A stretch of 64,000 nt of DNA, taken from contig NZ_JACCBB010000001.1 of NCBI RefSeq assembly GCF_013409345.1, forward strand, positions 2,976,001 through 3,040,000. Direction: 5' to 3'. The notes beneath the pieces are model-generated. The model worked only from the letters and a program-made list of their open reading frames with translations, did no database searches and was not told the origin of the DNA. The translations under genes were made by a program, and so were the position numbers. Of this stretch, positions 1 through 64,000 are shown in pieces. The DNA is from Kineococcus aurantiacus. Lineage in GTDB: Bacteria; Actinomycetota; Actinomycetes; Actinomycetales; Kineococcaceae. The first letter of the stretch is position 1; each line of letters opens with the position of its first letter.

Positions 1-597
1 CAGGACGGCGACGAGCACGAACAGGGCCCCGCCGATCGCCGAGCCGGGCTCGGCGAGCTCGCGCCACACGGACTTGCGGCGCTCGACGGCGATGGAGACG
101 GCCGACAGCACCGTGTCGGCCAGGTAGTAGGTCGCGGCCCCGGCCAGGACGGAGAGCAGCTTGGCGGGGCTGACGGGCTCCTGGACCCCCGCGCCGGTCA
201 CCACGAGCGTGGCCAGCAGGGACGACAGCATCGAGGAGCCCGCGTTGAAGACGCGGCTCTGCCAGGAGCGGCGGTCGACCAGGTAGGCCGGGAGCGCGGC
301 GAGGGTCCACGCCAGCAGGGCCAGCGGCGGCTCGTAGCCGGTCAGCAGGAAGAAGAGCAGCACCGGCGCGAACGGGACGTAGATGCCCGAGGCCATGCCC
401 GTCACCATGAGCGGGAAGCGGGTCAGGACCACCGCGACCGGCACGGTCACGGCCAGCGCCGTCAGCAGACCGGTGTCCGCGCCCTCCGCGCGCCACCACA
501 GGCCCGCGCCGACGAGGACGACGAGGCCCAGCGCGAACACGGCACCGTCCAGCAGTGCCGAGGCGCCCGGACGGCGCCGGGTTCGGTCAGTCCCCAC
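1..597 (-). CDS. Partial multi-pass membrane protein, N-terminal part
   Basis: Reading leftward from a GTG at 597 the frame is open to the window edge (199 codons). It is very hydrophobic, with about five or six predicted membrane segments. A conserved-looking stretch around residues 100-110 contains Arg-Val-Phe-Asn-Ala-Gly-Ser after the third or fourth helix. That pattern recalls membrane sensor regions in front of HD-GYP or GGDEF domains in actinobacteria, but the output domain would lie outside the window, so this is only a guess. An ATG slightly upstream in another frame runs into a stop after six codons, so the GTG is the best start. It is divergent from purS. Confidence 0.6.
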
Positions 598-638
598 GTC
601 CCCCCATCGGCAGGGACGGGCGCCCCCTTGAGCGGCGG

Positions 639-644
639 TAACCT
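639..644 (+). promoter_or_regulatory. Possible -10 box of the purSQL operon
   Basis: TAACCT fits the actinobacterial TAnnnT -10 pattern and lies 39 bases before the purS start, in the only gap between purS and the divergent membrane gene. No convincing -35 box is visible. A short G5/C5 hairpin follows in the leader. Confidence 0.3.
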
Positions 645-682
645 GGGGGTCGCCGATCCCCCTCCCCGAAGGAGCGCCGCGC

Positions 683-949
683 ATGGGCCGCGTCGTCATC
701 GACGTCATGCCGAAACCCGAGATCCTCGACCCGCAGGGGAAGGCCGTCGTCGGCGCCCTGCCGCGGCTGGGCTTCGACGTCTTCACCTCCGTCCGCCAGG
801 GCAAGCGCTTCGAGCTGGAGGTCGAGGGGGACGTCACCCCCGAAGTCCTGGCGCAGGCGCGCCGGGCGGCCGAGACGCTGCTGTCCAACCCGGTCATCGA
901 GGACGTCGTGAGCGTCCGCGAGGCCGACACCGCCGAGGTCCAGGCGTGA
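683..949 (+). CDS. purS: Phosphoribosylformylglycinamidine synthase subunit PurS
   Basis: PurS is the small subunit that joins PurQ and PurL into the FGAM synthase complex (FGAR + ATP + glutamine to FGAM), cytosolic purine synthesis step 4. The 88-residue product starts Met-Gly-Arg-Val-Val-Ile-Asp-Val and has the typical PurS order: a strand, a Lys-Pro-Glu-Ile-Leu-Asp-Pro-Gln-Gly motif near residues 11-19, and a C-terminal Asn-Pro-Val-Ile-Glu strand. The length is normal for the family. An AAGGAG ribosome site lies at 669-674. The stop overlaps the purQ start (GTGA), so the three genes are translationally coupled. Confidence 0.95.
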
Positions 950-1619
950 AGGTCGGCGTCGTCACCTTCCCCGGCTCCCTCGACGACGGCGACGCCCGCC
1001 GCGCCGTGACCCTCGCCGGCGGCGAGGCCGTGGCGCTGTGGCACGCCGACGCCGACCTGCGCGGCGTCGACGCGGTCGTGCTGCCCGGCGGCTTCTCCTA
1101 CGGCGACTACCTGCGCTGCGGGGCCATCGCCCGGTTCGCCCCGGTCATGACCGAGGTCGTGCGCGCCGCCGAGGGCGGGATGCCCGTGCTGGGCATCTGC
1201 AACGGCTTCCAGGTGCTGTGCGAGTCGCACCTGCTGCCCGGTGCGCTGGTCCGCAACGACCACCAGAAGTTCCTCTGCAAGGACCAGCGGCTGCGCGTGG
1301 AGTCCACGGCCACCGCCTGGACCGCCGACTTCACCGCCGGGCAGGAGATCACGATCCCGCTGAAGAACGGCGAGGGCGGGTTCGTCGCCGACGAGGCGAC
1401 CCTGGACCGCCTGGAGGGGGAGGGCCGCGTGGTCTTCCGCTACCTGGGCGGCAACCCGAACGGCTCGCTGCGCGACATCGCGGGCATCAGCAACGAGCGC
1501 GGCAACGTGGTGGGCCTCATGCCGCACCCCGAGCACGCCGTCGAGGAGCTCTTCGGTCCCGGGCTGGACGGCCTCGGCCTGTTCACGTCGGTGCTGAAGG
1601 CCGGACTGGGGGCGATCGC

Positions 1620-1623
<4 letters not shown>
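946..1623 (+). CDS. purQ: FGAM synthase glutaminase subunit PurQ
   Basis: Class I glutamine amidotransferase that releases ammonia from glutamine for PurL. The 225-residue product has the nucleophile Cys85 in Gly-Ile-Cys-Asn-Gly-Phe-Gln, and the His/Glu of the triad near 194 and 196 in Pro-His-Pro-Glu. The N-terminal Pro-Gly-Ser-Leu-Asp-Asp and the Pro-Gly-Gly-Phe-Ser-Tyr-Gly-Asp motif are characteristic. The open frame extends 318 bases upstream, but the GTG at 946 overlaps the purS stop, matches the family N-terminus and gives the usual length. The stop overlaps the purL start (GTGA at 1620). Confidence 0.95.
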
Positions 1624-3935
<2,312 letters not shown>

Positions 3936-3945
3936 CGAGGGTCAC

Positions 3946-3977
3946 GAGGGGCCGGTCCGTCCGCGGACCGGCCCCTC
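3946..3977 (+). terminator. Rho-independent-type hairpin after purL
   Basis: A perfect 14-bp stem (GAGGGGCCGGTCCG at 3946-3959 and its complement at 3964-3977) with a TCCG tetraloop begins 11 bases after the purL stop. There is no long T tract, which is usual for actinobacterial terminators. It may also serve the convergent TetR gene. Confidence 0.85.
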
Positions 3978-3996
3978 CGTCGTCCCCGGGCCCGGG

Positions 3997-4017
3997 AGCA
4001 CTCCGGTGATCAAGCAC
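3997..4017. repeat. Copy of a 16-bp repeat unit, about 1.3 units
   Basis: One full unit AGCACTCCGGTGATCA at 3997-4012 is followed by five bases of the next (AGCAC). The reverse complement is TGATCACCGGAGTGCT. The same unit, with one base changed, occurs three times in tandem at 51766-51813. The TGA stop of the neighbouring TetR gene lies inside this copy. Confidence 0.6.
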
Positions 4018-4585
4018 GGGCGGGCGGGGCGAGGGTGGCCCGCAGCTCGGCGAAGGTCTCGTGCAGGACCTCCGGCATGGCGCGCTCCTCGCCCTCGCGC
4101 ACCCAGGTCTCGAACGCCACCTGGAACACCGTGGTCGTGGAGTGCGCGAGCAGGCTCGCGGCCGGTTCGCCGACGCCCCGTCCCCGCAGCGCCGCGGCGA
4201 CGGCCTGGGCGAGGGTCGCCATCTTCAGCTGCTCGCGCTCGGCGAGGGCGGGGTGGGCCTCGACGACGGCCGCCCGTTGTCGCGCCCAGGGCCGGCGCTC
4301 GGCGGGGAAGAACCCGGCGGAGGCCTCCAGGGCGTCGGCGGCCAGCTGCACGGGGTCGGTGGCGGGGGAGTTCTCCACGGCGTCGGTGAACATCGCCAGG
4401 AGGCGGTCGCTGCCGGCGAAGAGGGCCTCGCGCTTGTCGGCGAAGTGGCGGAAGAAGGTGCGGTCGGTGACGCCGGCGCGCTCGGCGATCTGGGACACCG
4501 TCGTCTGGTCGTAGCCCTGCTCGGCGAACAGCTCCAGGGCTGCTGCCTGCAGCCGCTCGCCGGATCCGGGTGCCCATCGCGCCAT
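4010..4585 (-). CDS. TetR/AcrR family transcriptional regulator
   Basis: A 191-residue repressor with the TetR N-terminal helix-turn-helix at about residues 13-58, ending in Val-Thr-Asp-Arg-Thr-Phe-Phe-Arg-His-Phe. The ligand-binding C-terminal half is variable and gives no clue to the ligand. The ATG at 4585 is 85 bases from the divergent SDR gene at 4671. The gap holds two inverted repeats that probably form its operator, so regulation of itself and of the SDR gene is likely (inference). Its stop codon falls within the 16-bp repeat at 3997-4017. Confidence 0.88.
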   Translation of the reverse strand: MARWAPGSGERLQAAALELFAEQGYDQTTVSQIAERAGVTDRTFFRHFADKREALFAGSDRLLAMFTDAVENSPATDPVQLAADALEASAGFFPAERRPWARQRAAVVEAHPALAEREQLKMATLAQAVAAALRGRGVGEPAASLLAHSTTTVFQVAFETWVREGEERAMPEVLHETFAELRATLAPPARA

Positions 4586-4601
4586 GGCTCACATCCTAGG
4601 T

Positions 4602-4652
4602 GATGACAGAACCTGACATCGTGGTCTACCGTGATGTCACATCCCGACATCA
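4602..4652. promoter_or_regulatory. Paired inverted repeats, probable TetR operator
   Basis: TGATGTC at 4632-4638 and GACATCA at 4646-4652 form a perfect 7-bp inverted repeat with a 7-base spacer. A weaker copy, GATGACA at 4602-4608 and TGACATC at 4614-4620, lies 32 bases upstream. Both are in the short gap between the divergent TetR and SDR genes. Confidence 0.6.
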
Positions 4653-4670
4653 CATCTCAGGAGGTTTACC

Positions 4671-5558
4671 GTGCGCGTCTTCATCACCGGTGCGTCCGGC
4701 TGGATCGGCTCCCACACCGTCGACGAGTTCCTCGCCGCCGGTCACGAGGTCCTCGGCCTCGCCCGCTCCGACGCCTCCGCCGCCCGGCTCGAGGCCCGCG
4801 GCGCGAAGGCCCTGCGCGGCGACCTCGACGACCTCGACTCGCTGCGCGAGGGCGCCCGTTCCACCGACGGCACCGTCCACCTCGCCAACAAGCACGACTT
4901 CGTCAACCCCGCCGTCTCCAACGCGGCCGAACGCGCCGCGGTGCAGACCCTCGGCGACGAGCTCGAGGGGTCCGGCCGTCCGTTCCTCGTGGCCAGCGGG
5001 CTCGGGGGCATCGTCGAGGGCCGCCCCGTCACCGAGGACGACGTCAACCCCTCGGTGGGACCGGACTCCTTCCGCGGCGGGTCCGAGCGCCTCGCCCTCG
5101 ACTACGCCGACCGCGGCGTGCGGGCCGTCGCGGCCCGCTTCGCCCCCACCGTGCACGGCACCGGCGACCACGGGTTCGTCGCCTCGCTCGTCGCGGCCGC
5201 CCGCGCCGCGGGACGTTCCGGCTACGTCGGGGACGGGTCGAACCGGTGGTCGGCCGTGCACGTCACCGACGCCGCCCGCGCCGTCCGGCTCGCCGTCGAG
5301 GGCGCCCCCGCCGGGACCCGGCTGCACGTCGTGGCCGAGGAGGGCGTCCCCACCCGGGAGATCGCCACCGCGATCGGCGAAGGGCTGGGCCTGCCCGTCG
5401 GGTCCGTCGACCCCGACCGCGCGACGGAGGACATCGGCTGGATCGGGTTCTTCTTCGGGCTCGACCTCGCCGCCAGCAGCGCCGCGACGCAGGCGCTGCT
5501 GGACTGGCACCCGGCCGGCCCGACCCTGGCCGACGACCTGCCCGGCTACCTGGCCTGA
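4671..5558 (+). CDS. Atypical extended SDR, NAD-dependent epimerase-like oxidoreductase
   Basis: The 295-residue protein opens with a Rossmann motif Thr-Gly-Ala-Ser-Gly-Trp-Ile-Gly at residues 6-13. An Asp-Leu-Asp-Asp cofactor loop follows near 50-55, then a substrate half with Ala-Pro-Thr-Val-His-Gly. The usual Tyr-x-x-x-Lys pair is not evident: the matching place reads Phe-Arg-Gly-Gly-Ser-Glu, so it may be an atypical SDR. AGGAGG at 4659-4664 sits six bases before the GTG start. It is divergent from a TetR gene that probably controls it. The substrate cannot be told from sequence. Confidence 0.85.
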   Translation: MRVFITGASGWIGSHTVDEFLAAGHEVLGLARSDASAARLEARGAKALRGDLDDLDSLREGARSTDGTVHLANKHDFVNPAVSNAAERAAVQTLGDELEGSGRPFLVASGLGGIVEGRPVTEDDVNPSVGPDSFRGGSERLALDYADRGVRAVAARFAPTVHGTGDHGFVASLVAAARAAGRSGYVGDGSNRWSAVHVTDAARAVRLAVEGAPAGTRLHVVAEEGVPTREIATAIGEGLGLPVGSVDPDRATEDIGWIGFFFGLDLAASSAATQALLDWHPAGPTLADDLPGYLA

Positions 5559-5642
5559 CCCCGCCCCGCGGGGCCCGGCGGACGCGGGTGCCGCGCGGCG
5601 GGCGGGGTGGAAGCGGTCGCCGATCCACGACAGGGTGGGGCC

Positions 5643-6344
5643 GTGCTGACCGTCGAGATCGCCGTCACCGACGTCGCGGGGGTCCGCGTCGCGCGGGCCG
5701 CCGGGGCGCACCGCCTCGAACTGTGCTCGGGGCTCGAGGTCGGCGGCCTGACCCCCTCCGTCGGGCTCGTCGAACGCGCCGTCGAGGCGGCCGGCCCGGT
5801 GGGCGTGCACGTCCTCCTGCGGCCGCGGCCGGGGGACTTCGTGCACGACGCCGACGAGTTCGCCGTCGTCCTGCGCGACGCCTGGGCCTGCCTGGACGCC
5901 GGGGCCGCGGGCCTCGTCGTGGGCCCGCTGCTGCCCGACGGCCGGTTCGACGTCGACGCCCTGCACCGGCTGCGGGAACTGGCCGGCGACGCCGAGCTCA
6001 CCGCGCACCGCGCTTTCGACGTCCACCCCGGCGTCGAGGAGAACGTCGCCACCCTGCTGGCCACCGGGGTCGACCGCGTCCTGACCTCCGGTGGGGCGGA
6101 CTCGGCCCACGACGGCACCGACCGCATCGCGCGCGCGGTCGCGGCCGTCGACGGCCGGATCACCGTCGTGGCCGGCGGGGGCGTGCGCCCGAACCGCATC
6201 GGCGAGCTCGTCGCGGCCACGGGCGTCACCGACGTCCACCTGTCCGCGCGCCGGCTCACCTACGAGGACACCGGGTTCGGGGCCCGCTACGAGGTCGACG
6301 CCGCGCTCGTCGACGCAGCCCTGACCGCGGCGGCGGCCGCGTGA
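5643..6344 (+). CDS. cutC: CutC family protein
   Basis: A TIM-barrel protein of 233 residues, of normal CutC length. It has the N-terminal Arg-Leu-Glu-Leu-Cys-Ser pattern with a following Gly-Gly-Leu-Thr-Pro-Ser (about residues 21-36), and the C-terminal Val-Val-Ala-Gly-Gly-Gly-Val-Arg-Pro strand. CutC was linked to copper handling in E. coli, but its biochemical role is unsettled. The GTG at 5643 has GGTGGGG just upstream and fits the family N-terminus better than an ATG 36 bases earlier. The stop overlaps the next gene (GTGA), so the two are co-expressed. Confidence 0.88.
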   Translation: MLTVEIAVTDVAGVRVARAAGAHRLELCSGLEVGGLTPSVGLVERAVEAAGPVGVHVLLRPRPGDFVHDADEFAVVLRDAWACLDAGAAGLVVGPLLPDGRFDVDALHRLRELAGDAELTAHRAFDVHPGVEENVATLLATGVDRVLTSGGADSAHDGTDRIARAVAAVDGRITVVAGGGVRPNRIGELVAATGVTDVHLSARRLTYEDTGFGARYEVDAALVDAALTAAAAA

Positions 6345-7234
6345 GCGCGCGCCTGCACGCCGACCAGGTGGACGTCGACGCCGCGCTCGTCCGCGACCTC
6401 GTCGCGGCCCAGTTCCCGCGCTGGGCGGACCTGCCCGTCACCGACCTGCCCTCGGCGGCCACGGTCAACGCCGTGTTCCGGCTGGGGGAGGAGCTCGTGG
6501 TCCGGCTGCCGCTGCGCGCCGAGGCCGCCCGGCAGGTCCCCGCCGAGCACGCGGCGGCCCGGGAACTGCTGGGGCGCACCCGCTTCCCGACCCCGCAGGT
6601 CGTCGCCGCCGGGGAACCGGGGGCCGGGTACCCGTTCGCGTGGACGGTCGCGCGCTGGATCGCTGGGACCCCCGCCGACGAGGTCGACACGACGGCGCTG
6701 GACGGGCTGGCCCTCGACGTGGCCGAGTTCGTCCGCGGCGTGCGGGACCTGCCGCTGCACGACCGCCGGTTCAGCGGGACCGGCCGCGGCGGGGACCTGC
6801 ACGCGCACGACGCGTGGGTGGGCGAGTGCCTGGACCGCAGCGCCGGCCTGCTCGACGTCGGCGCGCTGCGCGCGCTGTGGGCCCGCTACCGGGTGCTGCC
6901 GCACGTCTCGGCCGACGTCGTCACCCACGGCGACCTCGTCCCCGGCAACCTGCTGGTCGCCGACGGACGCCTCGCGGGGGTGCTCGACGTCGGCGGCCTC
7001 GGGCCGGCCGACCCGGCGCTGGACCTCATCGCCGGGTGGCACCTGTTCGACGGCCCGGCGCGCGAGCGGTTCCGGACCGCCTGCGCCGTGGAGGACCTGG
7101 ACTGGGTCCGCGGGCAGGCGTGGGCGTTCCAGCAGTCGGTGGGACTGGTGCAGTACTACGAGCGCACGAACCCGCGGATGAGCTCACTGGGTCGCCGGAC
7201 GCTGGAGCGCGTCCTGGCCGACCCCCTCGTCTGA
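6341..7234 (+). CDS. Aminoglycoside phosphotransferase/choline kinase-fold protein
   Basis: A 297-residue kinase-like protein. The catalytic loop His-Gly-Asp-Leu-Val-Pro-Gly-Asn is at 196-203. The metal-binding DFG-type motif reads Leu-Asp-Val-Gly-Gly-Leu-Gly-Pro-Ala-Asp-Pro-Ala near 213-226, so the Phe/Trp usual after Asp is Val. The N-lobe has Val-Asn-Ala-Val-Phe-Arg-Leu and a Val-Val-Arg-Leu-Pro strand. The family phosphorylates small hydroxyl compounds such as choline, homoserine or antibiotics. The substrate here is unknown and resistance should not be assumed. It overlaps cutC by four bases, and its 3' end overlaps the convergent membrane gene by 51 bases. Confidence 0.85.
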   Translation: MSARLHADQVDVDAALVRDLVAAQFPRWADLPVTDLPSAATVNAVFRLGEELVVRLPLRAEAARQVPAEHAAARELLGRTRFPTPQVVAAGEPGAGYPFAWTVARWIAGTPADEVDTTALDGLALDVAEFVRGVRDLPLHDRRFSGTGRGGDLHAHDAWVGECLDRSAGLLDVGALRALWARYRVLPHVSADVVTHGDLVPGNLLVADGRLAGVLDVGGLGPADPALDLIAGWHLFDGPARERFRTACAVEDLDWVRGQAWAFQQSVGLVQYYERTNPRMSSLGRRTLERVLADPLV

Positions 7235-7768
7235 GCGGCCCGGCCACCGGTACCCGCTCCACCACGCGGCGACGCCGCTGACGGCCGCGGCCAGCAGCAG
7301 CTGCCCGGCGGTGGGGCCCCACTCGGTGAAGGTCAGCCGCTGCCCGCCCCACGCCCGCCGGGCCGTCTCCTCGGCCGCGGTGAGGTCGGACAGCAGGTAG
7401 GCGCACGTCGCGGCCGCCGAGACCAGCGCCCAGGCCAGCCCGCCGGCCCCGAGGGCGAACACGGCGCCCCGGGCCGCGGGGACGCGGACCCAGCGGGGCA
7501 CCCCGCCGGCGACCGCGACGGCCAGGGCCAGGGTGGCGAGCGCCGTCACCGTCGACGTCCAGCCGGGTTCGTCGAGCCGCAGGACGGCGGCCCAGCGGTC
7601 CCCGGGTTCCAGCGGGTCCGAGGCCGCCGAGGACCAGCTGCGGACCAGGTCGTCGTCCTGGTAGGTGGTCACGGCGAGGGCCGCGGAGACGAGCGCCGGC
7701 AGCGCCGCGGCGACCAGGGCGCACCAGAACACCCACGACCAGCGCGTCCCGGTGCCCGGCCCCGTCAC
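7184..7768 (-). CDS. Membrane protein of unknown function
   Basis: 194 residues with about four predicted membrane helices: Ala-rich segments near residues 12-30, 65-85, 92-112 and 145-165. There is no recognisable domain. The GTG start at 7768 overlaps the stop of the upstream membrane gene (GTGA at 7765-7768), so they form a two-gene unit. The last 51 bases run under the end of the convergent kinase gene. The frame is open for some 770 bases further upstream, but that part is the antisense-like shadow of the Pro-rich repeats and looks non-coding. Confidence 0.7.
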   Translation of the reverse strand: MTGPGTGTRWSWVFWCALVAAALPALVSAALAVTTYQDDDLVRSWSSAASDPLEPGDRWAAVLRLDEPGWTSTVTALATLALAVAVAGGVPRWVRVPAARGAVFALGAGGLAWALVSAAATCAYLLSDLTAAEETARRAWGGQRLTFTEWGPTAGQLLLAAAVSGVAAWWSGYRWPGRSDEGVGQDALQRPATQ

Positions 7769-8595
7769 GTCGTCGGCCGGCGGTACCACGCGTACTCCTC
7801 CTCCGAAGGGGTCGGGAACCCGGCCGGGACGGGGTCGGGCGCGGGGTCGGTTCCGGGCTCGGGGGCGGGCGCGGAGCCGGGTGCCCGGACCGTCCCCTCG
7901 TCCTGCGCGTCGTCCCCCGCCCCGGGCTCCGCGGGGCCGGCTGCGGGGACGGTGTCGGGCGCGGGGTCGGGCGCGGGGTCGGGCGCGGTGTCGGGCGCGG
8001 GGTCGGGCGCAGGGTCGGGGGCCGGTGCGGGGGCGGCCGGTCCCAGCAGGACGACGGCGGCGAGGACGCCGAGCACGACGACGACGGCGTTCGCCGCCAG
8101 CGGCGCCCACCGGTCCACGAGCGGCGACTGGCTGCCGTAGTAGCCGGTCTCCTCCGGCGGCCGGTCCTGCGCGAGCAGCAGCACGACGGACGCGGCCCCG
8201 GTGGACAGCGCGCTGACGACCGCGCCCCCCACGGCCGTCCACCGCACGCCCCGGGTCAGCGGCCACCGGCCCCGGCCGGCGAGGTGCGCGAACGCGAGGG
8301 CCGTGACGACGGCCGCGGCGCCGAGGAAGGCGCGGTCGAAGCGCAGCGCGAACGCCAGGACGGACCACCGCTGCCAGAACGTCACGTCCGGCGGGGGAGC
8401 GGGGACCTGGTTGCCGTACTGGTCCACCTCGTAGTTCGAGAAGTACCGGACGTCGAGGGAGCCCGTCAGGACGCTCGCCGCGGCGAGGTCCGTGACGAGC
8501 GGGCCCAGCAGCGCCGCGAGGGCCAGGACCCACAGCCCCCACCGCAGGTGGCGGGGGGCCGGTGGGGCGGCCCGCTCGCTCTGCTCCTCGTCCAC
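7765..8595 (-). CDS. Membrane protein with a Pro-Ala-Pro-Asp repeat tail
   Basis: 276 residues. The first 190 hold about four membrane helices and an external-looking loop with Tyr-Phe-Ser-Asn-Tyr-Glu-Val-Asp-Gln-Tyr-Gly-Asn. Then comes a low-complexity stretch of about 75 residues made of Ala-Pro-Asp-Pro units, encoded by repeated GGGTCGGGCGCG-type DNA on the plus strand. The tail ends Glu-Glu-Glu-Tyr-Ala-Trp-Tyr-Arg-Arg. Such Pro-rich tails are typically unstructured spacers. The GTG start at 8595 is the first in frame. It is coupled to the next membrane gene. The function is unknown. Confidence 0.72.
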   Translation of the reverse strand: MDEEQSERAAPPAPRHLRWGLWVLALAALLGPLVTDLAAASVLTGSLDVRYFSNYEVDQYGNQVPAPPPDVTFWQRWSVLAFALRFDRAFLGAAAVVTALAFAHLAGRGRWPLTRGVRWTAVGGAVVSALSTGAASVVLLLAQDRPPEETGYYGSQSPLVDRWAPLAANAVVVVLGVLAAVVLLGPAAPAPAPDPAPDPAPDTAPDPAPDPAPDTVPAAGPAEPGAGDDAQDEGTVRAPGSAPAPEPGTDPAPDPVPAGFPTPSEEEYAWYRRPTT

Positions 8596-8628
8596 GCGCC
8601 CGAATCTAGGGGCTGCCCGGGCGGTGCG

Positions 8629-9117
8629 TCAGGCCTGCGCGAGGAACTCCGCGAGGACCTCGACGACGAGGGCGTGGTCGTCCTCCTGCGGGAGCCCGGA
8701 CACCGCGACCGCGCCGACGACGCCCACGCCCCGCACCCGCAGCGGGAAGGCGCCGCCGTGCGCGGCGTAGGCCCGCGGGTCCAGCCGGGACTGGGTGTCG
8801 AAGTCCCCGCCGTTGACCCGCCACTGGGTCCCGACGAAGTAGGACGAGCGGTTGAACCGGTCGACGACGTCCATCTTGCGCTGGGCCCAGGCGTCGTGGT
8901 CGGCGGCCGAGCCGGGCAGCGCGGCGTGGAAGAGGCGCTGGCCGTTGCGGCGGATGGCGATGGCGACGGGCAGGTCGCGGCTGCGGGCGCGCTCGACGAG
9001 CAGCCGGCCCAGCCGCCAGGCGTCGTCGTCGTCGAAGCGGTCCAGGACGAGGCGGTCCTCGTCGGCGGCGAGCCGGGCCAGCAGGTCGGTGTCGTGGGTG
9101 TCGTCGGTGGCGCTCAC
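8629..9117 (-). CDS. UPF0303/HbpS-like domain protein
   Basis: A 162-residue protein matching the UPF0303 family of the GlcG/HbpS (DUF336) fold. It has Val-Ala-Ile-Ala-Ile-Arg-Arg-Asn-Gly-Gln-Arg-Leu-Phe near residues 51-63, then Trp-x-x-Arg-Lys-x-x-Val-Val-x-Arg-Phe, and a Gly-Gly-Ala-Phe-Pro-Leu segment near the C-terminus. Some relatives bind haem or cobalamin, and yeast Ybr137w assists tail-anchored protein handling, but no role is fixed for bacterial members. It stands alone on the minus strand upstream of, and divergent from, the inositol transporter gene. Confidence 0.82.
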   Translation of the reverse strand: MSATDDTHDTDLLARLAADEDRLVLDRFDDDDAWRLGRLLVERARSRDLPVAIAIRRNGQRLFHAALPGSAADHDAWAQRKMDVVDRFNRSSYFVGTQWRVNGGDFDTQSRLDPRAYAAHGGAFPLRVRGVGVVGAVAVSGLPQEDDHALVVEVLAEFLAQA

Positions 9118-9226
9118 GGGGCTCCTCGGGGCGGGGTCGGTGGGACGGGCCGATCCTGCCCTGCCGCCGGGGCCAGGGGTTCCCGGGTGTCCCGGAGCCG
9201 GGTGACGGAGGTGTTGCTGAGGTAGC

Positions 9227-9252
9227 TTTGTCTTGACATTCTGACCAGCTCA
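9227..9252 (+). promoter_or_regulatory. Probable GntR operator in front of the inositol MFS gene
   Basis: TTTGTCTTGACATTCTGACC at 9227-9246 contains the half-site TGTCTTGACA (9229-9238). This matches sites at 11681-11690 and, inverted, at 26258-26267. TTGACA within it could also be a -35 box. It is 111 bases before the TTG start of the transporter. Confidence 0.5.
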
Positions 9253-9362
9253 CGCCTACCGTCCCTGGTGTCGCCACCGCCGGTGCCCGCGGTGGCCGCC
9301 TCCCCGGCCCGCGCGGACGACGGCCCGGGAGCGAGTGCGCGGGCCAGGACGAAGGAGTTCTC

Positions 9363-10835
9363 TTGTCGACCACCCCGGGACAGCCGCACCCCGTCGGCGG
9401 CGGTGTGCAGACCGCCCTGCCCCCCTTGACCGGCGGCCCCCACCGCAAGCGGCTCGGGACCGTCGCCCTCGTCGCGACGTTCGGGGGTCTGCTCTTCGGG
9501 TACGACACCAGCGTCATCAACGGCGCGCTGGAACCCATGGTCGTCGAACTGGGCCTGACGGCCTTCACCGAGGGCGTCGTCACCAGTTCCCTGCTCTTCG
9601 GCGCGGCCGTCGGCGCCGTCAGCGGCGGCCGGCTGTCCGACGCGTGGGGCCGCCGCAAGGCCATCCTGCTGATGTCGGCGTTCTTCTTCTTCGGCGCCCT
9701 GGTCTGCGTCTTCTCCCCGAACTTCGAGGTCATGGTCGTCGGGCGCGTCCTGCTCGGCCTGGCCGTCGGGGCCGCCTCCACCGTCGTGCCCGTCTACCTC
9801 GCCGAACTCGCCCCGTACGAGATCCGCGGGTCCCTCTCGGGGCGCAACGAGATGATGATCGTCGTCGGCCAGCTCGCCGCGTTCGTCGTCAACGCCGTCG
9901 TCGGCAACGTCTGGGGCGAGTACGGCGGCGTGTGGCGGATCATGCTCGCGTTCGTGACGCTGCCCGCCGTCGCGCTGTTCGCCGGGATGCTGCGCGTCCC
10001 GGAGTCGCCGCGCTGGCTCATCGACCACGGCCACTTCGACGAGGCCGTCGAGGTCCTGCGGCAGGTGCGCCCGCACGACCGCGCCGAGGCCGAGGCCCGC
10101 CAGATCGCCGGCCTCACCCACGAGGAGTCCAAGCGCGAGGACCTCGACTGGCGCAGCGTCCTGTCCAACCGCTGGCTGCGCCGGATCCTGCTCGTCGGCA
10201 TCGGCCTGGGGGTGGCCCAGCAGCTCACCGGCATCAACTCGATCATGTACTACGGCCAGGCGATCCTGAAGGAGGCCGGGTTCGACGACGGCACGGCCCT
10301 CGTCGTCAACATCGCCCCCGGGGTCATCGCCGTCGTCGGCGCGTTCATCGCCCTGCGCATGATGGACAGCTTCAGCCGCCGCAAGACGTTCATCGTCGGG
10401 TTCACCCTCACGACCGTCTGCCACCTGCTCATCGGCATCGGCTCGCTCCTGCTGCCCGTCGGCAACCCGTTGCGGCCGTGGGTGATCCTCTTCCTCGTCG
10501 TGGCCTTCGTGGGGTCGATGCAGACGTTCCTCAACGTCGCCGTCTGGGTCACCCTCTCGGAGATCTTCCCGTTGAGGATGCGCGCCTTCGGCATGGGCAC
10601 CTCGGTGTTCGTCCTGTGGCTGACCAACGCCCTGCTCGGGCTGTACTTCCCCACGCTGGTGTCCGCGGTCGGCATCACCGGCTGCTTCTTCGGCTTCGCC
10701 GTCATCAACCTCCTGGCGCTGGTGTTCGTCCGCACGCAGGTCCCCGAGACCCGCGGCCGCACGCTGGAGGAGCTGGAGGAGGCCGTCACCACGGGCCGGG
10801 TCTTCGACCGCGAGGTGCGCGACTCCACCGCCTGA
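9363..10835 (+). CDS. iolT: MFS sugar transporter, myo-inositol:H+ symporter type
   Basis: A 490-residue transporter of the sugar porter family with 12 predicted helices. Signatures include Gly-Tyr-Asp-Thr-Ser-Val-Ile-Asn-Gly-Ala in TM1 (about residue 46), Gly-Arg-Arg-Lys after TM2, Pro-Glu-Ser-Pro-Arg-Trp-Leu at the end of TM6 and Pro-Glu-Thr-Arg-Gly-Arg-Thr-Leu-Glu-Glu-Leu at the C-terminus. Its place beside iolC and the GntR regulator makes inositol the likely substrate; another polyol is possible. AAGGAG at 9352-9357 precedes an unusual TTG start at 9363. It probably shares control with the iol genes through the half-site at 9229. Confidence 0.87.
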   Translation: MSTTPGQPHPVGGGVQTALPPLTGGPHRKRLGTVALVATFGGLLFGYDTSVINGALEPMVVELGLTAFTEGVVTSSLLFGAAVGAVSGGRLSDAWGRRKAILLMSAFFFFGALVCVFSPNFEVMVVGRVLLGLAVGAASTVVPVYLAELAPYEIRGSLSGRNEMMIVVGQLAAFVVNAVVGNVWGEYGGVWRIMLAFVTLPAVALFAGMLRVPESPRWLIDHGHFDEAVEVLRQVRPHDRAEAEARQIAGLTHEESKREDLDWRSVLSNRWLRRILLVGIGLGVAQQLTGINSIMYYGQAILKEAGFDDGTALVVNIAPGVIAVVGAFIALRMMDSFSRRKTFIVGFTLTTVCHLLIGIGSLLLPVGNPLRPWVILFLVVAFVGSMQTFLNVAVWVTLSEIFPLRMRAFGMGTSVFVLWLTNALLGLYFPTLVSAVGITGCFFGFAVINLLALVFVRTQVPETRGRTLEELEEAVTTGRVFDREVRDSTA

Positions 10836-10845
10836 GCGACCGCGC

Positions 10846-11586
10846 TCAGCGGTCGACGAGCGTGACCTCGAACGCGTAGCGGCTGGCGCGGTAGACGTGC
10901 CGGCCGAACTCGACCACGCGACCGGAGTCGTCGTGCGTCGTGCGCTCCATCGTCAGCAGCGGCGACCCGCGGCGCTCGTCGAGCAGCGAGCACTCCTCCC
11001 CGCTGCCCCGGCGGGCGCCGATGCGCTGCCGCGCGACGCGCATCCCCACGCCGCGGCTGCGCAGCAGCTGGTACATGCCCCGCTCGGTGAGGGCCTCGAC
11101 GGTGAGGTCGGTGTACGGGGCCGGCAGCCAGTTCTCCAGCACCGCCAGCGGCTCCCCGCCCGACAGGCGCAGCCGCCGCAGGTGCAGCACGGGGGTGCCC
11201 GGGCTGACCGCGAGCGAACCCGCCACGTCGTCGTCGGCGCCGTCCATCTCGTGCAGCAGCACCTGCGTGGTCGGCTGCTGGCCGGACTGGGCCAGGTCGT
11301 CGTGCAGGCTCGTCAGCTCCACCGGTCGCGTGACCTGCCCGTGGACGACCTGCGTGCCCACGCCGCGCTTGCGCACCAGCAGGCCCTTGTCCACGAGCGA
11401 CTGGATGGCGCGGCGCATGGTGGGCCGGGACAGGCCGAGCTGGTCGGCCAGGTGGATCTCGTTGTCCAGGCGCGATCCGGGCGGCAGCTTGCCGCCCTCG
11501 ATGGCCTGCTCGATCTGCCGTGCCACCTGGAAGTACAGGGGGACCGGACTCGTCCGGTCGAGGTCGACGAACAGATCGCTAGCCAC
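10846..11586 (-). CDS. GntR/HutC family regulator of the inositol genes
   Basis: 246 residues: a winged-helix GntR domain (about 10-78, with Leu-Gly-Leu-Ser-Arg-Pro-Thr-Met-Arg-Arg-Ala recognition helix) and a UTRA ligand domain (about 95-240). The GTG at 11586 follows GGGAG and gives the standard GntR N-terminus ending in Pro-Leu-Tyr-Phe-Gln-Val-Ala; a longer frame upstream would run through the operator. It is divergent from iolC and lies back to back with iolT, so it plays the IolR role, with release by an inositol catabolite (inference). Confidence 0.87.
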   Translation of the reverse strand: MASDLFVDLDRTSPVPLYFQVARQIEQAIEGGKLPPGSRLDNEIHLADQLGLSRPTMRRAIQSLVDKGLLVRKRGVGTQVVHGQVTRPVELTSLHDDLAQSGQQPTTQVLLHEMDGADDDVAGSLAVSPGTPVLHLRRLRLSGGEPLAVLENWLPAPYTDLTVEALTERGMYQLLRSRGVGMRVARQRIGARRGSGEECSLLDERRGSPLLTMERTTHDDSGRVVEFGRHVYRASRYAFEVTLVDR

Positions 11587-11680
11587 TGGTGCTCCCGTGA
11601 TCGAGGGGCGGCCGGGCCACGTCGCCGCCGCCTTCCGCCCATGGTAACGGTCCCGAGGTCCGTACGTCAGGAGGTGCGTT

Positions 11681-11705
11681 TGTCCTGACAAAGCTTGACA
11701 GGACA
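11681..11705. promoter_or_regulatory. Palindromic operator between GntR gene and iolC
   Basis: TGTCCTG at 11681-11687 and CAGGACA at 11699-11705 are a perfect 7-bp inverted repeat around an 11-base centre that also matches in part. Each arm begins the half-site TGTCCTGWCA. It lies 95 bases from the GntR start and 85 from the iolC start, so it can control both. Confidence 0.65.
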
Positions 11706-11789
11706 GCCCGACACGGAGCACCCTCGACCGTGTCACCGCGCCGCTGCGGCCCGGGACGGCACGAGACAACCGGACGGGGAGGACCCTTC

Positions 11790-12779
11790 GTGAGCGATGG
11801 CGTGAGCAGCCCGGGCGCGCTGGACGTCGTGACCATGGGCAGGGTCGGCGTCGACATCTACCCGCTGCAGGACGACGTCGGCCTGGAGGACGTCGAGACG
11901 TTCGGGAAGTACCTCGGCGGCAGCGCGACGAACGTCGCGGTGGCCGCCGCGCGGCACGGCCGCTCGACGGCCGTCGTCACCCGCACCGGCCACGACGCCT
12001 TCGGGACCTTCGTCCACAAGGCGCTGGTGGGGTTCGGGGTGTCCGACCGGTTCGTCAGCGCCGTGGACGGCCTGAACACCCCGCTGGCCTTCTGCGAGAT
12101 CTACCCGCCGGACAACTTCCCGCTGCTGTTCTACCGGCAGCCCACCGCCCCGGACCTGCAGATCGCGGCCGAGGACCTCGACCTGGACGCGATCCGCGAC
12201 GCGGGCGTGTTCTGGGCGACGGTCACGGGCTTGTCGGAGGAACCGAGCCGGGGCGCGCACTTCGCGGCGTGGGAGGCCCGGGCCCGCCGGCCCTTCACCG
12301 TCCTCGACCTCGACTACCGCGAGATGTTCTGGGCCTCCCCGGAACTGGCGACCGAGCAGGTCCGCCGGGCCCTGCCGCACGTCACCGTCGCGGTCGGCAA
12401 CAAGGAGGAGTGCGAGGTCGCGGTCGGGGAGACCGAACCCCACCGGGCCGCGCAGGCCCTCCTGGACGCCGGGGTCGAGATCGCCGTCGTCAAGCAGGGG
12501 CCGCGCGGCGTCCTCGGGGCGACCCGCGCCGCCGACGGCACGACGGAGTTCGTCGAGGTCCCCCCGACGCCCGTCGCGGTCGTCAACGGCCTGGGCGCCG
12601 GGGACGGCTTCGGCGGCGCCCTGTGCCACGGGCTGCTGTCGGGCTGGGACCTCGAACGGGTCCTGCGCTTCGCCAACGCCGCCGGCGCGATCGTGGCCAC
12701 CCGCCGCGAGTGCTCCACCGCCATGCCGTACACCGCCGAGGTGGAGGCCCTGCTCGAGGAGGTCGCGTCCCGTGCCTGA
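11790..12779 (+). CDS. iolC: 5-dehydro-2-deoxygluconokinase (PfkB family)
   Basis: A 329-residue ribokinase-like enzyme that phosphorylates 5-dehydro-2-deoxy-D-gluconate in inositol breakdown. It has the PfkB signature Gly-Lys-Tyr-Leu-Gly-Gly-Ser-Ala-Thr-Asn-Val-Ala near residues 35-50, and the ATP/catalytic motif Gly-Leu-Gly-Ala-Gly-Asp-Gly-Phe-Gly-Gly near 268-277 with the catalytic Asp. GGGGAGGA at 11776-11783 is six bases before the GTG at 11790. An in-frame GTG 60 bases upstream would lack a ribosome site. It overlaps the next gene by eight bases. The operon place beside iolB and iolD fixes the role. Confidence 0.9.
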   Translation: MSDGVSSPGALDVVTMGRVGVDIYPLQDDVGLEDVETFGKYLGGSATNVAVAAARHGRSTAVVTRTGHDAFGTFVHKALVGFGVSDRFVSAVDGLNTPLAFCEIYPPDNFPLLFYRQPTAPDLQIAAEDLDLDAIRDAGVFWATVTGLSEEPSRGAHFAAWEARARRPFTVLDLDYREMFWASPELATEQVRRALPHVTVAVGNKEECEVAVGETEPHRAAQALLDAGVEIAVVKQGPRGVLGATRAADGTTEFVEVPPTPVAVVNGLGAGDGFGGALCHGLLSGWDLERVLRFANAAGAIVATRRECSTAMPYTAEVEALLEEVASRA

Positions 12780-13665
12780 CACCACGACGACGTTCGCGAA
12801 GGACTACGCCGAGGTCGCCGAGATCCGCGCCCGCCACCCCGAGCGCATCGCCGAGCTGTCCCGGGCCCGCCGTCGCCGGCCGCTGCTGGGCGACGACGGC
12901 CGGCTCATGGTCATCGCCGCCGACCACCCCGCCCGCGGGGCCAACGGCGTCGGTGCGAACCCCATGGCGATGGCCGACCGCACCGAACTGCTGGACCGGC
13001 TGCGGGTGGCGCTGGCCGTCCCCGGCGTCGACGGGCTGCTCGGCTCGACCGACATCATCGAGGACCTGACGCTGCTGGGGGCCCTGGAGGGCAAGGTCGT
13101 CTTCGGGTCGATGAACCGCGGGGGGTTGCAGGGCGCCACGTTCGAGCTCGACGACCGCTTCACCGGGTACGACGCGCAGGCCATCGAGGACATGAACCTC
13201 GACGGCGGCAAGTTCCTCACCCGCATCGCGCTCGACGACGCCGGCACCCTGCCGACCCTGACGGCCTCGGCCGACGCCATCAGCGAACTGGCCGCCCGCC
13301 GGCTCGTCGCGATGATCGAGCCGTTCTGGTCCTCGACGAGGAACGGCAAGGTCGTCCACGACCTGAGCGCCGACGGCGTCATCAAGTCCATCAACGTCGC
13401 GCAGGCCCTGGGCCGCACGACGGCCTACACGTGGCTGAAGATTCCCGTGGTCGACGACATGGAACGGGTCATGGAGTCCACGACGTTCCCGACCCTGCTG
13501 CTCGGCGGGGACCCGGCGACCTCCCCCGAGGAGACGTTCGCGACCTGGCGCAAGGCCCTGGCCCTGCCCTCGGTGCGCGGTCTGACGGTGGGGCGAACCC
13601 TGCTGTACCCGCCGGACGGCGACGTCGCGTCGGCCGTGAAGACCGCCGTCTCGCTCGTGCGCTGA
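12772..13665 (+). CDS. Cgl0159-type class I aldolase-like protein of the inositol operon
   Basis: 297 residues of a (beta/alpha)8 family related to DeoC/LacD aldolases that is regularly found between iolC and iolB in actinobacteria. The likely role is cleavage of 2-deoxy-5-keto-gluconate 6-phosphate (the IolJ step), by context. Visible features: Met-Val-Ile-Ala-Ala-Asp-His-Pro-Ala-Arg near residues 45-54, Gly-Leu-Leu-Gly-Ser-Thr-Asp, a Leu-Lys-Ile-Pro-Val-Val strand near 222 whose Lys could form the Schiff base, and a terminal Gly-Arg-Thr-Leu-Leu-Tyr-Pro phosphate-site motif. The GTG start lies inside the end of iolC. Confidence 0.82.
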   Translation: MPDTTTTFAKDYAEVAEIRARHPERIAELSRARRRRPLLGDDGRLMVIAADHPARGANGVGANPMAMADRTELLDRLRVALAVPGVDGLLGSTDIIEDLTLLGALEGKVVFGSMNRGGLQGATFELDDRFTGYDAQAIEDMNLDGGKFLTRIALDDAGTLPTLTASADAISELAARRLVAMIEPFWSSTRNGKVVHDLSADGVIKSINVAQALGRTTAYTWLKIPVVDDMERVMESTTFPTLLLGGDPATSPEETFATWRKALALPSVRGLTVGRTLLYPPDGDVASAVKTAVSLVR

Positions 13666-13675
13666 GGGGTTCACC

Positions 13676-14590
13676 GTGACCGACCCGAACCTGTACCTGC
13701 CCGCCGGGTCCGCCGCGGCGGACGGCTTCGACCTGGTCGTCACGCCGGCGTCCGCGGGCTGGGGCTACTCCGGCCTGCGGGTCCTCACGCTGGCCCCGGG
13801 CGCTTCCCGCACCTTCCCCTCGGGGGAGGACGAGCTGATCGTCCTGCCGCTGTCGGGGTCGGGTTCGGTCACGGTCGAGGGGGAGACCCTCGAACTCGTC
13901 GGCCGCGCCTCGGTGTTCGACGGCGTGAGCGACTTCGCGTACGTCGGCCGCGACAGCGAGCTGACGGTCCACAGTGCCGCAGGCGGCGTGTTCTCGTTCC
14001 CGGGCGCACGGGCGACGCGCCGCCTGCCCTTCCGCTACGGCCCGGCCTCCGGCGTCCCCGTCGAACTGCGCGGGGCCGGTCAGGCCAGCCGGCAGGTCAA
14101 CAACTTCGCCACCCCGGCGGTGTTCGAGACCGACAAGCTCATCGCCTGCGAGGTCCTCACCCCCGGCGGGAACTGGTCGTCCTACCCGCCGCACCGCCAC
14201 GACCGCACCAGCGAGCACGAGAGCGAGCTGGAGGAGATCTACTACTACTCCTTCCGCGCCCTGGCCCCCGCGGGGGTCCCCACCGTCCCCGGCGGTCTGG
14301 GCCTGCAGCAGGCCTACGGCGACGACGAGCGCCCGCTGGAGGTCCTGGAGGAGGTGCACGACGGTGACGTCGTGCTCCTGCCGCACGGCTGGCACGGCCC
14401 CTCGATCGCCTCCCCGGCCTACGACATGTACTACCTGAACGTCATGGCCGGGCCCGAGGACGAGCGGGCCTGGAAGATCTGCGACGATCCCGCCCACGGC
14501 TGGGTGCGATCGACCTGGCAGGGGCAGGGCGTCGACGCCCGCCTGCCGTTCTACTCCGCCCCCGACACCGACGTCCGCGCCGAGAACTGA
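13676..14590 (+). CDS. iolB: 5-deoxy-glucuronate isomerase
   Basis: A 304-residue double cupin that converts 5-deoxy-D-glucuronate to 5-dehydro-2-deoxygluconate. The second cupin carries the metal ligands in Pro-Pro-His-Arg-His-Asp near residues 178-183, with Glu-Glu-Ile-Tyr-Tyr-Tyr after it and a His in Leu-Pro-His-Gly-Trp-His-Gly-Pro. The length is normal. It starts with GTG ten bases after the aldolase gene, in one operon with iolC and iolD. Confidence 0.92.
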   Translation: MTDPNLYLPAGSAAADGFDLVVTPASAGWGYSGLRVLTLAPGASRTFPSGEDELIVLPLSGSGSVTVEGETLELVGRASVFDGVSDFAYVGRDSELTVHSAAGGVFSFPGARATRRLPFRYGPASGVPVELRGAGQASRQVNNFATPAVFETDKLIACEVLTPGGNWSSYPPHRHDRTSEHESELEEIYYYSFRALAPAGVPTVPGGLGLQQAYGDDERPLEVLEEVHDGDVVLLPHGWHGPSIASPAYDMYYLNVMAGPEDERAWKICDDPAHGWVRSTWQGQGVDARLPFYSAPDTDVRAEN

Positions 14591-14599
14591 GAGAGACCG

Positions 14600-16543
14600 A
14601 TGAGCGCAGTCCCCCCGAACCCGGCCGTGCAGACGGTGCGGCTGACGGTCTCCCAGGCCGTCGTGCGTTTCCTGCAGGCGCAGTTCACCGAACGCGACGG
14701 TGTGCGTCAGCAGTTCTTCGGCGGCGTGCTCGGCATCTTCGGGCACGGGAACGTGGCCGGTGTCGGCCAGGCGCTGCTCGAGGCGGAACTCCACGCAGGG
14801 GAGGGCGGATCCGGCGACGGGTGGGTCCCGCCCGCGCAGGTCCGCTACGTGACGGGCCGCAACGAGCAGTCGATGGTCCACACGGCCGTCGGGTACGCCC
14901 GCCAGCAGGACCGGCTGCAGACCCTCGCCGTCACGGCGTCGGTCGGCCCGGGCTCGACGAACATGCTGACGGGCGCGGCCCTGGCGACGATCAACCGCAT
15001 CCCGGTCCTGCTGCTGCCCAGCGACGTCTTCGCGACCCGCGTCGCCTCGCCGGTGCTGCAGGAGCTGGAGCAGCCCCACGGCTACGACGTGTCGGTCAAC
15101 GACGCGTTCCGCCCGCTGTCGAAGTTCTTCGACCGCGTGTGGCGCCCCGAGCAGCTCGCCTCGGCCCTGCTGGGCGCGATGCGGGTGCTGACGGACCCGG
15201 CCGAGACCGGCGCGGCGACCGTCTGCCTGCCCGAGGACCTGCAGGCCGAGGCGTGGGACTTCCCCGTCGACCTGTTCAAGGAGCGCACCTGGCGTATCGC
15301 GCGCCCGGTGCCCGAGCAGGTCGCGGTCGAGGAGGCCGCCGCGGTCATCCGCTCGGCGAAGGCCCCGCTGGTCGTCGCCGGCGGCGGTGTCGTGTACTCC
15401 CGCGCCACCGAGGCGCTGAAGGCGTTCGTCGAGGCGACCGGCATCCCCGTGGGGCAGTCGCAGGCCGGCAAGGGCGCGATCCGCTACGACCACCCGCTGT
15501 CGCTGGGCGCCATCGGGTCCACGGGCACCACCGCGGCCAACGAGATCGCGGCCGAGGCCGACGTCGTCATCGGCATCGGCACGCGCTACTCCGACTTCAC
15601 GACGGGTTCGCGGACCGCGTTCCAGAACCCCGGCGTGCGGTTCGTCAACGTCAACGTCGCCGCGATCGACGCGGTCAAGCACGCCGGGGTCCCGGTGCAG
15701 GGCGACGCCCGCACGACCCTGGAACTCCTGACGAGCGCCCTGGAGGGGTTCTCGACGCCCGACGCCTACCGCGAGCGGGCCGCGCGGCTGAACCGCGAGT
15801 GGGACGCCGTGGTCGAGGAGTTCTACCACTCCGGCATCGGGGAGGAGACCGGGCTGCTCGCGCAGGCCGAGGTCATCGGCGCGGTCGACGAGGTGGCCGG
15901 GGACCGCGACGTCGTGGTGTGCGCCGCGGGCTCGCTGCCCGGTGACCTGCACTGCATGTGGCGCAGCCGCGACCCGAAGCAGTACCACGTCGAGTACGGC
16001 TACTCCTGCATGGGGTACGAGATCCCCGGCGGCATCGGGGTGGCCCTGGCCGCACCGGACCGCGACGTGTTCATCACGGTCGGGGACGGCTCGTACCTGA
16101 TGTCCCCGACCGAGCTGGTGACCGCGGTGCAGGAGAACGTCAAGGTCATCGTGGTGATCCTGCAGAACCACGGGTTCGCCTCCATCGGGGCCCTGTCCGA
16201 GCAGCACGGCTCGCAGCGCTACGGCACCAGGTACCGCAAGCGCTCGGAGTCCGGTCGCCTCGACGGCGACAAGCTGCCCGTGGACCTCGCCGCGAACGCC
16301 GAGAGCATGGGGGTCCGCACCCTGCGCCCGGCGAACCGCAAGGAGCTCGTGGCGGCCCTGCAGGACGCCAAGGCGTCCTCGGAGTCGACCGTCGTGCACG
16401 TGGAGACCGACCTGTACTCCCAGGCCCCCGACGGCGGCGGCTGGTGGGACGTCCCGGTCTCGGAGGTCTCGCACCTGGAGTCCACCCGCACCGCCCGCGC
16501 CTGGTACGAGGGCAAGAAGGCCACGCAGCGCCCGCTCGTCTGA
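14600..16543 (+). CDS. iolD: 3D-(3,5/4)-trihydroxycyclohexane-1,2-dione hydrolase
   Basis: A 647-residue thiamine diphosphate enzyme that opens the inositol ring after dehydration. It follows the acetolactate-synthase plan: N-terminal Pyr domain with Arg-Asn-Glu-Gln-Ser, central domain (about 220-360), and C-terminal PP domain with Gly-Asp-Gly-Ser-Tyr-Leu near 494-499 followed by a long Asn-containing metal loop (Leu-Gln-Asn-His-Gly-Phe). The length fits IolD, which is longer than acetolactate synthases. It starts ten bases after iolB. A hairpin follows the stop. Confidence 0.93.
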   Translation: MSAVPPNPAVQTVRLTVSQAVVRFLQAQFTERDGVRQQFFGGVLGIFGHGNVAGVGQALLEAELHAGEGGSGDGWVPPAQVRYVTGRNEQSMVHTAVGYARQQDRLQTLAVTASVGPGSTNMLTGAALATINRIPVLLLPSDVFATRVASPVLQELEQPHGYDVSVNDAFRPLSKFFDRVWRPEQLASALLGAMRVLTDPAETGAATVCLPEDLQAEAWDFPVDLFKERTWRIARPVPEQVAVEEAAAVIRSAKAPLVVAGGGVVYSRATEALKAFVEATGIPVGQSQAGKGAIRYDHPLSLGAIGSTGTTAANEIAAEADVVIGIGTRYSDFTTGSRTAFQNPGVRFVNVNVAAIDAVKHAGVPVQGDARTTLELLTSALEGFSTPDAYRERAARLNREWDAVVEEFYHSGIGEETGLLAQAEVIGAVDEVAGDRDVVVCAAGSLPGDLHCMWRSRDPKQYHVEYGYSCMGYEIPGGIGVALAAPDRDVFITVGDGSYLMSPTELVTAVQENVKVIVVILQNHGFASIGALSEQHGSQRYGTRYRKRSESGRLDGDKLPVDLAANAESMGVRTLRPANRKELVAALQDAKASSESTVVHVETDLYSQAPDGGGWWDVPVSEVSHLESTRTARAWYEGKKATQRPLV

Positions 16544-16556
16544 CCCCGCGCGGCAC

Positions 16557-16588
16557 GGCCTCCCCGGAGAACGCTTACCGGGGAGGCC
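16557..16588 (+). terminator. Hairpin after iolD
   Basis: An 11-bp perfect stem (GGCCTCCCCGG and its complement) with a ten-base loop begins 13 bases after the iolD stop. It separates the iolCBD part from the iolE-like/ABC part and may be a partial terminator. Confidence 0.6.
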
Positions 16589-16645
16589 CCGCCGCGCCCT
16601 GCGCCTCCCGCGCGCGCTGACGGGTCTGGGAGGTGAGTATGTAAC

Positions 16646-16661
16646 GACAATCGCTTGACAG
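16646..16661 (+). promoter_or_regulatory. Degenerate GntR-type site before the iolE-like gene
   Basis: GACAATCGCTTGACAG resembles GACAAAGCTTGACAG in the iolC operator with one extra base; the nine bases CTGTCAAGC on the other strand are identical. TTGACA could also act as a -35 box. It is about 90 bases before the start of the next gene. Confidence 0.35.
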
Positions 16662-16747
16662 CCTGCGCGTGTTCGCGCGACAGTTCCCTGCAGCCGCACT
16701 CCCCGCCGGGGAACCTGCGGCTCACGACGACGTGGAGGAAGTTCCCC

Positions 16748-17635
16748 ATGGCTCGGTCCATCACCATCGGCACCGCTCCCGACTCCTGGGGCGTCTGGTT
16801 CGCCGACGACGAGCTCCAGACCCCCGCGCACCGCTTCCTCGACGAGGTCGTCGAAGCCGGCTACGAGTGGATCGAGCTCGGCCCCTACGGCTACCTGCCC
16901 ACCGACCCCGCCGAGCTGTCCGACGAGCTGGAGGCGCGCCACCTGAAGGTGTCGGCCGGCACGATCTTCGCGGCCCTGCACCGCCCCGACCACTACGCCG
17001 AGGCGTGGGCGCAGGTCGAGCAGGTCGCCAAGCTCACCCAGGCCGTGGGCGGCACCCACCTCGTCGTCATCCCCGGCCAGTGGCGCAGCGACAAGACCGG
17101 TGAGCAGATCGAGCCGCGCGAGCTCGACGACGAGTCCTGGGCGCGGCTGGCCGCGGGCATGGACCGCCTGGGCCGCGACGTCAAGAACGGCTACGGCCTG
17201 CAGGTGGCGGTCCACTCGCACGCCGACACCCACATCGACACCCAGGACCAGGTCGAGCGGTTCCTGTCGATGACCGACGGCGACCCGGTCAAGCTGTGCC
17301 TGGACACCGGTCACGTCTCCTACTCCGGCGGCGACAGCCTCGCCCTCATCCGCGACTTCCCCGACCGCATCGCCTACGTCCACCTCAAGCAGGTCGACCC
17401 GGCGGTCGTGGCGAAGGTCAAGGAGCAGGACCTGCCGTTCGGCGAGGCCGTCAAGCTGGGGGCCATGGTCGAACCGCCGCAAGGGATCCCGGCCATGCCG
17501 CCGATCCTGGAGGCGCTGGAGGGCCTGGGGCGCGACGTCTTCGCGATCGTCGAGCAGGACCTCTACCCGGTCGCCTTCGACAAGCCCCTGCCGATCGCGA
17601 CCCGCACCCGCACCTACCTCGACTCCTGCCGCTGA
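16748..17635 (+). CDS. IolE/IolH-like sugar phosphate isomerase/epimerase (inosose dehydratase-like)
   Basis: A 295-residue AP endonuclease 2-type TIM barrel. In this operon a 2-keto-myo-inositol dehydratase is otherwise missing, so that is the likely job. Signs: Gly-Thr-Ala-Pro-Asp-Ser-Trp-Gly-Val-Trp at the N-terminus, Trp-Ile-Glu-Leu-Gly-Pro-Tyr-Gly-Tyr, and metal-ligand strands Ala-Val-His-Ser-His-Ala-Asp and Leu-Asp-Thr-Gly-His-Val. It is not a close match to classical IolE, so an isomerase role remains possible. GGAGGA at 16734-16739 is eight bases before the ATG. Confidence 0.78.
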   Translation: MARSITIGTAPDSWGVWFADDELQTPAHRFLDEVVEAGYEWIELGPYGYLPTDPAELSDELEARHLKVSAGTIFAALHRPDHYAEAWAQVEQVAKLTQAVGGTHLVVIPGQWRSDKTGEQIEPRELDDESWARLAAGMDRLGRDVKNGYGLQVAVHSHADTHIDTQDQVERFLSMTDGDPVKLCLDTGHVSYSGGDSLALIRDFPDRIAYVHLKQVDPAVVAKVKEQDLPFGEAVKLGAMVEPPQGIPAMPPILEALEGLGRDVFAIVEQDLYPVAFDKPLPIATRTRTYLDSCR

Positions 17636-17672
17636 CGCGCCGACCGGCCCGCCACCAGAGAGGATCGGATCG

Positions 17673-18764
17673 ATGGAGATTCGCACAGACGCTGGAGGAG
17701 ACGTGTCCGCGCCCTTGACGCCCACGACCCACGCGGGAGGCGCGGCCACCTCGGCCGACGACCGCGTCCGGACGCGGCCGCTGTTGTCGGTCGTCCTGTC
17801 GCGGCCCGAGATCGGGTCGCTCATCGGGGCGGTCGCCCTGTTCGTGCTGTTCCTGGTGGTCGCACCGACGCTGCGCTCGGGCGCGGCGCTGCTCACCGTG
17901 CTGTACTCCTCCTCGACCATCGGCATCATGGCCGTCTCGGTCGCGCTGCTGATGATCGGGGGGGAGTTCGACCTGTCGGCCGGGGTCGCGGTGACCACGG
18001 CGTCGCTGACGGCCTCGATGGTCGCCTACCAGCTGCACCTGAACGTGTGGGTGGGCGTGCTGGTGGCGCTGGTGCTGGCGCTGGCGGTGGGGTTGTTCAA
18101 CGGCTGGCTGCTGGTGCGGACGGGCCTGCCGTCCTTCATCATCACCCTGGGGTCCTTCTTCATGCTCACGGGCCTGAACCTGGGCGTCACCAAGGTCGTC
18201 ACCGGCGGGGTGTCGTCGCCGACGATCAGCGACATGGACGGGTTCGCCTCGGCGAAGGCGTTCTTCGACTACACGCTGCCGATCGGCAACGGCCTGCGGA
18301 TCCCGATCCTGTTCTGGGTCGCGCTGGTGGCCGTCGCGACGTGGATCCTGCTGCGGACCCGGGTCGGCAACTGGGTCTTCGCCTCCGGCGGTGACCCGGC
18401 GGCGGCCCGCGCGGTCGGCGTCCCGGTCAAGGCCACGAAGATCGGCCTGTTCATGGCCGTCGGGTTCACGGCCTGGCTGCTGGGCATGCACAACCTCTTC
18501 GCCTACTCCAACGCCCAGTCCGGCAACGGCGTCGGCAACGAGCTGTACTACATCATCGCCGCGGTCGTGGGCGGCTGCCTCATGACCGGCGGGTACGGCT
18601 CGGCGATCGGCGCGGCCATCGGTGCGCTGATCTACGGCGTCGTCACCAACGGCATCGTCTACGCCGGCTGGCAGGCGGACTGGAACCGGCTGTTCCTGGG
18701 CGCGATGCTCGTCGTCGCCACCATCGTCAACCTCGTCGTGAAGAACCAGGCGGCCAAGCGGTGA
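17673..18764 (+). CDS. ABC sugar transporter permease (RbsC/FrcC type)
   Basis: 363 residues with about ten predicted helices after a 45-residue hydrophilic N-terminus. The EAA-like loop reads [11 protein letters not shown] near residue 245, the RbsC-family signature. The mid-protein segment Leu-Pro-Ser-Phe-Ile-Ile-Thr-Leu-Gly is typical too. It serves with the ATPase 4 bases on and the lipoprotein at 20826, presumably for inositol uptake. ATG at 17673 has AGAGGA upstream; a GTG at 17703 after GGAGGAG is a possible alternative. Confidence 0.88.
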
Positions 18765-19570
18765 ACACCTCCCCGAACACCGAGATCCTGTCCCTGCGGG
18801 ACGTCGGCAAGCGCTACGGCAACGTGCACGCCCTGCGCGGGGTGTCGCTGTCGGTCAGGCAGGGCGAGATCACCTGCGTGCTGGGCGACAACGGGGCCGG
18901 CAAGTCGACGCTCATCAAGATCATCGCCGGGCTGCACGCCCACACCGAGGGCACCGTGACGGTCAACGGCGAGGAGGTCACCTTCACCTCCCCGCGCGAG
19001 GCCCTGGACCGGGGGATCGCCACGGTCTACCAGGACCTGGCGCTCGTGCCGCTCATGTCGATCTGGCGCAACTTCTTCCTGGGCCAGGAGGTGCGCACGG
19101 GCTGGGGCCCGTTCGCCCGCCTCGACGTGAAGCACATGGTGCGCACCACCGGCGAGGAGCTGACGAAGATGGGCATCTCGGTGCCCGACCTCGACCGGCC
19201 CGTCGGTGCCCTCTCCGGCGGCCAGCGGCAGTGCATCGCCATCGCCCGGGCGATCTACTTCGGGGCCAAGGTCCTCATCCTCGACGAGCCGACCGCGGCC
19301 CTGGGGGTCAAGCAGTCCGGCGTGGTGCTGAAGTACGTGGCGAAGGCCCGCGACGCGGGGCTGGGCGTCATCTTCATCACCCACAACCCCCACCACGCCT
19401 ACCTGGTGGGCAACCACTTCGTGATCCTCAACCGGGGCAACGTGTCCCTGGACTCCTCCCGGGCCGACATCACCCTGGACCGCCTCACCAACGAGATGGC
19501 CGGCGGTGCGGAGCTCGAGGCGCTCAGCCACGAGCTGTCCGCCGTCACCGCCGCGACCGACGCCAACTGA
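18761..19570 (+). CDS. ABC sugar transporter ATP-binding protein, single-domain
   Basis: 269 residues with one complete ABC cassette: Walker A Gly-Asp-Asn-Gly-Ala-Gly-Lys-Ser-Thr near 42-50, signature Leu-Ser-Gly-Gly-Gln-Arg-Gln near 148, and Walker B Val-Leu-Ile-Leu-Asp-Glu-Pro near 168. Ribose-type (CUT2) ATPases usually carry two cassettes in about 500 residues, so this is the FrcA-like short form and would act as a homodimer. The GTG start overlaps the permease stop (GTGA). Confidence 0.9.
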
Positions 19571-19592
19571 GAACTGGAGCGACGAACCCGTC

Positions 19593-20657
19593 ATGAGCAC
19601 GAGCAGCACCCCGACCACGACCCTGGACCCGGACAGCGCCCGGCAGGGTTACGACCGGGACCGCCTGGTCCGGGTCGCCGTCCTCGGGGTCGGCATGATG
19701 GGGCAGGACCACGCCCGCCGGCTGGCGACGCTGACGGCGGGCGCGGAGCTCGTCGCGGTCAGCGACGTCGACGTCGCCCGGACCGACGCGGTCGCGCAGG
19801 AGTTCGGGGTCCGGGCGATCCACGATCCCCGGGCCGCCGTCACCGACCCCGAGGTCGACGCGCTGGTCATCGCGACCCCCGGCTTCACCCACGAGGACCT
19901 CGTCCTGCTGGCCCTCGACGCGGGCAAGCCCGTGCTGTGCGAGAAGCCGCTGACGACCTCGCCGGAGACCTCGCGCCGGATCGTGGAGCGGGAGGCCGAG
20001 CTCGGCCGTCAGCTCGTGCAGGTCGGGTTCATGCGCCGGTTCGACGCGGGGTACCAGCAGCTGCGCGCGCTCATCGCCTCCGGCGACCACGGCGCCCCGC
20101 TGTTCCTGCACTGCGCGCACCGCAACGCCACGACCCCGCCGAACTTCAACTCCGAGCAGCTGATGCTCGACTCGGTCGTGCACGAGGTCGACGTCACCCG
20201 GTACCTGACGGGCGAGGAGGTCGTCGCGATCCGCGTCATCGCGCCGCGCTCGACGGCGCAGGCGCCGGAGGGGCTGCGCGACCCGCAGTTCGTCATCATG
20301 GAGACCGAGTCCGGGATCCTCGTCGACGTCGAGATCTTCGTGAACACCACCTTCGGGTACGAGGTGCGCACCGAGCTCGTCGCCGAGCGGGGCCAGGCCC
20401 GCATCGGCCTGCCCGAGGGGATGGTGACCCAGTCGGCGCAGGGCTGGGGCGGGTCGATCCCCAAGGACTTCAAGGAGCGCTTCGGCGCCGCCTACGACAC
20501 CGAGTTCCAGCGCTGGATCGACGCCGTGCGCAACGGGACGAACGTCGACGGGCCCGGCGTCTGGGACGGCTACGCCGCCGCCGCCGTCTGCGCGGCGGGG
20601 GTGCGGTCCCTGCGGACCGGCGAGCGCGTCGAGGTCGACCTGGGGCCGCGCCCCTGA
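19593..20657 (+). CDS. iolG: Inositol 2-dehydrogenase-like Gfo/Idh/MocA oxidoreductase
   Basis: 354 residues. The NAD(P)-binding motif Gly-Val-Gly-Met-Met-Gly is at 32-37 and the catalytic-lysine motif Cys-Glu-Lys-Pro-Leu is near 115-119. The C-terminal domain has [11 protein letters not shown], the Asp/His pair seen in inositol dehydrogenases. It would oxidise myo-inositol to 2-keto-myo-inositol, the first step for the genes upstream. The ATG at 19593 has GGAG upstream; the open frame reaches back into the ATPase gene but without support. A strong hairpin follows. Confidence 0.85.
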
Positions 20658-20678
20658 CCACCTCCCCCCGGGAGGAAC

Positions 20679-20709
20679 CCGTGGTGGCCGGCCGATCCGG
20701 CCACCACGG
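20679..20709 (+). terminator. Intercistronic hairpin between iolG and the binding-protein gene
   Basis: A perfect 13-bp stem (CCGTGGTGGCCGG at 20679-20691 and its complement at 20697-20709) with a CCGAT loop. It lies 22 bases after iolG and 117 before the binding-protein gene, so it may stop transcription in part or protect mRNA ends. Confidence 0.7.
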
Positions 20710-20825
20710 CTCACGGATGCACCGCCCGGCCCGGCCGTCGGGGCAGGTGAGCACCACCCACTGGCCGGACGGACAGCCGCTCCGCACAGGGCGGACGGCG
20801 CCTGTCGACGAGGATGGGAACACAC

Positions 20826-21827
20826 ATGAAGAAGACTCGTGCAGGGTTGCGCACCGCGGCGCTGCTGGCGGTGGCGGCGCTGGGGCTCGCGTCCTGCAGC
20901 AGCTCCGGCGGTGCGCAGGACTCCGGCGACTCCGACAGCGGCGGCCAGGCCGCCAGCACCCCGAAGTACAAGATCACGCTCGTGACGCACGCGTCCGCCG
21001 GTGACACCTTCTGGGACATCGTCCGCAAGGGCGCGGAGGCCGCGGCCAAGAAGGACAACATCGAGCTGCAGTACGTCAACAACGACAACGCCTCGCAGCA
21101 GGCGACGCTCATCCAGAACGCCGTGGACGCCAAGGTCGACGGCATCGCGGTGACGATGCCGAACGTCGGCCCGCTCACCTCGGCCATCGCCAACGCCCAG
21201 GCGGCGAAGATCCCGGTCATCGGCCTCAACGCCGGGTACAACGACTGGAAGGAGCAGAAGCTCATCGGCTACTTCGGGCAGGACGAGTCGATCGCCGGCC
21301 AGGCCGGTGGCCAGCGCCTGGCCCAGGAGGGTGCGAAGAAGGTCCTCTGCGTCATCCAGACCCAGGGGCAGTCGCAGCTGGAGGACCGCTGCAAGGCCAT
21401 CACGACCGGTCTGGGCTCGGCCGGGAGCGTGGAGAACATCTACGTCAACGGCACCGACGCGGCCGCCACGCAGTCCACCATCACGGCGAAGCTGCAGCAG
21501 GACCAGAGCATCGACCACGTCATCACCCTCGGTGCGCCGATCGCCCTCATCGCGGTCGACTCCATCAAGGAGGCGGGCAGCTCCGCCAAGCTGGCCACGT
21601 TCGACACCAACGGCGAGCTCGTGGCCGCCGTCAAGGACGGCAGCGTCGAGTGGGCCATCGACCAGCAGCCCTACCTGCAGGGCTACGAGGCCGTCGACTC
21701 GCTGTGGCTGTACCTCACCAACGCCAACACCATCGGCGGGGGCGAGGCCGTGCTGACCGGCCCGGCGTTCATCGACTCCTCGAACATCGACGCCGTCTCG
21801 GAGTACGCCAAGGCCGGCACCCGCTGA
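20826..21827 (+). CDS. Sugar ABC transporter substrate-binding lipoprotein (RbsB family)
   Basis: 333 residues starting with a lipoprotein signal peptide: Lys-Lys, a hydrophobic stretch, and the lipobox Leu-Ala-Ser-Cys with Cys24 as the lipidation site. A Ser/Gly/Asp linker follows, then a periplasmic-binding-protein type 1 fold with Thr-Phe-Trp-Asp-Ile-Val near residue 65. It is membrane-anchored outside the cell and should feed the permease/ATPase pair encoded at 17673-19570. The ATG at 20826 is preferred; one 12 bases upstream sits too close to its ribosome site. A strong terminator follows. Confidence 0.9.
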   Translation: MKKTRAGLRTAALLAVAALGLASCSSSGGAQDSGDSDSGGQAASTPKYKITLVTHASAGDTFWDIVRKGAEAAAKKDNIELQYVNNDNASQQATLIQNAVDAKVDGIAVTMPNVGPLTSAIANAQAAKIPVIGLNAGYNDWKEQKLIGYFGQDESIAGQAGGQRLAQEGAKKVLCVIQTQGQSQLEDRCKAITTGLGSAGSVENIYVNGTDAAATQSTITAKLQQDQSIDHVITLGAPIALIAVDSIKEAGSSAKLATFDTNGELVAAVKDGSVEWAIDQQPYLQGYEAVDSLWLYLTNANTIGGGEAVLTGPAFIDSSNIDAVSEYAKAGTR

Positions 21828-21847
21828 CCTGCTCGACCGCACGAACC

Positions 21848-21878
21848 GGACCCCGGTGGGCACCGCCCACCGGGGTCC
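21848..21878 (+). terminator. Terminator hairpin after the binding-protein gene
   Basis: A perfect 14-bp stem (GGACCCCGGTGGGC at 21848-21861 and its complement at 21865-21878) with a three-base loop, 20 bases after the stop. It ends the rightward inositol operon and faces the leftward module. Confidence 0.85.
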
Positions 21879-21968
21879 CGTCGTCCCCGGGGCGCCTCAG
21901 CGGGCTGCGAGCCGCTGCGTGGACGTCTGCGTGCCCCGGCCGACGCCCTCGTCCCGCTGGGGGGGTCC

Positions 21969-22808
21969 TCAGCCGGACGTGACCGCCCGGCGCGCGAGCT
22001 CGTCGCGCACGACCTCGCGCTGGGCGGCCAGGCCGGCCCACTCGTCGTCGTCCGCGCCGTCGTAGACGAGGCAGAACGGGCCCGCGTACCCGTGGTCGAG
22101 CACGGTCGAGACGCTGCGGCGGTAGTCGTCCTCGTCGAGGACGGGCCCGTCCCAGTGGGCCTTGGCGTGGCACGTCTCGGCGTACCGGGTGATGCGCGCC
22201 AGCTCGGCGTGCTTGCCGGGGCCGGTCCAGTTCCCCAGGTCGACCAGCAGCCCGACGGCGCCGTCGAGGGGTTCCAGGACCGCTTCGACGTCGTCGGCGT
22301 CCCGGGTCACGTCGAGCCAGTTCTCGGTGACGACGCGGACGCCGGTGCGGGTCGCGAGGCGGCCCAGCGCGGCGGAGGCGTCCCGCTGGGCGGTGCCGGT
22401 GCGGGTCTTGCCGGCGATGACGCGGACCCGGCGGGCGCCCAGGGTCTCCGCCGCCTCCAGCCACCCGGACACCCACGCCTCCTGCGCGGGGGCGTCGGTG
22501 GGGGAGGTGAGGTCGCCGTCGTCGACGAGCAGGGCGTCGAGGTCGACGTGCGCCTCCGCCAGCGCGGCGCGCAGCTCGCCCAGGTACCCGGCGTCGCGGT
22601 GCGGCAGGTGGAAGTGGCACACCTGGACGGTGCGGTAGCCGCGCGCGTGCAGCGCGGCGGGCAGGTCCAGGAGGGGCAGCCCGGACGGTTCCGCGGTGGT
22701 GCCGGCGCGGAACCGCCCGAGCGTGCGGTCCAGGGACCAGGCGTGGACGGCGTCAGCGCGCGCCAGGTCCACCGTGGTGCCGGCCGGGGTGTCCTCGTCG
22801 ACGGTCAT
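21969..22808 (-). CDS. Sugar phosphate isomerase/epimerase-like TIM barrel
   Basis: 279 residues of the AP endonuclease 2 fold. Candidate metal ligands lie in Val-Thr-Glu-Asn-Trp near 160, Leu-Val-Asp-Leu-Gly-Asn-Trp near 190 and Cys-His-Ala-Lys-Ala-His-Trp near 215, the usual Glu/Asp/His spacing. The substrate is unknown; it probably acts on an inositol-derived or related keto sugar, given its neighbours. It is the last gene of a leftward set with a second TIM barrel and a dehydrogenase, 27 bases after the previous one. Confidence 0.75.
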   Translation of the reverse strand: MTVDEDTPAGTTVDLARADAVHAWSLDRTLGRFRAGTTAEPSGLPLLDLPAALHARGYRTVQVCHFHLPHRDAGYLGELRAALAEAHVDLDALLVDDGDLTSPTDAPAQEAWVSGWLEAAETLGARRVRVIAGKTRTGTAQRDASAALGRLATRTGVRVVTENWLDVTRDADDVEAVLEPLDGAVGLLVDLGNWTGPGKHAELARITRYAETCHAKAHWDGPVLDEDDYRRSVSTVLDHGYAGPFCLVYDGADDDEWAGLAAQREVVRDELARRAVTSG

Positions 22809-22835
22809 GCCCCCAGCATGACGGGCGGTGCGGGG

Positions 22836-23834
22836 TCAGACGCCGGCGACCCGCGCGGCCTCCAGCAGGACCTCCGCGGCGACCCGGAGGCCCTCGACGC
22901 GACCGAGCTCGACGTCCTCGTGCTCGATGTTGCAGACCATGTCGGGGTCGACCTCGTGCAGGGCCCGCAGGAACTCGGCCCAGAACGCGGTGTCGTGGCC
23001 CTTGCCGAGCGCGACGAAGTCCCACGCGGAGTCCTCCGGCCACTCGTTGACCCACTCGTCGCCGCCGAGGTTGGTGCGGTCCTCCGAGGGGTCCAGGCGG
23101 CGGAACCGGTTGTCCAGCACGCCGTGGACGGCGGCGGCCGGGTTGATGCGCACGTCCTTGGCGGCGGCGTGGAACACCAGGGGGCCGAGGTCGCGGACGA
23201 CGGCGACGGGGTCCATCTGCTGCCAGAACAGGTGCGAGGCGTCGAGCTCGACGCCGATGTTCGTCGCGCCGGTGCGTTCGACGAGTTCGCGCAGGCCGGC
23301 GGGGTTGAAGGCGATGTTCTGCGGGTGCAGCTCGAGCGCCACCTTGACGTCGAGGTCGCGGGCGAGGGCGTCGACCTCCCGCCAGAACGGGACCGCGACG
23401 CTCCACTGGTGCTCGAGGACGTCCAGGTCGCGGGAGTTCCACGCGTTGACGACCCACGTCGGGACCCGCGCGCCCGGTTCGGCCCCGGGCAGCCCCGACA
23501 TCGTGACGACGCGGTGCTGGCCGAGGCGGTTCGCCAGCCGGATCGAGCGGCGGACGTCCTCGGCGTGCGCGTCGCCGATGACGGGGTTCGGGTGCAGCGG
23601 GTTGCCGTTGCAGTTCAGGCCGGCGATCTCGACGCCGGTGCCCTCGAAGAGGCCGAGGAAGTCGTCGCGGGCGGTGTCGCTGACGAGGACGTCGTCGAAG
23701 GCCGGGACGTGCACCGGGGGCAGGAACCCGCCGGAGTTCAGTTCGATGCCGGTCAGGCCCAGGCCGGCGACGACCTCGAGCGCCTCGGGCAGGGGACGGT
23801 CGTGCAGGATCGCGTTGTAGACGCCGAGCTTCAC
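22836..23834 (-). CDS. IolE-like sugar phosphate isomerase/epimerase
   Basis: 332 residues, beginning with a GTG-encoded Met-Lys-Leu-Gly-Val-Tyr-Asn-Ala-Ile. TIM-barrel metal-site strands are visible: Val-Ala-Leu-Glu-Leu-His-Pro-Gln-Asn near 170 and Ile-Gly-Val-Glu-Leu-Asp-Ala-Ser-His near 198, with Asn-Ile-Glu-His-Glu-Asp near the C-terminus. This subgroup is often next to a Gfo/Idh dehydrogenase, as here (12 bases apart). Together they may convert another inositol stereoisomer or a sugar acid; the substrate is not deducible. Confidence 0.8.
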   Translation of the reverse strand: MKLGVYNAILHDRPLPEALEVVAGLGLTGIELNSGGFLPPVHVPAFDDVLVSDTARDDFLGLFEGTGVEIAGLNCNGNPLHPNPVIGDAHAEDVRRSIRLANRLGQHRVVTMSGLPGAEPGARVPTWVVNAWNSRDLDVLEHQWSVAVPFWREVDALARDLDVKVALELHPQNIAFNPAGLRELVERTGATNIGVELDASHLFWQQMDPVAVVRDLGPLVFHAAAKDVRINPAAAVHGVLDNRFRRLDPSEDRTNLGGDEWVNEWPEDSAWDFVALGKGHDTAFWAEFLRALHEVDPDMVCNIEHEDVELGRVEGLRVAAEVLLEAARVAGV

Positions 23835-23846
23835 GGTCGACTCCCC

Positions 23847-25064
23847 TCAGTCCACCGGGACGATCTCGCCCTGGCCGTCGGCGGCCCGGGTGACCGCCTC
23901 CAGCACCCGCAGGTTGTGCAGGCCGTGCGCCAGCGGCGGCACGACGGGCAGCTCGCCGATGGGGGTGCCGACGCCGCCGGCGACCTCGTTGAGGAACGCC
24001 CGGCACTGGAACGTGAAGAAGTCGCTCTGGCCGTGCCCGACGCTGGGGAAGTCCATGGGCAGACCGCCGGCGACGTAGGGGTGCTCGGGCCCGACGAGGA
24101 CCTGGCGGTACCCGTTGACGACGCCCGGCGCGGTGGAGTCGGCGATGGTGAACTCCCCGGTGCGGTTGAGGTCGAAGGCTCCCGCGCCGTTCTCGGTGAA
24201 GACCTCGAACCCCAGACCGTTCGGGAGCCCGTGGGCGACCCTGGAGACGGAGAAGGTCCCGGTGGCGCCGTTCGCGAACGTCGCGGTGAACGTGGCGAGG
24301 TCCTCGTTCCCGACGTCCTCGAACTCGGTCCCGACCTCGGCCATCGCGTGCCCGACGACCACGCCGAGGGGTTTGGGGCGACGCCCGGTCACCTGGGAGA
24401 ACACGGTGCCTCGGACCGACTCCAGGGGGCCGCAGAAGAACTCGCCGAGGTCGACGAGGTGGCTGCCGATGTCGGCCAGGGCGCCCGAGCCCAGGCCGCC
24501 CTGGTAGCGCCAGCTGATGGGGGCGTCCGGGTTGGCGGCGTAGTCGCACCAGTAGTGCCCGTTGAAGTGGCGGACCTGCCCGAGGTGACCGTTCAGCACC
24601 TGCTCGCGCAGCGCGTTGATCGCGGGGGAGCGGCGGAACGTGAAACCCACGGCGGCGACCTGACCGGGGTGGGCCGCGGCGGCGGCGACCATGGCCTCGG
24701 CGTCGGCGACGGAGGGGGCCAGCGGTTTCTCGCACAGCACGTGCTTGCCGGCGGCCAGCAGCCCCTCGACGATCTCGCGGTGCAGGTGGTTGGCGACGAC
24801 CACGCTGACGGCGTCGACGTCGTCGGCCTCGGCGACCGCCTGCCAGTTCGTCTCGGCGCGCTCGTAGCCGTACCGGGCCGCGGCGGCCTGCGCGAAGGGG
24901 GCGTGCGCGTCGGCGACGGCGACGAGTCGGACGGGGGGCAGGCCCTCGCCGTACGCGCCGCCGGTCAGGGTGGTCGCGGCGCGGTAGCCGGCGAGGTGGG
25001 CGCGGCCGGCCATGCCGGCGCCGATGACGGCGACGCCGAGGGGCTGGGTGCGGGGGACGGGCAT
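23847..25064 (-). CDS. Gfo/Idh/MocA family oxidoreductase
   Basis: 405 residues with NAD(P) motif Gly-Ala-Gly-Met-Ala-Gly at 15-20 and Cys-Glu-Lys-Pro-Leu-Ala near 130. The C-terminal domain has Gly-Ser-Gly-Ala-Leu-Ala-Asp-Ile-Gly-Ser-His-Leu-Val-Asp, with the catalytic Asp and His. At about 405 residues it is longer than the iolG product in this window and belongs to a different subgroup. The ATG at 25064 has GGAAGG upstream. It is the first gene of the leftward module, divergent from a LacI gene whose operator lies between them. Confidence 0.85.
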   Translation of the reverse strand: MPVPRTQPLGVAVIGAGMAGRAHLAGYRAATTLTGGAYGEGLPPVRLVAVADAHAPFAQAAAARYGYERAETNWQAVAEADDVDAVSVVVANHLHREIVEGLLAAGKHVLCEKPLAPSVADAEAMVAAAAAHPGQVAAVGFTFRRSPAINALREQVLNGHLGQVRHFNGHYWCDYAANPDAPISWRYQGGLGSGALADIGSHLVDLGEFFCGPLESVRGTVFSQVTGRRPKPLGVVVGHAMAEVGTEFEDVGNEDLATFTATFANGATGTFSVSRVAHGLPNGLGFEVFTENGAGAFDLNRTGEFTIADSTAPGVVNGYRQVLVGPEHPYVAGGLPMDFPSVGHGQSDFFTFQCRAFLNEVAGGVGTPIGELPVVPPLAHGLHNLRVLEAVTRAADGQGEIVPVD

Positions 25065-25146
25065 CGTCGTGGCCTTCCGGGACGGGGACGGGACGGGGTG
25101 AGGACGGGGCGTCGGGGCGCACCGTCGTCGGTGCGCCGCCACGGTC

Positions 25147-25188
25147 TTCAAACCGGTTTGAACGACGCTCAGTAGAATCGGTTCGAAA
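25147..25188. promoter_or_regulatory. LacI-type operators between dehydrogenase and LacI genes
   Basis: TTCAAACCGGTTTGAA at 25147-25162 is a perfect 16-bp palindrome with the central CG of LacI operators. A second, imperfect copy, GAATCGGTTCGAAA, begins at 25175. They are 83 and about 110 bases from the leftward gene start and just before the LacI start. Confidence 0.75.
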
Positions 25189-25219
25189 GCAGTCCGTGTC
25201 AAGCGCCCGAGGAGGCCCC

Positions 25220-26260
25220 GTGCCGCAGGGACCCGTCCGCCGTCCCACGATCAAGGACGTCGCCGCCCTGGCCGGCGTGTCGAAGGGCATGGTCTCCCTG
25301 GCCCTGCGCGGGGCGCCGGGTCCCAGCGCCGAGACCGCCGCGCGCGTGGTGCGGGCCGCCGAGGAGCTCGGCTACCGCGCCGACCGCGCCGCGAGCTCCC
25401 TGGCGCTGCGCCGCACCCGGCTGCTCGGCGTCGTCGCCAACGTCCGCAACGCCTTCCACGCCGAGCTCGTCGAGGAGCTGCAGGCGGCCGCCGAGGAGGC
25501 CGGCTACGAGGTGGTGCTCGCCCCGACGACCCGCACCCGCGGCGAGGGGGCGGCCCAGGAGGCGCTGCTGGACTCGCGCTGCGAGTCGCTGCTGCTGCTG
25601 GGGCCGGAGTCCGGCGCGGACGAGCTGGTCGCCCTCGACGCCCGCGCGCCCGTCGTGGTGCTGGGCCGCCGGCCCCGGCCCCGGGACGGCGCCGGGCGCG
25701 GTCCCGACGTCGTGCGCGCCTGTGACGAGACGGGCGTGCGGCTGGTCGTGGAGCACCTGGCCGCGCTGGGGCACCGCGAGCTGCTGCACGTCGGCGGGGG
25801 TGCGGGGGACATCGCCGCCGACCGCCGCGCCGGGGTGGAGGCCGCGGCCGCCGCCCTCGGCCTGGGCGTGCGCACCGTCGACGCCGGGTTCGACGAGGAG
25901 GCCGGCGTCGACGCGGCCCGGCGGGTCCTGGCGCAGGGGTGGTCGGGGTCGGCCGTCGTCGCCGTCAGCGACCGCGTCGCCCTGGGCTTCCTGGACGTCC
26001 TCAACCGCGAGGGGATCGCCGTGCCGGGGCGGGTGTCGCTGAGCGGGTACGACGACAGCCCGCTGGCCCAGCTGGGGCACGTGCGGCTGACGACCGTCAG
26101 CCAGGACCCGGCCGGGCAGGCGCGCTGCGCGGTGCGGCTGGCGGTCGACCGGCTGGAGGGGGAGGGGTCGGAGGAGGCGCGCGACGTCGTCCTCGAACCC
26201 CGGCTCGTCGTGCGCGGGACGACCGGGCCTGTCCACCCGCGAACAGATGTGTCAGAATGA
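25220..26260 (+). CDS. LacI family transcriptional regulator
   Basis: 346 residues: LacI helix-turn-helix at about 10-55 (Thr-Ile-Lys-Asp-Val-Ala-Ala-Leu-Ala-Gly-Val-Ser) and a periplasmic-binding-protein-like sensor. GTG at 25220 follows GAGGAGG closely; a GTG 24 bases earlier would put that site inside the gene. It faces the leftward dehydrogenase/TIM-barrel module across a perfect palindrome and should repress both. The ligand is probably the sugar used by that module. The stop codon lies within a GntR-like site. Confidence 0.87.
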   Translation: MPQGPVRRPTIKDVAALAGVSKGMVSLALRGAPGPSAETAARVVRAAEELGYRADRAASSLALRRTRLLGVVANVRNAFHAELVEELQAAAEEAGYEVVLAPTTRTRGEGAAQEALLDSRCESLLLLGPESGADELVALDARAPVVVLGRRPRPRDGAGRGPDVVRACDETGVRLVVEHLAALGHRELLHVGGGAGDIAADRRAGVEAAAAALGLGVRTVDAGFDEEAGVDAARRVLAQGWSGSAVVAVSDRVALGFLDVLNREGIAVPGRVSLSGYDDSPLAQLGHVRLTTVSQDPAGQARCAVRLAVDRLEGEGSEEARDVVLEPRLVVRGTTGPVHPRTDVSE

Positions 26261-26269
26261 CAGGACAAA
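26252..26269 (-). promoter_or_regulatory. GntR-type site in front of the tautomerase gene
   Basis: On the minus strand the sequence reads TTTGTCCTGTCATTCTGACA, matching the iolT upstream site TTTGTCTTGACATTCTGACC at 17 of 20 positions. TGACAGGACA (26258-26267, plus strand) is the half-site. It overlaps the LacI stop and is 20 bases before the tautomerase start. Confidence 0.5.
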
Positions 26270-26286
26270 TGGTCCTGGAGGTTCCC

Positions 26287-26676
26287 GTGCCCCTGCTCCG
26301 CTTCGACCTCGTCGCCGGCCGCACCCCCGCCGAGCTGACCGCCCTGCTCGACGCCGCCCACGCGGCCGTCCTCGAGGCGTTCGAGGTCCCGCCCGGCGAC
26401 CGCTACCAGGTCGTCCACCAGCACCCGCGCGGTGAGCTGGTCGTCCACGACACCGGCCTCGGCATCGAGCGCACCGACGGCGTCGTCGTCCTGCAGGTGA
26501 CCAGCCGCCCGCGCCCGCGCGAGCAGAAGGAGGCTCTCCACCGCCTCCTGGCCCACCACCTGCGGGAGCGCGCCGGCGTCGACCCCGGCGACCTCGTCGT
26601 CTGCCTCGTCGAGAACTCCGACGCCGACTGGTCCTTCGGGCACGGCCGCGCGCAGTTCCTCACCGGCGAGCTCTGA
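26287..26676 (+). CDS. Tautomerase family protein with N-terminal proline
   Basis: 129 residues. With GTG at 26287 the protein begins Met-Pro-Leu-Leu-Arg-Phe, so after Met removal Pro1 is free to act as the catalytic base of the 4-oxalocrotonate tautomerase superfamily. A second family feature is the C-terminal Val-Glu-Asn-Ser-Asp-Ala-Asp-Trp-Ser-Phe-Gly segment. The length matches the fused two-repeat type. CTGGAGG precedes the start. The probable substrate is a keto-enol sugar or dione; the GntR-type site upstream ties it to the inositol regulon (inference). Confidence 0.82.
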   Translation: MPLLRFDLVAGRTPAELTALLDAAHAAVLEAFEVPPGDRYQVVHQHPRGELVVHDTGLGIERTDGVVVLQVTSRPRPREQKEALHRLLAHHLRERAGVDPGDLVVCLVENSDADWSFGHGRAQFLTGEL

Positions 26677-26749
26677 GCGCGCACCCTGGCTGCCGGGACC
26701 GGCCGTGTGCCAGGCTGAGGCCCACAACTGGACACACGGCCGCTTCGCC

Positions 26750-26925
26750 CCGGCGGGAGAGCCCCACCGCCCCCGGTGGGCACCGTAGGAGCAACCACCC
26801 CGGAACCTCTCAGGTCCACGCACCGCCGCGGGCAGGCCGCTCTGGAAAGCAGGACCCCACGGTCCTCACCGACGGGGAAAGCCCTGCCCAGGGCGAAGCT
26901 CTCAGGTCCCGCGACAGAGGGGGTA
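26750..26925 (+). ncRNA. Tandem glycine riboswitch (two gcvT-type aptamers)
   Basis: Aptamer 1 spans about 26750-26829 and contains GGGAGAG, CCGTAGGAGCAA and CCTCTCAGGTCC. Aptamer 2 spans about 26832-26922 and contains GCTCTGGAAAGC, ACGGGGAAAGCC and GCTCTCAGGTCC. These are the conserved glycine aptamer motifs in the right order, joined by a short linker. A small hairpin (26931-26949, 7-bp stem) between aptamer 2 and the gcvT ribosome site may be the expression platform. Glycine should switch gcvT and sdaA on, as in known tandem glycine riboswitches. Confidence 0.92.
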
Positions 26926-26966
26926 CCGCCCGGCCGCGACGTGCGGCCGTGCCGAGAGGAGCCCCC

Positions 26967-28058
26967 GTGACCACCGCCAGCCCGCTCGCGGCCGCCCACG
27001 CCGCCCTCGGCGCGTCGATGACCGACTTCGCCGGGTGGTCCATGCCCCTGCGCTACGCCTCCGACCTCGCCGAGCACCAGGCCGTGCGCACCACCGCCGG
27101 GATCTTCGACCTCTCGCACATGGGCGAGCTGCGCGTCAGCGGCCCCCGGGCCGCCCAGGCCCTCGACCACGCCCTCGTCGGCAAGCCCTCCACCATGCCC
27201 CTGGGCCGCGCGGCCTACGGCATGGTCGTCGACGCCGACGGCGGCATCCTCGACGACGTCGTGACCTACCGGCTCGGCGAGCAGGAGTTCCTCGTCGTCG
27301 CCAACGCCGCCAACTCCGGCGTCGTCGCCCGCGAGCTCACCACCCGCTGCGCCCCCTTCGACGCGGTCGTCGCCGACGAGACCGCCGACTGGGCCCTCGT
27401 GGCCGTCCAGGGCCCGGCCGCGCTCGCGGTCGTCGACCCGCTCACCGACGCCGACCTGAGCGGGCTCGGCTACTACCGCTGCCTGCCCACCACCCTGGCC
27501 GGCAGCGAGGTCCTCGTCGCCCGCACCGGCTACACGGGCGAGGACGGCTTCGAGGTCTTCGCCCCCGTGGCCGCCGCCACCGCGGTCTGGGACGCGCTGC
27601 TGGCCGCCACCCGCGAGCACGGCGGCGTCCCCGCCGGCCTGGCCTGCCGCGACACCCTGCGGCTGGAGGCCGGGATGCCGCTGTACGGGCACGAGCTCAG
27701 CCGGGACGTCACGCCCTACGCGGCCGGCCTGGGTCGCGTCGTGAAGCTCGACAAGGACAGCGGCGTGGGCCTGGAAGCCCTGCGGGAGCTGTCCACCCGC
27801 GAACCCGCCCGGGTCCTCGTGGGCCTGCGCGGCACCGGGCGCCGGGCGGCGCGCGCGGGGTACTCCGTCGTCCACGACGGCTCGGCCGTCGGCGTCGTGA
27901 CCAGCGGCGCCCTGTCGCCCACGCTGGGCTTCCCCGTCGCGATGGCCCACGTCGAGCGCGGCCTCGCCGCGCCCGGGACCGCCCTGGCCGTCGACGTGCG
28001 GGGCACCGAGCTGCCCGTCGAGGTCGTCGTGCTGCCCTTCTACCGGCGGGAGCGCTGA
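26967..28058 (+). CDS. gcvT: Glycine cleavage system T protein (aminomethyltransferase)
   Basis: A 363-residue tetrahydrofolate-dependent enzyme that takes the aminomethyl group from lipoylated H protein and releases ammonia and methylene-THF. It has Phe-Ala-Gly-Trp-Ser-Met-Pro-Leu-Arg-Tyr near the N-terminus, the THF-site Asp in Asp-Leu-Ser-His-Met-Gly, Arg-Thr-Gly-Tyr-Thr-Gly-Glu-Asp-Gly-Phe-Glu near 190 and the GCV_T_C domain from about 280. GAGAGGAG precedes the GTG at 26967. Control is by the riboswitch upstream. gcvP and gcvH are not adjacent. Confidence 0.93.
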   Translation: MTTASPLAAAHAALGASMTDFAGWSMPLRYASDLAEHQAVRTTAGIFDLSHMGELRVSGPRAAQALDHALVGKPSTMPLGRAAYGMVVDADGGILDDVVTYRLGEQEFLVVANAANSGVVARELTTRCAPFDAVVADETADWALVAVQGPAALAVVDPLTDADLSGLGYYRCLPTTLAGSEVLVARTGYTGEDGFEVFAPVAAATAVWDALLAATREHGGVPAGLACRDTLRLEAGMPLYGHELSRDVTPYAAGLGRVVKLDKDSGVGLEALRELSTREPARVLVGLRGTGRRAARAGYSVVHDGSAVGVVTSGALSPTLGFPVAMAHVERGLAAPGTALAVDVRGTELPVEVVVLPFYRRER

Positions 28059-28061
28059 GCC

Positions 28062-29456
<1,395 letters not shown>

Positions 29457-29457
29457 C

Positions 29458-29483
29458 CCGGCCGCTCAGCCCGGCCGCTCAGC
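29458..29483. repeat. 13-bp tandem duplication at the sdaA/LysR boundary
   Basis: CCGGCCGCTCAGC occurs twice in direct succession between the convergent sdaA and LysR genes. Each copy contains the complement of TGA, so the duplication repeats the LysR stop region. It has no obvious function. Confidence 0.6.
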
Positions 29484-30390
29484 CCGGCGGGCGCCGGGAG
29501 CGGCGCACGTCGCGCGCGACCTCCTCGCAGAACGCCGCGACGGCCCTGCGGGTGGGGCGCTCGCCGGTGGGGCGGGCGGTCGCCAGGGACAGCTCCCACG
29601 CCAGGTCGCCCACCGCGACGGGCTGCTCGCGCACGCCCGCGGGGACGGGGGCGGTCCCGGGCACGAAGGCGACGCCCAGACCGGCGGCGACGTACTGGCC
29701 GAAGGTCGAGACGTCGGGGACCTCCAGGCGGACGGTGCGCCGGGCGCCCGCGCGGTCGAACAGGGCGTCGACCTGCAGGCGGTTGCCGAAACCGGGCGGC
29801 CCGTCGATCCACTGCTCGCCCGCCAGCTCGGCCAGCTCCAGGGGACGCTCGGACGACAGCGGGTGGCCCTGCGGCAGCAGCAGCCGGAAGCTCGTGCGCA
29901 CGAGCGTGCGCAGCTCCACGGCGGCCGGGGACCGGAAGGGCCAGGAGACGAACGCGACGTCGAGCTCGCCGTCCACGAGGGCGCGCAGCAGGCCGCGGGA
30001 GCCGTCGGCGAAGACCCGCAGGGACACCGACACCCGCGGGTGCGCCGTCGTGAAGCGGTGCAGCAGCCGCGGCAGGGCCACCGGGTGCATGGTCGTGACG
30101 ACCCCGACCGCGAGCGGCCCGGCGACGCCGTCACCGGCCTCGCGGACGGCGGCGCGGGCGTGGGCGGCCCCGGCGACGAGGCGCCGGGCCTCGGGCAGCA
30201 GGGCCCGGCCGGCGTCGGTGGGCACGGCCCGGCGGGACGTGCGGGTGAACAGGGTCGCGCCGAGGTCCTCCTCGAGGGTGCGCACGACGGTGCTGACGGC
30301 CGACTGGGCCGACCCGAGCCGGCGCGCGGCGGCGCTGATGGTCCCGGTCTCGACGACGGCGAGGAACACCTCGAGCTGGCGCAGTTCCAC
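29479..30390 (-). CDS. LysR family transcriptional regulator
   Basis: 303 residues: N-terminal LysR helix-turn-helix (about 1-60; Glu-Leu-Arg-Gln-Leu-Glu-Val-Phe-Leu-Ala-Val-Val start, Ser-Ala-Gln-Ser-Ala-Val-Ser recognition helix) and a type 2 periplasmic-binding-protein-like effector domain (about 88-295). The GTG at 30390 is placed at the family N-terminus. It is divergent from an MFS efflux-type gene at 30477, 86 bases away, which it probably regulates. Confidence 0.88.
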   Translation of the reverse strand: MELRQLEVFLAVVETGTISAAARRLGSAQSAVSTVVRTLEEDLGATLFTRTSRRAVPTDAGRALLPEARRLVAGAAHARAAVREAGDGVAGPLAVGVVTTMHPVALPRLLHRFTTAHPRVSVSLRVFADGSRGLLRALVDGELDVAFVSWPFRSPAAVELRTLVRTSFRLLLPQGHPLSSERPLELAELAGEQWIDGPPGFGNRLQVDALFDRAGARRTVRLEVPDVSTFGQYVAAGLGVAFVPGTAPVPAGVREQPVAVGDLAWELSLATARPTGERPTRRAVAAFCEEVARDVRRSRRPPG

Positions 30391-30476
30391 GGGTCCCCCA
30401 TCTGCCGGAGCGATGGATCCTCCCACCCGCCACCGTTGGACCGGAAGGACGCCCGGGCGGGCGCGTTGCAGCCCGC

Positions 30477-31670
30477 ATGAGCACGACCCGCCGTCACCGC
30501 CTCGGCTTCCTCCTCGTCGCCTCCGCCTTCGCGACCGCGATGGCCTTCGCCACCGTCCCCACCCCGCTGTGGGCGCTCTACCGCGTCCGCGACGGGCTGC
30601 CGACCGTGCTGGTCACGGTGGCCTTCGCCGTCTACGCGGCCGGTGTCGCGATCGCCCTGTTCACCGTCGGGCACCTGTCCGACCACGTCGGGCGCCGCCG
30701 GGTCCTCGTGCCCGCCCTGGCGCTGGAGGCCGTCGCGGCCCTCGCCCTGGCCCTGACCCCCGACGTCGTGGTCCTCGTCGTGGCCCGCGTCCTGACCGGG
30801 CTGGCCGTCGGGGCGATCACCCCCACCGCGACCGCGTGGCTGGCCGAGCTGCACGGCCGCGCGGCCTCCACCCGGCCCGCCACGCCCGCCGTCGTGGCCA
30901 CCGCCGCCAACCTGGGGGGCCTGGGGCTGGGCTCGCTGGCCGCCGGGTTCCTCGTCGGGCACCTGGGCGACCCGCTGCGCGTGCCGCACCTGGTCTTCCT
31001 CGTCCTGCTGGTCGTGTCCGCCCTCGCCGCGGCGACCGTCCCCGAGACCGTGACCGCCGAGCACCGCCCCTACCGCGTGCAGCGCATCGCGGTCCCCGCC
31101 GCCGCCCGCGGCCGCTACCTCGCCGCCGCCCTCGCCGCGTTCGGCCTCTTCGCCGTCCTGGGGCTGTTCAGCTCCCTGGCCCCGGCGGTGCTGTCCTCCC
31201 TCGGGCACGCCGGCGCGGTCCCCGGCGGGGCGACGTCCTTCGCCGTCTTCGCCGCCGCCGCCGTCAGCCAGGTGCTGCTCGTGAAGCTGCCCGCCCACCA
31301 CCAGCTGCGCCTGGGGCTCCTCCTGACCGGCCTCGGGGTCGTCGTCCTCGGCGCCGGGGTGCTCGCCGGGGCCGTCGCCCTCTTCGTCGCCGGCGGCGTC
31401 GTCGCCGGCGCCGGCGTGGGGGTGCTGCTCAAGGGCTCGCTCACGACGGCGACGTCGCTGGCCCCGGCGCACTCGCGCGGGGAGGCCGCCGCGGGGATCT
31501 TCCTCGCCGGGTACCTCGGGATGGCCCTGCCGGCGCTGGCCGTCGGGTTCAGCTCCTCGGCCGGGGTCTCGTTCGCCGTCTCGGTCCCCGTGCTGGCCGC
31601 CGTGGTCCTGCTCCTGCTGGCCTCCGTCGCGGTCGCGCTGCGCCGCAACCCGGCGCCGACGGCCGCCTGA
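30477..31670 (+). CDS. MFS transporter, probable drug/metabolite exporter
   Basis: 397 residues with 12 predicted helices. The loop after TM2 carries Gly-His-Leu-Ser-Asp-His-Val-Gly-Arg-Arg-Arg (about 62-72), the MFS motif A. TM5 contains the Gly-rich segment Asn-Leu-Gly-Gly-Leu-Gly-Leu-Gly. The length and lack of large loops fit small-molecule exporters. The substrate is unknown. It is divergent from the LysR gene. There is no clear ribosome site close to the ATG. Confidence 0.83.
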   Translation: MSTTRRHRLGFLLVASAFATAMAFATVPTPLWALYRVRDGLPTVLVTVAFAVYAAGVAIALFTVGHLSDHVGRRRVLVPALALEAVAALALALTPDVVVLVVARVLTGLAVGAITPTATAWLAELHGRAASTRPATPAVVATAANLGGLGLGSLAAGFLVGHLGDPLRVPHLVFLVLLVVSALAAATVPETVTAEHRPYRVQRIAVPAAARGRYLAAALAAFGLFAVLGLFSSLAPAVLSSLGHAGAVPGGATSFAVFAAAAVSQVLLVKLPAHHQLRLGLLLTGLGVVVLGAGVLAGAVALFVAGGVVAGAGVGVLLKGSLTTATSLAPAHSRGEAAAGIFLAGYLGMALPALAVGFSSSAGVSFAVSVPVLAAVVLLLLASVAVALRRNPAPTAA

Positions 31671-31693
31671 GGTCCCGGTGCGACGATGGGCGG

Positions 31694-32080
31694 GTGCCAC
31701 CCCGTCGCCGCACCGACCCGACCGAGGGCCTGGCCGCCCTCCGCTCGGCCGTCCAGACCCTGGGGGAGGGCGGCCAGCCAGCCCGGCCCGTCCTCGCCGC
31801 GGCCGTCCGGTACTCCCTGGAGGAGCTCGCCGCCCGGTACCCCGGGGGCAGCGTCGAGGTGCGGGTCCCGCCGTTCGCGGCCGTGCAGGTCCTCCAGGGC
31901 CCCCGCCACACGCGCGGCACCCCGCCGGCCGTCGTCGAGACGGACGCGGCCACCTGGCTGGCGCTGGCGACCGGGACGCTCGCCTTCGACGCCGCCCGCG
32001 CCGCCGGGCGCGTGCGGGCCAGCGGCCAGCGCGCCGACCTGGGCGAGCTCCTGCCCGTGGTGGAGCCGGGGGAACGGTGA
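31694..32080 (+). CDS. Sterol-carrier-like (bacterial SCP orthologue) protein
   Basis: A 128-residue protein of the maleylpyruvate-isomerase/SCP-like family found just upstream of purF in many actinobacteria. Features are an Arg-Tyr-Ser-Leu-Glu-Glu-Leu helix near 42 and a long strand pair Gly-Ser-Val-Glu-Val-Arg-Val-Pro-Pro-Phe-Ala-Ala-Val-Gln near 55-68. These are followed by Thr-Asp-Ala-Ala-Thr-Trp-Leu-Ala-Leu-Ala-Thr-Gly and a C-terminal Gly-Gln-Arg-Ala-Asp-Leu motif. It may bind a lipid or hydrophobic ligand, but no role is known. The GTG at 31694 has no clear ribosome site. Confidence 0.75.
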   Translation: MPPRRRTDPTEGLAALRSAVQTLGEGGQPARPVLAAAVRYSLEELAARYPGGSVEVRVPPFAAVQVLQGPRHTRGTPPAVVETDAATWLALATGTLAFDAARAAGRVRASGQRADLGELLPVVEPGER

Positions 32081-32097
32081 GCACGTACCGTTCTCCC

Positions 32098-32448
32098 GTG
32101 AGCGAGCAGTCCCAGGACACCCCGGACCAGGCCTCCGAGCCGGCCCGCCGGCAGGAGGAGACCGAGCGCGAGGGCACGGCGTTCGTGCAGGTCACGCGCC
32201 GCCGGGCCCCCCGGTTCCGGTCCTTCGCGGTCACGGGCCTGGTCCTGGCCTTCCTCCTCGCCGCGGTCGTCGCGGCGCTGACCCCGCCCTCGGGCGGGTA
32301 CTCCCAGCGGGCGCTGTTCGGGTACCTGTTCTGCGCGTTCGGCCTCGTGCTGGTCCTGCTCGGCGCGCTCGTCGCCGTGCTGCTGGACCGGCGCACGGGG
32401 ACGCGTCCCCGACCCCGCCGCCGGGGGCGCGGGACCTCCCGGGTGTGA
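32098..32448 (+). CDS. Small two-helix membrane protein
   Basis: 116 residues: a 45-residue polar N-terminus rich in Glu/Gln/Arg, two membrane helices (about 45-68 and 78-102) and an Arg-rich tail. It belongs to the conserved actinobacterial block before purF, function unknown. Two starts compete. GTG at 32098 lies exactly six bases after TACCGT, a -10-like box, suggesting a leaderless mRNA. GTG at 32077 overlaps the preceding stop (GTGA) and would add seven residues. Confidence 0.65.
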   Translation: MSEQSQDTPDQASEPARRQEETEREGTAFVQVTRRRAPRFRSFAVTGLVLAFLLAAVVAALTPPSGGYSQRALFGYLFCAFGLVLVLLGALVAVLLDRRTGTRPRPRRRGRGTSRV

Positions 32449-32460
32449 CACACTCGAGGC

Positions 32461-34005
32461 GTGGCCCGCGGTGACGGACGTCTGAACCACGACCTGCTCC
32501 CCGGCGAGAAGGGCCCCCAGGACGCTTGCGGCGTCTTCGGGGTCTGGGCGCCGGGTGAGGAAGTCTCCAAGCTCACCTTCTACGGTCTCTACGCCCTGCA
32601 GCACCGGGGGCAGGAGGCCGCCGGCATCGCCGTGAGCAACGGCGAGCAGATCCTCGTCTTCAAGGACACCGGGCTGGTGTCCCAGGTCTTCGACGAGTCG
32701 GCCCTGGAGTCCCTGCAGGGGCACATCGCGGTCGGGCACGCCCGGTACTCCACGACGGGCGGCGGCGGCTGGCAGAACGCCCAGCCCACCCTCGGCGACA
32801 CCGCCGGCGGGACCGTGGCCCTGGCGCACAACGGCAACCTGACCAACCAGTTCGCGCTGCGCGACATGCTTGCCGAGCGGTACCCGGAGAAGCCCCGGCC
32901 GGTCCTGAAGGGGCGGCCCTCGCCCTCGGAGATCGCCCGCGGCAACACCACCGACACCGCGATCCTCACCGCGCTGTTCGCGGGCGACCCCGACCACACG
33001 CTGGAGGCCACGGCCGCCGAGGTCCTCCCGCACGTGCAGGGCGCCTTCTCCCTCGTCTTCATGGACGAGCACACCCTGTACGCCGCCCGGGACCCGCAGG
33101 GCATCCGCCCGCTCGTCCTGGGCCGCCTCGAGCGCGGCTGGGTCGTGGCCTCCGAGACGCCCGCCCTCGACATCGTCGGCGCCAGCTTCGTGCGCGAGAT
33201 CGAGCCCGGCGAGCTCATCGCCATCGACGCGGACGGTCTGCGCAGCACCCGGTTCGCCGAGCCGAAGCCCAAGGGCTGCGTCTTCGAGTACGTCTACCTG
33301 GCCCGCCCGGACACCTCCATCAACGGCAAGGTCGTCCAGGAGGCGCGCGTCGAGATGGGCCGCGTGCTGGCCCGCGAGCACCCCGTCGAGGCCGACCTCG
33401 TCATCCCCACGCCCGAGTCGGGCACGCCCGCGGCCATCGGCTACGCCGAGGAGTCCGGCATCCCCTACGGCCAGGGCATGGTCAAGAACTCCTACGTGGG
33501 CCGCACGTTCATCCAGCCCAGCCAGACGATCCGCCAGCTCGGGATCCGGCTCAAGCTCAACCCGCTCAAGCACGTCGTGGCCGGCAAGCGCCTGGTCGTC
33601 GTCGACGACTCGATCGTGCGCGGCAACACCCAGCGCGCCCTCATCCGGATGCTGCGCGAGGCCGGTGCGGCCGAGATCCACGTCCGGATCTCCTCCCCGC
33701 CGGTGAAGTGGCCGTGCTTCTACGGCATCGACTTCGCCACCCGCGCCGAGCTCATCGCCAACGGCCTGAGCGTCGAGGACATCGCCCAGAGCATCGGGGC
33801 GGACTCCCTGGGCTACATCTCGGCCGACGGCATGATCGCCGCGACCGAGCAGCCGAAGGAGCGCCTCTGCTCGGCGTGCTTCACCGGGGAGTACCCCGTG
33901 CCGCTCAACGACCTCGACCGCCTCGGCGAGCGCTCCATGGACAAGCCGCGCATCCCCATCACGCCCGTCAGCCGGCACGACACCCACCAGGGAGCACAGC
34001 AGTGA
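32461..34005 (+). CDS. purF: Amidophosphoribosyltransferase
   Basis: The first committed step of purine synthesis (PRPP + glutamine to phosphoribosylamine). In the 514-residue product the N-terminal nucleophile is Cys23 in Asp-Ala-Cys-Gly-Val-Phe-Gly, so a propeptide of 22 residues must be removed. The glutaminase half has His-Arg-Gly-Gln-Glu-Ala-Ala-Gly. The PRPP loop is Val-Val-Val-Asp-Asp-Ser-Ile-Val-Arg-Gly-Asn-Thr near 378-389, and cysteines near 432 and 467 suggest a Bacillus-type iron-sulfur site. It overlaps purM by four bases. Confidence 0.96.
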   Translation: MARGDGRLNHDLLPGEKGPQDACGVFGVWAPGEEVSKLTFYGLYALQHRGQEAAGIAVSNGEQILVFKDTGLVSQVFDESALESLQGHIAVGHARYSTTGGGGWQNAQPTLGDTAGGTVALAHNGNLTNQFALRDMLAERYPEKPRPVLKGRPSPSEIARGNTTDTAILTALFAGDPDHTLEATAAEVLPHVQGAFSLVFMDEHTLYAARDPQGIRPLVLGRLERGWVVASETPALDIVGASFVREIEPGELIAIDADGLRSTRFAEPKPKGCVFEYVYLARPDTSINGKVVQEARVEMGRVLAREHPVEADLVIPTPESGTPAAIGYAEESGIPYGQGMVKNSYVGRTFIQPSQTIRQLGIRLKLNPLKHVVAGKRLVVVDDSIVRGNTQRALIRMLREAGAAEIHVRISSPPVKWPCFYGIDFATRAELIANGLSVEDIAQSIGADSLGYISADGMIAATEQPKERLCSACFTGEYPVPLNDLDRLGERSMDKPRIPITPVSRHDTHQGAQQ

Positions 34006-35090
34006 CTGGAACCACCTACGCCTCCGCGGGCGTCGACGTCGTCGCGGGGGACCGCGCCGTCGAGCTCATGAAGGCGTCCGTCGCCCGCACGCAGGGCCCG
34101 GAGGTGGTCGGGGGTTTCGGCGGGTTCGCCGGCCTGTACGACGTGTCGGCGCTGAAGGACCACCGCCGCCCGCTGCTGGCCACCAGCACCGACGGGGTCG
34201 GGACGAAGGTCGCCGTGGCCCAGGCCGTGGACAAGCACGACACGATCGGCTTCGACCTCGTCGGCATGGTCGTCGACGACATCGTCGTGGTCGGGGCCAC
34301 GCCGCTGTTCATGACCGACTACATCGCCTGCGGCAAGGTCGTCCCGGAGCGGACGGCCGCGATCGTCGCCGGCATCGCCCGCGCCTGCGAGGAGGCCGGG
34401 GTCGCCCTCGTGGGCGGCGAGACCGCCGAGCACCCGGGGCTGCTGGGCCCGGACGAGTACGACGTCGCCGGTGCGGTGACGGGGGTCGTCGAGGCCGACG
34501 AGCTGCTGGGCGCCGAGCGGGTCGAGGCCGGCGACGTCCTCGTGGCGATGGCCTCGTCCGGGCTGCACTCCAACGGCTACTCCCTGGTGCGGCGCGTGTT
34601 CGCCGACGCCGGCTGGGGCTACGACCGGCACGTGGAGGAGTTCGGCCGGACCCTGGGCGAGGAGCTGCTCGTCCCCACCCGCCTCTACGCCCGGCCCGCG
34701 CTGGCGACCCTGGCGACGGGCGGGGTGCACGCCATGAGCCACGTCACCGGCGGTGGGCTCGCCGCCAACCTCGCCCGCTGCCTGCCCGCGGGCGTGACGG
34801 CCGAGGTGGACCGCACGACGTGGACGCCCGGCGCGGTGTTCCAGCTCGTGCGCGACCTGGGGCGGGTGCCCGCGGACGACCTCGAGCGCACCCTGAACCT
34901 GGGCGTGGGCATGGTCGCGGTCGTGGCGGCGGACAACGCGCAGGCCGTCGTGGACACGGTGGAGCGGGCCGGCATCCCGGCGTGGGTGTGCGGGGAGGTC
35001 CGGGAACGGACCGAGGCGGACGGCGCGAGCAACGGCAAGGGAATCGCAGGAGGCGTGACGCTCCTCCGGGGATCTCACCAGGGCTGGTGA
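34002..35090 (+). CDS. purM: Phosphoribosylformylglycinamidine cyclo-ligase (AIR synthetase)
   Basis: 362 residues, converting FGAM to AIR with ATP, the step after PurSQL. Typical features are Tyr-Ala-Ser-Ala-Gly-Val-Asp-Val near the N-terminus, Thr-Asp-Gly-Val-Gly-Thr-Lys near 60, Val-Asp-Asp-Ile near 90, Gly-Gly-Glu-Thr-Ala-Glu near 137 and Ser-Ser-Gly-Leu-His-Ser-Asn-Gly near 184. The GTG start overlaps the purF stop (GTGA), so the genes are translationally coupled. Confidence 0.96.
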   Translation: MTGTTYASAGVDVVAGDRAVELMKASVARTQGPEVVGGFGGFAGLYDVSALKDHRRPLLATSTDGVGTKVAVAQAVDKHDTIGFDLVGMVVDDIVVVGATPLFMTDYIACGKVVPERTAAIVAGIARACEEAGVALVGGETAEHPGLLGPDEYDVAGAVTGVVEADELLGAERVEAGDVLVAMASSGLHSNGYSLVRRVFADAGWGYDRHVEEFGRTLGEELLVPTRLYARPALATLATGGVHAMSHVTGGGLAANLARCLPAGVTAEVDRTTWTPGAVFQLVRDLGRVPADDLERTLNLGVGMVAVVAADNAQAVVDTVERAGIPAWVCGEVRERTEADGASNGKGIAGGVTLLRGSHQGW

Positions 35091-35157
35091 GGGCCGGCGG
35101 GGCATCACGCCTCGAGCGGTACCTCGTGGTGCTGCGGGACCTCTGCTGAGCGTCGGG

Positions 35158-35412
35158 TCAAGCCCGGCGCTTGGACGACCAGTCGTCGTAGTCGTCCGTC
35201 GCTGTGTACTTCGACCAGTCCTCGGAGTCGTCCGAGTCGTCGTCTTCCACGTCAGACTCCGTCGCTTCAGAGGCGGTGTCGCGCCCCGTCTGGCGGTACG
35301 GGTCGGGCCCGTGCAGTTCACGTTGCAGAGCGTTGTAGTCGGTGTCGGGGCTGAAGTACTTCAGCTCCCGAGCGACCTTCGTCTGCTTGGCCTTCTGACG
35401 GCCGCGCCCCAT
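35158..35412 (-). CDS. DUF3073 family protein
   Basis: 84 residues starting [19 protein letters not shown], the DUF3073 hallmark. The basic N-terminus, with Tyr-Phe-Ser-Pro-Asp-Thr-Asp-Tyr, is followed by a very acidic stretch of Asp/Glu/Ser. It is small and soluble; the function is unknown, with nucleic-acid contact by the basic half as one guess. It is convergent with purM, its usual actinobacterial neighbour. Confidence 0.9.
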
Positions 35413-35639
35413 GGCGTCGACCCCCTCGCGCGTCGGCCGGGGCAGACTGTGCTGACCCCGGAGCAGCTGTCATCTCTCCGTGCCCCCAACGGTACATGTT
35501 CGGGAGACCTTCCGGCATCCCGGTCGCGACGCCGCGGCGCCGGACGGGTCGCGGGGGGCCCGCGCGGCGTCCGCGCCGGGTCCGCGCGGGGTGGGGTAGG
35601 GGGCCGCGCGGACCCCAGGTGATCGTGTTAGCTGTGCCC

Positions 35640-37067
35640 ATGACCAGCGCAGGAGCCGGTGGGAGCACCCAGACCGTCGCCGGGATCGACTCGTCGACCC
35701 AGTCGTGCAAGGTCGTCGTCCGCGACGCCGCGACGGGCGCGCTGCTGCGCGTCGGGAGGGCCCAGCACCCCGACGGCACCGAGGTCGACCCCGCGCACTG
35801 GTGGCGGGCCCTGGAGCGGGCCGTCGACGACGCCGGCGGCCTCGACGACGTCGACGCGATCGCCGTGGGCGCCCAGCAGCACGGCTCGGTCCTGCTCGAC
35901 GAGGACGGGGAGGTCGTCCGGCCCGCGCTGCTGTGGAACGACGGGCGCTCGGCCGCCGCGGCCGAGGAGCTGACCGCCGAGCTCGGGGGGCCCGGGGCGT
36001 GGGCCGAGCAGGTCGGCAGCGTCCTGGTCGCCTCCCTGACGATCACCAAGCTGCGCTGGATCGCCGAGCACGAACCGGAGACCGTCGCCCGCACCGCCGC
36101 GGTGTGCCTGCCCCACGACTGGCTGACCCACGAGCTGTCGGGCCGGGCCCGGCTGGTCACCGACCGCGGTGACGCCAGCGGGACGGGCTACTGGTCCCCC
36201 CGCGAGGGCGCGTACCGCGAAGACCTGCTGCACAAGGCCTTCGGGGCCACGCCGAACCTGCCCGAGGTCCTCGCGCCGGCCGCTTCGGCGGGCGTGGGCG
36301 CCAGCCCGCTGTCGCGCGGGGCCCTGCTCGGCGCCGGGACCGGCGACAACATGGCCGCCGCCCTCGGCGTGGGCGCGCAGGTCGGGGACGTCGTCGTCTC
36401 GATCGGCACCTCCGGCGTCGTGAGCGTGGTCAGCGACCTGCCCACCTCCGACCCCAGCGGCCTCGTCGCGGGCTTCGCCGACGCCACGGGCCGCTACCTG
36501 CCGCTGGTCTGCACCCTCAACGCCGCCCGCGTCCTGGACGCCGCGGCCCGGATGCTGGGCGTCGACCACGCCGAGCTGTCCCGGCTGGCGCTGTCGGCCC
36601 CCGCCGGCAGCGGCGGGCTGGTGCTCGTGCCCTACCTGGAGGGCGAGCGCACCCCCGTCCGCCCCGACGCCACCGGCGCCCTGCACGGGCTCACGCTGGC
36701 CACCTCCACCCCCGCCCACGTCGCCCGGGCCACCGTGGAGGGCCTGCTGTGCGGGCTCGCCGACGGCCTGGACGCCCTGGCCGATCAGGGGTGCCACCTC
36801 GGGCGCGTCGTCCTCGTCGGCGGCGGGGCCCGCTCGGAGGCCGTGCGGGTGCTGGCCCCCGCCGTCCTGGGCCGTCCCGTGGTCGTGCCCGAGCCGGGGG
36901 AGTACGTCGCCGACGGCGCCGCCCGCCAGGCCGCGTGGGTGCTGTCCGGCGGGCCGACCCCGCCGCAGTGGTCCCTGGGCCGGTCGCAGACGTTCGAGGC
37001 CGACCCGCTGCCGGGGGTGCGCGAGCGCTACGCCGAGGTGCGCGACCTCACGGCCACCCGTCGCTGA
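35640..37067 (+). CDS. xylB: Xylulokinase (FGGY family)
   Basis: 475 residues. The first ATPase-fold half has [12 protein letters not shown] near residue 18, then Gly-Ala-Gln-Gln-His-Gly-Ser and Leu-Leu-Trp-Asn-Asp-Gly-Arg, the xylulokinase substrate motifs. The second half has Gly-Thr-Gly-Asp-Asn near 236, Ile-Gly-Thr-Ser-Gly-Val near 258 and Leu-Val-Gly-Gly-Gly-Ala-Arg-Ser near 395. It phosphorylates D-xylulose. xylA and a xylose regulator are not nearby, so it may be a stand-alone scavenger. The 3' end overlaps a convergent GGDEF gene by 20 bases. Confidence 0.88.
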
Positions 37068-37893
37068 CCCCGCGGTGGGCGCGCTTGTCCTCGTACATGC
37101 GCTCGTCCGCCTCGGCCAGCACGGCCTCCGTCGTCCGGGTGCGGTCGTCCGCGGCCCAGCCCACCGACAGCCGGGCCCTGACGCCCTCCTGGGCCTGCAG
37201 GAGGGTGCGGCGCAGCCGCCGCGCCAGGTCCTCCACGTGGGCGGCCGGGACGGCGTCCACGAGCACGACGAACTCGTCCCCGCCCAGCCGCGCGACGGTG
37301 TCACCGGGACGGACCTCGGCCGCCAGCCGGTGCGCCACCTGCACCAGGAGGGCGTCCCCGGCCCGGTGGCCGTAGCCGTCGTTGACCTCCTTGAGGCCGT
37401 CGACGTCGCACAGCAGCACGAAGGTGCGCAGCCCCGGGTCGGTCCGGGCCCGGGCGCGGGATCGCTCCCAGCGGTCGGCCAGCAGCGCGCGGTTGGGCAG
37501 CCCGGTGAGCACGTCGTGGGCCGCGCGGTGCCTCAGCTCCCGCTCGGCGGCCACGCGCGCGGAGACGTCCCAGGCGGCCAGCACCAGGTGGTCGCCGGCC
37601 TGGGCCCTTGCGACGACCTCGACCCGCAGCCGCGGCCGGGCGAGGGGACGCACCCGCAGCGGCCCCAGGCGTTCCCCCGGACGGCGCAGCGCCTCGGCCA
37701 GCGCCGACCGCGCCCGGCGGCGGTCGCGCTCCACGAGCAGGTCCAGGACGTCCGAGCCCACGAGGGACGAGGAGTCCGCCAGCACGAGCCGCCGCAGGTC
37801 CGCCGAGGCCCACAGGACGGTCGTCCCGGACAGCAGGACCGTCGCCGGGACGTGCGAGGCGAGGGCGCGCCAGTCGGCCCCCGCGGGTGTCAC
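37048..37893 (-). CDS. Diguanylate cyclase with N-terminal PAS-like domain
   Basis: 281 residues. Residues 1-115 resemble a PAS sensor fold. The GGDEF domain runs from about 118 with Asp-Val-Leu-Thr-Gly-Leu-Pro-Asn, and its active site Gly-Gly-Asp-Glu-Phe is preceded by Arg-Pro-Gly-Asp five residues upstream, an intact RxxD inhibitory site. It should make c-di-GMP with product feedback. There are no membrane segments. The GTG at 37893 overlaps the stop of the small membrane gene upstream (GTGA), supporting this start. Confidence 0.87.
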
Positions 37894-38210
37894 GAGCCGG
37901 CGGCGCCGGACCGTCCGGCCAACGCGTCGCCGATCCCGGCCAGCACCGCCGCAGCGGCCGTCGTCGTCAGCACCGCCGGCCACGGGCCCAGCCGCCGGGA
38001 CAGGGGGTGGGAGACGCCCACGAGGGCCACGGTGCCCGTGGCCAGGGCCGCGGCGAGCGCGGGGGAGCCGCCCGCCCAGCGGGGCAGGGCCGCGCCGACC
38101 CCGGCGGCCAGCGCCACCCCGGCCAGTCGCCGGTTCCCGGTGGCCCGGCCGACGGCGTACCCCCCGAGGACGGCGGGGGCGATGAGGGCTGGGCTCGGGA
38201 TCGTCGGCAC
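37890..38210 (-). CDS. Small membrane protein of unknown function
   Basis: 106 residues, strongly hydrophobic, with three or four short helices rich in Ala, Gly and Val and an Arg-Arg-Leu-Gly-Pro-Trp-Pro loop near 73-78. It is translationally coupled to the diguanylate cyclase gene by a GTGA overlap. No family was recognised. Confidence 0.6.
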   Translation of the reverse strand: MPTIPSPALIAPAVLGGYAVGRATGNRRLAGVALAAGVGAALPRWAGGSPALAAALATGTVALVGVSHPLSRRLGPWPAVLTTTAAAAVLAGIGDALAGRSGAAGS

Positions 38211-38243
38211 GGCAGGAGGTTAGCCGCCCCGCCTGAGGACGAC

Positions 38244-38276
38244 GAAGGGCCCCGGCGCTGTGCGCCGGGGCCCTTC
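38244..38276 (-). terminator. Terminator hairpin downstream of tRNA-Phe
   Basis: A perfect 14-bp stem (GAAGGGCCCCGGCG and its complement) with a five-base loop begins 18 bases after the 3' end of tRNA-Phe on the minus strand. Confidence 0.8.
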
Positions 38277-38293
38277 GGGAAGCTGTTCCCAGG

Positions 38294-38366
38294 TGGCCAG
38301 GAGCGGGGTCGAACCGCTGACCTTCCGATTTTCAGTCGGACGCTCTACCAACTGAGCTACCTGGCC
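38294..38366 (-). tRNA. tRNA-Phe (GAA)
   Basis: 73 bases without encoded CCA. The acceptor is GGCCAGG/CCTGGCC with discriminator A, the D-arm GCTCAGTTGGTAGAGC, anticodon loop CTGAAAA with GAA, and the T-loop TTCGACC. All stems pair. It is probably co-transcribed with tRNA-Asp upstream. Confidence 0.95.
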
Positions 38367-38396
38367 GTGCCGGGCCGGGTGAACCGGCACGACGAG

Positions 38397-38470
38397 CGAC
38401 CCCGACGGGACTCGAACCCGCGACCTCCGCCGTGACAGGGCGGCGCGCTAACCAACTGCGCTACGGGGCC
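38397..38470 (-). tRNA. tRNA-Asp (GTC)
   Basis: 74 bases without encoded CCA. The acceptor is GGCCCCG/CGGGGTC (one G-U pair) with discriminator G. The D-loop is GCGCAGTTGGTTAGCGC, the anticodon stem CCGCC/GGCGG with loop CTGTCAC (GTC), and the T-loop TTCGAGT. Confidence 0.95.
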
Positions 38471-38524
38471 TCAGATGAAGCCTTGTACTGCTTGTCTTGC
38501 TCGCCTCGCGGCCTTGCTTGCAGA

Positions 38525-38530
38525 ACCTTA
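38525..38530 (-). promoter_or_regulatory. Possible -10 box of the tRNA-Asp/Phe unit
   Basis: On the minus strand TAAGGT fits TAnnnT and lies 54 bases before the tRNA-Asp 5' end. No clear -35 box is seen. Confidence 0.3.
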
Positions 38531-38581
38531 CCCGATCCCGGCGGGTGGTCGTGACCACCTCCCGGGGGCAGACCCCCTGCG

Positions 38582-38654
38582 TACCCCCAACGGGATTCGA
38601 ACCCGTGCTACCGCCTTGAAAGGGCGGCGTCCTAGGCCACTAAACGATGAGGGC
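38582..38654 (-). tRNA. tRNA-Glu (TTC)
   Basis: 73 bases without encoded CCA. The first pair is G-U, as is usual for tRNA-Glu, with acceptor GCCCTCA/TGGGGGT and discriminator A. The anticodon stem is CCGCC/GGCGG with loop CTTTCAA (TTC), and the T-loop is TTCGAAT. A TATGCT box on the minus strand at 38686-38691 could be its -10. Confidence 0.95.
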
Positions 38655-38740
38655 GTGGCGCTCCGGCCGAGGCCGCAGCGCTCCCAGCATAGGGGACGCG
38701 CAGGGGTGGTGCCGAAGCGGCGCCCCCCGCGCCCCGCGCC

Positions 38741-39847
38741 TCACGCCGCCCGGTCGGGACCGGGCACCGACAGCCGCGGCGAGGCGACCACGGGCCGGCG
38801 CCCCCGCGCCACCGACCGGGTCACCGCCTCGGGGTCGGTGTGCAGCAGGTCCTGCACGGCCCGCTCGACGGCCCCGTGCGTGGCCGGGTGCCCGAACCCG
38901 TCCGCCCCCAGGTCCTCCAGCGCCGGGGCGATCGTCACGCCGTCGCCGAACAGGTCGATGACCCGCGGGTCGATGTAGCTGCTGCGGCACACGCTGGGCG
39001 TGTTGCCCAGGTACTCCGAGACCTCCGCGCAGGCGCGGGTCACCGCCCGCTTGCGCGACGTGGGCGTGCCCGCGGCCGGCAGCGAGACCGCCAGCGCGAC
39101 GGACGCCAGGACCGTCGCGTGCCAGGTGCGGAAGTCCTTCGCGCTGACGTCGGGCCCGATCGTCTCGTGCAGGAACGCGTTGACGTCGTCGGCGGTCACG
39201 TCGTGCCAGCCGCGCGCCTGCTTCCACACCAGCAGGTCCTCGCCGCCCCCGCGGCGGCGCTTCAGCGAGCGCACCACGTCGCGCACCGCCGGGTCGGAGA
39301 TCACCGCCGTGCGGTCCTTGCCGGACTTGGCGACGTAGGAGAACACCAGGTCGTCCCCGCGCTGGTGGACGTGGTCGCGCTGCAGCGTCGCCAGCCCGTA
39401 CGAGCCGTTCTCCTCCGCGTAGCTGTCCCCGCCGACGCGGAAGAACCCCAGGTCCAGCAGCCGGAACGCCGCGGCCAGCACGCGCTCGCGCGTCAGGCCG
39501 TCCGTGGCGAGCAGCTGCGTCACGCGCTCGCGGGCCGCCGGCAGCCGCGCGGCGACCTCCAGCACGCGGTCGTGCTTGGCGCGGTCCTGCTGGCGGCGCC
39601 ACTCCTCGTGGTAGCGGTACTGGCGCCGGCCCCGGTCGTCGGTCCCGACGGCCTGCAGGTGCCCGTTGGGGTACGGGCAGATCCACACGTCGGTGTACGC
39701 CGGGGGGATCGCGAGCGCGCTGATGCGGGCGATGACGTCGGGGTCGACGATGCGCTCGCCGCGGTCGTCGAGGTACGTCCAGCCCTTCCCGCGCCGCCGC
39801 CGGGAGAAACCGGGGGACGAGACCGAGACGCGACGCAGGCGGGGCAC
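38741..39847 (-). CDS. DNA topoisomerase IB
   Basis: A 368-residue poxvirus-like type IB enzyme that relaxes supercoils through a 3'-phosphotyrosine. The N-terminal domain begins Gly-Lys-Gly-Trp-Thr-Tyr and has Ile-Pro-Pro-Ala-Tyr-Thr-Asp-Val-Trp-Ile-Cys. Catalytic motifs are Lys-Asp-Arg-Thr-Ala-Val, a Lys-Arg-Arg-Arg hairpin, Lys-Asp-Phe-Arg-Thr-Trp-His and the nucleophile Tyr in Ser-Ser-Tyr-Ile-Asp-Pro near residue 303. The GTG at 39847 is the best family-length start; the open frame further upstream is antisense to the PHP gene. It is divergent from that gene. Confidence 0.9.
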   Translation of the reverse strand: MPRLRRVSVSSPGFSRRRRGKGWTYLDDRGERIVDPDVIARISALAIPPAYTDVWICPYPNGHLQAVGTDDRGRRQYRYHEEWRRQQDRAKHDRVLEVAARLPAARERVTQLLATDGLTRERVLAAAFRLLDLGFFRVGGDSYAEENGSYGLATLQRDHVHQRGDDLVFSYVAKSGKDRTAVISDPAVRDVVRSLKRRRGGGEDLLVWKQARGWHDVTADDVNAFLHETIGPDVSAKDFRTWHATVLASVALAVSLPAAGTPTSRKRAVTRACAEVSEYLGNTPSVCRSSYIDPRVIDLFGDGVTIAPALEDLGADGFGHPATHGAVERAVQDLLHTDPEAVTRSVARGRRPVVASPRLSVPGPDRAA

Positions 39848-39904
39848 GACACGATGGTGCAGAGTGGTGACGGCCCGCGCACCCGGAACCTGGGAGGCAC
39901 CGCC

Positions 39905-40948
39905 GTGGACCCCGTGCAGGCGTTGCGGCGCACCGCTTTCCTGCTCGAACGCGCACAGGCCGACGGTTTCCGCGCCACGGCGTTCCGGCGGGCCGCCGCC
40001 GTCCTGTCGGCCCTGGGCGCCGACGAGCTCGACGCGCGGCTGGCGGCCGGGACGCTCACCGGTCTGCAGGGCGTCGGGAAGTCCTCCGCCGAGATCGCCA
40101 CCCAGGCCGCGGCCGGCCGCACCCCCGACCGGCTCGCCGCGCTGGAGGCCGCCGCCGGGCCGCTCGCGCAGGGCGGGGAGGAGCTGCGCGCGGCCCTGCG
40201 CGGGGACCTGCACGCCCACACCGACGCCAGCGACGGCGGCAGCCCGCTGGCCGAGATGGCGTCCACGGCCGCCGAGCTCGGGCACGAGTACCTCGCCGTC
40301 ACCGACCACTCCGAGGGGCTGAAGGTCGCCCACGGCCTGGACCGGGCCCGCCGGGAGCAGCAGCTGGAGCAGATCGCCGCCCTCGACGGCCCGCTGCGGC
40401 CCTTCCGGCTGCTGTCCGGCATCGAGGTCGACATCGGCCCCGACGGCGCCCTGGACTGCCCGCCGGACCTGCTCGCGCGCCTCGACGTCGTCGTGGCCTC
40501 CGTGCACTCCCAGCTGCGGATGCCCCCCGAGGCGATGACGGCCCGGATGCTCGCCGCGATCGGGTCCGGGCAGGCGGATGTCCTGGGCCACTGCACGGGC
40601 CGGATGGTCCGCGGCGGCCACGGGCGGGTGGGGGAGGGCGGCCGGCCGCCGAGCCGCTTCGACGCCGCCGCCGTCTTCGCGGCCTGCGTCGAGCACGACG
40701 TCGCGGTCGAGGTCAACGCCCGCCCCGAACGGCTCGACCCGCCCCGGGCGCTGCTGCGCCAGGCCGTCGAGGCGGGCTGCCTGTTCGCGCTGTCCACCGA
40801 CGCGCACGCCCCCGGCCAGCTGGACTGGCAGGCCTACGGCTGCGCGCGCGCCGCCGAGTGCGGGGTGCCCGCCGACCGGGTCGTCACGACGTGGCCGGCC
40901 GAGCGGCTGCTGGAGTGGACGGGTCGCCGGCGGGCCGTCCGCCGGTGA
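39905..40948 (+). CDS. PHP domain protein with PolX-like N-terminal helix-hairpin-helix
   Basis: 347 residues. Residues 1-85 form a helical region with Gly-Leu-Gln-Gly-Val-Gly-Lys-Ser-Ser, a helix-hairpin-helix DNA-binding motif. From about 98 the PHP phosphoesterase has metal ligands in Gly-Asp-Leu-His-Ala-His-Thr-Asp, Val-Thr-Asp-His-Ser, Gly-Ile-Glu-Val-Asp, Ser-Val-His-Ser and Ser-Thr-Asp-Ala-His. This is the PolX layout without the polymerase domain, so a 3'-5' exonuclease or AP-site role in repair is likely. GTG follows GGGAGG. Confidence 0.86.
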   Translation: MDPVQALRRTAFLLERAQADGFRATAFRRAAAVLSALGADELDARLAAGTLTGLQGVGKSSAEIATQAAAGRTPDRLAALEAAAGPLAQGGEELRAALRGDLHAHTDASDGGSPLAEMASTAAELGHEYLAVTDHSEGLKVAHGLDRARREQQLEQIAALDGPLRPFRLLSGIEVDIGPDGALDCPPDLLARLDVVVASVHSQLRMPPEAMTARMLAAIGSGQADVLGHCTGRMVRGGHGRVGEGGRPPSRFDAAAVFAACVEHDVAVEVNARPERLDPPRALLRQAVEAGCLFALSTDAHAPGQLDWQAYGCARAAECGVPADRVVTTWPAERLLEWTGRRRAVRR

Positions 40949-41768
40949 CCCGCAGGAACTCCAGCTTCTCCGCGTCGGGCGAGCCGGCCGCGGCGCTGTA
41001 GAGGACCAGCCGGACGTCGCTGCCGGGGGCGGTCAGGACGTCGCAGTCGCACGTCACGTCGCCCACGACGGGGTGCTCGATCGTCTTGCGCGCCGAGACG
41101 TGCCGGCCCACGGTGCCCTCGCGGCACAGCCGCCGGAACTCCGGGCTCGTGCGGCCGACCTCCTCGATCAGCGCGGTCAGGCCCGCGTCCCGCGGGTACC
41201 GCGCCAGGGCCTCGCGCAGGTCCGAGACGAGCGCGGCCGGCATCCCCGCGTCGGCGTGCCGCACCGGCCAGCTCGACAGCCCCGCGTGCCCGCGGCCGAA
41301 GACCGCCCGCACCAGGTTGCGCTGCTCGACGGGCAGGCCCGCGGGGTCGCCGATGAGCGCCGCCCACGACGGCGTCCACGTCAGCAGCGTCCAGTCGGCG
41401 GCGAACACCCCCACCGGAAGGTCCACGAGCCGGGCCAGCATGCGCTGCACCCCCGCCGGCACCAGGTGGGACACGACGCCGTCGGCCGGCGGCAGCAGAC
41501 CGGCCAGCCGGTAGGCGTGGTCCCGCTCGGGCGGGCTCAGCTGCAGCGCCCGCGCCAGCGTCGCGACGACCTGCGCCGACGGGGTCGTCGCGCGGCCCTG
41601 CTCCAGCCGCACCACGTAGTCCACGGACAACCCGGCCAGGTCGGCCAGCTCCTCCCGGCGCAGCCCCGCGGTGCGGCGCCGGGCCCGCACCGGCAGACCC
41701 ACGTCGAGCGGCGACAGCCGGTCGCGCCAGCGCCGCAGGGCCGAGCCGAGGTTCTCGCCGTCCACCAC
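40884..41768 (-). CDS. XRE family regulator with MmyB-type ligand domain
   Basis: 294 residues. The helix-turn-helix at about 28-80 contains Arg-Arg-Glu-Glu-Leu-Ala-Asp-Leu-Ala-Gly-Leu-Ser-Val-Asp-Tyr-Val, the signature of this actinobacterial group. Residues 100-270 are the MmyB-like domain with Asp-Trp-Thr-Leu-Leu-Thr-Trp-Thr-Pro. Regulators of this type commonly sit divergent from an SDR gene that they control, as here. Its last 65 bases overlap the end of the convergent PHP gene. The start is GTG at 41768 or the adjacent GTG. Confidence 0.85.
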   Translation of the reverse strand: MVDGENLGSALRRWRDRLSPLDVGLPVRARRRTAGLRREELADLAGLSVDYVVRLEQGRATTPSAQVVATLARALQLSPPERDHAYRLAGLLPPADGVVSHLVPAGVQRMLARLVDLPVGVFAADWTLLTWTPSWAALIGDPAGLPVEQRNLVRAVFGRGHAGLSSWPVRHADAGMPAALVSDLREALARYPRDAGLTALIEEVGRTSPEFRRLCREGTVGRHVSARKTIEHPVVGDVTCDCDVLTAPGSDVRLVLYSAAAGSPDAEKLEFLRVTGGRPAGDPSTPAAARPATS

Positions 41769-41806
41769 GGGCCCATCCTGGCCCCGGCCGGCGCGCGCAG
41801 CCTGGT

Positions 41807-41840
41807 ACTGGCCGTCCCCCCGTCGCGCGGGGCACTGGCC
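41807..41840. promoter_or_regulatory. Repeated ACTGGCC motif between XRE and SDR genes
   Basis: ACTGGCC occurs at 41807-41813 and 41834-41840, 27 bases apart, flanked by CCTGG and CCAGG that form a loose inverted repeat. It lies in the shared divergent region and could be the XRE operator. Confidence 0.3.
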
Positions 41841-41870
41841 CAGGCCCGGCACCGCGCCGAGGGTGGGGCC

Positions 41871-42566
41871 ATGACCACGACCTTCATCACCGGGGCCAAC
41901 AAGTCCCTCGGGTACGAGACCGCCCGCCGCCTCCTCGAGGCCGGGCACACCGTCGTCGTCGGCGCGCGCGACCCGCAGCGCGGCCGGGCCGCGGCCGAGG
42001 CCCTCGGGGCCCGGTTCGTCCAGATCGACGTCACCGACGACGCCTCCGTCGAGGCCGCCGCGGCCGACGTCGCCGCGCACGAGGGGGTGGTCGACGTCCT
42101 GGTGAACAACGCGGGCGTCGGCGGCCCGCAGGCCCCCGCCGAGGAGCTCACGGCGGCCGACGCCCTGGCCGTCTACGACGTCAACGTGTTCGGGGCCTTG
42201 CGGGTCACCCGCGCGTTCCTGCCGCTGCTCCGCAAGGCCGCCGACCCGCTCGTCGTCAACGTCACCAGCGGGCTGGGGTCGTTCGCGGCCGTCCACGACC
42301 CCGACCGGATCGAGTCGAAGGTCGTCGCCCCGCTCTACACGTCCTCGAAGTCGGCGCTGACGATGCTGACCGTGCAGTACGCCCGGGCGCTGCCGGACGT
42401 GCGGTTCAACGCCGTCGACCCCGGGTACACCGCGACCGACCTCAACGGCCACAGCGGCCCGCAGACCGTCACCGAGGGGACCGACGCCGTCGTCGCGCTG
42501 GCCACGGGCGGCCCTGGTGGGCCGACGGGTCAGCTGCGCGACCGCTCCGGCGTGCTGGCCTGGTGA
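41871..42566 (+). CDS. SDR family NAD(P)-dependent oxidoreductase
   Basis: 231 residues. The cofactor motif is Thr-Gly-Ala-Asn-Lys-Ser-Leu-Gly-Tyr near 7-15, followed by Asn-Asn-Ala-Gly-Val near 80, a catalytic Ser in Asn-Val-Thr-Ser-Gly, and Tyr-Thr-Ser-Ser-Lys near 160. This is a complete classical SDR tetrad. The substrate is unknown. It is divergent from, and probably controlled by, the XRE regulator. The end overlaps the convergent CxxC gene by 37 bases. Confidence 0.88.
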   Translation: MTTTFITGANKSLGYETARRLLEAGHTVVVGARDPQRGRAAAEALGARFVQIDVTDDASVEAAAADVAAHEGVVDVLVNNAGVGGPQAPAEELTAADALAVYDVNVFGALRVTRAFLPLLRKAADPLVVNVTSGLGSFAAVHDPDRIESKVVAPLYTSSKSALTMLTVQYARALPDVRFNAVDPGYTATDLNGHSGPQTVTEGTDAVVALATGGPGGPTGQLRDRSGVLAW

Positions 42567-42862
42567 CGGGCCGCCGACCGCAGCACCAGCTCTTGGGCCG
42601 GTGAACCGGCCGCAACCGGCGGCGTCCAGCCGGCGCGCAGCGCGGCCGCGGTCACGGTGTCCAGGTCGGGGGCCAGGAGCACCCCGCCGGTCGGGCGGGT
42701 GACGGTGAAACCCGACGCGCCCCACGGCCGCACCCGCCAGCGCAGGCCGGCCAGCAGCGCCTCCAGCGCCCGGGCGCGGGCCGCGAGCTCGCGCGGTCCG
42801 CGCCCGGCGACGGCGTCCTCCCAGGGCCCGCGGGCCCGGCCGGTGCCGCACGCCCCGCACAT
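42530..42862 (-). CDS. Small protein with N-terminal CxxC motif, unknown function
   Basis: 110 residues beginning Met-Cys-Gly-Ala-Cys-Gly-Thr-Gly, a single CxxC that could hold a metal or act as a redox pair. The rest has an Ala/Arg helix and a strand segment Gly-Phe-Thr-Val-Thr-Arg-Pro-Thr-Gly-Gly-Val-Leu-Leu. It is coupled to the SDR gene upstream by an ATGA overlap, so it belongs to the leftward operon. I recall similar small CGACG-start proteins in actinobacteria, but no function. Confidence 0.65.
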   Translation of the reverse strand: MCGACGTGRARGPWEDAVAGRGPRELAARARALEALLAGLRWRVRPWGASGFTVTRPTGGVLLAPDLDTVTAAALRAGWTPPVAAGSPAQELVLRSAARHQASTPERSRS

Positions 42863-43596
42863 CAGGGCATCACGTCCCCGGAGTTCGGGCCCAGCGTCTG
42901 CCCGACGTAGAGGTTCCCGCCGGGGTCGCTGGCCAGCAGCACGGCCGTCGGGGCGATCTCCTCGGGGTCCCCGAAACGTCCCAGCGGCAGTTCGGCCTGC
43001 TTGGCCCGCTTCCACTCCGGGCTGAGCCCGTCGACGAGCGGGGTGTTCACCGGGCCCGGCGCGATGGCGTTGACGAGCACCCCGTGGGGGGCCAGTTCGC
43101 GCGCGGCGGCCTTGGTGAACCCGATCACCCCGGCCTTGGCGGCGCTGTAGTGGGTGAGCGACTCCCCGCCCTTCAGCCCCAGCTGGGAGGCGACGTTGAC
43201 GATGCGTCCCCAGTTCCGGGCCACCATGTGCGGGGCGGCCCAGCGGCTCATGAGGAACACGCTGCGCAGGTCGACGTCGATCATCCGGTCCCACGTGTCG
43301 ACGTCCATCTCCACGAGCGGGACCTCGGTGAGGATGCCGGCGCAGTTCACCAGGACGTCCAGCCGCCCGTGCTCGGCGGCGACCCCGTCGACGACCCGCC
43401 GGGTGGCCTCGGCGTCGGTGACGTCGAGCGCGTGCGCGGTGGCCGACGGCAGTTCCCGCGCCAGCGCCTGCACCCGGTCGCCGTCGCGGTCGACGACGAC
43501 GAGGTCGGCCCCCTCCGCGGCGTAGGCGCGGGCGATGGCCGCGCCGATCCCGCTGGCCGCGCCGGTGACCAGCGCGACCCTCCCCTGCAACTGCAC
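42862..43596 (-). CDS. SDR family oxidoreductase (FabG-like)
   Basis: 244 residues with Thr-Gly-Ala-Ala-Ser-Gly-Ile-Gly at 11-18, Asn-Cys-Ala-Gly-Ile near 83-87, the catalytic Ser in Asn-Val-Ala-Ser-Gln, and Tyr-Ser-Ala-Ala-Lys near 148-152. The acidic residue after strand 2 (Val-Val-Asp-Arg-Asp) favours NAD. It is the fifth gene of a leftward operon that starts with an asparaginase-like gene, ten bases after another SDR. The physiological substrate is unknown. Confidence 0.88.
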   Translation of the reverse strand: MQLQGRVALVTGAASGIGAAIARAYAAEGADLVVVDRDGDRVQALARELPSATAHALDVTDAEATRRVVDGVAAEHGRLDVLVNCAGILTEVPLVEMDVDTWDRMIDVDLRSVFLMSRWAAPHMVARNWGRIVNVASQLGLKGGESLTHYSAAKAGVIGFTKAAARELAPHGVLVNAIAPGPVNTPLVDGLSPEWKRAKQAELPLGRFGDPEEIAPTAVLLASDPGGNLYVGQTLGPNSGDVMP

Positions 43597-43606
43597 GCGT
43601 TCCTCC

Positions 43607-44389
43607 TCAGCTCGGCCAGCGGACCGTGAGCCCGCCGTCCACGACCAGGCTCTGGCCGGTGACGTACGCGGAGTCGTCGCCGGTCAGGAACCGGATGACC
43701 CGGGCCGCCTCGTCGACGGTCCCGACCCGGCCCCTGGGGATCGAGGCCCCGGCGGCCGCCAGGCCCTCGGGCCCCAGGGAGTTCACCGGGTCCAGCGACT
43801 GCGGGCTCTCGATGAGGCCCGGGACCACGGAGTTCACCCGGATCCCGCGCGGGGCCAGCTCCACCGCGAGGGACCGGCACAACCCCAGGACCCCGGACTT
43901 CGCGGCGGCGTAGTGGGCGTGGTCGTCCCAGCCGTAGACGCCGCCGGCGATCGAGGAGACCGCGACCAGCGCCCCGGGCCCGCCCATGCGCCCGGCGCAG
44001 GAGCGGAACGTGCGCAGGACGCCGGTGAGGTCCACGTTCAGCATCGCGTCCCAGGCGGCGTCGTCGAGCTCGGCCAGCGGCGCGCGCCGCAGGACGCCCG
44101 CGGCGGCGACGCCGATGTCGAGGCGGCCGAACTCCCCGACCGCCGCGTCGGCCAGGGCGTCGACGGAGGCGGCGTCGGCCACGTCGACCGCCACCGGCAG
44201 GCAGCGCCCGCCGGCGGCCGCCACGGCGGCCACCGTCTCGCCGACGTCGTGCGGGTCGCCGGGGAAGAACCCCACGACGCTCGCCGCGCCGGCGCGGGCG
44301 TAGGCCACGGCCAGGGCCCGGCCGATGCCGCTGGCGCCGCCGGTGATGACGGCGACCTTGCCCTCCAGGCCGTCGTCGCGGGCGCTCAC
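43607..44389 (-). CDS. SDR family oxidoreductase
   Basis: 260 residues: Thr-Gly-Gly-Ala-Ser-Gly-Ile-Gly near 16-23, Ser-Ser-Ile-Ala-Gly-Gly with the catalytic Ser near 142, and Tyr-Ala-Ala-Ala-Lys near 155. The Asn-Asn-Ala-Gly motif is altered to Ala-Ala-Ala-Gly-Val. After strand 2 there is no clear Asp. The GTG at 44389 overlaps the stop of the MFS gene (GTGA), which fixes the start. Two adjacent SDRs of different sequence suggest successive oxidations of one substrate (inference). Confidence 0.88.
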   Translation of the reverse strand: MSARDDGLEGKVAVITGGASGIGRALAVAYARAGAASVVGFFPGDPHDVGETVAAVAAAGGRCLPVAVDVADAASVDALADAAVGEFGRLDIGVAAAGVLRRAPLAELDDAAWDAMLNVDLTGVLRTFRSCAGRMGGPGALVAVSSIAGGVYGWDDHAHYAAAKSGVLGLCRSLAVELAPRGIRVNSVVPGLIESPQSLDPVNSLGPEGLAAAGASIPRGRVGTVDEAARVIRFLTGDDSAYVTGQSLVVDGGLTVRWPS

Positions 44390-45720
44390 GCCGCCGCCTC
44401 CTGCTCGACCTCGACGGTGCGGTTGCCGGTGTCGCGGGCGCCGAGCATGACGATGCCGGACAGCAGCATGAACACCGAGCCGGTGACGAGGGCGGCCGTG
44501 CGCATCCCGGTGCCGGCCGAGAGCAGGACGGTCAGCAGCGCCGAACCGGCGATGCCGCCGACCGGGCCCATGACGTGCGCGACGTTGGTGCCCATGCCGC
44601 GCACCTGGGCCGGGAACGACTCGCCCATGTAGAACAGCAGCGCCGCGTACGGGCCGGTGAGGAAGAACAGCGACAACGAGTAGGTGACCATGACCCAGGC
44701 GCTGGAGTCGGGGCCCAGCAACATGGCCGCGGTGACGACGGCGCCGACGCTCCAGCCCGCGATGATCGTGGTCCGGCGGCCGATGCGGTCGCCGACCCAG
44801 CCGTGGAAGATGTAGCCGCAGAACCCGACGGCGTTGGCCAGCACCAGCACGATGAGGGAGTTGTCGAAGCTGAAGCCCTTCGCCTCGGTGAGGACGCTGG
44901 TCCCCAGCACCGAGAACACCTGGATGGCCATCCAGTTGAACAGCCACGCCAGGGCCAGGCAGATCGTGTGCCGGCGCAGCTCGGGGGTGAACACGTCCCG
45001 CACGCGGGAGGCGTGGTGGTCGGTGTCGGACAGCCCGTGCGCCCGGGCGATCCGCGACGCCGCGTCGTCCTCGCCGGCGGCCCGCAACCGGCGGACCTCC
45101 TTGAGCGCGGCGTAGGCCGGGCTCTCGGGCAGCCGGGTCGCGGCGATCGCCACGAGGACGGCGGGGACCATGGCGACGACGAACGTCCAGCGCCACCCCA
45201 GGTGCGGCAGGATCACCGCGGTCAGCCCGGCGGCGACGAGGGCGCCCACGGGCCAGCCGGACTGCACGAAGCTGTACATGAAGCCGCGGCGCTTGGCCTT
45301 GGCGTACACCTCGTTGAGGTAGACGGCGTTGACGACCTCCTCGGAGGCGCCGAAGCCGGAGAACGCGCGGATGACGACGAGGGAGACGGCGCCGGCGGCC
45401 AGGCCGGTGAGCCCGGAGGAGATCGCCGCGCCGATGACGGTGATGATGAGGGCGCGCTTGCGGCCGAACCGGTCCAGCAGGGTGCCCACGACCAGGGAGA
45501 CGAGGAACACCCCGACCGTCACCCAGGTGTTGACCCCGGCGGCGAAGGCCGAGGACCAGCCGAAGTCGTCGGCGATGACGGGCAGCAGCGTGCCGAAGAG
45601 GGTGTAGTCGTAGACGGAGAACACCCAGGCCAGGAAGCAGACGAGGGAGACCGCGAGCAGCGTCCGCGGCGTGATCGTCCGGTTCCAGGGTTCGACCTTC
45701 GCGGTGGTCGGTGTGCTCAC
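44386..45720 (-). CDS. MFS transporter (aromatic acid/sialate-type symporter)
   Basis: 444 residues with 12 predicted helices. The family marker in TM1 is Ser-Val-Tyr-Asp-Tyr-Thr-Leu-Phe-Gly; motif A reads Leu-Asp-Arg-Phe-Gly-Arg-Lys-Arg near 83. The TM5-6 region has Phe-Val-Gln-Ser-Gly-Trp-Pro-Val-Gly, as in carboxylate symporters. It most likely imports the substrate of the surrounding operon. The GTG at 45720 overlaps the deacetylase-like gene stop (GTGA), so it is not part of the longer open frame. Confidence 0.85.
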
Positions 45721-46607
45721 GCGGTCACGTCCGTCCGGGGGAAGCGGGAGGTGAAGTCGGTGGCGATGGCGTCGAACGTCGTCCAGGTGACGCCGGAGTG
45801 GCCGCTGATGTGCTCGATGAGCCGTTCGAGGGCCATGAGGACCTGCGGCCGGCCGGAGACGTCGGGGTGGATCGTCATGGTGAACACGGCGTAGTCGTTC
45901 TCCCGGTACACCCAGTCGAACTGGTCGCGCCACATCTGCTCGATGTCGCGGGGGTTGACGAACCCGTGGCTGTTCGGGCTGGACTTGATGAACATCATCG
46001 GCGGCAGGTCGTCGAGGTACCAGTTCGCGGGAATCTCGACGAGGTCGGTCTCGCGGCCGCGGACGAGGGGTTTCATCCACTCCGTCGCGGGCTTGTCGTA
46101 GTCGATGGGCGTCCAGCTGTCGCCGACCCGCACGTAGTACGGCGTGAAGTCGCGGTGCATGAGCGAGTGGTCGTACCGGATGCCGCGGTCGAGCAGGATC
46201 TCGTTGGTGACGGTGCTGAACTCCCACCAGGGGGCGACGTACCCGGTGGGGCGCCTGCCGGTGCGGGACTGGACGAGGTCGATGCAGTGGTCGAGGACGG
46301 TCTCCTCCTGCTCGCGCGACATGGCGATCGGGTTCTCGTGGCTGTACCCGTGGACGCCGATCTCGTGCCCGGCGGCGACGCAGGCCTCGAACTGCTCGGG
46401 GAAGGTCTCGATGGAGTGACCGGGCCAGAACCACGTCTGGGTCAGGTCGTAGCGGCGGAACAGCTCGACGAGCCGGGGCACGCCGACCTCGCCCGCGAAC
46501 ACGCCGCGGGAGATGTCGTCGGGGGAGTCGGCCCCGCCGTAGGAGCCGAGCCAGCCGCCGACGGCGTCGACGTCGGTACCGAAGGCGACGAAGATCTCCT
46601 TGGCCAT
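45717..46607 (-). CDS. PuuE/HpPgdA-type polysaccharide deacetylase-fold hydrolase (possible cyclic imidase)
   Basis: 296 residues of the NodB-like fold, without signal peptide. Motif 1 is Phe-Gly-Thr-Asp-Val-Asp-Ala (about 9-15). The metal-binding His motif is Gly-Val-His-Gly-Tyr-Ser-His-Glu-Asn near 84-92, and Tyr-Val-Ala-Pro-Trp-Trp-Glu follows near 121. Cytosolic members of this subgroup hydrolyse cyclic amides: allantoin (PuuE) and cyclic imides. Beside an asparaginase-like amidase and an importer, a cyclic amide substrate is more likely than peptidoglycan. It is second in the leftward operon. Confidence 0.8.
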
Positions 46608-46668
46608 GGGTGGTCCTCTCAGGGGTTCGGGGGGTCTGTCGGGTCGGTGGGGCGGGGGGCCCGGCGGG

Positions 46669-47646
46669 TCAGGGCCGGGCGAACGCGCGGGCGCAGGCCC
46701 GGGCGGGGTCGGAGGGGTCGGCGGCCAGGGCCACCGCGAGGACGGTCCGGGCCTGCCAGGGGGACAGGTCGCCGGCCAGGACGGCGCCGCCGCGCAGCAG
46801 CGCGCTGCCCGTGCCGTAGACGGCGGCGACCGGGCCTTCCGGCACCCGGGACGTGATGACCACGGGAACCCCTGCGGCGCAGGAGGCCTCGACGGCCTCG
46901 ATGACGCCCCGGGGTGCGTTGCCGGCGCCCATGGCCTGCACGACCAGGCCGCGGGCGCCGGCGGCCCGGGCGGCGTCCAGGAGCGTCCCGTCGGCGCCGA
47001 GGTGGGTGCTGACGACGTCCACGCGGGGCAGGTCGCCGGTGCCGGCGGGCAGCACCCACGGCCGGGTGCGCACGGGCCGGCGCAGCAGCTCGACCCGGCC
47101 GGCGGCGACGCGGTGGGTGGGCCCGTACCCCGGGGCGGCGAAGGCGCCGGCCCGCAGGGTGTGGACCTTGCGGACCCCGCGGGCGGCGTAGGCCTCGCCG
47201 TCGAAGGCGACGAGCACCCCGCAGCCGCGGGCGTCGGGGTGGGCGGCCAGCTGCAGGGCGGCGGCCAGGTTCGCCGGGCCGTCGGGCGCCAGGGCGTCGG
47301 CCGCCCGCTGCGCGCCGGTCAGCACGACCGGGCGGTCGTCGTCGTGCAGCAGGTCGAGCAGGAGGGCGGTCTCCTCCATGGCGTCGGTGCCGTGCGTGAC
47401 GACGACGCCGTCGGCGCCGTCGTCGAGCGCGGTCCGCACGGCCCGGTGCAGCTGCAGCAGGTCGGCGCCCGTCAGGGCGGAACTGACGACGGTGGTGAGG
47501 TCCAGCGGGCGGACGTCCGGCTCGGCGCCGGCCGGGGTGCCCTCCAGGGTGGACAGCAGGTCCCGCGCGCCCAGGCGCGCCTCGAGGGACCCGAGAACGC
47601 CTGTGCTGGAGATGGTTCCGCCGGTGGCGATGAGCTGCAGGGGCAC
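46669..47646 (-). CDS. Asparaginase family amidohydrolase
   Basis: 325 residues of the L-asparaginase I/II fold. The first catalytic Thr is in Ile-Ala-Thr-Gly-Gly-Thr-Ile near 6-12, and the second in [10 protein letters not shown] near 84-93. There is no signal peptide, so it acts in the cytosol. It may hydrolyse asparagine or the half-amide made by the next gene product. The GTG at 47646 has GAAAGG upstream; the longer frame crosses the operator. It is first in the leftward operon, facing LacI. Confidence 0.88.
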
Positions 47647-47681
47647 GACCCGACCTTTCGGGTTCAGGACGTCGATGTCCG

Positions 47682-47720
47682 TCGAAATCGATTGCGGCAA
47701 CCGTACGCAATCGATTTCGA
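47682..47720. promoter_or_regulatory. 39-bp inverted repeat, LacI operator pair
   Basis: TCGAAATCGATTGCG at 47682-47696 is perfectly repeated in inverse orientation at 47706-47720 with a nine-base spacer. Each arm contains AATCGATT, itself a palindrome with the central CG of LacI operators, so two repressor dimers could bind 24 bases apart. It lies 36 bases before the leftward operon start and 78 before the LacI start. Confidence 0.8.
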
Positions 47721-47797
47721 GCCCACAAGGCCCGCAACGTGGAATTAACACGAGGCCGGTGGCGGGCCCGGCGGCGGCGATCGGGTAGACAGGGAGG

Positions 47798-48808
47798 GTG
47801 AACACCAGCCGCCGCCCGGCCACGCTCGCGGACGTGGCCACCGCCGCCGGTGTCCACCCCTCGACCGCGTCGCGGGCCCTGGGCGCCGGGACCGGCATCT
47901 CCCCCCGCACCGTCGAGCGCGTCCGCGCGGTGGCCGGGGACCTCGGCTACCGGCCCGACCCGGCCGCCTCCTCGCTGCGGACCCGGCGCAGCGGCCTCAT
48001 CGGGGTGCTCGTGCCGCGCCTGACCGACATCGTCCTGGCCACGATCTACGAGGGGCTGGACGCGGCGGCCGCCGAGGCCGGGTACCAGACCTTCGTCGCC
48101 AACACCTCCGACGACCCCGAGGTCCGCCGTCGCCGGCTGCGGGCGCTGCTGGACCGGCGGGTCGACGGGCTGGTGCTGGGCGACGCCCGCCTCGACGACG
48201 ACCTGCTGCCGGAGATCGCGGCCCGGGGACTGCCCTACGTCCTGGTCTCCCGCCGCAGCCGCGGCCACCTGTCCGTCACGACCGACGACCTCGCCGGCGG
48301 CCGCCTCGCCGCGCGCCACCTGCTGGAGCTGGGGCACCGCCGCGTCGGGGTCGTCGCCGGTCAGCCGTTCTCCAGCACGGGCGTCGAGCGCACCCAGGGG
48401 TTCCGGGAGGAGTTCGCGGCGGCCGGCCACCCGGTCCCCGACGACCTCGTGGTCACCGGCCGCTACGACGTCCCGGGCGGTCACGCGGCGGCGCTGAGGC
48501 TCCTGCGGGCCGACCCGCGGCCCACGGCGGTCTTCGCCGTCAACGACTTCAACGCGATCGGGGTGATGGGGGCCCTGCGCGAGAACGGCCTGCGGGTCGG
48601 CTCCGACGTCGCCGTCGTCGGGTACAACGACGTCTCGATCGCCGCCGAGCTCCCCGTGCCGCTGACGACCGTCCGCTCACCGATGGTGGAGATGGGGCGG
48701 CAGGGGATGGCGCGCCTGCTCGCCCGGGCCGCCGGGACACCGGTGCGCTCGGTCCGGCTGCGGCCCGAACTCGTCGCCCGGGAGTCCTCCGGGGCCGCGC
48801 TGGGCTGA
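47798..48808 (+). CDS. LacI family transcriptional regulator
   Basis: 336 residues. The helix-turn-helix at about 8-52 is Thr-Leu-Ala-Asp-Val-Ala-Thr-Ala-Ala-Gly-Val-His-Pro-Ser-Thr-Ala-Ser-Arg-Ala-Leu. A hinge Asp-Pro-Ala-Ala-Ser-Ser-Leu follows, then the periplasmic-binding-protein-like sensor. It is divergent from the asparaginase-led operon and almost certainly represses it through the 39-bp inverted repeat. The effector is not deducible. A strong terminator follows. Confidence 0.9.
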   Translation: MNTSRRPATLADVATAAGVHPSTASRALGAGTGISPRTVERVRAVAGDLGYRPDPAASSLRTRRSGLIGVLVPRLTDIVLATIYEGLDAAAAEAGYQTFVANTSDDPEVRRRRLRALLDRRVDGLVLGDARLDDDLLPEIAARGLPYVLVSRRSRGHLSVTTDDLAGGRLAARHLLELGHRRVGVVAGQPFSSTGVERTQGFREEFAAAGHPVPDDLVVTGRYDVPGGHAAALRLLRADPRPTAVFAVNDFNAIGVMGALRENGLRVGSDVAVVGYNDVSIAAELPVPLTTVRSPMVEMGRQGMARLLARAAGTPVRSVRLRPELVARESSGAALG

Positions 48809-48813
48809 ACCGG

Positions 48814-48845
48814 GCCCCGGTGCGGACGACGGTCCGCACCGGGGC
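48814..48845. terminator. Bidirectional terminator hairpin after LacI
   Basis: A perfect 14-bp stem (GCCCCGGTGCGGAC at 48814-48827 and its complement at 48832-48845) with a GACG loop lies between the convergent LacI and dioxygenase genes. Confidence 0.85.
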
Positions 48846-48852
48846 GCCGGGG

Positions 48853-50037
48853 TCAGATCCCGTCGGTGCGCCGGCGCGCGGCGTAGGCGTCGAGCTCGGC
48901 CGACGTCGTCGCCGCGTCCCACCCCTCGGCCAGGGCCCGGGTGAGCAGCTCGGTCTGCGACAGCGGCGTCAGACCGCCCACGTTCGGGTCCAGGTCGAGG
49001 TTCGTGGGGAACGGGTAGCCCTCGGTCGCGGCCGCCACGGCGTTCGCCAGGAACTCCTCCCCGGCGCCGGAACCCTGGCGCGACAGCAGGGCCGGGTAGA
49101 CGGCCTTGGCGACCTTGACCCGGTCGACGGTCTCCATGGCCCGGCCGAACGCGGAGGAGACCTGCAGCAGGTTCGCCGAGCGCTGGACGTCGGCGGAGAC
49201 GTTCGAGCCCGCGCCGTGGAACAGGGCGGGGTTGAAGAACCCGGCGTCGCCCTTGGCCAGGGGGAGCTGGACGTGGTGCTCGGCGAAGTGCTCGCGGAAC
49301 TCCGGCCGGCGCCAGGCGAGGTACCCCTCCGGGTACTGGTGGGAGTACGGCAGGTACAGCGTCGGGCCGCTCTCGACGGGCATGTCGCTGTGCGCGACCG
49401 CCCCCTGCAGGGTCAGCACGGGGGAGAGCAGGTGGACGTGCGCGGGGTAGCGCGCCGCGACGGGGTTGGACAGGAAACCCAGGTGGTAGTCGCGGTGCGG
49501 GTCCTGGGCCCGGCCGCCGGGGCGCACGAGGTTCACCTGGGAGGTGACCTGGTAGCCGGGGCCGAGCCACGCCGTGGAGACGAGGGCGAGGACGTCGTTG
49601 GCGTAGTAGTCGACGAACGCCTCCGGGTCGCGCACGGCGAGCTTCTCCAGCGCGTTCCAGACGCGGTCGTTGGCACCGGCCTGCGCGAAGTGGTCGCCCT
49701 TGGCCGTCCCGTCGGCCTTCTCGTCGGCGATGACCGCGTCGAAGACGGCGCTGACGCGGTCGACGACGTCCAGGTCGGGGAAGGCGCCGCGGAAGACGAC
49801 GACGCCGGGGCCGTCGGTGAGGGCGCGGACGAGTTCGGCCTCGACGGCCTCGCGGCCGGCCCCGCCGGTGCCGACGACGGTGCGCACGGCGGCCGCGTCG
49901 TAGACGAGGACCTCCTGCTGGACCTCGGCGGCGTGCGGGTAGTCGGCCAGGTCCGTCGTGCGGTCGACGAGCTTCGCGAACTCGGTGACGTCGCAGTCGT
50001 CCTCGCGGAAGCGCAGGGGGGTCGTGGGTGCGTTCAC
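48853..50037 (-). CDS. Phytanoyl-CoA dioxygenase family Fe(II)/2-oxoglutarate oxygenase
   Basis: 394 residues with the facial triad in Asp-Pro-His-Arg-Asp-Tyr-His near 175-182 (His-x-Asp) and a distal His in Asn-Pro-Ala-Leu-Phe-His-Gly-Ala-Gly-Ser-Asn near 265-275. This predicts hydroxylation of a small molecule using 2-oxoglutarate and oxygen. GAGGAGA precedes the GTG at 50037. It is divergent from a LacI-type sugar-sensing regulator 107 bases away, so the substrate may be a sugar-like or carboxylate compound; ectoine or proline-type substrates cannot be excluded. Confidence 0.84.
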   Translation of the reverse strand: MNAPTTPLRFREDDCDVTEFAKLVDRTTDLADYPHAAEVQQEVLVYDAAAVRTVVGTGGAGREAVEAELVRALTDGPGVVVFRGAFPDLDVVDRVSAVFDAVIADEKADGTAKGDHFAQAGANDRVWNALEKLAVRDPEAFVDYYANDVLALVSTAWLGPGYQVTSQVNLVRPGGRAQDPHRDYHLGFLSNPVAARYPAHVHLLSPVLTLQGAVAHSDMPVESGPTLYLPYSHQYPEGYLAWRRPEFREHFAEHHVQLPLAKGDAGFFNPALFHGAGSNVSADVQRSANLLQVSSAFGRAMETVDRVKVAKAVYPALLSRQGSGAGEEFLANAVAAATEGYPFPTNLDLDPNVGGLTPLSQTELLTRALAEGWDAATTSAELDAYAARRRTDGI

Positions 50038-50107
50038 GGTGTCTCCTCGTCGAGCCGGTCGGGTGGGCGCTCTCCGACGGTAGTGCCGGTGGGCGCCGCG
50101 GTGGCAT

Positions 50108-50120
50108 CGTGGATCCATCG
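50108..50120. promoter_or_regulatory. Near-palindrome between dioxygenase and LacI-type genes
   Basis: CGTGGATCCATCG is a near-perfect palindrome centred on GGATCC in the 107-base divergent region, 25 bases before the regulator start. It is a candidate operator for the regulator. Confidence 0.35.
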
Positions 50121-50144
50121 GGAACACCTCAGCGAGGAGCCGCC

Positions 50145-51179
50145 GTGGCCCACCCCTACCGCATCCGGGAGATCGCCCAGCAGGCCGGTCTGAGCACCGC
50201 CACCGTCGACCGGGTCCTCCACGGCCGGGCGGGGGTGCGGGCCGGGACGGTCGCGCAGGTGCACCGGGCGATCGCCGACCTGGACCGGCAGGCCTCCCAG
50301 GTGCGCCTGGGCGGGGCGACGTTCTTCCTGGACCTGGTCGTCCTGGCCCCGGACCGCTTCAGCCGGGCCGTCCGGGCCGCGCTGGAGGCCGAACTGCCGA
50401 CGCTGCGCCCGGCGGTCGTGCGGGCCCGGTTCCACTTCCGCCAGGACGGCGGGGCGGCCGACCTCATGGGGGTGCTCGACGGCATCGCCCGCCGCGGGTC
50501 CAGCGGGGTGCTGCTCAAGGCCCCCGACGACCCGGCCGTCGTGGCGGCCGTGGCCCGGCTGCAGGCCCGGGGGATCCCCGTGGTCACGTTCGTCACCGAC
50601 CTCCCCGCGAGCCGGCGCGTCGCCTACGTCGGCATGGACGACCGGGCGGCGGGCGCGACGGCCGCGTACCTGCTGACGGCCCTCGCGCCGGAGTCGGGCG
50701 GGGTGCTGGTCTCGTTGAGCCGCAGCACCTTCCGCGGCGAGGGGGACCGGGAGCAGGGGTTCCGGGCCACGCTGCGCGAGCTCGCGCCGCAGGTGCCGGT
50801 GCACGTCGCCGAGGGCGGCGACGGGCTGGAACCCCCGACGGGGGCGGCCGTGGCGGCGGTGCTCGCGCGCGCACCGGGGATCGACGCGGTGTACTCCGTC
50901 GGCGGGGGCAACCGCGCGGTGCTCGCGGCCTTCGACGCGGCGGGGCGGGCCGTGCGGGGTTTCGTGGCGCACGACCTCGACGCCGACAACGTGGAGCTGC
51001 TGAGGTCGCGGCGGCTGACGGCGGTCCTGCACCACGACCTGCGCGCCGACGTCCGGCGGGTGTGCCGGGCCGTCCTGCAGGCGCAGGGGGCGCTGCCGGG
51101 GCGGCCGGGGTCGCGGCCCTCGCAGATCCAGGTCATCACCCCGTACAACGAGCCGGCGGCGCTGACCGACGACGCGTGA
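50145..51179 (+). CDS. LacI-type regulator with RbsB-like sensor domain
   Basis: 344 residues. The helix-turn-helix at about 5-50 reads Arg-Ile-Arg-Glu-Ile-Ala-Gln-Gln-Ala-Gly-Leu-Ser-Thr-Ala-Thr-Val-Asp-Arg-Val-Leu-His-Gly-Arg. The type 1 periplasmic-binding domain from about 65 ends Val-Ile-Thr-Pro-Tyr-Asn-Glu. This subgroup controls catabolic genes for small polar compounds. GAGGAG at 50134-50139 is five bases before the GTG at 50145. The divergent dioxygenase gene is the likely target. Confidence 0.86.
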   Translation: MAHPYRIREIAQQAGLSTATVDRVLHGRAGVRAGTVAQVHRAIADLDRQASQVRLGGATFFLDLVVLAPDRFSRAVRAALEAELPTLRPAVVRARFHFRQDGGAADLMGVLDGIARRGSSGVLLKAPDDPAVVAAVARLQARGIPVVTFVTDLPASRRVAYVGMDDRAAGATAAYLLTALAPESGGVLVSLSRSTFRGEGDREQGFRATLRELAPQVPVHVAEGGDGLEPPTGAAVAAVLARAPGIDAVYSVGGGNRAVLAAFDAAGRAVRGFVAHDLDADNVELLRSRRLTAVLHHDLRADVRRVCRAVLQAQGALPGRPGSRPSQIQVITPYNEPAALTDDA

Positions 51180-51200
51180 CCCGGCGCGGGACGGGTCGCG

Positions 51201-51238
51201 TGTCGACGGCGGCACTGTCGATGGTGGAGCTGTCGATG
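51201..51238 (+). repeat. 15-bp imperfect tandem repeat before the MerR gene
   Basis: TGTCGA recurs at 51201, 51216 and 51231 with a 15-base period; the units are TGTCGACGGCGGCAC, TGTCGATGGTGGAGC and TGTCGATGTG. It covers the ribosome site and start of the MerR gene, and could be an operator or chance. Confidence 0.45.
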
Positions 51239-51777
51239 TGCGGATCGGGGAACTCAGCGAACGCAGCGGTGTCAGCGCGGCCTCCATCGAGTACTACGCC
51301 CGCGAAGGGCTGCTGCCCCCCGGTGAGCGCACCGGCTGCAACCAGACCGAGTCCGCGCAGGCCCACCTCGAGCGCCTGCGGCTCATCCGCTCCCTCATCG
51401 ACGTCGGCGGCCTGTCCGTCGCCGCCACCCACGGCTGGCACGTCCACGGCGAGCAGAACCCCGGCGTCCGGATCGTCGCCGCCGTCCTCGACGCCTGGGC
51501 CGCGGCCGGGCGCGAGGACCTCGCCGCGGCCCTGCCCGCCTGCGCCCGCGCGGCCGAAGTCGTCGCGCAGGCCGACCTGGACACCGTCGCGGACGCCGTC
51601 GACGCCGCCCGCGCCGGCGGCGACCGCGCGGCCGCCGCCCAGACCGTCGTCGTCGGCACCGTCCTCGGCGACCGTCGTGGTGCTCGGGATCGGCGGCGCG
51701 GTCGGGCTCGGCGCCCTGGCGGCCGGTGCGCTGCACCGTCCCCGCCCCGCCCCGCCCCTCCCGCCCGCAGTGCTTGA
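51238..51777 (+). CDS. MerR family regulator, probably frameshifted near its 3' end
   Basis: 179 residues as read. MerR helix-turn-helix at 1-70: Arg-Ile-Gly-Glu-Leu-Ser-Glu-Arg-Ser-Gly-Val-Ser and Ile-Glu-Tyr-Tyr-Ala-Arg-Glu-Gly-Leu-Leu-Pro-Pro, followed by an Ala-rich helical domain up to Val-Val-Val-Gly-Thr-Val-Leu-Gly-Asp (residue 145). After about 51670 the frame turns Arg-rich and loses G/C in third positions, while the next frame reads Thr-Val-Val-Val-Leu-Gly-Ile-Gly-Gly-Ala-Val-Gly with normal codon use to a stop at 51793. Skipping one base there restores a protein with a hydrophobic tail. Confidence 0.75.
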   Translation: MRIGELSERSGVSAASIEYYAREGLLPPGERTGCNQTESAQAHLERLRLIRSLIDVGGLSVAATHGWHVHGEQNPGVRIVAAVLDAWAAAGREDLAAALPACARAAEVVAQADLDTVADAVDAARAGGDRAAAAQTVVVGTVLGDRRGARDRRRGRARRPGGRCAAPSPPRPAPPARSA

Positions 51778-51813
51778 TCACCGCAGTGCTTGATCACCGC
51801 AGTGCTTGATCAC
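51766..51813. repeat. 16-bp unit in three perfect tandem copies
   Basis: CGCAGTGCTTGATCAC is repeated exactly at 51766-51781, 51782-51797 and 51798-51813. The circular unit TGATCACCGCAGTGCT differs in one base from the copy at 3997-4017. It lies between convergent genes, and supplies the stop codon of the corrected MerR frame (51791-51793) and of the small gene on the other strand (51794-51796). Confidence 0.85.
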
Positions 51814-52024
51814 CAGGGGGGAGGAGGGCCGCGCCGAGGGCGGTGAGGAGCTCGACGACCTCGGCCCGGTCGAGCCGGACCGTCGAGACGCACGTCGTGT
51901 CCTGCCACGTCGACAGGACCACCCGCCCCGCCTCCGGGTGCGTCGTCACGCGCAGCGCCCGGCCGAGCCGGTCGGCGTCGCGGACGACCCCCGTGCGCAC
52001 ACCCCGGTCGACGGTCCCGTCCAT
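51794..52024 (-). CDS. Small conserved hypothetical protein
   Basis: 76 residues from an ATG at 52024. The core Val-Val-Leu-Ser-Thr-Trp-Gln-Asp-Thr-Thr-Cys-Val-Ser-Thr-Val-Arg-Leu resembles a type of small actinobacterial protein of unknown function with a Trp-x-x-x-x-Cys strand pair. The C-terminus, Gly-Asp-Gln-Ala-Leu-Arg, and the stop are encoded by the 16-bp repeat, so the original end may have been altered when the repeat arose. The long frame that continues upstream is a shadow of the NmrA-like gene. Confidence 0.65.
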   Translation of the reverse strand: MDGTVDRGVRTGVVRDADRLGRALRVTTHPEAGRVVLSTWQDTTCVSTVRLDRAEVVELLTALGAALLPPGDQALR

Positions 52025-52076
52025 CTCCCGAGTGTGCGCCGGGGCGCCGCCGGTGTCCACGCCCGGCCGGGTGCTC

Positions 52077-52925
52077 CTAGGAGGCCGCGAGGACGTCGCG
52101 CACCGGGCGCGGGGCCCGGCCCAGGAGCTCGCCCAGCAGCGGGTCGGTCCCGGCGAAGAAACCCCGCTCGGCGGCCAGGAAGATGCCCAGCGTGAACCGC
52201 GCCGCCGGTTCGGGCTGCCCGGCGGCGACCTGGTCGGCGACCCACCGCTCGGGGTCGACCGGCTCCACCTCCACGGGGCGGCCGCTGACGTCGGCGGCGA
52301 CCGAGGCGACCTCGGCGAACGTGGGGGCCGCCGGGGCGGTGAGGGTGATCGGCCCGTCGTGGTGCCGCCCGGAGGCGAGGACCACGGCCGCGGCCTCGGC
52401 GGCGTCCTCGCGCGCGGTCCAGGACACGGGCCCCTCGCCCGGCACGCGCAGGGTCCCGGTCTGGCGCCAGGGACCCACCAGCCACGGCAGGCTGTGGGCG
52501 TAGAAGCCGTTGCGCAGCGCCGTCCAGGGCAGGCCGCAGCGTTCGAGCAGCTGCTCGGTCGCGAAGTGGTCCCGGGCCGGGCCGAAGGGGGAGTCCGGGG
52601 CCGCCCCCTGGTGCGAGGTGTAGAGGACGCGCCCCGCACCGACGGCCACCGCGGCCTCAATCGCGTTGCGGTGCAACGAGACCGCGTCGGCGGCGGGGTC
52701 GCTGGCGGAGACCAGCAGGAGCTGGTCGGCGCCGGCGAAGGCGGCGGGCAGCGATCCGGGGTCGGCGTAGTCGCCGTGGCGGACCTCCACCCCGCGCTCG
52801 GCGAACCGTCGCGCCGCAGCGGGGTCGCGGGCCACGACGGCGACCCCGCTCGCGGGGACGTGCTGGAGCAGGTGGTCGACGGTGGTGCCGTTCAGGGCGC
52901 CGGTCGCTCCGGTGACGACGATCAC
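52077..52925 (-). CDS. NmrA-like NAD(P)-binding oxidoreductase
   Basis: 282 residues. The N-terminal Val-Val-Thr-Gly-Ala-Thr-Gly-Ala-Leu-Asn-Gly is the atypical-SDR dinucleotide motif (residues 3-13). Val-Ala-Arg-Asp follows strand 2, where Arg suggests NADPH. A Tyr-Thr-Ser-His-Gln segment near 102 corresponds to the quinone-oxidoreductase/NmrA group. Such proteins are reductases or redox sensors. It is divergent from a TetR gene at 53008, its probable repressor. The start is GTG. Confidence 0.85.
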   Translation of the reverse strand: MIVVTGATGALNGTTVDHLLQHVPASGVAVVARDPAAARRFAERGVEVRHGDYADPGSLPAAFAGADQLLLVSASDPAADAVSLHRNAIEAAVAVGAGRVLYTSHQGAAPDSPFGPARDHFATEQLLERCGLPWTALRNGFYAHSLPWLVGPWRQTGTLRVPGEGPVSWTAREDAAEAAAVVLASGRHHDGPITLTAPAAPTFAEVASVAADVSGRPVEVEPVDPERWVADQVAAGQPEPAARFTLGIFLAAERGFFAGTDPLLGELLGRAPRPVRDVLAAS

Positions 52926-53007
52926 GGGTTCCTCCTGGTATCGACGGAAACATCGAAACGGTAACGCCGGAAACGCGGTGGTAGCAAGAGCCCGTTATCG
53001 TCGATCC

Positions 53008-53754
53008 GTGCCCGAGACGACCAGCCGCCGCGACGACACCCGCGCCCGCATCGTCGGCGCCGCCGCCCACCTGCTCCACGAGCACGGCCCCTCCGCCGTG
53101 ACCACCCGCGGGGTCGCCGAGTCCGCCGGCGTGCAGGCACCCACCATCTACCGCCTCTTCGGCGACAAGGACGGGCTGCTCGAAGCCGTCGCCGAGCACG
53201 TCCTGCACACCCACGTCACCGCCAAGGCCGGCGTCGTGGCCGCCGCCACCGCCCACGACGTCGACCCCGTCGAGGACCTGCGCGCCGGCTGGCGCACCCA
53301 CGTCGAGTTCGGCCTGGCCCACCCCGCCCTGTTCCGCTTCCTCAACGACCCCGAACGGGCCGCCCGGTCCCCGGCCGTCGAGGCCGGGCTGGAGGTCCTC
53401 GACGCGCGGGTGCACCGCCTGGCCGCCACCGGCCGGCTGCGGGTCGGCGAACGCCGCGCCGTCGACCTGCTGCGCGCCGCCGGCGTCGGGACCGTCACGA
53501 CGCTGCTGACCTCACCCCCCGCCGACCGCGACCCCGGCCTGGCCGAGGACATGCTCGACGCCGTCCTGCGGCAGGTGCTGACCGACGCGACCGACGAGAG
53601 CGACGAGACCGGCGCCTCGCCCGGCGACGTCTCCCACGCCGTCGCCCTGCGCGCCGCCGCACCCCACCTGCACGCCCTCAGCGACGCCGAGCGGGCGCTG
53701 CTCACCGAGTGGCTCGACCGCGTCGCCGCCCGGCCCGGACGCGCAGCCCCCTGA
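53008..53754 (+). CDS. TetR family transcriptional regulator
   Basis: 248 residues: TetR helix-turn-helix at about 10-58 (Val-Gln-Ala-Pro-Thr-Ile-Tyr-Arg-Leu-Phe-Gly-Asp-Lys), then a TetR C-terminal domain with Ala-His-Pro-Ala-Leu-Phe-Arg-Phe. TATCGT at 52996-53001 lies exactly six bases before the GTG at 53008, so the mRNA may be leaderless. It is divergent from the NmrA-like gene; CGGAAAC repeats in the 82-base gap may be its operator. Confidence 0.87.
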   Translation: MPETTSRRDDTRARIVGAAAHLLHEHGPSAVTTRGVAESAGVQAPTIYRLFGDKDGLLEAVAEHVLHTHVTAKAGVVAAATAHDVDPVEDLRAGWRTHVEFGLAHPALFRFLNDPERAARSPAVEAGLEVLDARVHRLAATGRLRVGERRAVDLLRAAGVGTVTTLLTSPPADRDPGLAEDMLDAVLRQVLTDATDESDETGASPGDVSHAVALRAAAPHLHALSDAERALLTEWLDRVAARPGRAAP

Positions 53755-53865
53755 ACGGGCAGGGGTCAGGACGTCGCCGCGCGAGCCGGACGCGGCCCCG
53801 CGCCTACGATCGTCCGGCTCAGCCGACCCGGCCCCCGCACGGGGGCAGACCCGTCCGGAGACAGC

Positions 53866-55113
53866 ATGTCCTCACGCCCGGCGCGCCAGCGCCCCCGCCC
53901 GCCCGCCCGTCCCGGGGAGGCGCCGGCCCGCACCGGGACCGGCCGGGACGACGGCCGTCCCGGTGCCGGGGCGACCCTGGCGGAGCTGCCGGTGGTCGCG
54001 TGCAAGCTCTACCACGCCGACGGGCGTCAGCAGCCGGTCGCCGACCTGGAGGCCGCCCTGGCCACCGCCCGCGCCCGGGGCGGTTTCGTGTGGATCGGCC
54101 TGCACGGGACCAGCGCCCGCGACCTCGAACGGCTCGCGACCTCCTTCGCCCTGCCGCGCCTGGCCGTGGAGGACGCGATCAACGCCCACCAGCGCCCCAA
54201 GTTCGAGCACTACCCCGACCTGGTGTTCGCCGTCCTCAAACCCGTCCGCTACGTCGACCACGACGAGGTCGTCGACGTCAGCGAGGTCGCGGTCTTCCTC
54301 GGCGCCCACTTCCTCATCACCGTCCGCCACGGCGAGTCCTCGGTGGTCGCCGACGTCCGCGCTGAACTCGACCTGCCCGAACTCGGCGTCCCCGAACTCG
54401 TGCTGCCCGAACTCGCGCTGCCCGAACCCGAGTTGCCCGGACCCGACGGCCCGGACGACGAGGACGCCGACCCCGGCGCGCCGCCGCCCGCCGGGACGCG
54501 CTCCCCGTCCCCGTCGCCGGCCTCGGTGCTCTACCGGCTGCTGGACCACGTGGTGGACGGCTACGGCGACGCGGTGGAGGCCATCGCCGTCGACGTCGAG
54601 GACATCGAGGAGCAGGTCTTCAGCGGCGACCAGGAGGACCACGCCGAACGCATCTACAAGCTCAAGCGGGAGGTGCTGGAGTTCCGGCGCGCGGTCGTCC
54701 CCCTCGTGCCCCCGCTGCAGCGCCTGGTCGAGGAGGACGGGTCCGGGCCGGCCTGGCGGGTGGTGGCCGAGGAGAAGCGGCCCTACTACCGCGACGTCCT
54801 GGACCACCTGCTGCGCGCCGCGGACGCCATCGACGGCTACGACAAGCTGCTGACCGACGTCCTGCAGGCCCACCTCACCCAGGTCGGCGTGCAGCAGAAC
54901 CGGGCCAGCGCGCGCCAGAACGAGGACATGCGCAAGATCTCGGCGTGGGCCGCGATCGCCCTGGTCCCCACCGCGATCGCCGGCATCTACGGCATGAACT
55001 TCGACAACATGCCCGAGCTGTCCACCCGCTACGGCTACTTCGTCGTGCTGGCCGTCATCGTCACCGTCTGCACGGTGCTCTACGTCGTGTTCCGCGCCAG
55101 GAAGTGGTTGTGA
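53866..55113 (+). CDS. corA: CorA family magnesium/metal transporter with a Pro-Glu-Leu insert
   Basis: 415 residues. The C-terminal transmembrane pair has the selectivity signature Tyr-Gly-Met-Asn-Phe after TM1 (near 372-376), with Asn-Met-Pro-Glu-Leu in the loop. The cytosolic funnel fills residues 45-350. Near residues 165-215 an unusual insert of repeated Pro-Glu-Leu units (Leu-Pro-Glu-Leu, Val-Pro-Glu-Leu) followed by an acidic, Pro-rich stretch interrupts the funnel domain. The N-terminal 40 residues are Arg/Pro-rich and disordered. It is expected to form a pentamer importing Mg2+. Confidence 0.92.
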   Translation: MSSRPARQRPRPPARPGEAPARTGTGRDDGRPGAGATLAELPVVACKLYHADGRQQPVADLEAALATARARGGFVWIGLHGTSARDLERLATSFALPRLAVEDAINAHQRPKFEHYPDLVFAVLKPVRYVDHDEVVDVSEVAVFLGAHFLITVRHGESSVVADVRAELDLPELGVPELVLPELALPEPELPGPDGPDDEDADPGAPPPAGTRSPSPSPASVLYRLLDHVVDGYGDAVEAIAVDVEDIEEQVFSGDQEDHAERIYKLKREVLEFRRAVVPLVPPLQRLVEEDGSGPAWRVVAEEKRPYYRDVLDHLLRAADAIDGYDKLLTDVLQAHLTQVGVQQNRASARQNEDMRKISAWAAIALVPTAIAGIYGMNFDNMPELSTRYGYFVVLAVIVTVCTVLYVVFRARKWL

Positions 55114-55129
55114 CCGCCCGCCGGGCCGC

Positions 55130-57865
55130 TCAGTCCCCGGTGGTCGCGCGCGCCCGCGGCAGCGCCAGGTCGGCCGGGGCCGAGGGCCGGGCGAAGAGGA
55201 ACCCCTGCCCGCTGTCGCACGAGTCGGCGACGAGGCGGTGCAGCTGGTCGTTCTCCTCGATGCCCTCGGCCACCACCCCCAGGTCGAAGCTGTGGGCGGC
55301 GGAGATGACGAGGCGGACGAGGTCGGCGTGCCCCGCGCCGGGGGAGGCGACGAAGCTGCGGTCGATCTTCAGGACGTCCACCGGCAACCTCGGCAGCTGC
55401 CCGATGGAGGTGTAACCGGTCCCGAAGTCGTCGATGGCGATCCTCACCCCCAGCTCCCGCAGGGCGCGCAACTGGTCCAGGGCCGAGGGTTCGTCGACCA
55501 GCACGGTCTCGGTGATCTCCAGGGTCAGGCGGCCGGGTTCGACGCCGGAGGCGCTCAGGGCGTCGGTGACGTCGTCCAGCAGGTGACGGCTGGCCAGGTG
55601 GCGCCCCGAGATGTTCACGGCCATCCCCAGACCGGCGAACTCCTCGCCCTCGTCCCACTGCGTCAGCTGCTCCAGCGCGGCCGCGAGGGCCCAGCGGCCC
55701 AGGTCGCAGATCAGGTCGGAACGTTCCGCGGCGGGGATGAACGCGTCCGGCGGGACCAGGCCGTGCCCGGGACGGTCCCAGCGGACCAGGGCCTCGACGC
55801 TGGCGGTGCGCCCGGTGACCAGGTCCAGGACGGGCTGGTAGTGCAGGACGAGCTCACCCTCCAGCAGCGCACGGCGCAGGGCCTCCTCCGTCGTGGCCTG
55901 CACGGCCAGCTCGTGGCGCAGCTCCTCGTCGAAGACCTCCACCACACCGCGCCCGGCGGCCTTGGCGCGGTAGGCCGCGGCGTCGGCGTCCTGCAGGAGG
56001 CGCTCGGCGGTGCTCCCGGCGCCGTCGGGGCCGGTGGTGCTGACGGCGACGCCGACGCTGGCCCCCACGCGCGCGACCCGGTCCCCGACCCGCACCGGGG
56101 CCGAGACCGCGGTGATGAGGCGCCGGCCCAGCTCCACGAGCTGGTGGTGGTCCTCGGCCGGTTCGACCAGGACCACGAACTCGTCGCCGCCCAGGCGGCA
56201 CACCGAGTCGCCGCCGCGGACGGTCTCCTCCATGCGCGCGCTGACCACCCGCAGCACCTCGTCGCCGGCGGCGTGGCCGAGGGTGTCGTTGACCTGCTTG
56301 AAGTGGTCGAGGTCGACGAACAGCAGACCCACGGGCTGCTCGCTGCGGCGGGCGCGGTGCACGGCCCGCTCGATGAGGACGCTCGCCTCGGCCCGGTTGG
56401 GGAGTTCGGTCAGGGCGTCGTGGGAGGCCTGGTGGGCGAGGCTGACCTGCAGGCGCTCGCGTTCGTGGATGGCGCTGATCATCTGGGTGATCGAGGCGTG
56501 CACGACCGCGCCGAGGGAACCGGCCAGGGGTTCCTGGACCACCTCGGCGTCGAGGTCGCCGTCGGCGACGGCCTGGGCCTGGGCCTGGACCCGCCGCAGG
56601 CTGGACACGGTGGCGGCCAGGCCCTGCGCCACCGTGCGCACCTCGCGGGGACCGCTGCCGACCTCGTCGAGCAGGTCGTCCTGCAGCTCGCCGTCGCGCA
56701 CCGCCGCGGCCTGCTGGGCCAGGCGCTGCAGCGGGCGGGCGATGAAGCGGTGCACCCGGGCCATGACGACGGCCGTGACCACCACCAGGACCAGGGCGAT
56801 CACCAGCAGGACGCGCAGTTCCGCCGCCGCGCGCTGGGCCGGGAGGTCGGTGGCCGCCACCGCCCGCGCGCCGATGGTGTCCACCGCCGCCCGCAGGGCG
56901 GTGTCCCGGCTGGTGCCGGCGGTGGTGAGGGCCAGGAACTGGGGCAACGACAGGGTCGCCGCGGACGGGTCCGTGGCGGCGGTGTCGAGGAGGGCGTCGA
57001 CCCGCACCGCGGCCTCGCCGCCGGTGGCGGCGCGCCACGTCCGCACCGTCGAGGCGCTGGCGTGGGCGGTGAGGTCGGCGTCGGCGGCGCGGTACCCGCC
57101 CCAGGCCCGCAGGAAGGACGAGCGCGCCCGGGCCCGCTCGTCCGCCGGCACCGACAACGACCCGAGGAACAGCGGGACCTCGAGACTGGCGTGGGTGGCG
57201 GCCGCCTGGGCGCGGTCGAGGTCGTGCACCGCGCGGGCCCCGGGCCCGTCCAGGGACTCGTCGCGCGCGGCGTCGAGGTGGGCCTCGACCTGCCCCGCGA
57301 GGTCGGCGACGAGGTCGCCGTAGCGGTCGAAGACCGCGCTGACGTCGTCACCGCCGGCCGCGGCGGTGGCGCGCAGCCGCGCGACCCGGGTGGCGGCCGC
57401 GGCGGCCTCGGCCTCGGCCGCGCTGCCGGCGCTGGCGTCCACGGCGGCGTCGGTGGCGGCCTGCACGGTGCGCAGCTGCTGGGCGACGGCGGGACCGGCC
57501 AGGGCGGCGATGCCGGTGAGGTCGGCGGCGTCCAGACCGGACGCGGCGGCGGTGGCCGGGTCGGCGAGCACGGCCTGGCTCAGCACCGGGACGACCTCCT
57601 GGGCGATGCTGCCGCGCACGGTGTCCAGCAGGGCCGCGGCGCGCACCTGCGTCGCGGCGGCGTCGGCGGCGTGGGAGATCTCCCGGCTGGCGCCCACCGC
57701 CAGCGCGACGGCGCCGGTCAGCCCCACCACGGGCACCAGGACCAGGGCCAGCAGGCTGCGCTGCAGGGACGGGGCCCGCCGGGTGCGGCGGGCCCGCCCG
57801 GTCGCCCGGTCGCCCGGGGTCGGTCGGGGAGGCCGGCCGGGGTGGGCGGGGCGCGTGGGCTGCAC
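55130..57865 (-). CDS. Membrane GGDEF-EAL protein with periplasmic sensor and HAMP domain
   Basis: 911 residues. TM1 is near 33-58 and a large helical outside domain (nitrate/nitrite-sensor-like) spans about 60-350. TM2 is near 352-372, followed by HAMP. GGDEF runs about 475-635 with active site Gly-Gly-Asp-Glu-Phe and an RxxD I-site (Arg-Gly-Gly-Asp) upstream. EAL runs about 650-900 with Val-Glu-Ala-Leu-Val-Arg-Trp and Asp-Asp-Phe-Gly-Thr-Gly-Tyr. Both active-site motifs look intact, so it could make or degrade c-di-GMP depending on an outside signal. The GTG start lacks a clear ribosome site. Confidence 0.9.
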   Translation of the reverse strand: MQPTRPAHPGRPPRPTPGDRATGRARRTRRAPSLQRSLLALVLVPVVGLTGAVALAVGASREISHAADAAATQVRAAALLDTVRGSIAQEVVPVLSQAVLADPATAAASGLDAADLTGIAALAGPAVAQQLRTVQAATDAAVDASAGSAAEAEAAAAATRVARLRATAAAGGDDVSAVFDRYGDLVADLAGQVEAHLDAARDESLDGPGARAVHDLDRAQAAATHASLEVPLFLGSLSVPADERARARSSFLRAWGGYRAADADLTAHASASTVRTWRAATGGEAAVRVDALLDTAATDPSAATLSLPQFLALTTAGTSRDTALRAAVDTIGARAVAATDLPAQRAAAELRVLLVIALVLVVVTAVVMARVHRFIARPLQRLAQQAAAVRDGELQDDLLDEVGSGPREVRTVAQGLAATVSSLRRVQAQAQAVADGDLDAEVVQEPLAGSLGAVVHASITQMISAIHERERLQVSLAHQASHDALTELPNRAEASVLIERAVHRARRSEQPVGLLFVDLDHFKQVNDTLGHAAGDEVLRVVSARMEETVRGGDSVCRLGGDEFVVLVEPAEDHHQLVELGRRLITAVSAPVRVGDRVARVGASVGVAVSTTGPDGAGSTAERLLQDADAAAYRAKAAGRGVVEVFDEELRHELAVQATTEEALRRALLEGELVLHYQPVLDLVTGRTASVEALVRWDRPGHGLVPPDAFIPAAERSDLICDLGRWALAAALEQLTQWDEGEEFAGLGMAVNISGRHLASRHLLDDVTDALSASGVEPGRLTLEITETVLVDEPSALDQLRALRELGVRIAIDDFGTGYTSIGQLPRLPVDVLKIDRSFVASPGAGHADLVRLVISAAHSFDLGVVAEGIEENDQLHRLVADSCDSGQGFLFARPSAPADLALPRARATTGD

Positions 57866-57951
57866 GGTCGGGCATCGGCAGGACGAGCGCGCCGCTGGAG
57901 GGACGGGGGCGGTCGTTCACCCGGACGGCGCGGGACGGCCGCCGCGGCGGC

Positions 57952-59001
57952 TCAGGGGATGCGCCCGACCCACTCCGGCGTGGCGAACTTCGTGCGGACC
58001 AGCTCGTCCGCCGCGGACAGTTCCGCCTGCGTCAGCTCCGAGGCGGTCAGCCCGTACTGCCGCCGGAACGTCGCGACCATCGAGTCGATGACCTCCTCGC
58101 GCGGCAGGCCCGTCTGCCGCCGCAACGGGTCGACCCGCTTGGCGGCGCTCGCCAGCCCCTTGCCGGACAGCTTCTCGCGGCCGATGCGCAGCACCTGCAG
58201 CATCTTGGCGGCGTCGATGTCGTACGACATCGTCACGTGGTGCAGGACCGTGCCGTCGGCCAGCCGCTTCTGCGCCGCGCCCGCGATCTTCCCCTGGTCG
58301 GTGGCGATGTCGTTGATGGGCTGGTACCACGCCTTGATCCCCAGGTCCCCCAGCGCGACGAGCACCCAGTCGTCGAGGAAGGCGTAGGACTCGGTGAAGC
58401 TGAGGCCCTCCACGAGGGAACCGGGCGCGTACACCGAGTAGGTGATGGTGTTGCCGGGTTCGACGAACATCGCCCCGCCGCCGGAGACCCGGCGCACGAC
58501 CTGCACGCCGAGGCGGTCGGCGGCCGCGCCGTCGACCTCGTTGGCCAGCGACTGGAAACTGCCCAGCACGACCGCCGGGCTCGCCCACTCCCACACCCGC
58601 AACGTCGGCCCGCGCCGGCCCCGGGAGACCTCCCGGGTCAGGACCTCGTCCAGGGCCATGTGCGTCATCGGGTCCTGGGGGCCGGCGTGGACGAACTGCC
58701 AGTCGTGGTCCAGCCAGCCCGTCGCCCCGCCGACCGCGCGGCGCACCGTCGTGGCGACGGCCTCGGGGGTGAAACCGAGCAGCACCGCGTCGCGGGGCAG
58801 GGCCGAGCGCACCCGGCCGGCGAGGTCGGCCGCGTCGGTGTCCGCGGGCAGACCCGTCAGCGCGGCGTCGATCGCGTCGAGGGCGTCGTCGGGTTCGAGG
58901 AAGAAGTCGCCGGACAGGCGGACGCCGGACAGCCGGCCGTCGAGGACGTCGAGGTCGACGGCCACGAGCTTGCCGCCGGGGACCTTGTACTCACCGTGCA
59001 C
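57952..59001 (-). CDS. Lipoate-protein ligase A family, accessory domain at the N-terminus
   Basis: 349 residues. Residues 1-90 look like the lipoate-ligase accessory domain (Tyr-Lys-Val-Pro-Gly-Gly-Lys-Leu-Val), normally C-terminal. The catalytic domain from about 92 has Arg-Arg-Val-Ser-Gly-Gly-Gly-Ala-Met-Phe near 168-177, then Asn-Thr-Ile-Thr-Tyr-Ser and Gly-Ala-Ala-Gln-Lys-Arg with the adenylate-binding Lys. It would attach lipoate (or octanoate) to H protein or dehydrogenase E2. The GTG start overlaps the GGDEF gene stop by 11 bases. Confidence 0.86.
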   Translation of the reverse strand: MHGEYKVPGGKLVAVDLDVLDGRLSGVRLSGDFFLEPDDALDAIDAALTGLPADTDAADLAGRVRSALPRDAVLLGFTPEAVATTVRRAVGGATGWLDHDWQFVHAGPQDPMTHMALDEVLTREVSRGRRGPTLRVWEWASPAVVLGSFQSLANEVDGAAADRLGVQVVRRVSGGGAMFVEPGNTITYSVYAPGSLVEGLSFTESYAFLDDWVLVALGDLGIKAWYQPINDIATDQGKIAGAAQKRLADGTVLHHVTMSYDIDAAKMLQVLRIGREKLSGKGLASAAKRVDPLRRQTGLPREEVIDSMVATFRRQYGLTASELTQAELSAADELVRTKFATPEWVGRIP

Positions 59002-60478
59002 CAGCGCAGGCTACTTCGCCGGTCCCGTCGGGGTCGCCGCGCTTGTCCCGGTACATCCGGCGGTCGGCCACGGCCAGCAGGTCCTGCAGGTCCCCGTCCC
59101 ACCCGGCGGCGTCGAACTCCACCGCCCCCACGGACGTGGACACCGCGCACCGGGTGCCGCCGGGCAGTTCCACGTCCTGCGAGACGGCCTCCACCAGCCG
59201 CGCCGGGACGTCGGCGAGCTCGTCGTGCAGCAGCACGACGAACTCGTCCCCGCCGAGCCGGGCCACCGCGCCGCGGTCCCCGACGACGTCGGCCACCCGC
59301 TGCACCACCACGCGCAGCACCACGTCGCCGGCGGCGTGGCCGTGCACGTCGTTGACGGCCTTGAACCCGTCGAGGTCCAGCACCAGCAGGGCCCACGTGC
59401 GCGGGGGCCCCGCGGCGCGCGGTGCCGGGCGCAGGGCCGCCTGCCGGGTCAGCCCGCGCCGCGACCAGGCCCCCGTCAGCTCGTCGCGCACCGCCGCCGC
59501 CGCGGCCGCCTCGTCCGTCTCGGCCCGGGCCAGCTGGCCCAGGGCGTCCAGCAGCGCCAGCCCCAGGGCGACGGCCACCAGACCCAGGTGCACGGCCGGG
59601 AGGGCGTCCTCGGTGCCGAGCCGGTGCACCGAGACCACCAGGACCCCCACGGGCAGGACGAGCCGGGTCAGGACGCGCACCACCAGTCGCGACGCGGGAC
59701 GCTCGGGGGGCACCGGCGGCAGCGCCGCGCCGCGCACGTCGGCGCGCCGCGTCGACAACTGCACCACGACGCACGCGGTGACCCCGGCCAGCGAGCACGT
59801 GTAGGAGGTCCCGGCGGCGACGGCGGAGTCCTCCAGCAGCGCCACGAGCATCGCCCCGTCCCCGCCGCACAGGGCCAGGACCGCCAGCGCCGTCGCCCGC
59901 GACGGCCGCGTCGCCCCGAGGCGCAGCGCCACGGCCACGGCGGCCGCGGCGAGGAGGACGTCGAAGGTCAGGAACAGCGAGTACGGGCGGCTGTCGGCGA
60001 TGAACCCGCCGATGGGGGTGCCCAGCACCACGAGCGCGGCCGCGCTCGCCGTCACCTGCACGGCGGCGAGCGTGCGGCTCAGGGGGGCCGGGCCGAGGCG
60101 GCGGTCCGGGTGCCCGGCGGCGGCCAGGGCCAGGGCCAGCGCCCCGACGGGGTACCGCAGCAGGAACAGCGCCACCGACGCGGCGGGCTCGTACTGCCCG
60201 TGGGCGTAGGCCACCGCGGGGGAGCCGGACGTCAGGAGCCACACGGAGTCGGCCAGCGCCGTCGCGGTGGCCCAGGCGGCGAGCAGGCCGATGGTCCGGC
60301 GGGGGCCGCCGGCGGGGGCCAGGGCCGCGGTCGTCGTCAGGATCGCCGAGGCCGCGACCTCCACGAGGACGGCCGCGCCGTCGGTGGGCCCGGCGACGGT
60401 GGTCACCGCCAGGCACCACAGCGCGGCCAGCGCGCCGACCGACGCGACGAGCACACGGTCCCCGCCCGCGCGGCGCAT
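58991..60478 (-). CDS. Multi-pass membrane diguanylate cyclase
   Basis: 495 residues. Residues 1-320 hold about nine hydrophobic helices forming a membrane sensor with no named family evident. The GGDEF domain from about 325 (Asp-Glu-Leu-Thr-Gly-Ala-Trp-Ser) has the intact Arg-Leu-Gly-Gly-Asp-Glu-Phe. No RxxD precedes it, so product inhibition through an I-site is unlikely. GGGAGGG precedes the ATG at 60478. It overlaps the lipoate-ligase gene by 11 bases, which suggests one transcript. Confidence 0.87.
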   Translation of the reverse strand: MRRAGGDRVLVASVGALAALWCLAVTTVAGPTDGAAVLVEVAASAILTTTAALAPAGGPRRTIGLLAAWATATALADSVWLLTSGSPAVAYAHGQYEPAASVALFLLRYPVGALALALAAAGHPDRRLGPAPLSRTLAAVQVTASAAALVVLGTPIGGFIADSRPYSLFLTFDVLLAAAAVAVALRLGATRPSRATALAVLALCGGDGAMLVALLEDSAVAAGTSYTCSLAGVTACVVVQLSTRRADVRGAALPPVPPERPASRLVVRVLTRLVLPVGVLVVSVHRLGTEDALPAVHLGLVAVALGLALLDALGQLARAETDEAAAAAAVRDELTGAWSRRGLTRQAALRPAPRAAGPPRTWALLVLDLDGFKAVNDVHGHAAGDVVLRVVVQRVADVVGDRGAVARLGGDEFVVLLHDELADVPARLVEAVSQDVELPGGTRCAVSTSVGAVEFDAAGWDGDLQDLLAVADRRMYRDKRGDPDGTGEVACAGAR

Positions 60479-60581
60479 CGACCCTCCCGGTCCCCGTGGT
60501 GGAGGACCGTCCCCCTCGCCCGACCAGGCTCGCACGGCGGCCCGCTCGCGGGGGCGGGTTCGGGGGAACCGGGGAGACCTC

Positions 60582-62537
60582 TCAGCCGACCAGGCTGGAC
60601 CCCAGCCAGGCGCGGGGGGTGCCGAACCCGTCGAGCAGTTCGGCGGTGCGCGGGCGCAGCTCGCGGCACAGGGCGTTGACGGCGGCGGTGATGGCCTTGG
60701 CCCGCAGCGTCGTCATGCGCCGGTGCTCCAGGAACCAGCCCTTCTCGGCCTCCAGCACCGACAGGGCGTGCAGGTCGCACACCTTCGACAGCAGCGCCGC
60801 GACCGCGGGGTCGGGGCAGCGGGCGATGGCCGCGGCGAAGGCCTCCAGGACGATCCGGTCGGTATGGGCGCGGCCGGCCAGCAGCAGGTGGTCCTGCAGG
60901 TCGTCGATGGCGGCGAAGCGCTCCTCCGGCGGACGCTGGCGGGCCCTGCGCATCCGCTTGGCCAGGGACTCGGTGACGTGCCGCTCGCGGTCGGCGAGCA
61001 TCCGCAGCTGCCAGGCCCGGTCGTGCAGGTCGTCGGGGACGCGGCCGGCCTCCACGACGTCGGCGACCAGCGAGCGGGCGGGGCTGCGGCCGGCGAACGT
61101 GGCGACGAAGTCGCGCGTGGCCAGCCGGGCCATGCCGAGGGTGTCCAGGTCGGAGAACTGCTGTGCGTAGCTGGTCAGCAGCCCCTTGGCGACCAGTTGC
61201 AGCAGGACGGTGTTGTCGCCCTCGAACGTCGTGAAGACGTCGGTGTCGGCCTTGAGCTGCGGCAGCCGGGAGTCGGCGAGGAACCCGTTGCCGCCGCAGG
61301 CTTCGCGGCAGGTCTGGATGGTGCGCGTCGCGTGCCAGGTGGAGGCGACCTTCAGGGCCGCGGCGTGGGCCTCGAACGCGCGCTGCCGGGTCGGTTCGGG
61401 GTCGTCGCCGGCGAGCTGCACGCGCAGCAGGTCGTCCATCTCGCCCATGAGGTCGTCCTGGGCGAAGCTCAGCGCGTACGTCGCGGCGAGCGGGACGAGC
61501 AGGCGGCGCTGGTGGGCCAGGTAGTCCAGCAGCACGACCTCCCCGTCGCCGTCGGGGCGCTTGAACTGGGTGCGGCGCTGGGCGTAGCGCAGGGCGATCT
61601 CCAGGGCGACCTTCGTCTGGGACAGGGCGCCGCCGGAGACGCTGACGCGGCCCTTGACGAGGGCGCCGAGCATCGTGAAGAACCGGGAGTTCGCGCTGGC
61701 GATGGGGGAGGAGTACGTGCCGTCCTCGGCGACGTCGGCGTACCGGTTGAGCAGGGCGGTGCGCGGGACCCGGACGTGGTCGAAACCCAGGCGGCCGTTG
61801 TCGAGGCCGTTGAGCCCCATCTTCCGGCCGTCGTCGCCGCGCCACACGCCGGGCGCGTCGACGCCGTCCACGCGCAGGGGGACGACGAAGGCGTGCACGC
61901 CGTGCGACTGCCCGCCGGTGCGGAGCTGGGCGAAGACCACGGCGACGTCGGCGTCCTCGGCCGCGCCGCCGATGTAGTCCTTGCGGCAGGACGGGTCGGG
62001 GGTGTTGACGACGAACTCCTGCGTCGCCGGGTCGTACGTGGCGGTCGTGCCGATGGACGACACGTCCGAGCCGTGGCCGGTCTCGGTCATGCCGAAGCAG
62101 CCGACGAGGTCGAGGCGCAGCAGCGGGCCGAGCAGTTCGGCGTGGTGGCGCTCGGTGCCCAGGGCCTGCACGGCCCCGCCGAACAACCCCCACTGGACGC
62201 CGGACTTGATCATCAGCGAGGCGTCGCCGAACCCCAGCATCTCGAACTGCGCGACCTGGCCGCCGGGGGAGTCGCCGCCGCCCCAGCGGGAGGCGAAACC
62301 GCGCTCGTGCCCGCCCCACCGCGCGAGCTCGCGCAACCGGGCGCGCGTGAGGTCGCGGTGCTCGCGCGTGCCGAGGTGGTCGGTCGGGCCGAAGAGGTCC
62401 GCGGGAGCCTGGGCGCGGAACTGCTCCTTGAGGTCGGCGAAGCGGCCGTCGAGGAAGCGGCGCAGGACGTCGGTGTCCAGCGGGGTCGCGGTGGTCGCGT
62501 CGGCGGCGCTCTCGGCGGGGAGTTCGACGGTGGTCAC
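60582..62537 (-). CDS. Acyl-CoA dehydrogenase/oxidase family flavoprotein
   Basis: 651 residues, the length of acyl-CoA oxidases rather than the usual 380-residue dehydrogenases. FAD-binding middle domain: Cys-Phe-Gly-Met-Thr-Glu-Thr-Gly-His-Gly-Ser-Asp near 148-159. The catalytic Glu is likely in Thr-Thr-Phe-Glu-Gly-Asp-Asn-Thr-Val near 437-445, and Cys-Gly-Gly-Asn-Gly-Phe precedes it. It should desaturate fatty acyl-CoA in beta-oxidation. The GTG start overlaps the TetR stop (GTGA), so the regulator gene comes first in the operon. A thiolase gene is divergent. Confidence 0.9.
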   Translation of the reverse strand: MTTVELPAESAADATTATPLDTDVLRRFLDGRFADLKEQFRAQAPADLFGPTDHLGTREHRDLTRARLRELARWGGHERGFASRWGGGDSPGGQVAQFEMLGFGDASLMIKSGVQWGLFGGAVQALGTERHHAELLGPLLRLDLVGCFGMTETGHGSDVSSIGTTATYDPATQEFVVNTPDPSCRKDYIGGAAEDADVAVVFAQLRTGGQSHGVHAFVVPLRVDGVDAPGVWRGDDGRKMGLNGLDNGRLGFDHVRVPRTALLNRYADVAEDGTYSSPIASANSRFFTMLGALVKGRVSVSGGALSQTKVALEIALRYAQRRTQFKRPDGDGEVVLLDYLAHQRRLLVPLAATYALSFAQDDLMGEMDDLLRVQLAGDDPEPTRQRAFEAHAAALKVASTWHATRTIQTCREACGGNGFLADSRLPQLKADTDVFTTFEGDNTVLLQLVAKGLLTSYAQQFSDLDTLGMARLATRDFVATFAGRSPARSLVADVVEAGRVPDDLHDRAWQLRMLADRERHVTESLAKRMRRARQRPPEERFAAIDDLQDHLLLAGRAHTDRIVLEAFAAAIARCPDPAVAALLSKVCDLHALSVLEAEKGWFLEHRRMTTLRAKAITAAVNALCRELRPRTAELLDGFGTPRAWLGSSLVG

Positions 62538-63184
62538 GGGGCCTCCTGGGGGGTGAGGACGGCCGACAGGCCGCCCCAGGCGAGTTGGGTGAGGTCGGAG
62601 ACGAGCGTGTCGGCCGGGACTCGTTCGGGACTGGAGATCCAGCGGTCGGCGGCGGTGCGGATCATCGCGATGAGGCCGTGCGCCACGGCGTCGGCCGAGG
62701 AGTCGCGCGCGCCGCCGACGCGCAGGTGCGCGGTGATGGTGCGGGCGGTCTCGTCGGCGACGGTGGCCGACAGGCGCTGCACGGGGTCGGCGGTCAGCGG
62801 CCGTTCGAGGAAGGGGTGCTGGACGACGAACCGGTAGACCTCCGGGTCGGCCTCCACGAGGTGGACGTACGCGTCGATGATCGCGGCGAGCGCGTCGCGG
62901 GGGTCCCCGGCGCGGCGGGAGGCCTCGCCGAGCTCGCGCAGGATCCGGGAGTTCACCCGTTCGGCGACGGCGAGGTAGAGGTCCTCCTTGTCGGTGAAGT
63001 GCCGGTACAGGACGGTCTTGCTGGTGCCGGCGGCGGCGGCGACCTCGTCCATGCCGACCCCGGCGCCCTTGGCCGTGATGGCCCGCAGGGCGGCCGTCAC
63101 GAGTTCGGCGCGGCGGCGGCGGCGGTGCTCGGCCCAGCGCGTGGTCCGGCCGTCGGCGACGGGCTGGTCCTCGATGACGTCCAC
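62534..63184 (-). CDS. TetR family regulator of fatty-acid genes
   Basis: 216 residues; helix-turn-helix at about 25-75 with Gly-Thr-Ser-Lys-Thr-Val-Leu-Tyr-Arg-His-Phe-Thr-Asp-Lys-Glu-Asp. Members of this group next to acyl-CoA enzymes sense acyl-CoA. The GTG at 63184 lies exactly six bases after a TATCTT box (63191-63196 on the minus strand), a leaderless arrangement. It heads an operon with the acyl-CoA oxidase gene and faces the thiolase gene across two inverted repeats. Confidence 0.87.
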   Translation of the reverse strand: MDVIEDQPVADGRTTRWAEHRRRRRAELVTAALRAITAKGAGVGMDEVAAAAGTSKTVLYRHFTDKEDLYLAVAERVNSRILRELGEASRRAGDPRDALAAIIDAYVHLVEADPEVYRFVVQHPFLERPLTADPVQRLSATVADETARTITAHLRVGGARDSSADAVAHGLIAMIRTAADRWISSPERVPADTLVSDLTQLAWGGLSAVLTPQEAP

Positions 63185-63192
63185 CTGCCGAA

Positions 63193-63249
63193 GATACCTC
63201 GAACCGCGGGTATCGGGTACCCCGAGTACCTGGTAACTTCGGACCAGGT
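63193..63249. promoter_or_regulatory. Two inverted repeats between TetR and thiolase genes
   Basis: ACCTGGT at 63228-63234 and ACCAGGT at 63243-63249 are a perfect 7-bp inverted repeat with an eight-base spacer. GATACC at 63193-63198 and GGTATC at 63209-63214 form a second. Both lie in the 89-base divergent region, and one overlaps the TetR -10 box. Confidence 0.55.
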
Positions 63250-63273
63250 CAGACACCGCGACGAGGGGGTTCC

Positions 63274-64000
63274 GTGACACGCAGGGCAGCGATCGTCGGA
63301 GGCAACCGCACACCGTTCGTCCGGGCCGGGCACCGCTACGCCCAGGTGTCCGCGCAGGACCTGCTCGTCGCCGCCCTCGACGGCCTCGTCGCCCGGTACG
63401 GGCTGGCGGGCGAACGGCTCGGGGAGGTCGTGGCCGGGGCCGTCCTCAAGCACAGCCGCGACCTGAACCTCACCCGCGAAGCCGTCCTGTCCACCGCCCT
63501 GGACCCGGCGACCCCCGCCTACGACGTGCAGCAGGCCTGCGCGACGGGCCTGGAGACCGCGGTCCTCGTCGCCAACAAGATCGCCCTCGGGCAGGTCGAG
63601 GCCGGGATCGCCGGCGGCACCGACTCCGCCAGCGACGCCCCCGTCGCCGTCGACGACGGGCTGCGGCGGGTGCTGCTGGAACTGTCCCGCGCGAAGACGC
63701 CCCGGGCCCGCCTGGCCGCGCTGGCCAAGCTGCGGCCCGGGCAGCTGCGGCCCGCCCCGCCGCGCAACGCCGAGGCGCGGACCGGGCTGTCGATGGGCGA
63801 GCACGCCGCCCGCACCGCCCTGGAGTTCTCCCTCACCCGCCAGGCGCAGGACGAGCTCGCCCTCGCCAGCCACCGCAACCTCGCCGCCGCCTACGACCGG
63901 GGTTTCTTCGACGACCTCCTCACCCCCTACCTCGGCGTGCGGCGCGACGACCTGCTGCGCCCCGACACCACCCTGGACAAGCTCGCCGCGCTGGACCCCG
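63274..64000 (+). CDS. Acetyl-CoA C-acyltransferase (thiolase), 5' part
   Basis: 242 codons, open at the window edge. The product starts Thr-Arg-Arg-Ala-Ala-Ile-Val-Gly-Gly-Asn-Arg-Thr-Pro-Phe, the thiolase N-terminus. It has the acyl-enzyme Cys in Gln-Gln-Ala-Cys-Ala-Thr-Gly-Leu-Glu near 89 and Gly-Gly-Thr-Asp-Ser-Ala-Ser-Asp. The sequence style is that of FadI-type thiolases. It cleaves 3-ketoacyl-CoA in beta-oxidation and fits the acyl-CoA oxidase gene on the other side of the TetR regulator. The start is GTG after GAGGGGG. Confidence 0.9.
   Translation, partial: MTRRAAIVGGNRTPFVRAGHRYAQVSAQDLLVAALDGLVARYGLAGERLGEVVAGAVLKHSRDLNLTREAVLSTALDPATPAYDVQQACATGLETAVLVANKIALGQVEAGIAGGTDSASDAPVAVDDGLRRVLLELSRAKTPRARLAALAKLRPGQLRPAPPRNAEARTGLSMGEHAARTALEFSLTRQAQDELALASHRNLAAAYDRGFFDDLLTPYLGVRRDDLLRPDTTLDKLAALDP

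Follow-up and report, generated by a model that had tools for sequence, protein, structure and literature searches.

A dispersed 12-mer repeat in Kineococcus aurantiacus forms tandem, mostly inverted arrays behind genes and resembles REP-like palindromes

The window analyzed here, 64,000 nucleotides in length (C1:2976001-3040000 of a Kineococcus aurantiacus genome of 5,027,298 bases in two contigs), contains the same short repeat at two places, both of which overlap the stop codons of predicted genes (Table 1). A first-pass annotation of the window described about 1.3 copies of a 16-bp unit at 3997-4017 and three perfect copies at 51766-51813, and both loci were re-read as described. Within the longer array, TRF reported a period of 16, 3.1 copies, and 100% matches (51765-51814). 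The TetR frame (TCA 4010-4012) and the minus-strand ORF at 51794 both terminate within units, in agreement with the proposal that the repeat supplies stop codons. The proposed 16-bp period also held, but conservation is limited to 12 of the 16 bp (GTGCTyGATCAC), with the rest of the period forming a variable 4-nt linker that is most commonly CGAA, GGGA, CGCA, or CGGA. Four occurrences of TTGATCAC were found in the window against 0.22 expected, and none of 100 shuffles contained four or more. Three T-type copies give stop codons in all six frames (16 = 1 mod 3), as was checked directly. Both window loci are one-sided examples of the family, with units facing one way and without a strong hairpin (fold z-score of -1.6 for the three-copy array).

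Table 1. Coordinates of the repeat features in the window (window numbering) and of two further palindromic families (locus numbering)
Feature	Position	Strand	Remark
One full 12-mer, GTGCTTGATCAC	4006..4017	-	TCA 4010-4012 is the TGA stop of the TetR frame
Linker CGGA and partial second unit GTGCT	3997..4005	-	Window sequence
C-rich stretch ahead of array	51741..51766	.	Similar stretch precedes many family arrays
Array unit 1	51770..51781	+	TGA 51775-51777 closes predicted MerR ORF 51238-51777
Array unit 2	51786..51797	+	Stops of plus ORF 51062-51793 and of minus ORF ending 51794
Array unit 3	51802..51813	+	Window sequence
G-rich tail behind array	51816..51828	.	Similar tail trails many family arrays
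Second family	L222-L241, L190:3344, L191:6540, L201:4412, L252:472		Core GATCGTTGTGACAACG
Third family	L242-L251, L192, L197, L202-L204, L042:1835		CCCGCTCGAAGCAC

The unit is not confined to these two loci. With at most one mismatch, AGTGCTTGATCACC has 143 matches genome-wide, while its reversed control has none; the list of positions covers 100 of these places. The exact 12-mer occurs 185 times (94 + 91) in the 5.03-Mb genome, again with a reversed control of 0. All exact copies are on C1 and none is on C2 (174,614 bp). Nearly all of them (182/185) fall in 57 arrays of at least two units; the remaining three are single, namely, the copy at window position 4006 and two copies inside predicted genes. 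Taken together, the 57 arrays hold 219 units (at most two mismatches), with 182 units consisting of one of two exact words (119 GTGCTTGATCAC and 63 GTGCTCGATCAC). This catalogue was built from fetched stretches, and arrays composed solely of degenerate units would escape it.

Elsewhere in the genome, the unit mostly belongs to a two-armed palindrome. The arrays comprise 22 minus-then-plus, 20 plus-then-minus, 7 plus-only, 7 minus-only, and 1 mixed example, such that 43 of the 57 have two inverted arms and 14 are one-sided. Each arm contains from one to six units. Between the arms is a 12-nt loop of stereotyped sequence (TCCTGTCCACAA or the complementary sequence) or, alternatively, a G-rich/C-rich center. 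Among minus-then-plus arrays, the inner loop measures 12 nt in 14 of 22 cases, with GTCCAC or GTGGAC present in 12 of those 14; the other inner loops are 4 nt in four arrays, 0 nt in two, and 32 and 39 nt in two. The conserved loop TCCTGTCCACAA of minus-then-plus arrays (e.g., L034, L040, and L066) resembles, with one mismatch, an actinobacterial DnaA box. Linkers are identical in 43 of 61 pairs within an arm, compared with 5 of 62 pairs between the arms of one element and 731 of 6205 pairs between loci. Because linkers agree within arms and not between arms or loci, each arm appears to grow separately, duplicating its own 16-bp module in tandem. The T/C variant of the unit agrees in 94/135 comparisons within arms, 100/144 between arms, and 8780/16192 between loci, which could also be explained by the shared age of the copies.

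Predicted folding separates the two kinds of array. Fold z-scores, calculated from 30 shuffles per array, had a median of -7.6 among the 43 inverted arrays, 41 of which scored below -3; the 14 one-sided arrays had a median of -0.8, and 1 of them scored below -3. Facing units differ from each other at 44 positions, compared with 59.9 for permuted partners (71 pairs, p=0.0002), and are identical in 37/71 pairs, compared with 26.9 after permutation (p=0.0026). In the 22 minus-then-plus arrays, the outer arms are also more complementary to each other than to arms from other loci (p=0.00045); this excess was absent in plus-then-minus arrays, both for outer flanks (p=0.36) and for inner loops (p=0.74; 17 loci). 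The first-pass annotation had offered an RNA site as one reading of the repeat, which is plausible given that 43 of the 57 arrays have inverted arms and are predicted to fold. A match to a known RNA family was rejected, as Rfam returned no hit at the gathering score in eight loci. The inverted arrays do possess the predicted stable hairpin of a canonical intrinsic terminator, which the one-sided arrays mostly lack. None of the 43 inverted arrays has a TTTT within 30 nt on either strand; they are therefore not canonical intrinsic terminators. Intrinsic terminators without a U-tract ("I-shaped") have been reported for mycobacteria, and the Kineococcus arrays are similar to these in having a strong GC-rich hairpin behind stop codons and no T run. 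They differ in sharing a dispersed sequence with tandem modules and, at two or more loci, in being additional to an ordinary hairpin.

Gene pairs, contexts, and background were derived with a purpose-made simple gene caller. The arrays occupy 25 convergent, 25 tandem, and 7 divergent spacers, compared with 77, 286, and 73, respectively, of 436 background spacers from stretches of the same genome. Convergent spacers are thus enriched (p=3e-5, or p=2e-4 when restricted to gaps of at least 30 bp), and divergent spacers are depleted (p=0.017, gaps of at least 30 bp). An earlier, less strict assignment, in which single units also counted (61 clusters), yielded 22 convergent, 25 tandem, and 7 divergent placements, with 7 classified as "inside." In tandem spacers, the array is closer to the stop codon than to the start codon in 22 of 25 cases (p=0.00016), and the median distances to stops and starts are 17 and 82 bp, respectively. 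Arrays contain 16 of 75 neighboring stops but only 1 of 39 neighboring starts (p=0.006), although some of these may reflect gene-calling errors. The proposal of a dispersed short tandem element expanding at the ends of genes is supported by the 57 arrays, by the enrichment in convergent spacers and at stop codons, and by linker identity within arms. At asd and fliP, an ordinary hairpin that could itself be sufficient for termination lies upstream of the array.

Along C1, 2 of the 57 arrays lie within 0.75 Mb of either end (p=2e-7, for a cut-off picked after viewing the histogram). C1 is assumed to be linear by analogy with K. radiotolerans (PMC2587704). The right end of C1 (L090, C1:4840000-4852684) is unlike the rest, with a G+C content of 0.636 and 18% called coding, and is possibly a chromosome end. 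We note that one gene (L077:2537-3522) has a minus array on one side and a plus array on the other, an arrangement resembling an insertion element with inverted ends. Its product has a weak MTES_1575/DUF559 nuclease-like match that falls below curated cut-offs. This was the only gene found between inverted arrays (nine proteins from six loci were annotated), and the idea of an array-flanked transposase gene was not supported within this set.

Relatives of K. aurantiacus largely lack the repeat. Ten congeners contain 0 to 6 exact 12-mers each (30 in total), and of the 20 fetched, the simple gene caller placed 16 inside genes and 4 outside them. Congener G004 shares 1501 identical bp with pKRAD01 of K. 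radiotolerans SRS30216. The exact two-unit tandem occurs 88 times in the K. aurantiacus genome and is missing from all ten congeners and from one other family member; an ancient genus-wide feature was rejected on this basis. In a class-level sample searched with up to two mismatches, 3 of 296 genomes matched, specifically, K. aurantiacus itself (62+59) and two genomes with a single near-match each. Among the species sampled, the family is thus specific to K. aurantiacus. A scan of named genomes (84,980 species), which like the plasmid scan may omit records close to the query genome, retrieved one matching stretch, in Modestobacter sp. DSM 44400. This locus (L091:3337-3412) carries cgcaGTGCTCGATCAC in five perfect copies and then CGCGG, with the same 16-bp unit and linker; it is the only such locus in that genome, in which the other five 12-mers are all single. 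No viral contig carries the exact two-unit tandem, and a phage-borne origin was accordingly rejected.

Synteny allows individual array positions to be compared. Both asd and fliQ are present in 11/11 genus genomes, and no congener 12-mer matches at either locus. An ordinary or unrelated hairpin is present by asd and fliP in those congeners for which the downstream or upstream regions were read in the correct orientation. The unit is missing from the congener at all eight syntenic loci compared (L035, L041, L043, L046, L048, L049, L063, and L086), and an unrelated hairpin occupies the congener spot at six of them. At L035, the stop codons of K. radiotolerans are 9 bp apart where K. aurantiacus carries an array; at L041, the congener genes overlap, and the K. 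aurantiacus array encodes the last codons of the left gene. Since the arrays are absent from all sampled congeners, they were probably gained by the K. aurantiacus lineage rather than lost by its relatives. Stems of at least 14 bp are commonest in the convergent spacers of all three species sampled, at 0.27 of 15, 0.50 of 22, and 0.54 of 37 spacers (approximately 4/15, 11/22, and 20/37, rounded from the fractions), compared with 0 in mononucleotide-shuffled sequence. Several of the corresponding congener spacers (L179:12670-12820, L109, L110, L157, and L152) hold long, near-perfect hairpins that are unrelated in sequence.

A k-mer screen of sampled stretches revealed two further unrelated palindromic families that, among the Kineococcus species sampled, are amplified only in this one. 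The second family, GATCGTTGTGACArCG, has 44 matches with at most one mismatch in K. aurantiacus and none in the ten congeners (reversed control, 0). It forms a hairpin of approximately 65 bp. Half-loops of two kinds occur in the 25 clusters read, and their mixing between loci looks like an exchange of arms. The third family, CGCTCGAAGCAC, has 25 matches in K. aurantiacus and 0 to 2 in congeners (reversed control, up to 5); in the 17 clusters read, its repeat frames a GC-rich terminator-like hairpin.

In Proteobacteria, gene-end palindromic repeats are familiar and many of them rely on a RAYT transposase, and CGTC-type REPs without a dedicated transposase have been described; the word Actinobacteria is absent from the main text of that report (PMC3733652). 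The Kineococcus family is similar to REP/BIME elements in consisting of short, high-copy extragenic palindromes behind genes, paired head to head and specific to a species or strain group. It also fits the broad definition of such elements (extragenic, tens of copies, alternating orientation), given 57 arrays with both orientations in 43. It departs from them in architecture: a REP is described as a single 20- to 40-bp hairpin, whereas each arm of a Kineococcus array is built from tandem copies of a module made up of the 12-mer and a 4-nt linker. The sequence tags of REPs are also largely missing, as GTAG or CTAC occurs within 8 nt of the outer ends in 0/43 inverted arrays and CGTC or GACG lies equally close to the ends in 2/43. 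The Y1_Tnp/RAYT domain (PF01797) was detected in 0 of 11 genus genomes at an E value of ≤0.001, compared with 5 of 14 control genomes. A classical RAYT-driven REP was rejected given the missing PF01797 and GTAG tag. The family is nevertheless real and dispersed, and we classify it as a variant of REP-like gene-end palindromes. A literature search retrieved no description of the 12-mer element, with text matches to the 12-mer concerning a locust gene and melanoma.

The dispersal of the arrays, the anatomy of their arms, their position behind genes, and their absence at the syntenic spots examined were observed directly and have to be accounted for together. On balance, we lean toward REP/BIME-like hairpins dispersed at gene 3' ends, amplified in one Kineococcus lineage, and acting in bidirectional termination or RNA-end protection. 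Two arms of tandem units facing each other would form a long hairpin when transcribed from either side. Behind genes, such a hairpin would most likely serve as a bidirectional terminator-like or RNA-3'-end-protecting structure. Arms would lengthen by tandem duplication of their own 16-bp module, and new loci may arise by ectopic copying between gene-end hairpins or through some recombinase. A growing gene-end hairpin fits because of the arm anatomy, the position of the arrays, and the hairpins found at the same spots in relatives. Weighing against this model are the arrays that are one-sided (14/57), those in divergent spacers (7/57), the ordinary hairpins upstream of the arrays at asd and fliP, the missing T run, and the lack of excess complementarity in the outer flanks and inner loops of plus-then-minus arrays. 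The one-sided arrays are left unexplained by the model, except as half elements or products of decay.

A purely selfish miniature insertion, in which some transposase or recombinase moves the module or palindrome and copies pile up behind genes where tolerated, with no host role, is a possible if doubtful alternative. It would suit the lineage-specific presence, the arrays at L035 and L041 where congener stops nearly meet or genes overlap, the excess of stops over starts inside arrays, and the amplification of three unrelated palindromic families in the same genome; the Modestobacter array, with its identical linker, further hints at transfer. Flanking direct repeats argue otherwise, as 6-nt repeats within 14 nt of the ends occur at 1/57 arrays compared with 1.4 for shuffled partners (shorter duplications would escape), and insertion with target duplication is not supported. 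The outer ends also have no fixed terminal sequence, the genus search (which covered the Y1 family) returned no match, and facing arms match each other above chance. The arrays are similar to MITEs in being palindromic, noncoding, and private to one species but differ in showing neither fixed terminal inverted repeats nor target duplications. The first-pass suggestion of a mobile-repeat relic may hold: lineage-specific gain or loss is seen, but neither target duplication nor, in the 11 genus genomes, a Y1 transposase was found. As a whole, the first-pass interpretation is partly supported.

A more far-reaching version of the gene-end hairpin model, which we consider rather unlikely, makes the 16-bp module itself self-multiplying. 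It would seed behind genes, multiply on both arms of a palindrome, supply stops in six frames, and create a two-way gene-end hairpin where the genes of relatives touch or overlap. If true, the spread of at least three unrelated palindromes in the same genome would point to general, RAYT-independent machinery for copying gene-end hairpins.

It is improbable that the 12-mer is a DNA-level protein site for nucleoid organization, replication, or recombination that was multiplied by tandem and inverted repeats. The strong conservation of the 12-mer as two exact words and the scarcity of arrays near the C1 ends (with its post hoc cut-off) are compatible with such a site. The pronounced preference for convergent spacers and gene 3' ends, the absence of arrays from ten congeners, and outer-arm complementarity that extends beyond the 12-mer are not. 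Typical chromosome-organizing sites are unlike arrays that are missing from congeners.

It is very unlikely that the 12-mer is a DNA uptake sequence specific to this species, of the kind that is often paired to form terminators in Neisseria and Haemophilus. Uptake sequences serve as terminator hairpins (cited in PMC2267715), and the Kineococcus 12-mer shares with them a short dispersed word in inverted pairs behind genes. Uptake sequences are present in hundreds to thousands of copies (PMC2346458), whereas the 12-mer has 185 exact copies, all but three of them clustered, is arranged in tandem 16-bp arrays, and is restricted to one species in the genus sample, with no enrichment in congeners. 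Finally, chance or plain slippage of ordinary sequence, in favor of which stands the slippage-like homogenization of linkers within arms, can be set aside, as it and the two-locus reading are contradicted by the 143 one-mismatch matches, the 185 exact copies against reversed controls of 0, the window shuffles, and the stereotyped loop in 14/22 minus-then-plus arrays.

Three unrelated palindromic families are amplified in one high-GC actinobacterium and not in ten congeners, and no Y1 transposase was detected in the genus sample. This constitutes a clean case for studying the gain, copying, and loss of gene-end hairpins. With 16 of 75 neighboring stops inside arrays, it also raises the question of whether new repeats reshape gene ends.

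Within a 400-kb sample of K. radiotolerans, no intergenic 12-mer was found at more than four loci. Two stretches of another congener, G009 (L174 and L176), contain a repeated 12-mer, CGGTCATCCCGC, between small genes, with an orientation that is mostly constant per stretch. Its surroundings include several small genes without a Pfam match, a tyrosine recombinase gene (L176:124-1218), and Mutator transposases. These stretches could be an integron-like cassette array.
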